IMG/VR virus record: IMGVR_UViG_3300030106_001948
Coordinates: 1 to 25,810 of that record
From: a virus
Strand: one strand, 5' to 3'
Length of the DNA: 25,810 nucleotides
Shown here in pieces: positions 1 through 25,810 of the stretch; the stretch's first letter is position 1, and the number at the start of each line of letters is the position of its first letter. The notes under the pieces were generated by a model that was not told where the DNA came from, ran no database searches, and worked only from the letters and a program-made list of their open reading frames with translations. Both the position numbers and the translations under genes were made by a program.

Positions 1-29
1 ATATATAAGGACGAAATAGGGTTGCATAA

Positions 30-63
30 AGGGTTACACCTCTGATTTCAAAAATGTAACCCT
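30..63. repeat. 9-bp inverted repeat upstream of terS
   Basis: AGGGTTACA (30-38) and TGTAACCCT (55-63) are perfect inverted copies around a 16-base loop. No T-run follows, so it is not a standard terminator. It lies about 110 bases upstream of the small terminase gene and could be an operator or an RNA hairpin. The rest of 1-173 is very AT-rich, with TATATAAG-type tracts at 1-10 and 119-150, and holds no gene I can support. Confidence 0.5.
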
Positions 64-118
64 CAAAATCGCCTTAATGCAAATATTTTCAACTTTTTTA
101 AAAAAAATATTTTTCTGG

Positions 119-173
119 AATATATAAGTAAAGTATTGTACATATAAGAAAAGACTTATAGTTGGAGCAGAGT
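119..173 (+). promoter_or_regulatory. AT-rich promoter-like tract and RBS of terS
   Basis: TATATAAG at 121-128 and CATATAAG at 141-148 resemble the AT boxes found before later genes in this block. GGAG at 164-167 lies six bases before the ATG at 174 and decides that start over the in-frame TTG at 162. No clear -35/-10 pair can be fixed by eye. Confidence 0.35.
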
Positions 174-857
174 ATGGCAAACTTAAATAAGAGTTCAAAG
201 CTTGATTATAAAAAGATCCCCAGATCACTTACTTTGAATAATAATCCTAAACCATCTTGGGTAAAAGAGAAGCCTCCACCTAATCCAAACGAAAAGAGAG
301 GTAGGGTTAGAGTACATAAAGATCAAAAGTTAACTAGACGACAAGAGCTTTTTGTAAAAGAGCTTGTATCTAACGACGGTCAGATAACTTTGTTGGAAGC
401 CGCTATGCGGGCGGGGTATTCTAAATCTTCTGCACACATTAGAGCTTATGAGCTTACTAATCCACATTTAAGTCCTCATGTAGTATCCGCCATCAAAAGA
501 GAAAGAGATCTTTTAGATGAAAAGTTTGGAGTAACTTACGCTAGACATATTCGAGATTTACAACAGATTAGAGATTTAGCTTTAGAAAACGGAGCCTACT
601 CAGCCGCCGTTCAAGCGGAGTATCGTAGAGGTATGGCTCAAGGAGATATTTATGTGAACAAGTCTGAGATAAGGCACGGATCAATAGATAGTATGAGCAA
701 AGATGAAGTTGTAAAAGCAATCGAAGAAATAAAAAGGTCTTACGGTGAACAAACCATTGATATTACCCCAGACGAGCAAGAAGGAAGCAGGACTATATCA
801 GCAACTGAAATCAGCGAGCAAGAGGTCCAAGAGAAACCTAATTCTGACAAGGATTGA
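174..857 (+). CDS. terS: Terminase small subunit (TerS)
   Basis: Probable DNA-recognition subunit of the packaging motor, 227 aa. A basic, proline-rich N-terminus (residues 20-52) is followed by LTRRQELFVKEL (53-64) and a helix-turn-helix-like stretch centred on EAAMRAGYSKSSAHIRAYEL (75-94). This is the usual layout of the Terminase_2 family, where the HTH binds the packaging site. A helical region (116-155) would form the oligomer, and the acidic tail (195-227) is likely disordered. ATG 174 is preferred over TTG 162 because GGAG lies between them. The tail overlaps the next gene out of frame by 113 bases. It is unusual that the large subunit starts 6 kb downstream rather than next door. The family call is from motif reading, not a search. 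Confidence 0.8.
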   Translation: MANLNKSSKLDYKKIPRSLTLNNNPKPSWVKEKPPPNPNEKRGRVRVHKDQKLTRRQELFVKELVSNDGQITLLEAAMRAGYSKSSAHIRAYELTNPHLSPHVVSAIKRERDLLDEKFGVTYARHIRDLQQIRDLALENGAYSAAVQAEYRRGMAQGDIYVNKSEIRHGSIDSMSKDEVVKAIEEIKRSYGEQTIDITPDEQEGSRTISATEISEQEVQEKPNSDKD

Positions 858-1179
858 GAATTGGGCGGGACAAGGAATACCTGATCTTCTTATCTGTGAT
901 GAACTAGGATTATTTCATTTTGTAGAGTTAAAGTTTGTCAAGGCTAATGCAGTCAATCTTAGTCCTCATCAAGTAGCTTGGTTGACTAGGCATAAGCAAG
1001 GTAGTGCTTGGATATTAATAAAGAAACAAAACAACCCAACTACTACGGCCGAGTTATATTTATATAAAGCGACCCAAGCCATTGACCTTAAAATGAACGG
1101 TTTGAAGACCGAACCAAAAGAAGTTTGGAAAGCACCTTTTGAGTGGGAAAAAGTTTGGGGCTTGATTTGTCCCATATAA
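745..1179 (+). CDS. VRR-NUC-like PD-(D/E)XK nuclease
   Basis: A 144-aa protein with the core of a VRR-NUC/Holliday-junction-resolvase-type nuclease: a helix with Glu14 (KKEAGLYQQLK), Arg36-Ile-Glu38, GIPD (44-47), VELK (60-63) and Gln76 in SPHQ. These fit the E / GxPD / ExK / Q pattern that binds metal and cuts branched or double-stranded DNA. In phages such enzymes resolve recombination or packaging intermediates. The GTG start at 745 lies inside terS in another frame. The overlap is probably real because conserved N-terminal residues (about 12-37) are encoded there. GGTCT at 736-740 is only a weak RBS, so a different non-ATG start nearby is possible. TATAAT-like sequence follows the stop. 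Confidence 0.7.
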   Translation: MNKPLILPQTSKKEAGLYQQLKSASKRSKRNLILTRIENWAGQGIPDLLICDELGLFHFVELKFVKANAVNLSPHQVAWLTRHKQGSAWILIKKQNNPTTTAELYLYKATQAIDLKMNGLKTEPKEVWKAPFEWEKVWGLICPI

Positions 1180-1186
1180 TCCTATA
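1173..1186. promoter_or_regulatory. CATATAATCCTATA box, copy 1
   Basis: This 14-base sequence recurs exactly at 15174-15187. In both places it lies in a short intergenic gap just upstream of a new gene set. Its reverse complement, TATAGGATTATATG, resembles the TATATAGGATAAA boxes at 2920, 3639 and 3955. It contains a TATAAT hexamer (1175-1180). It may be a promoter or a regulator site. The following gene has a strong RBS, GGAGG at 1210-1214. Confidence 0.45.
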
Positions 1187-1221
1187 CCATAAACGAATCA
1201 CAATTACATGGAGGTTAAGTG

Positions 1222-1410
1222 ATGAAATACGATACCGTTTGTTTTTTGGGTTTTGCAATTCAACATGACACAAAAGAGCCTGATGTTTTAGAGAATGTTA
1301 GAGCAATTAGGCTTGCTATTTTAAATCGACTAGCACGAATGACAGATAAAGAAATTTTAAGTGAAATTGAATTTGGAGAAACGATAGATATTTTTGAGGA
1401 GGATAAGTGA
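1222..1410 (+). CDS. Hypothetical 62-aa protein
   Basis: I do not recognise this small protein. It has a hydrophobic, beta-like N-terminus (YDTVCFLGFAIQ) followed by a helical, charged stretch (ENVRAIRLAILNRLARM, about 24-41) and an acidic end. ATG 1222 is chosen over the overlapping GTG at 1219 because GGAGG sits at 1210-1214. The TGA stop overlaps the ATG of the next gene by one base, so the two are probably translationally coupled. It is the first gene of the cluster that leads to the Mom-like gene. It lacks the paired cysteines of Mu Com, so I do not propose that role. Confidence 0.6.
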   Translation: MKYDTVCFLGFAIQHDTKEPDVLENVRAIRLAILNRLARMTDKEILSEIEFGETIDIFEEDK

Positions 1411-1892
1411 TGGAATTAGAACTTAGAAATATAAAGTATAGTAGCTTTGCATCTCAAGAAACATCTTGTTATCAAGCAAAGCTTTATGTTGATGGCAAGC
1501 CTTTTGCCACAGTAGGAAATGAGGGATGTGGTGGTTGCGATTATCAGCATTCTCTTACTAAACAAGACAAAGCGTTCTATGATAAGTTAGAAGAAATTAA
1601 TACTTATCTTAAAACTTTACCAAAAGTTAAAAGTCCTTGGTCTGATAATGACGAATTTGATGTTGATCTTGAAATTTGGTGCGGTGAGGAACTCAGTAAA
1701 TGGAAATGCTCTAAGACCCTTAAACGTAATTTAAATAAAGGTTCAATGATTAAAGATACTGATGGTGAACTATATCATTGGAAACAACATTTTGCGTCTG
1801 ATGTAATTTTAAAGCATCACCCAAAAGCAGTTATTCTTAATGATTTACCATTTGAAAAAGCCCTAACTATTTTTATGGCACTTGATGAATAA
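1410..1892 (+). CDS. Hypothetical protein next to Mom-like gene
   Basis: A 160-aa protein of unknown function. The N-terminal part looks like beta strands (LRNIKYSSFAS, YQAKLYVDGKPFATVGN) followed by a glycine/cysteine knuckle EGCGGCDYQHS (about 38-48). The middle is acidic and the C-terminus is helical. A GAGGAGG RBS lies at 1396-1402. The start overlaps the upstream stop by one base and the end overlaps the Mom-like gene by eight bases, so all three are likely one translational unit. The Cys-Gly-Gly-Cys might bind metal, which is only inference. It could be an accessory factor for DNA modification, judged solely from position. Confidence 0.6.
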   Translation: MELELRNIKYSSFASQETSCYQAKLYVDGKPFATVGNEGCGGCDYQHSLTKQDKAFYDKLEEINTYLKTLPKVKSPWSDNDEFDVDLEIWCGEELSKWKCSKTLKRNLNKGSMIKDTDGELYHWKQHFASDVILKHHPKAVILNDLPFEKALTIFMALDE

Positions 1893-2478
1893 TTATTCCG
1901 TACAACAGATTGGGTATAAGGATACAAAACACCTTATCTTGAATGTTCATTACGCAAGACGTATGCCAAGCATATCTTTTGCGTATGGACTATTTGAGAA
2001 TAATAAGTTTGTTGGTTTGGTATCGTATGGCACTCCTGCTAGTCCCTCTTTATGTAAAGGTATTATGGGCGAGGAATATAAATCTGAGGTGTTAGAATTA
2101 AACCGTTTGGTATTGATTAATAATAAAAAGAACGAAGCAAGTTATTTAGTAGGTCAATCTCTTAAATTATTACCTAAGCCTAGATGTATTGTTAGTTATG
2201 CCGATACACAACAAGGTCATGCAGGTTGCATATATCAAGCGAGTAACTTTTTCTTTACGGGAACTACCAAAGCCCGAACAGATATGGCGGGTAAAGATGG
2301 TCAACACAGTAGACATCATTTAGGTGATAGAACGAATAGGGTTTATAGATCAGCAAAGCACAGATATGTAACTTTTATTGGCAATAAAAAACAAAAGAAA
2401 AAATATTTAAAACTTTTGAATTATCCAATATTAACAATTTATCCAAAAAATAATGGAGGAACAAATGATAAGCATTGA
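1885..2478 (+). CDS. Mom-like GNAT-fold DNA modification protein
   Basis: A 197-aa protein resembling phage Mu Mom, which converts adenine in phage DNA to N6-carbamoylmethyladenine and so blocks host restriction enzymes. Family-like features are NVHYARRMPS near residue 20, the strand-turn LFENNKFVGLVSYG, ELNRLVL (about 69-75, with the conserved Arg), and SYADTQQGHAGCIYQASNFF (about 102-121). The Asp-to-Tyr spacing in SYAD...IYQA is ten residues, matching the D139/Y149 pair I recall for Mu Mom. The C-terminus is basic (KNKKQKKKYLK region), fitting DNA contact. ATG 1885 overlaps the previous stop. A broader GNAT acyltransferase is the main alternative. Confidence 0.68.
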   Translation: MNNYSVQQIGYKDTKHLILNVHYARRMPSISFAYGLFENNKFVGLVSYGTPASPSLCKGIMGEEYKSEVLELNRLVLINNKKNEASYLVGQSLKLLPKPRCIVSYADTQQGHAGCIYQASNFFFTGTTKARTDMAGKDGQHSRHHLGDRTNRVYRSAKHRYVTFIGNKKQKKKYLKLLNYPILTIYPKNNGGTNDKH

Positions 2479-2788
2479 TAAACTAACTGAGATGTACAAC
2501 AAATGGGGTGACGAACAAAATCTTCAGCCACTTGGTTGTGCTTTAGAAGAAATCATGGGCAACGATAAACTATCTGAGATGCAGAGAAATTGGTTAATCC
2601 GATTTGTAGATGTTTGGGAATATGCTCAAGACAAAGAAGATTTATTACTAGGTGATCAAATAGCTTTGAAAAGTAACAAATCAAATGTCACTGTCATTGA
2701 AGATGACGACCCAAGATATGTAGAAGATGAAAATTTAAAACATAAAATGAATTTAAAAAGTTATTTTAATGCGAAAGGGGGTGATTAA
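2465..2788 (+). CDS. Hypothetical 107-aa phage protein
   Basis: A small, mostly helical, acidic protein (ISIDKLTEMYNKWGDEQNL, then MQRNWLIRFVDVWEYAQDKED). I recall similar short proteins with a W-x-x-x-F...W(D/E)YAQ pattern in marine phages, but no function is known to me. ATG 2465 is preferred over in-frame ATG 2453 because GGAGG (2455-2459) lies between them at ideal distance. It overlaps the end of the Mom-like gene. The acidic, compact form would suit a protein-protein interaction role, but that is a guess. Confidence 0.6.
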   Translation: MISIDKLTEMYNKWGDEQNLQPLGCALEEIMGNDKLSEMQRNWLIRFVDVWEYAQDKEDLLLGDQIALKSNKSNVTVIEDDDPRYVEDENLKHKMNLKSYFNAKGGD

Positions 2789-2881
2789 TTGTTTATATTA
2801 ACTTGGATCGGTAAGTTATTATATGGCGATAAGTATGATGAACTTATGAAAAAAACCAATAAAACAAGGCGGAGAAGATAA
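2789..2881 (+). CDS. Possible 30-aa peptide
   Basis: TTG-started frame one base after the previous TAA, with AAAGGGGG (2774-2781) as a possible RBS. The peptide has a short hydrophobic start (FILTWIGKLLYG) and a basic end (KKTNKTRRRR). It stops just before the terminator hairpin, so it fills the gap exactly. The length and TTG start make it uncertain. Confidence 0.35.
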   Translation: MFILTWIGKLLYGDKYDELMKKTNKTRRRR

Positions 2882-2886
2882 ATTAT

Positions 2887-2914
2887 AAGGGGGCTTGACT
2901 AGTCCCCTTTTTTC
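2887..2914 (+). terminator. Rho-independent terminator
   Basis: AAGGGG (2887-2892) pairs with CCCCTT (2904-2909), and the T-run reaches 2913. It closes the terS to 2881 block. The next AT box starts seven bases later. Confidence 0.8.
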
Positions 2915-2919
2915 TTTAT

Positions 2920-2946
2920 TATATATGGGATAAATTATATATGGAG
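2920..2946 (+). promoter_or_regulatory. AT box plus RBS, copy D
   Basis: TATATGGGATAAATTATATATGGAG-type element between terminator and gene. The ATG within it (2941-2943) is followed by GAG. In other copies the same ATGGAG is clearly only the ribosome-binding site, because a stop codon follows at once (4894-4902, 5964-5972). I read the box as a promoter or operator running into the Shine-Dalgarno sequence. Confidence 0.55.
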
Positions 2947-2952
2947 AAAGAT

Positions 2953-3228
2953 GTGAATAAAGAAGTATTAAAATTTTATGTAAATGAGTTAAAACAATTA
3001 AATGATGTTTTACAACATGAACTTTTAGCACAAAAAGAAAAAGTAAAAAGTTTAAGAAAAGATAAAAAAATTGTTTTTAACCTTAAAAAAATGTGTCGTG
3101 AAAGGACTAAAGAAATAAATCGTATATACTATGGTGGTCACTCTTCAAGGGAACAATGCAACTTTGATGGTCAACTAGAGATTATGAAAGAGATAACGAA
3201 GATGACAGATAGAAGGAAAAAGATATGA
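2953..3228 (+). CDS. Hypothetical coiled-coil protein
   Basis: A 91-aa, highly charged helical protein. Residues 1-50 (from GTG 2953) show heptad-like spacing of leucines (VLKFYVNELKQLNDVLQHELL), followed by many lysines, which suggests a coiled coil and possible nucleic-acid contact. GTG 2953 is preferred over ATG 2941, which sits inside the repeated ATGGAG RBS; GGAG 2943-2946 is then six bases from GTG. The stop overlaps the next ATG (ATGA), so three small genes to 3619 are likely coupled. Function unknown. Confidence 0.55.
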   Translation: MNKEVLKFYVNELKQLNDVLQHELLAQKEKVKSLRKDKKIVFNLKKMCRERTKEINRIYYGGHSSREQCNFDGQLEIMKEITKMTDRRKKI

Positions 3229-3443
3229 AACATTGGAAAACAAATGAAGAAATGGGATCTGGTTTTAAGTTTGATAAAAAAACACATGAACAATTCCATT
3301 ATAACTGTTTAGTAAAGATATCTAAACATGAACGCAATATTAAACGAACTACTTATCTCATACGTGATTGGTGGAACTTAGAGCAATTAAAAGACTTAAA
3401 AGAATTTCTTGATAATGAAATAGAAGATAGGAATATAACATGA
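3225..3443 (+). CDS. Hypothetical 72-aa protein
   Basis: Unknown, basic and aromatic-rich N-terminus (MKHWKTNEEMGSGFKFDKKTHEQFHYNCLVK) with an acidic helical C-terminus (LEQLKDLKEFLDNEIED). It starts in an ATGA overlap with the gene before and ends in an ATGA overlap with the gene after, so translation is likely coupled across the three. No motif gives a function. Confidence 0.55.
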   Translation: MKHWKTNEEMGSGFKFDKKTHEQFHYNCLVKISKHERNIKRTTYLIRDWWNLEQLKDLKEFLDNEIEDRNIT

Positions 3444-3619
3444 AAAAGAAAATATCAAAAAAAGCAGTAGATCATTTTATAGGGCATGACCCACAAGATT
3501 GGATTACCGATTGTATGTATAGGTTGATGAATAAAAAAATATCAGTATCTGATTTAAGGAAAGAAGCCAAAGCTATGTATAAAAGCTATAAGTTTCGTAG
3601 TAAAAAAATTATTGACTAA
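3440..3619 (+). CDS. Hypothetical 59-aa basic protein
   Basis: Frame ATG 3440 to TAA 3619 encodes a lysine-rich peptide starting MKKKISKKAVDHFIGHDPQD and ending in KSYKFRSKKIID. The start is in an ATGA overlap with the upstream stop, which supports it as the third member of a coupled trio. It is helical in appearance and basic at both ends, so DNA or RNA binding is possible but unproven. Confidence 0.5.
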   Translation: MKKKISKKAVDHFIGHDPQDWITDCMYRLMNKKISVSDLRKEAKAMYKSYKFRSKKIID

Positions 3620-3631
3620 TTTTTGTTACAC

Positions 3632-3653
3632 TTTATCCTATATATAGGATAAA
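3632..3653. repeat. 22-bp perfect palindrome
   Basis: The bases 3632-3653 read the same on both strands (arm TTTATCCTATA). The right half is the TATAGGATAAA core of the AT boxes, so this copy has the core in both orientations. A dimeric regulator could bind here, or the symmetry may be chance in AT-rich DNA; the GG/CC pair makes pure chance less likely. Confidence 0.6.
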
Positions 3654-3667
3654 TTATATATATGGAG
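3639..3667 (+). promoter_or_regulatory. AT box plus RBS, copy E
   Basis: TATATATAGGATAAAT followed by TATATATATGGAG. It is nearly identical to copies at 2920 and 3955. GGAG 3664-3667 is seven bases before ATG 3675. No terminator separates it from the gene trio upstream. Confidence 0.6.
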
Positions 3668-3674
3668 AAACAAA

Positions 3675-3896
3675 ATGAATGGTTCAGAATGGTATAAAAA
3701 TGATACTTCATACTACGCAGTTTACTACACAGAAAGTAATGGAGATCGTGTGCTTGATGTAGTCACAAATAACTTTGGGGGATGGTTGAAAGAAACCAAC
3801 AAGGATAGAGTGGATGAAGATCATCCAAATGCAGATGACGTTGGAATTAAATATGACGCAGACGATTTTTGGTTAGAAGATGTTGAAATGTTTTGA
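3675..3896 (+). CDS. Hypothetical acidic 73-aa protein
   Basis: A small acidic protein with an aromatic beta-like start (SEWYKNDTSYYAVYYTES, DRVLDVVTNNFGGWL) and a very acidic tail (DEDHPNADDVGIKYDADDFWLED). It stands alone between an AT box and a terminator, so it is a single-gene transcription unit. The charge pattern is like DNA-mimic anti-restriction or anti-defence proteins, but I see no family motif and treat that only as a possibility. Confidence 0.6.
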   Translation: MNGSEWYKNDTSYYAVYYTESNGDRVLDVVTNNFGGWLKETNKDRVDEDHPNADDVGIKYDADDFWLEDVEMF

Positions 3897-3922
3897 TATT
3901 TAAAAGCCAAATAAAAATAATT

Positions 3923-3952
3923 AAGGCGGGCTATTTACAACCCGCCTTTTTT
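3923..3952 (+). terminator. Rho-independent terminator
   Basis: AAGGCGGG (3923-3930) pairs with CCCGCCTT (3941-3948) over a 10-base loop, followed by TTTT. It closes the single gene at 3675. The same GGCGGG/CCCGCC stem recurs at 4857 and 5928. Confidence 0.85.
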
Positions 3953-3954
3953 GT

Positions 3955-3987
3955 ATATTATATATAGGATAAATCTTATATATGGAG
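3955..3987 (+). promoter_or_regulatory. AT box plus RBS, copy F
   Basis: TATATTATATATAGGATAAA followed by a TATATATGGAG segment lies directly after the terminator. GGAG 3984-3987 serves the ATG at 3997. Confidence 0.6.
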
Positions 3988-3996
3988 AATCACATA

Positions 3997-4818
3997 ATGG
4001 AAAAACAAATTGAAAATATGAGCGATCAAGAACTAGTTGATTATTTATTTGATAAAGCGGATATAAAAAAAACTATTTATAAAATGCTAACTGAAAATAC
4101 GGGGACGCATTTTTTAGATTCTGGCGGTGTTAATGGTAGGAATTGGCAACGCAACCAAACTAAAACAATTAAAGATTTTCAAGATGAACCCGAAGCTAGT
4201 TTAAGTTTTGACGTTAGCGGAGATCATATATATTTAGATCCTACCGTATCCGTATTTCATAAGTTATCTAAAGTATTAGACGAATGCAAAATATGTAAAG
4301 ATTTTAACGCTATGAAAGTTAATAATTGGGATAGTGAAAATTACTATGGCGTGAGTAAAGAGGGAGAAAACTTTTTAAATTCATATGGTTTTAGTACTCC
4401 AAATAATTTAGACAATGACACTTGGAATACCTCCAATTTTGATAACTGTTTTAGTCAAGTCGTTCAGGGAACTAATTTAATTAGTGAAAACGGTGAGAAT
4501 TATGTGCTTATTCAAATACACCAAGGCGCAGATGTAAGGGGCGGTTATACGGATGCAAAATTATTTATTATCTCGGATGGTGTAGATTGTGATCATAATA
4601 ATATACAAAATGATAGTTGTTGTTTTAGCGTTGTTGATCCCGCCATTGATATACAAACTAAAGATATGTTTAACTTTACCCGTGATAATAAATTATTCAT
4701 AGATTATAGGGGCGGTTATTTTTCCACTTGCGACGGTGTAGAATTGGACCAAGAATATATTAAAAAGTTTGCGACGCTATGCGATTTTAAAACTGTAACG
4801 GGAACATTGTTTGAATAA
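3997..4818 (+). CDS. Conserved phage protein, function unknown
   Basis: A 273-aa protein. Conserved-looking stretches are TENTGTHFLDSGGVNGRNWQ (32-51) and IHQGADVRGGYTDAKLF (174-190). I recall similar GG.NGRNW...QGADVRGGYT proteins in phages and plasmids, often close to DUF932 genes as here, but no proven function. Seven cysteines are scattered (for example CKIC at 97-100, CC at 209-210). ATG 3997 is chosen over ATG 3982, which belongs to the repeated ATGGAG RBS. It is flanked by AT boxes on both sides, so it is probably its own unit. Confidence 0.65.
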   Translation: MEKQIENMSDQELVDYLFDKADIKKTIYKMLTENTGTHFLDSGGVNGRNWQRNQTKTIKDFQDEPEASLSFDVSGDHIYLDPTVSVFHKLSKVLDECKICKDFNAMKVNNWDSENYYGVSKEGENFLNSYGFSTPNNLDNDTWNTSNFDNCFSQVVQGTNLISENGENYVLIQIHQGADVRGGYTDAKLFIISDGVDCDHNNIQNDSCCFSVVDPAIDIQTKDMFNFTRDNKLFIDYRGGYFSTCDGVELDQEYIKKFATLCDFKTVTGTLFE

Positions 4819-4828
4819 TAAAGCTTGC

Positions 4829-4853
4829 AATATAAGACAAATAATATATATTA
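4829..4853 (+). promoter_or_regulatory. AT box, copy G (upstream of hairpin)
   Basis: ATATAAGACAAATAATATATATTAG resembles the other AT boxes with the core degraded (AAGACAAA for AGGATAAA). Unlike copies D-F, the hairpin comes after the box, between it and the RBS. Confidence 0.4.
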
Positions 4854-4856
4854 GTG

Positions 4857-4886
4857 AGGCGGGGTAGTTTTTCCCGCCTTATTTAA
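4857..4886 (+). terminator. Terminator or attenuator hairpin
   Basis: AGGCGGG (4857-4863) pairs with CCCGCCT (4873-4879), followed by an imperfect T-run (TATTTAATTT). It lies between an AT box and the RBS of the DUF932 gene, so it could terminate the gene before it, attenuate the gene after it, or protect a processed RNA end. Confidence 0.65.
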
Positions 4887-4906
4887 TTTAAACATGGAGT
4901 AAAAAT
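4882..4906 (+). repeat. 25-base leader repeat, copy 1
   Basis: The 25 bases ending in AACATGGAGTAAAAAT are identical to 5953-5977. They contain the RBS ATGGAG followed at once by the stop TAA, proving the ATG of ATGGAG is not a gene start here. Confidence 0.75.
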
Positions 4907-4909
4907 AAA

Positions 4910-5893
4910 ATGAATAAAATAGCAAAAAACTTAATTAATAACGCAATTGCAACCGCAGAAAATACCGCAAACGTAGTATTCCCCCCGTTAGAAAAAGTTA
5001 ATTTTCCCGCAGTAAAAACCCCGATATATTTACGTAATAAAAACGGTGATTATGTACCCGTCCCAACTGAAACGGGGCAAGCTATTGTCAGGACCGACAA
5101 TGAAATCTGTCTAGGTTATATGAAAAAGCGTTATGCAATCGCGGATAATTCAGAACTAGACAATTCGGTCCGCGAGGGGTTAGAAGATTCACTACCAAAA
5201 CACGCATTGCAAAATATCAAATTAATTGAAAAAACCGCCGATAATGGTTCAATATGTCGTTGGGGTTATTCTTTTGACGGTCTCGGCCGAGATATTCGAC
5301 AATTGACGGGCAGTAAAACTCAATTAAATTTTAGAGTTATGATTATTAATAGTTTTGGCGGTCAAACTGCAATTAGATTACAAGCGGGCGCGGAAGATTT
5401 ATTTTGCACTAACGGTTGTACATCTGCGGAATTAATGGCGACCTCGTTTGGTCATACTGCAAGTTTTAACCCCGCTCAAGTAAAACCATTTATTGAAAAG
5501 CAAGTGGAATATTACGAGTTGAAAGTTAAAACTTGGCAACAATGGGCTAATAAAGAAATAAATTACGATCAGGCGTTTCAAGTTTTACAAGATAACTACC
5601 CCGCTTCAGATAGTGAAATTAAAAGAGCAGAAAAAAAGGGATTTACTGCGGGCGAAGCAAAAAGCAGAAAAACCGCTCAATTAATGGAACAATTTGAAAA
5701 GGAAGCAGAACAACGGGGTTCAACTGTTTGGTCCTTATATTCTGCGCTTACTTATTACGCTAGTCATTCAACTGGGGCGTTCACCGTTAAGAATTCAGCT
5801 AATCGGGATAATGTAGAAACAACACTTATTCAAAGAGAGCGCGAGGTTAATAATGTGACCGCGTCGGAAAGCTTTTTAGAATTAGCGGGATAA
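4910..5893 (+). CDS. DUF932 family protein
   Basis: A 327-aa protein that fits DUF932 (phage/plasmid-like proteins, TIGR03299 type). Supporting stretches are TPIYLRNKNGDYVPVPT (37-53), GYMKKRYAIADNSEL (69-83), GGQTAIRLQAGAEDLFCTNG and the histidine in SFGHTASF, followed by a helical C-terminal half and YYASHSTGAFTVKNS near the end. The biochemical role of DUF932 is not established; members occur on phages and plasmids. RBS GGAG sits at 4896-4899. Its leader is duplicated before the next gene, so both are probably regulated the same way. Confidence 0.8.
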   Translation: MNKIAKNLINNAIATAENTANVVFPPLEKVNFPAVKTPIYLRNKNGDYVPVPTETGQAIVRTDNEICLGYMKKRYAIADNSELDNSVREGLEDSLPKHALQNIKLIEKTADNGSICRWGYSFDGLGRDIRQLTGSKTQLNFRVMIINSFGGQTAIRLQAGAEDLFCTNGCTSAELMATSFGHTASFNPAQVKPFIEKQVEYYELKVKTWQQWANKEINYDQAFQVLQDNYPASDSEIKRAEKKGFTAGEAKSRKTAQLMEQFEKEAEQRGSTVWSLYSALTYYASHSTGAFTVKNSANRDNVETTLIQREREVNNVTASESFLELAG

Positions 5894-5898
5894 CTTGA

Positions 5899-5926
5899 CT
5901 ATATAAGATAAAACCTATATATATTG
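5899..5926 (+). promoter_or_regulatory. AT box, copy H (upstream of hairpin)
   Basis: CTATATAAGATAAAACCTATATATATTG matches the box consensus well (AAGATAAA core). As in copy G, it precedes the hairpin rather than following it. Confidence 0.5.
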
Positions 5927-5927
5927 G

Positions 5928-5957
5928 GGGCGGGGTATTTTATCCCGCCCTTTTTAA
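5928..5957 (+). terminator. Terminator or attenuator hairpin
   Basis: GGGCGGG (5928-5934) pairs with CCCGCCC (5944-5950), followed by TTTTTAATTT. It is a strong hairpin, placed between box H and the RBS of the next gene as in the module at 4829-4906. Confidence 0.8.
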
Positions 5958-5977
5958 TTTAAACATGGAGTAAAAAT
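5953..5977 (+). repeat. 25-base leader repeat, copy 2
   Basis: Identical to 4882-4906. It holds GGAG (5967-5970) for the ATG at 5976, whose first bases are the end of the repeat. Confidence 0.75.
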
Positions 5978-6224
5978 GTATCATTATCATATTTATTATA
6001 AATCAACTAATGCGGTTAATTTATCCCCCAAATTAAAAAACATATCTTTTTTAAAAGATAGATATAAGAATAGCTTGAAGCATTCAAAGATAATTAAATA
6101 CGACGATATTGATGAAATCGTTGTTTTTAAAGGCCATAAAATTTACGGGTTTTACGATAAGAATTTTAAATTAGATAAATCCAAACCTGGTTTTGTTCAC
6201 AATATGTTTTATGATTTAGATTAA
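5976..6224 (+). CDS. Hypothetical 82-aa protein
   Basis: A small, tyrosine- and lysine-rich protein of unknown function (MYHYHIYYKSTNAVNLSPKL at the start, DEIVVFKGHKIYGFYDKNF in the middle). Its predicted strands and basic charge could suit nucleic-acid or protein binding, but no motif is recognised. It is the last gene of the left block, expressed from the second copy of the duplicated leader and closed by a strong terminator. Confidence 0.6.
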   Translation: MYHYHIYYKSTNAVNLSPKLKNISFLKDRYKNSLKHSKIIKYDDIDEIVVFKGHKIYGFYDKNFKLDKSKPGFVHNMFYDLD

Positions 6225-6246
6225 ACTTAATCATATATTTTAAATT

Positions 6247-6274
6247 AAGGCCGTTTAAAACGGCCTTTTTTTAT
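6247..6274 (+). terminator. Strong Rho-independent terminator
   Basis: AAGGCCGTTT (6247-6256) and AAACGGCCTT (6258-6267) form a long perfect stem followed by a T-run. It ends the accessory block and insulates the gene-free region before terL. Confidence 0.88.
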
Positions 6275-6853
6275 GGGTACACTAATACTTAAATTTTCAA
6301 TAGGCCTATCAATGAGCTTTAAAATAGTCATAGAAATCGTGCAAGCTACAGAGTACCCCCCTTTTTTATTTCTTTATTTTAGTAAATCATGCAAAGATCC
6401 GCCCGCCCTGAACCATTTAAAACGTATGGGAATCCGTGGACCGTGAATAGTTGACCAGCAACCGCCGATTATTTTACCTGACCGCAGTTAATTATTCCCG
6501 CTCATTTATTTGGGGCGGGGTATTAGCTAACGAAAATTTACGATTAAAAAAACCTGAAATATTTAACGGGGGCGCAGTACCGCCGACTCCGAATCATGTA
6601 CCGCGTCCGCAGTAAATTATTCTGGACCGCGCACCGCGTCCCGTGTGTTTTTTACTAGGGACGGTATAGGATCCTTACAATATCGGGGCAGTTTTTCACG
6701 ATCAAAAAACCAAAAAAATCGGGCAAAAAATCACCGCCCGCGTGTCTGTGGCACGAGTGCAAGTGCCATGTTTTTCACAAATATTTACGCGTAAAAACGG
6801 ACAGGTGTTTACTATTTTGAAAAAAGTGTTATTTTAACGCTCAGGGTCCCCGA
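6275..6853. other. Gene-free repeat-rich region before terL
   Basis: About 580 bases without a plausible gene. It is richer in CCGC/GCGG than the block to its left. Visible structure: palindrome ATAGGCCTAT (6300-6309); a C6T6 run (6356-6367); imperfect direct repeats CCGCAGTTAATTATTC (6482-6497) and CCGCAGTAAATTATTC (6607-6622); CGTCCC/GGGACG stem (6637-6642/6658-6663); TTTACGCGTAAA palindrome (6784-6795); several GACCG and GTACCGC copies. GGGGCGGGGTATT (6512-6524) also occurs in the hairpin at 5929. It could be a cos/pac site, an origin, a late-promoter region or a structured RNA. I see no tRNA. Confidence 0.6.
6749..6775 (+). terminator. Possible hairpin terminator or attenuator
   Basis: TGGCAC (6749-6754) pairs with GTGCCA (6763-6768) over eight bases, then TGTTTTT follows. 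It lies 80 bases before terL, so it might stop leftward-origin transcripts or attenuate terL. Confidence 0.45.
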
Positions 6854-8314
6854 ATGAATGTACAGATAAATCAGACTACGGAAGATAAACTTTTAAAGCT
6901 TGAACTACGGTTAGCGCAGCTTGAAAAGAACGAGGCTTGTCAGGATAATTTTTTAACTTTTGTACGTTCTATGTGGCCTGATTTCATTGCAGGCCGGCAT
7001 CATCACATTATAGCGGAGAAGCTTGAACGGGTCGCGAGCGGCGAACTAAAACGCTTGATTATCAACATGGCACCGCGACACACGAAGAGTGAGTTTGCCT
7101 CTTTTTTATTTCCTGCGTGGATGATGGGCCGTAATCCGCGAATGAAGATTATTCAGGCGACGCACACGACGGAATTGGCGGTAAATTTTGGTCGTAAGAC
7201 AAAGAATTTGATTGACAGTGATGATTATAAGACGGTGTTTCCTGATGTTAAGTTGGCGGCGGATAGTAAGGCGAGTGGTCGTTGGGACACGAGCAGTGGC
7301 GGGATGTATTATGCTGTTGGGGTTGGTTCTAATTTAGCGGGCCGTGGTGGTGATTTAGTGATTATTGACGATCCACATTCGGAGCAGACGGCTATGAGCA
7401 ACAGTGGTTTTGATGATGCTTGGGATTGGTATACGGGCGGACCTAGACAGCGTTTACAGCCGGGCGGTAGTATTGTTTTGGTACAGACGCGGTGGTCTGA
7501 GAAAGACATGACGGGTCAGTTGATCCGAGCGATGGCGAAAGACGATAGGGCGGATCAGTGGGAGATTGTGGAGTTACCTGCTATATTTGATGATGGTAAG
7601 CCTTGTTGGCCTGAGTATTGGAGTATTGATGATTTGACCGCGGTCCGCGCGTCTATACCGCCGAGTAAATGGAATGCCCAGTATCAGCAGAACCCGACGG
7701 GTGAGGAGAATGCGATTATTCCGAGGGAGTGGTGGAAGCGTTGGGAAAAGGAGAGTATTCCGCAATTACAGTTTGTGATACAGAGTTATGATACGGCGTT
7801 TAGCAAGAGGGAGACGAGTGACTATAGTGCGATAACGACGTGGGGTGTGTTTTTTCCAGAGGAGGGTGGAGCCCCTAATTTAATTTTGTTGGACAGTAAG
7901 AAAGGTCGGTGGGACTTTCCTGAGTTAAAGGGTATGGCGTTTGAGTTGTGGGAGTACTGGGAGCCTGATACGGTAATTGTGGAGGCAAAGGCGAGTGGTA
8001 TGCCGTTGACACATGAGATGAGGCAGACGGGAATACCTGTTGTTAATTTCACGCCGAGCAAGGGTAATGACAAGGTGACGAGGGTTCATGCGGTTAGTCC
8101 TTTGTTTGAGGCGGGGATGGTTTGGGCCCCCGATGAGACTTGGGCGGATGAGATGATAGAGGAGGTGGCAGCCTTTCCGAATGGCGAGTACGACGACTTG
8201 GTGGATAGCATGACACAGGCTTTAATGAGGTATCGACAGGGTAATTTTGTACAATTACCAACAGATGACTGGCAAGATGAAGAAAATCATGTTAAGGTGA
8301 GGGCGTATTACTAA
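6854..8314 (+). CDS. terL: Terminase large subunit (TerL)
   Basis: ATPase-nuclease motor that pumps DNA into the prohead and cuts it, 486 aa. The ATPase half has a variant Walker A, APRHTKS (73-79), Walker B LVIIDD (168-173) and the coupling motif VQTRW (210-214). The RNase H-like nuclease half has SYDTAFSKRE with Asp313, VIVEAKASG with Glu377, and YDDLVD (446-451) with the last acidic residues. All key residues are present, so it should be active. The length is normal for the family. Only a weak CAGGG RBS (6842-6846) precedes ATG 6854; no GGAG is present, unlike most genes here. The small subunit is 6 kb upstream. Confidence 0.95.
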   Translation: MNVQINQTTEDKLLKLELRLAQLEKNEACQDNFLTFVRSMWPDFIAGRHHHIIAEKLERVASGELKRLIINMAPRHTKSEFASFLFPAWMMGRNPRMKIIQATHTTELAVNFGRKTKNLIDSDDYKTVFPDVKLAADSKASGRWDTSSGGMYYAVGVGSNLAGRGGDLVIIDDPHSEQTAMSNSGFDDAWDWYTGGPRQRLQPGGSIVLVQTRWSEKDMTGQLIRAMAKDDRADQWEIVELPAIFDDGKPCWPEYWSIDDLTAVRASIPPSKWNAQYQQNPTGEENAIIPREWWKRWEKESIPQLQFVIQSYDTAFSKRETSDYSAITTWGVFFPEEGGAPNLILLDSKKGRWDFPELKGMAFELWEYWEPDTVIVEAKASGMPLTHEMRQTGIPVVNFTPSKGNDKVTRVHAVSPLFEAGMVWAPDETWADEMIEEVAAFPNGEYDDLVDSMTQALMRYRQGNFVQLPTDDWQDEENHVKVRAYY

Positions 8315-8326
8315 AAAAGGTCATAA

Positions 8327-9505
8327 ATGGCGAGAGAAACTTATTTTAGTCCCGGCACGGCTCCTTTAGAAAAATTTGCTAGAGGTGTGTATGATGCGTT
8401 TCCTAGAAATCTGGAAGAAGCGAACCAGATGTTTAACCCTATTGAGCTTTTACGGGAGGCGGGGGGTAAGTCTGGACGTTTTTTTGAAAGTGGTGGTAGG
8501 GACAGGCAAGCGGGCATAGGAGCGTTGATAGATACCTTGACGCTTGGTGCAGGACCTGCCTCGGTTGGTTTAGCTTCTTTATTTAGGACACCTATAAAAA
8601 AGGGGACGGATTTTGCGACGGATGCTCTTCAGGAGGCTTTTAATCCTTTGGGGGCTAGTGACGATAGGGTCGTGGACACTGGTAAAAAGGGTATGACCCG
8701 TAGGGGTTTTTTGGGTGGCACAGGAGCTGCAATGGCTTTAGCGGGGGCACCTATATTAAGGGAAGCAGGGGATTTATTGCCTGAAAAAGGGATGGTGAAA
8801 ACTTCAACGGATCTTTTTAGACAGTCTTTAAAAAATTCAAATGCAGCTTTTAATAGGATTATTCAACTTAAAGGTGCCGTTAATGAAGCAGCTGAAGCTA
8901 AAAAGAAATCAACTCGTGATGCTATAGATAGGGGACTTGCGGATCCAACGGAGGAATTATTTGCAGTTATAGGTCCTAAACCTGAATTTGTTAAAAATCT
9001 GGAAAAAAGTCAGGATGTGGCTGTTGAAGCTTTAAATAAAAATTTATCTGAGTTTGTTAAAGATTTAACCAGAGAAAAATTATTAAAGTTATCCGATGAA
9101 GAATTAATTATTTTAAATAAATTAAAGCACGTTTCTCCACATAAAACTTATTCCATGAATTTTGCAAATTATGGTAAAGTTTTTGAAAACGCAGGAGAGC
9201 CTTTAAGAGCAAGATACATTTATGATCCTGAAAAAGATTTACAAAACTTGGTGCTTGATCCAGAATCCGTAAGAATAAGTGAATTAATAGACAGTGTGCT
9301 GATAGAGAGGGATTTGTTTGATAGGTTTGTTGGTCTTAGTGATGAATTTAAACAAAGTACGGCTATAATTAATGATACTCCCACACTTCCCGTGAGTGGT
9401 GGATCAGCTAAAATAGGTAAAGCTCAGGGCGGGGTAGTATCTTTAGCCCCTGAGGCGCGAAATATGTTTAATAGGTCAAAAGGTATTAAAAGTTTAATAG
9501 TGTAG
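8327..9505 (+). CDS. Putative virion-associated protein with internal Tat-like motif
   Basis: A 392-aa protein lying between TerL and portal. Residues 123-141 read MTRRGFLGGTGAAMALAGA, which looks exactly like a twin-arginine signal peptide (TRRGFL then a hydrophobic run) but sits in the interior. The N-terminal third is glycine-rich and the C-terminal two thirds are helical and charged. The C-terminal tail (GGVVSLAPEARNMFNRSKGI) is a motif I recall from marine phage proteins. ATG 8327 has AAGG upstream. An internal start at 8693 would place the motif at the N-terminus but lacks a good RBS. Function unknown; a head-ejected or membrane-active protein is possible. Confidence 0.6.
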   Translation: MARETYFSPGTAPLEKFARGVYDAFPRNLEEANQMFNPIELLREAGGKSGRFFESGGRDRQAGIGALIDTLTLGAGPASVGLASLFRTPIKKGTDFATDALQEAFNPLGASDDRVVDTGKKGMTRRGFLGGTGAAMALAGAPILREAGDLLPEKGMVKTSTDLFRQSLKNSNAAFNRIIQLKGAVNEAAEAKKKSTRDAIDRGLADPTEELFAVIGPKPEFVKNLEKSQDVAVEALNKNLSEFVKDLTREKLLKLSDEELIILNKLKHVSPHKTYSMNFANYGKVFENAGEPLRARYIYDPEKDLQNLVLDPESVRISELIDSVLIERDLFDRFVGLSDEFKQSTAIINDTPTLPVSGGSAKIGKAQGGVVSLAPEARNMFNRSKGIKSLIV

Positions 9506-9515
9506 AGGACATAAC

Positions 9516-11921
9516 ATGGTAGAAACAGTTGGAAGTTTAATGGACACAAACGTCCCTTCGCAGTTGGACGAAGAGGATCTAAAGGCTGAAATAGAGCTTG
9601 AGATACCGAGCACGGACGACGAACCGTTGCTCACGGACACTGAAGTTGAGATAGAGGTTACGGAAGAAGATGACGGTGGTGCGACGGTTGACTTTAATCC
9701 AGAGGATGAAAAGTCTGAAGTTGGCTTTACGGAAAACCTTGCGGAAGAGCTTTCTGACAGGGAGTTAGGTCGTATTTCTTCTGAATTGTTAAGTGAGTTT
9801 GATGCGAATAAGGCTAGTCGTCAGGAGTGGGAGGACGCTTATACGGATGGTTTAGAGCTTTTGGGCTTTAACTATGAGGAAAGATCTCAACCGTTTAGGG
9901 GTGCAAGTGGTGTGACGCATCCATTGTTGGCGGAGGCCGCTACACAGTTTCAGGCACAGGCGTTTAATGAGTTATTGCCGTCTTCGGGTCCTGTAAGAAC
10001 GGTTGTGATGGGTGATGAAACCCGTGCCAAGGTTGATCAGGCGGATAGGGTTCGTCAGTTTATGAACTACTACATTACGAATATAATGGAGGATTACACG
10101 CCTGACATGGATCAGATGCTGTTTTACTTACCGTTAGCGGGTAGTACGTTTAAAAAGGTATATTTTGATGAGGTTGCGGGTCGGGCTATGAGTAAGTTTG
10201 TACCTGCGGAACAGTTAATTGTACCGTATGAAACTTCTGATTTGGACGAGTGCCCGAATGTAACTCATGTTATAAGGATGGGTTTGAATGATTTAAGAAA
10301 GCAACAGCTTGCAGGGGTGTATAGGGATATACCTGTAATTCCTGTGCAAGGGGACGCTTCTGAGGTTCAAAGTGAGATTGACAGAATATCGGGTGTGGAA
10401 CCCTCCCAGATTGACTATGACTGTACGTTATTGGAATTTCATGTGGATTTGGATTTGGAGGGATTTGAGGAGGTGGACGCGGACAACGAGCCGACAGGCG
10501 TGAAGCTTCCTTATATTGTAACCATTTCGCAGGATAATGGGCAGATATTGTCGATTAGAAGAAACTATAAAGAGGACGATGAGCTTAAAAGAAAAATACA
10601 ATATTTTGTACATTTTAAGTTTTTACCGGGCTTTGGGTTTTATGGTCTGGGGTTAATACATACGATTGGTGGGTTATCCAGAACTGCAACGGCAGCTCTT
10701 CGTCAGTTGATAGACGCGGGTACGTTATCTAATCTACCTGCGGGTTTTAAAGCCCGTGGCCTACGGATCAGGGACGACGAAGATCCACTACAGCCGGGTG
10801 AGTTTAGGGACGTTGATGCACCGGGCGGTGCTATTCGTGATAGCTTGATGCCTTTACCTTTTAAGGGTCCTGACCAGACGCTCTTTAATTTACTGGGTTT
10901 TGTTGTTCAGGCGGGACAGCGGTTTGCTACCATTACGGATATGAAAGTTGGTGACGGCAATCAACAGGCAGCGGTGGGTACGACACTGGCTTTATTGGAG
11001 CAAGGTAGCCGTGTAATGAGTGCGGTACATAAAAGGCTTCATTATGCTATGCGGTTGGAGTTTAAACTGTTGGCACGGGTGATGAGTGAGTTCTTACCAC
11101 AGGAATACCCTTATTCTGTGCAAGGCGGTGATCAACGGATTATGGCACAGGATTTTGATGATAGGGTTGATGTTTTACCTGTATCTAATCCTAATACGTT
11201 CAGTCAGGCACAAAGGATTGCTTTGGCGCAAACTAAGATGCAGTTGGCGGCTCAGGCACCTGAGATACATAATATGTATGAAGTTTATCGTGATATGTAT
11301 GAAGCAATTGGTGTTACGGATGTAGACAGGCTTATGAAGTCCATGCCTGATGAGGAACCACGGCCACTGGACCCTGCACAGGAGAACATCAATGCGATGG
11401 AGATGATGACGTTAAAGGCTTTTGAAGGTCAGAACCATCAGGCTCATATACAGGCTCACTTGGTCTTTGGTACGTCGCCCTTGGTAGGGGCAGCCCCTGC
11501 GGTGGCTATTACGTTACAAAAGCACGTTTTGGAACATGTAAAGATACAAGCCGAAGAGCAGGCTCAAGCACAAATGGCACAGGCAGGACCTATGCCTGCG
11601 GAGAACCAAGAGATGCAATATCAGGCTCTTGTGGCACAGTTGGTGGCGCAAGGTATGCAACAGGCTAAGCAACTATCTGCACAAATATCTGGTCAGGGAC
11701 CTGATCCTCTGGTAAAGTTAAAAGAGCAGGAGCTACAGATTCGAGCACAGTCTGAGCAGAATGACGCGAATACAGACCGCGCCAAGTTACAACTGGAGGC
11801 ACAAAATCAACAGATTAGAAGTGACCAGTTTAACAAGCGGTTGGCAAGTCAGGAAGCGCAGACAGATGCAAGGATACAAAGCGCAATGGAGAGAGAACTA
11901 TTAAAGCAGAGAGGTAAGTAA
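9516..11921 (+). CDS. Portal protein (P22-like, long form)
   Basis: Forms the dodecameric ring through which DNA enters and leaves the head, 801 aa. The first 80 residues are very acidic and probably disordered. The core begins near residue 95 (DANKASRQEWEDAYTDGLEL, then RSQPFRGASGVTHPLLAEAA, 123-142), a stretch typical of long portals of marine podovirus-like phages. The central region includes GFGFYGLGLIHTIGGLSRTATAALRQLIDAG-type helices (clip/stem). Residues from about 680 to 801 are glutamine/alanine-rich, long and helical, like the barrel of P22-type portals. AGAGGA (9504-9509) is the RBS. It is placed next to TerL as expected. Confidence 0.88.
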   Translation: MVETVGSLMDTNVPSQLDEEDLKAEIELEIPSTDDEPLLTDTEVEIEVTEEDDGGATVDFNPEDEKSEVGFTENLAEELSDRELGRISSELLSEFDANKASRQEWEDAYTDGLELLGFNYEERSQPFRGASGVTHPLLAEAATQFQAQAFNELLPSSGPVRTVVMGDETRAKVDQADRVRQFMNYYITNIMEDYTPDMDQMLFYLPLAGSTFKKVYFDEVAGRAMSKFVPAEQLIVPYETSDLDECPNVTHVIRMGLNDLRKQQLAGVYRDIPVIPVQGDASEVQSEIDRISGVEPSQIDYDCTLLEFHVDLDLEGFEEVDADNEPTGVKLPYIVTISQDNGQILSIRRNYKEDDELKRKIQYFVHFKFLPGFGFYGLGLIHTIGGLSRTATAALRQLIDAGTLSNLPAGFKARGLRIRDDEDPLQPGEFRDVDAPGGAIRDSLMPLPFKGPDQTLFNLLGFVVQAGQRFATITDMKVGDGNQQAAVGTTLALLEQGSRVMSAVHKRLHYAMRLEFKLLARVMSEFLPQEYPYSVQGGDQRIMAQDFDDRVDVLPVSNPNTFSQAQRIALAQTKMQLAAQAPEIHNMYEVYRDMYEAIGVTDVDRLMKSMPDEEPRPLDPAQENINAMEMMTLKAFEGQNHQAHIQAHLVFGTSPLVGAAPAVAITLQKHVLEHVKIQAEEQAQAQMAQAGPMPAENQEMQYQALVAQLVAQGMQQAKQLSAQISGQGPDPLVKLKEQELQIRAQSEQNDANTDRAKLQLEAQNQQIRSDQFNKRLASQEAQTDARIQSAMERELLKQRGK

Positions 11922-11922
11922 G

Positions 11923-12120
11923 ATGGCTAGAAAAGTTAAGATTGTAACAAATACACCGGGTCCTGCACCAAAGGCAAAAATGTCTGCTGAAATACAGGGA
12001 CAGGGTAGTATACCTTATGGTGAAGCTAAAGAAGTTAAAATCCCTACTAAAATGTCAAAGATGACGGCTAGGGGTATGGGGGCAGCGATTAAAGGTGGAA
12101 GTTATAACGGTTATTCCTAA
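11923..12120 (+). CDS. Small basic glycine-rich protein
   Basis: A 65-aa protein of unknown function starting [20 protein letters not shown] and ending in a [20 protein letters not shown] tail. It is basic, low-complexity and probably disordered. The RG.GAA..GG tail resembles the ends of other small proteins here (13449, 20778). It starts one base after the portal stop with GAGAGG upstream, and its stop overlaps the next ATG (TAATG), so it is part of the packaging operon. Confidence 0.65.
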
Positions 12121-12308
12121 TGCCTTTAAAAAAAGGGTCTAGTCAAAAAACAATAAGTAAAAATATAAGTAAGCTTAGGGATGAGGGGTATCCTCAAAAT
12201 CAAGCTGTTGCTATAGCGTTGTCAACAGCAAATAAAAAAAGTAAAGGAGGGGTTGTTCAGGGGTATAGCAAAATAGCTAGACCACAAAAGTTCAAAGGTA
12301 TTTTCTAA
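12120..12308 (+). CDS. Small conserved basic phage protein
   Basis: A 62-aa basic protein: [37 protein letters not shown] recall this KKG.SQKTI.KNI..L...G.PQ.QAVAIAL..A pattern from many phage genomes, where its role is unknown. The tail ([15 protein letters not shown]) again has the GG-V-x-GY style. ATG overlaps the previous TAA by one base and its own stop overlaps the next ATG. Confidence 0.7.
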
Positions 12309-12796
12309 TGTTAGATCCTGCCAGTATAGCAACCGCCGTAAGTTTAAGCACAGCAGCCTTTAATAATATTAAAAAAGCATTTGCTATGGGGCGCGATATA
12401 GAGCAGATGGGGTCTGATCTATCTCGGTGGATGAATGCAAGCTCGGATATAGAGCAAGCGGTTAAATCGACAAAAAATCCTCCTTTATACAAAAAAATGC
12501 TCAGTGGTGATTCCATAGAGGAAGCTGCCATGAAAAGCTTGGTGGCTAAAAAAACTGTTGAAAAACAACGGTATGAACTTCAACAATTCGTTAAATTTAA
12601 GTTTGGGGTAAAAGCTTGGGATGACCTTTTAAAAATGGAGGGCACTATTCGTAAAAAAAGACAGGAACTTATTTATAAAAGACAAGAATTGAAACAAAGA
12701 ATAATAGAAGGTTTTTTTGTTGTTTTATTAATAAGTTCTTTAATCGGATTAATATTCTTTGCTATATGGTTGAAAAAACAATCTGATGGAAATTGA
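12308..12796 (+). CDS. Membrane-anchored helical protein
   Basis: A 162-aa protein with a long helical, charged body (residues 1-130; for example IKKAFAMGRDIEQMGSDLSR and TIRKKRQELIYKRQELKQR) and a single membrane segment near the C-terminus (about 133-154, GFFVVLLISSLIGLIFFAIW), then KKQSDGN. I recall similar proteins in marine phages near portal and lysis genes. It may act in the inner membrane during lysis or assembly, or be a scaffold-like factor, but its role is not known to me. The stop overlaps the next small membrane gene. Confidence 0.65.
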   Translation: MLDPASIATAVSLSTAAFNNIKKAFAMGRDIEQMGSDLSRWMNASSDIEQAVKSTKNPPLYKKMLSGDSIEEAAMKSLVAKKTVEKQRYELQQFVKFKFGVKAWDDLLKMEGTIRKKRQELIYKRQELKQRIIEGFFVVLLISSLIGLIFFAIWLKKQSDGN

Positions 12797-12875
12797 GGAC
12801 CTGTTATTGTTTATAATTGTTTTAATGGCGTTATATTGGACTATACTTTTTCCTCCAAAGTGGTTATTTATATAA
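12786..12875 (+). CDS. 29-aa single-span membrane peptide
   Basis: ATG 12786 to TAA 12875 encodes MEIEDLLLFIIVLMALYWTI followed by LFPPKWLFI. It is nearly all hydrophobic and would span the membrane once. It overlaps the end of the upstream membrane protein and stops two bases before the methyltransferase ATG, so it fits the operon exactly. It might be a pinholin- or regulator-like peptide; only its hydrophobicity and placement support it. Confidence 0.5.
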   Translation: MEIEDLLLFIIVLMALYWTILFPPKWLFI

Positions 12876-12877
12876 AA

Positions 12878-13447
12878 ATGGGAAAAAGATCGGAATTTGG
12901 TAGGATAGACAAGGATTTTTATCCAACGCCGGCAAAAGCACTAGAACCTTTATTACCTCATTTAGAGGGTTACATTTCCTATGCCGAACCAATGGCAGGT
13001 AATGGTTCTTTAATTAATGCAATGGATAGGTCTACAGATTTAAAATGTAAGTGGATGTCTGACATTCATCCGCAAAGACTTGATATTGAACAAGCTAATG
13101 TTTTTGATTTAACCTTGAAAGAAATAGGGATTGATACAGATTTAATTATTACCAACCCGCCTTGGTCTAGGGATTTATTACACGATACTATTATGCACTT
13201 GTCGGCTATTAGACCTAGTTGGCTTTTGTTTTATGCTGATTGGATGCACACTATACAAGCTATTCAGTATCTTCCTTATTGTCAAAAGATACAAAGCGTC
13301 GGTAGGGTTAAGTGGTTTCCTGATACACCGCATACTGGAAAAGACAATGTTTGTTGGTATTTGTTTGATCAGAGAAAAAAATCTGATACAGTAGAGTTTT
13401 ACCCTAGAGGTTGGATGGGTGGACTTTCTATGATGAAGGAGTTTTAA
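12878..13447 (+). CDS. Orphan SAM-dependent amino-methyltransferase
   Basis: A 189-aa class I methyltransferase, probably acting on DNA adenine N6 or cytosine N4. Motif I is EPMAGNGSL (37-45), an acidic residue at the end of strand 2 is Asp62 (SDIHP), and motif IV is TNPPW (92-96), the NPPW type of amino-methyltransferases. DFYPTPAKALEPL (13-25) is the usual N-terminal lead-in. There is no obvious target-recognition domain and no partner endonuclease nearby, so it is a lone modification enzyme, perhaps anti-restriction. ATG 12878 is preferred over TTG 12836 because the homologous-looking part begins there and the small membrane gene ends just before. Confidence 0.75.
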   Translation: MGKRSEFGRIDKDFYPTPAKALEPLLPHLEGYISYAEPMAGNGSLINAMDRSTDLKCKWMSDIHPQRLDIEQANVFDLTLKEIGIDTDLIITNPPWSRDLLHDTIMHLSAIRPSWLLFYADWMHTIQAIQYLPYCQKIQSVGRVKWFPDTPHTGKDNVCWYLFDQRKKSDTVEFYPRGWMGGLSMMKEF

Positions 13448-13448
13448 G

Positions 13449-13772
13449 ATGGCTTTTACAAAAGAAAAAGAAAATAAAAAGAAAAACAAGAAGAAAAAAA
13501 ATGAAATAGAAGTTGCTATTCCTACCTTTAAACGAGGTTCTAATGATGCACGAACTCTATTTATGATTGAAAAAATTATGAAAGAACAACCTAATCTTAC
13601 CAAGCAAGAAGCACAAGATTTATTTTTTAAAAGTTTACAAACAGATTCCCCCATTAAAGAACCAAAAATTAAAAAATTAAAGTTTGGCGGGGATGTAATA
13701 GCAAACAACAATAAAAGACCAAAGGGTGTAGGTATTGCCTTACGTGGTTATGGGGCTATGTTAAAAAAATGA
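13449..13772 (+). CDS. Lysine-rich protein with GxGxAxRGYG tail
   Basis: A 107-aa protein with a very lysine-rich start (KEKENKKKNKKKKN), a helical middle (DARTLFMIEKIMKEQPNLTK, KQEAQDLFFKSL) and a tail KRPKGVGIALRGYGAMLKK. The tail motif recurs in other small genes here. It is likely to bind nucleic acid or pack with DNA, but no function is known. It starts just after the methyltransferase stop and ends in an ATGA overlap with the next gene. Confidence 0.65.
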   Translation: MAFTKEKENKKKNKKKKNEIEVAIPTFKRGSNDARTLFMIEKIMKEQPNLTKQEAQDLFFKSLQTDSPIKEPKIKKLKFGGDVIANNNKRPKGVGIALRGYGAMLKK

Positions 13773-14119
13773 CACAAAAGAAACTTCAAAAAGGTAGCAT
13801 TTGGGAAAAAGCCGATAAAAACGGTGATGGTATAGTCGATGATAAAGAGCTTGAAATAAGAGAGCGTATGATTTTACTAGAGAACCGAGACAAGAAAGAG
13901 GATCAACAGCGTCATCTTGTTTGGTTTTCTGCATTAACCGTTACAGCTTTTATTATTGTTTTAATGACACCTGTTGTACCTATAGATAGAATTGATCATT
14001 TGAGTGGTATTGGTGAGATTTGGATATTATCAAATATGGGCATAATCGGGTCTTTTATTGGGTTTAATCAACTAGCCAAGCGTGGCAACAAAGGGGAGGA
14101 TAATGGGGCTATTAGATAA
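13769..14119 (+). CDS. EF-hand membrane protein, holin-like
   Basis: A 116-aa protein with a perfect EF-hand calcium loop, DKNGDGIVDDKE (16-27; Asp1, Asn3, Asp5, Asp9 and Glu12 all present), a charged helix (28-48) and two membrane segments (about 50-70 and 82-101). The order suggests a cytoplasmic Ca2+-binding head on a two-span membrane protein. It lies directly before a 3TM holin and an M15 endolysin and overlaps the holin gene by 17 bases, so a lysis role, such as a holin or holin regulator, is likely from context. ATG 13769 is in an ATGA overlap with the upstream gene. Confidence 0.7.
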   Translation: MTQKKLQKGSIWEKADKNGDGIVDDKELEIRERMILLENRDKKEDQQRHLVWFSALTVTAFIIVLMTPVVPIDRIDHLSGIGEIWILSNMGIIGSFIGFNQLAKRGNKGEDNGAIR

Positions 14120-14504
14120 TCTTATACAACCAGTATCTAAGATACTAGATAAAGCAATACCTGACCAAGATCTCAAACGAAAGTTATCCCATGAGATTGC
14201 AACCATGTCAGAGAAACACGCTCAGGAGTTGGCCCTCGCTCAAGTTAAGGTTAATGCTGCAGAAGCAGCTAGTGGAAGCTTGTTTAAAGGTGGGTGGAGG
14301 CCTTGCATTGGTTGGATCTGTGGGATTGCTTTTGGCTATCATTTTGTTCTTCAGCCAGTTATTATTTTTGTAGTGGCTTTAATTGGTATAGAAATACCAG
14401 AGTTGCCAGAGTTTGATATGGGTACACTTCTTACTGTCCTCGGAGGTATGCTCGGAATTGGAGGACTTAGAACCTATGAAAAGCAGAAAGGGTTAACAAA
14501 ATGA
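14103..14504 (+). CDS. Holin of the 3TM family
   Basis: A 133-aa membrane protein resembling the GTA_holin_3TM family, which makes the inner-membrane lesion that releases or activates the endolysin. A charged amphipathic N-terminal half (DLKRKLSHEIATMSEKHAQE, 24-43) leads to WRPCIGWICGIAFGYHFVLQ (65-84), a hallmark stretch, and membrane segments at about 68-95 and 108-124, ending YEKQKG. ATG 14103 is chosen over ATG 14082 because GGGGAGG (14094-14100) precedes it. The gene is coupled to the endolysin by ATGA. Confidence 0.78.
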   Translation: MGLLDNLIQPVSKILDKAIPDQDLKRKLSHEIATMSEKHAQELALAQVKVNAAEAASGSLFKGGWRPCIGWICGIAFGYHFVLQPVIIFVVALIGIEIPELPEFDMGTLLTVLGGMLGIGGLRTYEKQKGLTK

Positions 14505-14956
14505 GTTTTAAATTAAGTCAAAGATCTTTAGATAAATTAGAAGGTGTACATCCAGACATGGTTAAGTGTGTTAAAAGTGCCATAGAGTGGACTAAGGTGG
14601 ATTTCGGAGTGATTTGCGGGATGAGATCGGAAGCCGAACAACGCGAACTTGTCGCCAAGGGCGCGAGCCAAACAATGGCATCAAAACACCTTGAAGGTTT
14701 AGCTGTGGACCTCATGGCTTACTGCGGATCAAGGGCATCATGGGAGTTGAATCTTTATGATGATATTGCGGATGCAATGGCGCAAGCAAGTAAAACTCAT
14801 GGTGTTCCTATTAAATGGGGAGCAGCTTGGAGTATAGGAAATATAGCTCAATGGAATAGTAGTATGGAAGGTGCCATGAATAGTTACATTGATTTAAGAC
14901 GTAGCGAAGGCAGACGGCCCTTCATTGATGGACCTCATTTTGAACTGATACAATAA
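14501..14956 (+). CDS. M15 peptidase endolysin (VanY/L-Ala-D-Glu type)
   Basis: A 151-aa zinc peptidase that cuts peptidoglycan cross-peptides at lysis. The zinc site is complete: SKHLEGLAVDL with His63 and Asp70, and GPHFEL with His146. CGMRSEAEQRELVAKGAS (39-56) is the usual lead-in (RS..EQ..L...G.S). WGAAW (106-110) stands where WGGDW is common, so one acidic residue is missing, but the metal ligands are intact. There is no signal peptide, which fits release by the holin just upstream. ATG 14501 overlaps the holin stop. Confidence 0.88.
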   Translation: MSFKLSQRSLDKLEGVHPDMVKCVKSAIEWTKVDFGVICGMRSEAEQRELVAKGASQTMASKHLEGLAVDLMAYCGSRASWELNLYDDIADAMAQASKTHGVPIKWGAAWSIGNIAQWNSSMEGAMNSYIDLRRSEGRRPFIDGPHFELIQ

Positions 14957-14957
14957 A

Positions 14958-15158
14958 GTGTGGATGCCTATCATATTAGTGTGTTCTAGTGTTTATGCTG
15001 AAAGTTGTATGGTGGTCAGCAGAAATTGGGAGTTTTTTGAAACATCGGAAGCTTGTTTAGAGATTTCGGTAAGAAAAGCTAACATCTTATTTAGAAATCC
15101 TGCGGTATATCATGTAAAACCTTTGTGTCAGGAAATTATTTTAGATAAAGATACTTGA
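14958..15158 (+). CDS. Small secreted cysteine-containing protein
   Basis: A 66-aa protein starting at GTG 14958 (or ATG 14964, 64 aa). The start MPIILVCSSVYAESC reads as a short hydrophobic signal ending in SVYA/E, a plausible signal peptidase site. Cysteines occur in ESCMVV, SEACLE and PLCQE, so disulphides are possible in the periplasm. It follows the endolysin directly, where spanin-type genes often sit, but it lacks a clear lipobox with a proline-rich Rz1 body, so I do not call it a spanin. Confidence 0.5.
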   Translation: MWMPIILVCSSVYAESCMVVSRNWEFFETSEACLEISVRKANILFRNPAVYHVKPLCQEIILDKDT

Positions 15159-15198
15159 TTTTTTATAATTTCTCATATAATCCTATAAATAGTATAAT
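15155..15198 (+). promoter_or_regulatory. Promoter-like tract with CATATAATCCTATA box
   Basis: The gap between 15158 and 15221 has three TATAAT hexamers (15164, 15176, 15193) and TTGATT at 15155, 15 bases before the second. CATATAATCCTATA (15174-15187) is an exact copy of 1173-1186. It is the only sizeable gap between lysis and head genes and is a good candidate promoter for the GroES-scaffold-capsid set. Confidence 0.5.
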
Positions 15199-15220
15199 TT
15201 TTAGGGGCTTTTTTTAATTA

Positions 15221-15418
15221 ATGAGTGACATTTTTATTGCAGAAGCTGTTTTAAGGATTATAAAAGATAAAAGAAATAACATTGTGGACTTACTTCAGTA
15301 TGGCAATGTTAAATCTATGGAAAACTACCGTGAGTTAATGGGAAATCTTGAAGCCTTAGCTTACGTTGAACAGGAACTCAAGAGCCTGCTAACTAAACAG
15401 GAGCAAAATAATGAATGA
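15221..15418 (+). CDS. Conserved small helical phage protein
   Basis: A 65-aa, helical protein: EAVLRIIKDKRNNIVDLLQYGNVKS then ENYRELMGNLEALAYVEQELKSLL. I recall this pattern (a G-N-V-K-S...LxALxYVEQE core) in many marine phages, always small and near head genes, with no known role. It may be an assembly helper. The RBS is weak (AGGGG at 15203-15207 is far). It overlaps the GroES-like gene by eight bases, so the two are probably coupled. Confidence 0.65.
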   Translation: MSDIFIAEAVLRIIKDKRNNIVDLLQYGNVKSMENYRELMGNLEALAYVEQELKSLLTKQEQNNE

Positions 15419-15857
15419 AAGTGCAACCGTTGGTCTTACAGGGACCGAAGCAAGTGTATCAAATCTTGCAGATGCTTATGGAAATCAGAAATATTTAAAT
15501 CCAGAAGCTTTAAAAGGATCTCTTTTAGAGAGGTTACCCAATCCTACGGGTTGGAGAATATTAATTTTACCTTATCGTGGCAAGGGAAAGACGGAATCAG
15601 GGGTTTATCTACCTGATCAAGTCGTTGAGCAGAACCAAGTGTCTACACAAGTTGGTTACGTGCTTAAAATGGGGTCTTTATGTTATAAAGACAAAGAAAA
15701 ATTTCCAACAGAACCATGGTGTCAAGAAAAAGATTGGGTGATGTTTGCCCGATATGCCGGATCAAGGTTTAATATTGATGGTGGAGAGGTAAGAATACTT
15801 AATGATGATGAGATTTTGGCAAAAATACAAAATCCAGAAGATATTTTGCACTTTTAG
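15411..15857 (+). CDS. GroES-like co-chaperonin
   Basis: A 148-aa protein whose middle matches the Cpn10 fold: GWRILILPYRGKGKTESGVYLPD (47-69), where the start strand and the following flexible segment parallel the GroES mobile loop that docks on GroEL; then VGYVLKMGSL (81-90), WVMFARYAGSRFNIDGGEVRIL (109-130) and the end strand NDDEILAKI. Phage co-chaperonins such as T4 gp31 replace host GroES to fold the capsid protein. Its place just before scaffold and capsid fits that. The N-terminal 45 residues are extra. GGAG lies seven bases before ATG 15411. Confidence 0.75.
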   Translation: MNESATVGLTGTEASVSNLADAYGNQKYLNPEALKGSLLERLPNPTGWRILILPYRGKGKTESGVYLPDQVVEQNQVSTQVGYVLKMGSLCYKDKEKFPTEPWCQEKDWVMFARYAGSRFNIDGGEVRILNDDEILAKIQNPEDILHF

Positions 15858-15866
15858 GAGGTAATA

Positions 15867-16745
15867 ATGGCAGAAGATAAGCAAATTGAGCTTGAATTAG
15901 ATGATAATAAGGATGTTGAGGTAGAAGTTAAGCCTGAAAACACTGAAACAACAGATAAAGCTGTTCAAACGGAAGTAGTTGAGGATGATCAGTTTAAAAA
16001 AGCCGAATCATCCATGCAAAAACGTATAGATAAGCTTACAAAAAAGATGCGTGAGGCGGAAAGAAGAGAACACGAAGCACTTAATTTTGCTAGAAACGTG
16101 CAACAAGAATCAAACACGCTTAAATCAAGGTTAAATAATCTTGATAATAGTTATATTACAGAATATGACAACCGTTTAAAAAGTCAAATGACTCAAGCTG
16201 AAAAAGATTTGGCTAAAGCTATGGAGATAGGGGATTCGCAGGCAGCGGTTGTTGCAAACAAGCAAATTGCAGAACTTTCTGTACAAAATAGTCAATTAAA
16301 CCAAGCAAAAGCGCAACAACAACGCCAAAAACAAATTCGGCAACAACAAGCACTTGCTCCGCAGCCGAATCAACCCGCTCAACAACCTCAACAGGTACGA
16401 AGACCAGATCCTAAAGCGGAGGAGTGGGCAAGTAAAAATGATTGGTTTGGACAGGATGATGCCATGACTTTTGCAGCTTTTGGCATACATAAACGACTTG
16501 TCGAAGAAGAAGGGTTTGACCCGCAGAGCGATGAGTACTATACTGAGCTTGATCGACGTATTGAAGATAAATTTAATATGTCTTCTAAAGACACTGGCAG
16601 AAGACCCGTTCAGACTGTTGCTAGTGTACAAAGAAATTCTGGACGCAATAGTGGGAAGAAGGTTAGACTCACCCCTAGCCAAGTTGCAATAGCAAAGAAA
16701 TTGGGTGTGCCGCTTGAAGAATATGCGAAATACGTGAAGGAGTAA
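15867..16745 (+). CDS. Capsid scaffolding protein
   Basis: A 292-aa, helical, highly charged protein that probably guides capsid assembly and leaves the prohead. The N-terminus (1-45) is acidic, residues about 46-150 look like coiled coil (SSMQKRIDKLTKKMREAERR and on), about 148-178 is glutamine/proline-rich, and the C-terminus is basic with LTPSQVAIAKKLGVPLEEY (267-285), the part that would bind capsid protein. This acidic-coil-basic layout and the position before capsid are typical of podovirus scaffolds. A strong TAGGAGGT RBS is present (15856-15863). Confidence 0.8.
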   Translation: MAEDKQIELELDDNKDVEVEVKPENTETTDKAVQTEVVEDDQFKKAESSMQKRIDKLTKKMREAERREHEALNFARNVQQESNTLKSRLNNLDNSYITEYDNRLKSQMTQAEKDLAKAMEIGDSQAAVVANKQIAELSVQNSQLNQAKAQQQRQKQIRQQQALAPQPNQPAQQPQQVRRPDPKAEEWASKNDWFGQDDAMTFAAFGIHKRLVEEEGFDPQSDEYYTELDRRIEDKFNMSSKDTGRRPVQTVASVQRNSGRNSGKKVRLTPSQVAIAKKLGVPLEEYAKYVKE

Positions 16746-16749
16746 TATT

Positions 16750-17238
16750 ATGAGCATTGAAAATATAGATCAACCAATTAAGAGAACTTCTCGCGCAAAT
16801 GAAACAAGGGAGAAATCGGCTAAACGCAAGCCTTGGGCTCCCCCCTCTATGTTAGATGCACCACCTGCACCAGATGGATTTAAACATCGATGGATAAGGG
16901 CAGAAACTCGTGGATTTGATGACACTAAAAATATTAGTGCTAAGATGCGCGAGGGTTGGGAATTAGTTCGTAAGGATGAATTTCCTGATTTTGAAGCCCC
17001 TGTAATTGAATCAGGTAAATATGAAGGTGTGTTTGGCGTTGGAGGATTGATGCTTGCTCGTATTCCAGAGGAGACAGTCAAAGAAAGAACTGATTACTTT
17101 ACTTCAAAGAATCACGACCAGATGGAAGCTGTAGACTATGACATGATGCGAGAAAATGCACATTCAACCATGACGATTTCTAAACCAGATCGTCAATCTC
17201 GTGTAACCTTCGGTGGTCCTCCAAGAAACAAAGGATAG
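16750..17238 (+). CDS. Conserved head-region protein
   Basis: A 162-aa protein between scaffold and capsid. It has a basic, disordered start (PIKRTSRANETREKSAKRKP), a compact middle (PDGFKHRWIRAETRGFDDTK, REGWELVRKDEFPDFEAPVI) and a region GVFGVGGLMLARIPEETVKE. I recall similar proteins at this spot in marine phages. It is likely an assembly or head-associated protein, but the function is not established. RBS AAGGAG lies at 16737-16742. Confidence 0.65.
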   Translation: MSIENIDQPIKRTSRANETREKSAKRKPWAPPSMLDAPPAPDGFKHRWIRAETRGFDDTKNISAKMREGWELVRKDEFPDFEAPVIESGKYEGVFGVGGLMLARIPEETVKERTDYFTSKNHDQMEAVDYDMMRENAHSTMTISKPDRQSRVTFGGPPRNKG

Positions 17239-17267
17239 GACTACCCTAATTTGAGGAAGATAAATAA

Positions 17268-17918
17268 ATGGCAAATCAAGAAACAGCCTACGGTCTTCGT
17301 CCTATTGGGCTTGTTGGAAACGCAGCTAATACTACTGGGGTAACTCAGTATGAAATTGCTTCCAACAACACTAATGCTCTGTATAACGGTGCTATTGTGG
17401 TACCTACTGCAGCAGGTGTAATTGATCAGGCGGGTGCTACCAGTGGTGGTACTACGCAAGCATTAGGTGTCCTTATGGGTGTAGAGTACGTAGATAGTTC
17501 AACCAAAAAGGTAGTATTTAATAACTACTGGCCGGGTTCAAGTAACGTAAGTGTTGATACAAACTTTCCTGTGAAAGCTTTAGTAGCTGACAATCCAAAT
17601 CAGTTATTTAAAGTCGCATCAGACGCTACCCTTACAGATCGTGCTACTGCGTTAACAGCAATTTTTGCTAACGCTTCATTAGGAACTTCTGCTCGTACAG
17701 GTTCAACTAGTACAGGTAGAGCTAATGGCGCACTTGCCGTAAGTTCAATAGCGACTACAGCAACGCTTCCACTGAGAATTGTAGGCATAATGGATGACGA
17801 AGCTAACAGTGATTACACTGCAGCGGGTATACCACTCATTGTGCGAATCAATGCTCACTTTAATGCACCAACAAGTAGGTTTGATTCGCAGACAACTGCG
17901 ACATCAACCGGAATATAA
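17268..17918 (+). CDS. Head-associated structural protein (decoration-like)
   Basis: A 216-aa, threonine/alanine/serine-rich beta-type protein directly before the major capsid gene. It starts ANQETAYGLRPIGLVGNAAN, a beginning (GLRP.GL.G) I recall from marine phage virion proteins beside the capsid gene. Low charge, no cysteine and many short strands fit a capsid decoration or fibre-like role, which is inference. GAGGAAG (17253-17259) is the RBS. Confidence 0.65.
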   Translation: MANQETAYGLRPIGLVGNAANTTGVTQYEIASNNTNALYNGAIVVPTAAGVIDQAGATSGGTTQALGVLMGVEYVDSSTKKVVFNNYWPGSSNVSVDTNFPVKALVADNPNQLFKVASDATLTDRATALTAIFANASLGTSARTGSTSTGRANGALAVSSIATTATLPLRIVGIMDDEANSDYTAAGIPLIVRINAHFNAPTSRFDSQTTATSTGI

Positions 17919-17932
17919 GGAGGGATTAGACT

Positions 17933-18841
17933 ATGGCTATATCTCGCGCACAATTAGCGAAAGAGCTTGAACCCGGCCTTAATGCCTTGTTTGGGCTTGA
18001 ATATGATCGTTATGAAAACGAGCATTCTGAAGTATTTGACGAAGAAACATCAGACAGAGCTTTTGAAGAAGAAGTGATGCTTGGTGGTTTTTCAACTGCA
18101 CCCGTGAAGTCAGAGGGTGGAGCAATTAGTTTTGATGATGCACAAGAAACCTACACAGCTAGGTATACACATGAAACTATTGCTTTAGCTTTCTCAATAA
18201 CAGAAGAAGCGATTGAAGATAATCTTTATGATCGTTTAGCTTCTCGTTATACAAAGGCTCTTGCTAGATCTATGGCACAAACAAAGCAAATAAAAGCAGC
18301 AGCTATTTTAAATAATGCTTTTACTGCGGGTTCAAGTGCAATAGGTGATGGCGTGGCTTTATGTTCTGCTTCACACCCATCCTTATCAGGAAACCAAACC
18401 AATATATTAGCAACAGCAGCTGATCTTAATGAAACATCATTAGAGCAGATGTTAATTGATATTGCAGGTTTTACTGATGAGAGAGGACTAAAAATTGCAG
18501 TTAGAGGAACAAAGTTAATTATTCCAAAAGAATTGCAATTCATAGCAGAAAGAGTTCTTAACTCAAACCTACGTCCGGGAACAGCGGATAACGACATAAA
18601 TGCTAATAGAAGCATGGGAATGCTTCCAGAGGGCGCAGTCGTTAATCACTTTTTAACGGATACAGATGCGTTTTTTATCAAGACTGACGCTCCAAATGGT
18701 TTCAAAATGTTTAACAGAGCTGCTATTAAGACAGCTATGGAAGGAGATTTTGATACTGGAAACATGAGATTTAAAGCTCGTGAAAGATATTCTTTCGGTG
18801 TTTCAGATTGGCGTTGCGTTTTCGGTACACCCGGCGCATAA
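17933..18841 (+). CDS. Major capsid protein (Mu gpT-like, HK97 fold)
   Basis: A 302-aa protein matching the Mu-like gpT capsid family. Diagnostic stretches are LAKELEPGLNALFGLEYDRY (8-27), RYTHETIALAFSITEEAIEDNLYD (about 77-100), HPSLSGNQTN, IPKELQFIAERVLNS (about 199-213) and the C-terminal RFKARERYSFGVSDWRCVFG. No long scaffold domain is fused, which agrees with the separate scaffold gene. An AGGAGGG RBS sits at 17919-17925. Two hairpins follow the stop, so it ends a transcription unit. Confidence 0.88.
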   Translation: MAISRAQLAKELEPGLNALFGLEYDRYENEHSEVFDEETSDRAFEEEVMLGGFSTAPVKSEGGAISFDDAQETYTARYTHETIALAFSITEEAIEDNLYDRLASRYTKALARSMAQTKQIKAAAILNNAFTAGSSAIGDGVALCSASHPSLSGNQTNILATAADLNETSLEQMLIDIAGFTDERGLKIAVRGTKLIIPKELQFIAERVLNSNLRPGTADNDINANRSMGMLPEGAVVNHFLTDTDAFFIKTDAPNGFKMFNRAAIKTAMEGDFDTGNMRFKARERYSFGVSDWRCVFGTPGA

Positions 18842-18842
18842 T

Positions 18843-18861
18843 AGAAAAATTCAATTTTTCT
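18843..18861 (+). repeat. Perfect 9-bp inverted repeat after capsid gene
   Basis: AGAAAAATT (18843-18851) and AATTTTTCT (18853-18861) flank a single C, right after the double stop TAATAG. Being AT-only, it is a weak hairpin, but it precedes a strong GC hairpin and could shape RNA decay. Confidence 0.5.
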
Positions 18862-18872
18862 CCGTAAACTTT

Positions 18873-18906
18873 GGGGGCGGATTTATTCGCCCCTTTCTTT
18901 TTTAAA
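18873..18906 (+). terminator. Rho-independent terminator after capsid
   Basis: GGGGCG (18874-18879) pairs with CGCCCC (18888-18893) over an eight-base loop, followed by TTTCTTTTTT. It closes the head operon. Confidence 0.85.
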
Positions 18907-18916
18907 AAAAATAATG

Positions 18917-18975
18917 TATAATGCCTTATCTTTGACAATCACAATGGTGTGATTGACGTTTGCCAAGACAGGAGA
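18917..18975 (+). promoter_or_regulatory. Promoter/operator candidate and RBS
   Basis: TATAAT (18917-18922) follows the terminator. CAATCACA (18936-18943) and TGTGATTG (18948-18955) form a perfect 8-bp inverted repeat with a four-base centre, overlapping TTGACA (18932-18937) and TTGACG (18953-18958). This looks like an operator next to a promoter, but no clean 17-base -35/-10 spacing is visible. AGGAGA (18970-18975) serves ATG 18983. Confidence 0.5.
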
Positions 18976-18982
18976 TAATATT

Positions 18983-19699
18983 ATGGCTGTACATTTTACC
19001 GGACCAATACTTTTCGCAGGGAAAGACGGTCAAAAAAAGTGGTTTGAAAACCTTCCAATAGATAAAAACCCGGATTATCTAGTTTATATGGATGACTTTA
19101 CAGGGGTTGCCTTAGACAATACAAACGATTGGACTGTTCTTAAAGATTCTAGTGCTTCTGCAGCAATTGCTGCTGATGTTGTAAACGGGGCGGTTACTTT
19201 AAGCTCTCAGGCTACAACAGATAATGATGGTGCTTCTATCCAAGGTAATGAAATATTTGCAGTATCTTCAGGAAGAGATATTTGGTTTGAAACTAAAATA
19301 ACCCCGACTGATGCTGAAGGTGATGCAATGGATATTTGCGTTGGTTTAACAGTTAATTTTGCTACCAATCCAGAGAATATGTTGGCTGCAGCTGACAGAA
19401 TTGTTTTTCAGATAGACGACGGAGATAGCAATATTGATTGTGTAACTGAAAAAGATGGAACGGCAACAACAACAGATTCTGGTGTTGATATTGCAAGTGG
19501 AACCGCAGTGACACTTGGTTTTCATGTTAAAGGAACAGGTAGTGTAGAATTTTTTGTTAATAGGAACTTAGTGGCTACACATACCGCTAATATTCCAGAT
19601 GACGAAAACTTAGCTCTTGGAGCAATGGAACTATCAGGTTCTGCAACAGGAACTAAATCAATGAACATTGACTATATGTTTGCTGCACAAAACAGATAA
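18983..19699 (+). CDS. Lectin-like beta-sandwich virion protein
   Basis: A 238-aa, acidic, beta-rich protein that looks like a concanavalin A-type jelly roll: DDFTGVALDNTNDWTVLKDS, AVTLSSQATTDNDGASIQ, GRDIWFETKITPTDAEGDAM, AVTLGFHVKGTGSVEFFVN and the final NIDYMFAAQNR give alternating strands. Such domains bind sugars or build capsid fibres. I recall this protein type next to marine phage capsid genes. ATG 18983 is chosen over TTG 18953 because AGGAGA precedes it. It begins a new unit after the terminator. Confidence 0.65.
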   Translation: MAVHFTGPILFAGKDGQKKWFENLPIDKNPDYLVYMDDFTGVALDNTNDWTVLKDSSASAAIAADVVNGAVTLSSQATTDNDGASIQGNEIFAVSSGRDIWFETKITPTDAEGDAMDICVGLTVNFATNPENMLAAADRIVFQIDDGDSNIDCVTEKDGTATTTDSGVDIASGTAVTLGFHVKGTGSVEFFVNRNLVATHTANIPDDENLALGAMELSGSATGTKSMNIDYMFAAQNR

Positions 19700-19710
19700 T
19701 GGAGGGTTAG

Positions 19711-19884
19711 ATGGCTGAAAGAAAAAGAGCCAGAACTAAATCGGGAAAATTTATTCCGGACGATCCAAATACGCCTGAAAACGAAGCTTGGGTCACTACT
19801 AAATCTAACTCCAAAAAAGCACTCCCGCCAAAAGGGAGTGCCGAATATAAATCCATGCTTTTGCGTGGTGAGATAAAGGAGTAA
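19711..19884 (+). CDS. Small conserved basic phage protein (57 aa)
   Basis: ATG 19711 with GGAGGG (19701-19706) upstream encodes AERKRARTKSGKFIPDDPNT then PENEAW and a basic helical end. The pattern (KRARTxxGxFxxDDPxTPExNEAW) is one I recall from many phages near structural genes; its function is unknown. A perfect hairpin, GCACTCCC/GGGAGTGC (19819-19826/19834-19841), lies in the coding region. Confidence 0.7.
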   Translation: MAERKRARTKSGKFIPDDPNTPENEAWVTTKSNSKKALPPKGSAEYKSMLLRGEIKE

Positions 19885-19887
19885 TTA

Positions 19888-20292
19888 ATGGCAGATGCAG
19901 TTACCTCACAAACAATAATTGATGGACCAAAAACAGCGGTAATGAAGTTTACCAATATATCAGATGGATCTGGTGAATCTGCTGTAACAAAGGTTGATGT
20001 TAGTGCTTTAAACGCAAGTGCAGATGGAGATACCTGTACGGGCGTTGTTATTGAAAAAATGTGGTGGCAATGTATTGGTATGAAAGTACAAATACTTTTT
20101 GATGCTGATACGGATGTTTTTTGCATTGAGTTAGGTGAAAATCAGAGTGGTCATCACGATTATACAAGTTTTGGTGGATTAACAAATAATGCAGGAACAG
20201 GAGTTACTGGAGATGTATTGTTTACAACGGTTGGTCATACTAGTGCGGATACTTACACGGTAGTGTTGTATATGCGTAAGAAATATGGCTAA
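19888..20292 (+). CDS. Conserved beta-rich virion protein
   Basis: A 134-aa protein with many strands and few charges: TVKFTN-type start, then EKMWWQCIGMKVQILFDADT and a glycine/threonine-rich end GGLTNNAGTGVTGDVLFTTV...VVLYMRKKYG. I recall this end (NNAGTGVTGDVLFTT) in marine podovirus-like phages among virion genes. Probably a structural component such as a head or tail accessory protein. AAAGGAG (19875-19881) is the RBS. Confidence 0.65.
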   Translation: MADAVTSQTIIDGPKTAVMKFTNISDGSGESAVTKVDVSALNASADGDTCTGVVIEKMWWQCIGMKVQILFDADTDVFCIELGENQSGHHDYTSFGGLTNNAGTGVTGDVLFTTVGHTSADTYTVVLYMRKKYG

Positions 20293-20563
20293 GGATAAGA
20301 TGCCAAAACGTAATAAAAAGAATTTCCGCCCCACAAAAAAAGGGGCGGGAATGACTGAAGCAGGTGTAAGAGCATATAGAAGAAAAAATCCCGGTTCTAA
20401 ATTAAAAACGGCCGTTACAAAGAAAAAAGGTCTAACCAAATCAGAAAAAGCAAGACGTAAATCATTTTGTGCAAGATCCGCAGGTCAAATGAAAAAATTT
20501 CCAAAAGCTGCCAAAGATCCAAATAGCCGTTTAAGACAGGCTAGAAAAAGATGGAGGTGTTAA
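20285..20563 (+). CDS. DUF6321-like small basic protein
   Basis: A 92-aa, very basic protein. PTKKGAGMTEAGVRAYRRKN then PGSKLKTAVT and RRKSFCARSAGQMKKFP fit what I recall as DUF6321, found in many tailed phages. Eight-base overlap with the gene before. Its high charge suggests nucleic-acid or virion binding; the role is unknown. ATG 20285 lacks a strong RBS; ATG 20300 with AAGGAT upstream is an alternative start. Confidence 0.7.
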   Translation: MAKDKMPKRNKKNFRPTKKGAGMTEAGVRAYRRKNPGSKLKTAVTKKKGLTKSEKARRKSFCARSAGQMKKFPKAAKDPNSRLRQARKRWRC

Positions 20564-20778
20564 TGCCAAATAAATTACCAAGAGGTTTGAGCTATTATAA
20601 AAAAGGTGGAGAGGCAAAATCAAAAGGCAGTAAAATATGCCCTGAGGGAAAAGCTTGGGCACAAAGGACTTTTGATACATATCCGTCTGCTTACGCTAAT
20701 ATGGCGGCTTCAAAGTATTGTAAGGACCCTAATTATGCAAAAAAGGCAAAAGGTAAGAAAAAGAAAAAGGTAGCTTAA
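20563..20778 (+). CDS. Small Cys-containing basic protein (71 aa)
   Basis: ATG 20563 follows GGAGG (20553-20557) and overlaps the previous TAA, so it is better than ATG 20551. The protein has KICPEGKAWAQRTFDTYPSA and YANMAASKYCKDPNYAKKAK, two cysteines spaced like a single disulphide or metal pair, and a poly-lysine tail. I recall this type (CPEGKAWA..TF..YPSAYAN..ASKYCKDP) from marine phages. Function unknown. Confidence 0.7.
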   Translation: MPNKLPRGLSYYKKGGEAKSKGSKICPEGKAWAQRTFDTYPSAYANMAASKYCKDPNYAKKAKGKKKKKVA

Positions 20779-21146
20779 TGGGAAAATTAAAAGATTGGGC
20801 AAATCAAAATTGGGTAAGGATAGGTACAGATGGTAAAATTAAAGGTAAATGCGGTACTTCAAAAGATAAAAAAAATCCTGATAGGTGTCTTCCTATGGCG
20901 AAAGCAAGAAGTCTCTCCCAAAAAGAGAGGGCGGCCACCGCAAGAAAAAAGAAAAAAGAAGGAGCCAAAGGCAAAACGGTTGTTAAAAATACCAAGGCTG
21001 CCGAAGTAAAGTTCGCTAGTTTAGGGGGTGAAATGATAGCAAAAAGACCTTACAAGGGTAAAAAGAAAGAGGGGGTTGTTGCCAGAGGTTGCGGAATAGT
21101 TATGGAAAAGAAAAGAAAACATACGAAAGGGTCGGTTAGTGCCTAA
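20778..21146 (+). CDS. DUF5872-like basic protein
   Basis: A 122-aa, lysine-rich protein. The first 55 residues (LKDWANQNWVRIGTDGKIKG, KCGTSKDKKNPDRCLPMAKA, RSLSQKERAATARKKK) fit a family I remember as DUF5872, widespread in phages and some giant viruses. The tail EGVVARGCGIVMEKKRKH repeats the RG.G style of other small proteins here. ATG overlaps the upstream stop. The paired cysteines (25 and 37, approximate) might bind metal. Function unknown. Confidence 0.65.
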   Translation: MGKLKDWANQNWVRIGTDGKIKGKCGTSKDKKNPDRCLPMAKARSLSQKERAATARKKKKEGAKGKTVVKNTKAAEVKFASLGGEMIAKRPYKGKKKEGVVARGCGIVMEKKRKHTKGSVSA

Positions 21147-21699
21147 TAATGTCTATCTTGAAGAAATTAGAGCTTGGTCTAAACACGTTTTGGAAGAACC
21201 TATAAAGTATTTTAATGATCTTCCGCCATGCCCCTATGCAGAAAAAGCTTGGGAAGATAATCGAGTAGATTGTGTTATTAAAGACACGGACAACAAACAA
21301 GTTTTATACACAACGGTTTCTCAATTTCCTGATAATTTAGATATAGTTTTAATAATTGACAAAAAATATGAAAAAAAAGCCCAAGATTATCATGATTATT
21401 TAGATGCTATGAATGTTGCCATATCCAGAGGTATGTTTATTGATAAAGATATTTGGGTTATGGGGTTTCATCCAGATGATGAAGCTAGTGAATATGTAGA
21501 TGATGCTAATTTTTGTCATTTAACAGAGGAAAGTTATGCTATTATTTTTGTCCAAAGACTAACAAAATTGCATGAATCAGCAGACAAATTAAAAAAAAGA
21601 GGTTATTATGACATTTATAGCAAAGAATATAACGCCGATGCTATATTTAAACTGAGAGAAACTTTATATAGGAGACTTAAAGATGGTAATGAAGCCTAA
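21139..21699 (+). CDS. Conserved phage protein, PPCPYA family
   Basis: A 186-aa acidic protein starting at GTG 21139, inside the end of the previous gene. Conserved-looking parts are EIRAWSKHVLEEP, the LPPCPYAEKAWEDNRVD block (about 28-44), and DIWVMGFHPDDEAS. I recall similar PPCPYA.KAW proteins in marine phages and cyanophages, usually among virion genes and without known function. No ATG in frame is available near the start, so the GTG is likely real. Confidence 0.65.
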   Translation: MPNNVYLEEIRAWSKHVLEEPIKYFNDLPPCPYAEKAWEDNRVDCVIKDTDNKQVLYTTVSQFPDNLDIVLIIDKKYEKKAQDYHDYLDAMNVAISRGMFIDKDIWVMGFHPDDEASEYVDDANFCHLTEESYAIIFVQRLTKLHESADKLKKRGYYDIYSKEYNADAIFKLRETLYRRLKDGNEA

Positions 21700-21832
21700 G
21701 AAAAAAAACCCTGTAAAAAAAATGGGTGGCGGTATGATTAAGAAAATGCGTGGCGGTGGCATGGCTAAGAAAATGCGTGGCGGTGGCATGGTCAAGAAAA
21801 TGCGTGGCGGAGGAATGGCTAAGAAAAGATAA
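21683..21832 (+). CDS. Repeat peptide KKMRGGGM (49 aa)
   Basis: ATG 21683, with GGAG at 21671-21674, to TAA 21832. After a lysine-rich start the peptide is a tandem array of the nine-residue unit M-x-KKMRGGG. It should be unstructured, positively charged and methionine-rich. The stop overlaps the next ATG (TAATG), so it sits tightly in the operon. Similar short KK.RGGG peptides occur in other phages as I recall. It could coat nucleic acid or be virion-packaged, but there is no direct evidence. Confidence 0.65.
   Translation: MVMKPKKKNPVKKMGGGMIKKMRGGGMAKKMRGGGMVKKMRGGGMAKKR
21734..21829 (+). repeat. 27-bp tandem repeat, 3.5 copies
   Basis: Units start at 21734, 21761 and 21788, with a partial at 21815-21829. 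Each encodes M-(I/A/V/A)-KKMRGGG. The first two units differ only in the second codon, which points to recent duplication. Confidence 0.85.
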
Positions 21833-22500
21833 TGGCAGTTTCAAGTAGCACCAATTTTGAATTAGATGTAGTAGAATACATTGAGGAAGCTTTTGAGCGT
21901 TGTGGTCTTGAGGTTCGTACTGGATATGATCTCAAGACTGCAAAGCGTTCTCTTAATTTGATGTTAGCTGAATGGGCTAATAGGGGTTTAAATCAATGGA
22001 CTATTGCACAACGTACCGTTTCTTTAGTGCAATCGGATGGGGAGTATGATTTAGGTACAGATGTTATTGATATATTATCTGTTGTGGTGAGAAGAAGTTC
22101 TACTGACTTTGCATTAGAAAGAATTAGTAGAGATACGTTTTTGTCTATACCTAATAAAACTACGGAAGGTCGAGCAAACCAATTTTTTTTAGATAGGCAA
22201 ATAACCCCTAATTTAAAGATATGGCCTATACCTGAAAATAGTACAGATGTCCTTTATTATGATGCCTTAACAAGAATTGATGATGCGGATACTCAGACAA
22301 ATACGATGGATATACCTTTTAGGTTTTATCCGTGTTTAGCGGCGGGATTATCTTATTATATATCCATGAAAAGAGCTCCTGAACGAGTACAACTTTTAAA
22401 GGCAGCCTACGAGGAAGAATTTCAAAGAGCAATGACAGAAGATAGGGATAGAGCTTCGTTCAACGTGGTGCCACAGTATCAATATTTTAGGACCACCTAA
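21832..22500 (+). CDS. Head-to-tail adaptor-like protein 1
   Basis: A 222-aa protein resembling portal-adaptor/tail-accessory proteins (P22 gp4- or tail-tubular-A-like). The N-terminal helices DVVEYIEEAFERCGLEVRTG, AKRSLNLMLAEWANRGLNQW (about 37-56) and the following strands (RTVSLVQSDGEYDLGTDVID) are typical, as is the helical C-terminus (PERVQLLKAAYEEEFQRAMT). It would seal the portal and dock the tail. The order just before other tail genes fits. Family assignment is by eye only. Confidence 0.65.
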   Translation: MAVSSSTNFELDVVEYIEEAFERCGLEVRTGYDLKTAKRSLNLMLAEWANRGLNQWTIAQRTVSLVQSDGEYDLGTDVIDILSVVVRRSSTDFALERISRDTFLSIPNKTTEGRANQFFLDRQITPNLKIWPIPENSTDVLYYDALTRIDDADTQTNTMDIPFRFYPCLAAGLSYYISMKRAPERVQLLKAAYEEEFQRAMTEDRDRASFNVVPQYQYFRTT

Positions 22501-23219
22501 TGAGTAAATATGCTAGTGGAAAGAGAGCTTATGGAATTTCGGATAGATCTGGTTTTCGCTATCGTTATAAAGATTTAAGAAAAGAATGGAACGGAGCTAT
22601 TGTTGGACCAGACGAGTTTGAATCGAAGCATCCTCAACTTTTTCCCCGAAGAAAAGTTTTTGATGCACAAGCGTTACGAGATGCTAGACCAGAGGTTAAT
22701 TTAGAAGCCGAAAGAAATGTAAATTGGGGGTGGAATCCTGTAGGTAGTCCTAGCCAAGATTATTTTCCCATTAGTAGAACCGAAGCTTTAGGTCAAGTTG
22801 GTTCTGTAACAATAAGTCTTGATTCAAGTTCAGGAAACCTAACGGTTTATCCCTCAGGAGTATCCTCCACTTCTGCTATAGGTTCTGCAACAGTAAGTTC
22901 AAATGTTACAAGATATGTCGTTACGGTGGATAGTTATTTAGGTTCAAATGTCTATTATATTGATGGAGCACGACAACCCACTTTAAGTTTATCAGAGGGA
23001 AGTATATATCTTTTTGATTGGTCAGCGGCTACTTCTCATCCATTAAGATTTTCTACCACTTCGGATGGCACTCATAATAGTGGAAGTGAATATACAACGG
23101 GCGTAGTTAAAGACGACAGTGCTTATACTACACAAATAACGGTTGCAGGTGGAGCTCCTACCTTATATTACTATTGTTCAAATCATAGTGGCATGGGAGG
23201 CCAAGCAAACACACCATGA
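22500..23219 (+). CDS. Tail-region protein with C-terminal cupredoxin domain
   Basis: A 239-aa protein in two parts. Residues 18-75 (GFRYRYKDLRKEWNGAIVGP, then HPQLFPRRKVFDAQALRDAR) form a conserved stretch I recall from marine phage tail proteins. Residues about 135-239 look like a small copper-binding cupredoxin: VYYIDG, ...SHPLRFS with His180, and YYYCSNHSGMGG with Cys226, His229 and Met232. The C-x2-H-x2-M spacing is that of amicyanin, and all four type-1 copper ligands are present. Whether it binds copper, or just uses the fold in a virion, is unknown. It overlaps both neighbours by one to four bases. Confidence 0.72.
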   Translation: MSKYASGKRAYGISDRSGFRYRYKDLRKEWNGAIVGPDEFESKHPQLFPRRKVFDAQALRDARPEVNLEAERNVNWGWNPVGSPSQDYFPISRTEALGQVGSVTISLDSSSGNLTVYPSGVSSTSAIGSATVSSNVTRYVVTVDSYLGSNVYYIDGARQPTLSLSEGSIYLFDWSAATSHPLRFSTTSDGTHNSGSEYTTGVVKDDSAYTTQITVAGGAPTLYYYCSNHSGMGGQANTP

Positions 23220-23875
23220 GTTTTACATATTTACAATTAAAAAACGCTGTTCAAGATTATACGGAAAACACAGAAACTACTTTTGTAACTAATTTACCTG
23301 TTTTTATTCGACTTGCAGAAGAAAGAATTTTAAAAAGTGTTCAATTAAGTTTATTTAGAAAAAATGCAACGGCCACTATTTCTGCTAATAGTCAGTATTT
23401 TGCTTGCCCATCTGATTTTTTAGCACCTTTTTCTTTAAGTTTTGCTCTTACTTCAGATTCAAGCCCTGAAAAAGTTTTTGTTGACTTTAAAGATCCAAGT
23501 TTTTTGCAAACTTTTAATCCAAGATCTACAAGCACAGGATTACCAAAATATTATGCTATTTATGATGTTAGCAATTTTTTAATAGCACCTACTCCAGACG
23601 CAAGTTATACAGGAGAATTACATTATTTTTACAGACCTGCAAGTTTAACAAGTGGTGCAGATGATGAAACCACGTGGCTTAGTAAAAATGCTGAAATAGC
23701 ATTGTTATATGGTGCTTTGGTAGAAGCTTATACTTTTATGAAAGGCGAACAAGATGTAATGGCTATGTACAATCAAAAATTTCAAGAGTCCTTAATGGGT
23801 ATTAAATTATTAGGTGAAGCAAAAGAAGTTACAGATGAATATAGAACGGGTAAAATAATTAGGCAGAAACAATAA
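23216..23875 (+). CDS. Head-to-tail adaptor-like protein 2 (SU10-type)
   Basis: A 219-aa protein like the phage SU10 adaptor family: helical start YLQLKNAVQDYTENTETTFV then LPVFIRLAEERILKS (about 27-41), a beta middle (ATATISANSQYFACPSDFLA, YYAIYDVSNFLIAPTPDASY) and a helical end (AEIALLYGALVEAYTFMKGE). It would sit below the portal or between adaptor and tail nozzle. ATGA overlap with the cupredoxin gene. It shares the general layout of the adaptor at 21832 without obvious sequence identity. Confidence 0.68.
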   Translation: MSFTYLQLKNAVQDYTENTETTFVTNLPVFIRLAEERILKSVQLSLFRKNATATISANSQYFACPSDFLAPFSLSFALTSDSSPEKVFVDFKDPSFLQTFNPRSTSTGLPKYYAIYDVSNFLIAPTPDASYTGELHYFYRPASLTSGADDETTWLSKNAEIALLYGALVEAYTFMKGEQDVMAMYNQKFQESLMGIKLLGEAKEVTDEYRTGKIIRQKQ

Positions 23876-24171
23876 TGTTTACTTTAAAAATGGATTTACC
23901 AAAAGATAGACCTGTTGTTGAGGTAAGAACAACAAATAACAGGGGGTTTACACCTGAAGAAGTTTCAGAGCAATGTGTTAAAAGATTAATTTCCATATCT
24001 AATAATGTTGATCCTGTTTTAAGAGATCAAGCAATTGCCTATGCAAAAAATATGGAAAAAGTAATTGCATCATATATGAAAGAAGCTATTAATAGTGATA
24101 GAACAACAATTTATAATGCAATAAAGGATGCAGGTCATCCGGAACTAGCTGAATTAATAAGGAGATTATAA
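23875..24171 (+). CDS. Conserved small helical tail-region protein
   Basis: A 98-aa protein with a strand at the start and helices after: RGFTPEEVSEQCVKRLISIS, DPVLRDQAIAYAKNMEKVIA, HPELAELIRRL. I recall this pattern (RG.TPEE...DQA.A......EL...IRRL) in marine phages and cyanophages beside tail genes; function unknown. ATG overlaps the previous TAA (TAATG). Confidence 0.68.
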   Translation: MFTLKMDLPKDRPVVEVRTTNNRGFTPEEVSEQCVKRLISISNNVDPVLRDQAIAYAKNMEKVIASYMKEAINSDRTTIYNAIKDAGHPELAELIRRL

Positions 24172-24172
24172 A

Positions 24173-24637
24173 ATGGCTTTTAGTGGAAACGCAATGTGTA
24201 CTTCTTTTAAAAAAGAACTTTTAGAAGCAGGACATAATTTTAAAAATTCTGGAGGAAGTGCTTTTAAACTTGCTCTTTATACCAATAGTGCTGTTCCCTC
24301 GGATATGGGAGGAAGTGGTAGTACAATGGATGCTTCTGTTGCAAATTATGCAACTAATAACGAGGTCAGTGGTACAGGTTATACAGCAAAGGGTGCAACT
24401 TTGACAAGAGTAGATCCAAGTTCAAGTGGAACAACAGCTTTTACTGATTTTGCAGATACAACTTTTAGTTCCTCTACTATAACAGCTAGGGGTGCCGTGA
24501 TTTTTAACGATGATGCGAGTAATGATGCTTCAGTGCTTGTTTTAGATTTTGGTTCTGACAAATCATCAAGTTCAGGTGATTTTCAAGTTGTGTTTCCAAC
24601 AGCAGATGCAAGTAACGCTATCATAAGGATTGCTTAG
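24173..24637 (+). CDS. Conserved beta-rich virion protein
   Basis: A 154-aa protein with FKLALYTNSA (about 31-40), TNNEVSGTGYTAKGATLTRV, TTFSSSTITARGAVIFND and a close with SGDFQVVFPTADASNAIIRI. This strand-rich, low-charge pattern is one I recall among tail and fibre-base proteins of marine phages. Probably structural. AAGGAGAT (24159-24166) is the RBS. The stop TAG overlaps the GTG of the fibre-like gene. Confidence 0.7.
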   Translation: MAFSGNAMCTSFKKELLEAGHNFKNSGGSAFKLALYTNSAVPSDMGGSGSTMDASVANYATNNEVSGTGYTAKGATLTRVDPSSSGTTAFTDFADTTFSSSTITARGAVIFNDDASNDASVLVLDFGSDKSSSSGDFQVVFPTADASNAIIRIA

Positions 24638-25671
24638 TGGCTCATGTTATAAATGACCGTGTAAAAGAAACTTCAACAAGCACGGGCACTGGAACAATAA
24701 ATTTAGGTGGTGCGGTAAGCGGGTTTGAAACCTTTGTTGCAGCAATTGGTAATTCTAACACGACTTATTATTGTATAGCGCATCAAAGTGAAGCAGAGTT
24801 TGAAATTGGTTTAGGAACTGTTACAGACGCATCTCCTGATACACTGGCTAGAACATCTGTAATTTCAAGTTCTAATAGTGATAGTGCAGTTAATTTTTCA
24901 GCAGGTACAAAACACGTATTTTGCACTTTACCTGCATCTAAAGCTTTTGCACTAGACAATAGTGGAAATGCGTCTACGTCTGGTTCTGTAACTGGTGGAT
25001 CTTTAATAGCTGATAATATTACTATTGATTCAAATACAATAAGTACAACGGATAGTAATGGTAATCTTAACATTACACCTAATGGAACAGGAAAATTAAT
25101 TGCTTCTACTACACCTTTTTTCTCTAATTTTTTAGGAGAATTTACTGCAAGTGATGATGCTACTTTAAGCACAGGTTCTTTGTTTTCGGACACGTATGAT
25201 ACGTATGATATTTATGTAAGAAAATTTATTCCCGCTACAGATGATGTAAATTTGCGAATGAAATTAATAAAAGCATCTGATAGTTCTGTAATATCCTCTA
25301 ATTATCATTATTATGGTGCCACATCAGGAACTCGTAGCACTGATAGTGCTCAAACTGATGGTAGATCCGCGGCCCCTACTACTTCGGGTTGGGCTATTTC
25401 AGGGCAAGATGAATTTAGCGTAGGAAGTGAAAGTGATGAAGGTTACACAGGTTTAATTAGAGTGTATAACACAAGAACAAGTGGACTTGCAGCAGCATCT
25501 CAAGTAATATTTGCGTGTTATAAATCAGTAGATGATTATCATACAAATTTTTACTTATCATCTAATGGAAGTGAATGGTATACTACTGCCATGTCAGGTG
25601 TTCAATTAAATTTTACAAGTGGAAATATAGCTAGTGGCACAATGAGAGTTTTTGGGATTAAAATGGAATAA
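24637..25671 (+). CDS. Tail fibre-like protein
   Basis: A 344-aa serine/threonine/asparagine-rich beta protein, starting GTG 24637 in an overlap with the previous TAG. The N-terminal part (INDRVKETSTSTGTGTINLG, AIGNSNTTYYCIAHQSEAEF, FEIGLGTVTDASPDTLARTS) is a domain I recall at the base of phage fibres, for attachment to the tail. A repeat-like middle (DNSGNASTSGSVTGG, NGNLNITPNGTGKLIAS) and a compact C-terminal domain (about 175-344) for receptor contact follow. The receptor cannot be deduced. Confidence 0.72.
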   Translation: MAHVINDRVKETSTSTGTGTINLGGAVSGFETFVAAIGNSNTTYYCIAHQSEAEFEIGLGTVTDASPDTLARTSVISSSNSDSAVNFSAGTKHVFCTLPASKAFALDNSGNASTSGSVTGGSLIADNITIDSNTISTTDSNGNLNITPNGTGKLIASTTPFFSNFLGEFTASDDATLSTGSLFSDTYDTYDIYVRKFIPATDDVNLRMKLIKASDSSVISSNYHYYGATSGTRSTDSAQTDGRSAAPTTSGWAISGQDEFSVGSESDEGYTGLIRVYNTRTSGLAAASQVIFACYKSVDDYHTNFYLSSNGSEWYTTAMSGVQLNFTSGNIASGTMRVFGIKME

Positions 25672-25679
25672 AATTAGGT

Positions 25680-25810
25680 ATGGTAGATCTTTATAAAAAA
25701 GTTGGTGCAGATAGAATTAAATTAACTGACGAGGAAGTTGCAGAATATAATGCTTTGCAACAGGAATGGGCGAATGGTGCTACTGAAAGAAAAAAACAAA
25801 AATTAAGAAA
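25680..25810 (+). CDS. Partial CDS at window edge (tail-assembly-like)
   Basis: ATG 25680 opens a frame still open at the right edge, 43 residues seen: MVDLYKKVGADRIKLTDEEV then AEYNALQQEWANGATERKKQ. The helical, LTxEEVAEYxALxxEW pattern resembles small proteins encoded after fibre genes, such as fibre-assembly or XkdW-like proteins, but too little is present to decide. Confidence 0.5.
   Translation, partial: MVDLYKKVGADRIKLTDEEVAEYNALQQEWANGATERKKQKLR

Follow-up and report, generated by a model that had tools for sequence, protein, structure and literature searches.

The Mom enzyme of phage Mu decorates adenines in phage DNA, blocking bacterial restriction enzymes, and it needs the regulator Com. 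A mom-like gene set among small overlapping genes in a viral contig raises the question of whether such an enzyme is part of a dedicated modification system, with a partner of its own, or stands alone among ordinary phage genes. The contig analyzed here (hereafter the window, 25.8 kb at its full length) was originally predicted to carry a Mom homologue in a coupled four-gene cluster, with an upstream protein bearing a CGGC motif as a possible new partner. We hold with high confidence that the window encodes a standalone Mom, carried as an optional one-gene cassette in an operon of the packaging region.

The window and its packaging-region operon

The window is a partial phage contig, and its relatives by TerL are 57–61 kb long. 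Its TerL shares 62–63% identity with those of Pelagibacter phage HTVC027P and phage 023Pt_psg01; judged by this sequence, the window is a tailed marine phage related to pelagiphages. No Mom was found in the records of HTVC027P, 023Pt_psg01 and HTVC023P.

All four open reading frames of the original prediction, encoding 62, 160, 197 and 107 aa, were recovered at the expected positions (Table 1), and their successive overlaps of 1, 8 and 14 bases were confirmed. The four genes are not kept together as a unit: the closest relative has no 62-aa gene, and another relative has no mom. In both the sister phage contig L002/L010 and a shorter contig, L013, no gene separates the VRR nuclease from the 160-aa gene. 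The layout suggests that the six genes from terS (for which an alternative TTG start at 162 is possible) to the 107-aa gene are expressed as a single transcript.

Table 1. Features of the packaging-region operon in the window.
Feature	Position	Strand	Evidence or remark
Terminase small subunit (terS), first gene of the operon	174–857	+	phrog_51 3.1e-10; Pfam Terminase_2 1e-4, just below cut-off
VRR-NUC type nuclease, overlaps terS	745–1179	+	phrog_2165 4.5e-14; Pfam VRR_NUC 0.0013, below cut-off
62-aa ORF, not conserved	1222–1410	+	Absent at the same position in closest relatives
160-aa "CGGC" phage protein of the packaging region, function unassigned	1410–1892	+	Alignment of 52 homologues
Mom-family DNA adenine modification enzyme, 197 aa	1885–2478	+	Pfam PF25680, phrog_1384, PDB 8bv8, AlphaFold model, residues, dN/dS
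107-aa protein	2465–2788	+	Residues 3–56 (N-terminal part) match phrog_9962
Terminator-like hairpin and T-run, closing the terS to 107-aa unit	2887–2909	+	

Several minor features were observed in and downstream of this operon. The 107-aa gene resembles a fusion by deletion: the corresponding region of the sister phage (L010, 7086–7544) contains two ORFs, with the start of the first and the end of the second matching the two ends of the window gene. A 39-base intergenic element (TATATATAGGATAAAT...TATATATGGAG) occurs in three copies (2915–2953, 3634–3672 and 3954–3992), and a 77-base terminator/leader unit in two (4830–4906 and 5901–5977). These 39-base and 77-base intergenic repeats are possibly phage promoters.

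Identification of the Mom protein

The 197-aa protein matched the Pfam Mom family (PF25680) at E=1.7e-35, with a score of 123 bits against a cut-off of 27.1 and coverage of profile positions 2–200 of 202. It likewise matched phrog_1384, annotated as "Mom-like DNA modification protein" (E=8.2e-56), and Mu Mom itself (PDB 8bv8; phmmer 1.4e-12, profile 1.4e-25), to which it is ∼28% identical. Among reference phages, 273 records contained relatives, with the best match (∼50% identity) in Proteus phages. The protein is a single domain, with no fused nuclease domain.

An AlphaFold model was built from 58 sequences of the window and viral contigs (pLDDT 88.6). When this model was searched against known folds, the two 8bv8 chains ranked first and second (E 1.7e-12 and 1.9e-11; TM 0.67–0.75), followed by ordinary GNAT proteins at 6.6e-06 or weaker. 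The structural comparison proposed with the original prediction thus returned Mu Mom, with the Arg/Asp/Tyr site intact, and not unrelated GNATs, as the best match. An alternative is a generic GNAT acetyltransferase whose substrate is a small molecule or a protein instead of DNA; the fold is GNAT-like, and many GNATs were indeed matched at E about 1e-5. Yet Mu Mom leads them by about six orders of magnitude, none of the Mom-specific residues is lost and the profile score lies far above its cut-off, such that we regard this alternative as extremely unlikely.

The three predicted signature motifs, ELNR (71–74), SYAD (104–107) and IYQA (116–119), are all present. One detail required correction: nine residues, rather than ten, lie between D107 and Y117, a distance of ten positions, and the spacing in Mu Mom is identical. 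Across 110 aligned Moms, H22, Y23, E71, R74, N83, S86, D107, Y117 and R160 are kept in 106–110 sequences, and G114, A119 and N121 are also almost invariant. R74, D107 and Y117 align with R101, D139 and Y149 of Mu Mom (231-residue numbering), which we take to have catalytic roles. S86 aligns with Mu Mom S124 (241-residue numbering), and the 8bv8 entry is titled as the inactive mutant S124A. Estimates of dN/dS for the window gene were 0.17 against L002 and 0.08 against L001, a contig with a closely similar Mom, indicating that the gene is under purifying selection. Profile matches, the predicted fold and residue conservation strongly support the Mom assignment: the protein is a true Mom-family enzyme with a divergent GNAT fold, an additional member of an already known family, and it is probably functional.

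Absence of Com from the window and the Mom start site

None of the neighboring genes resembles Com, as had been predicted. Within the 25.8-kb partial contig there was neither a match to the Com family (PF10122) nor a plausible small gene with two CxxC motifs, and the Mu-style arrangement, in which a zinc-finger com gene overlaps mom from upstream, is absent from the window, where the unrelated 160-aa gene occupies that place. Since the contig is partial relative to its 57–61 kb TerL relatives, a regulator or partner could lie elsewhere in the genome.

No clear or strong ribosome-binding site was seen before the Mom ATG; translation is therefore probably by re-initiation after the 160-aa gene, to which Mom is likely coupled through the 8-base stop/start overlap. 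No Mu-like hairpin was seen at the Mom start, where folding was no more stable than in shuffled sequences (z +0.33), a comparison with little power given that the Mu stretch used for reference also gave z +0.56.

The 160-aa protein as a candidate partner

The gene overlaps, together with the placement of mom directly 3' of the 160-aa gene in the window, L001 and L002/L010, would fit a dedicated four-gene modification system with the CGGC protein as a new partner of Mom, whether activator, subunit or Com substitute. Its distribution argues against such a role. A search for homologues of the 160-aa protein found 118 viral stretches, from which 80 loci were kept. A TerS homologue was present in 55 of these and the VRR nuclease in 46, while Mom occurred within ∼6 kb in only six, leaving 74 with no Mom nearby. 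Mom adjoins the homologue on the same strand in just two of them, L001 and L025, and L025 is the same contig as L002/L010. Whole contigs of the family gave a similar result: full-length Mom matches were found in just two of 43, with partial matches of 28–31 bits, just over the cut-off, in three more. A distant homologue is also encoded by three Brevundimonas jumbo phages, and Mom is absent from the two of these that were screened by profile.

The reciprocal survey agrees. The 160-aa protein was found at 2 of 86 Mom loci, and in 3 of 70 independent Mom clusters; the commonest neighbor family, a different one, reached 11 of the 70, and no gene family recurred consistently beside Mom among them. 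Furthermore, the CGGC cysteines are serines (GSGGS) in L001 and L013, the latter retains the 160-aa gene without an adjacent Mom, and the 62-aa member of the supposed system is not conserved. The model of the 160-aa protein (pLDDT 92.0) had no significant fold match among solved structures, and its fold matches were confined to phage proteins without an assigned function. A role as a zinc, redox or RNA-binding partner was rejected on the basis of the non-conserved cysteines, the different fold and the independent distribution. The partner proposal thus fared poorly, and we consider it highly improbable; the neighbors of Mom are normal packaging-region phage genes and not a new partner system.

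Two further observations concern this family. The homologue in the sister phage (L010, 6001–6525) carries a 13-residue insertion (ESLRLATRIDAPY) near its N-terminus that is absent in other aligned members. Four contigs of the family (G012, G021, G022 and G038) contain frames of 154–165 aa whose weak matches (25–31 bits) to the Mom profile cover only about its first half; these possibly represent a separate Mom-related GNAT family.

An empty site and the mobility of Mom

L013 keeps the gene order of the window, with terS (82% identity), the VRR nuclease (84%), the 160-aa gene (61%) and a homologue of the 107-aa gene (75%). The stop codon of its 160-aa gene is followed directly by the start of the 107-aa gene, so that Mom is missing precisely between them in this 4.7-kb stretch, a length that makes it possible for Mom to be elsewhere in the L013 genome. 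Because the order is the same and Mom is missing at exactly this point, we interpret Mom as a cassette of one gene that the packaging operon may carry or lack. The Mom-free site represents either a loss or the original empty state.

Two other contigs show further combinations. In L001, terS is 65% identical to that of the window, and Mom, at the same place, is 87% identical. In L011 the 160-aa gene is 90% identical, and the Mom, encoded on the opposite strand, is a different one (47%). Taken with L013, these patterns indicate that Mom moves independently of its neighbors, as an accessory gene.

The upstream nuclease

Mom domains fused to nucleases have been described in jumbo phages, where a restriction role has been proposed for the fusions (PMC7824862). 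Since the operon also holds a VRR-NUC type gene, three genes before mom, a comparable restriction-modification-like pair can be envisaged in the window, in which Mom would shield phage DNA as the nuclease cuts unmodified host DNA. Unlike in the jumbo-phage systems, the VRR nuclease is here a separate gene; it overlaps terS, is kept without an adjacent Mom in L013 and lies near terS in dozens of Mom-free loci. The terS overlap and Mom-free occurrence place it in a packaging or recombination module. It was therefore rejected as a restriction partner, and we judge the pairing very unlikely.

Proposed function and comparison with known Mom systems

The standalone reading draws on family membership, fold, a conserved site, selection, optional presence and the lack of a conserved partner. 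By analogy with the Mu enzyme, the window Mom would most likely add a Mom-type carbamoylmethyl/acetamido group to the N6 of adenine, presumably modifying some of the adenines in the DNA of the phage itself, and would do so with no need for a dedicated partner protein or Com. DNA modified in this way would no longer be cut by host restriction endonucleases; the original proposal that hypermodified adenine protects this phage from restriction is, on the same analogy, a sound expectation. With only ∼28% identity to Mu Mom, the exact modification could differ.

The Mu and window enzymes share family, fold and the HY/E/R/S/D/Y/R positions. They differ in the shorter N-terminus of the window protein and in genetic context, as the window has no com gene or com-mom overlap and its mom lies in a packaging-region operon. 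Mom-like proteins of Proteus (Lavrentievavirus), Bacillus Riggi, Listeria A511 and Exiguobacterium phages (PHROG 1384) are 44–52% identical over almost their full length and, as in the window, have no Com-annotated gene beside them; their flanking genes differ in each case. A gene of ∼75 aa lies 3' of Mom in the Proteus, Bacillus, Listeria and Exiguobacterium phages, and was rejected as a common neighbor, the sequences looking unrelated by eye. Mom-like accessory genes are also carried by Charybdis elements, which are marine mobile elements (PMC12324425). The window resembles these in being marine and in having Mom as an accessory gene, but they are a different type of element, whereas the window is a tailed phage.

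Mom-bearing phages thus gain a marine member that is pelagiphage-related by TerL. The natural empty site and the neighbor survey indicate that Mom functions as an accessory made of one gene, with no conserved partner, and this evidence argues against seeking a Com substitute in such phages.

Additional Mom genes and other modification enzymes

The sister phage (G003, L010) has two Moms that diverge from each other, and the site residues are intact in both. It also encodes an MT-A70 methyltransferase, and the window has a methyltransferase-like gene of its own. Conceivably, this lineage stacks several adenine-N6 modifying enzymes, two Moms of differing specificities or targets providing layered protection and a second Mom lying in the missing half of the window; we put this forward only tentatively and think it rather doubtful. 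Nonetheless, the paired Moms of the sister phage, like the tandem pairs in other contigs, raise the question of divided specificity.

In this phage, which is the closest sister of the window, the second Mom lies at 2387–2971 and scores 68.5 bits to Pfam Mom. It is preceded and overlapped by a 59-aa zinc-ribbon ORF (2221–2400), and an MT-A70 adenine methyltransferase is located further upstream (992–1522). The zinc-ribbon ORF was considered as a Com and rejected, as it had no significant family match and, among 27 loci, was found upstream only in L010 and the two closest relatives of its second Mom.

Four other viral contigs carry two Moms: L110 (4959–6238), L152 (391–1886), L161 (4932–7644) and L125 (1–5612). 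The pairs in L110 and L152 are in tandem with a 4-base overlap, and both copies in all four contigs retain the site residues R, D and Y, save for one Arg-to-Lys change in L161. Lastly, the window contains a DNA methyltransferase-like gene among its structural genes (12836–13447; phrog_799 3.9e-26) with an NPPW motif, homologues of which were found in 39 reference phages, mostly of alphaproteobacteria.
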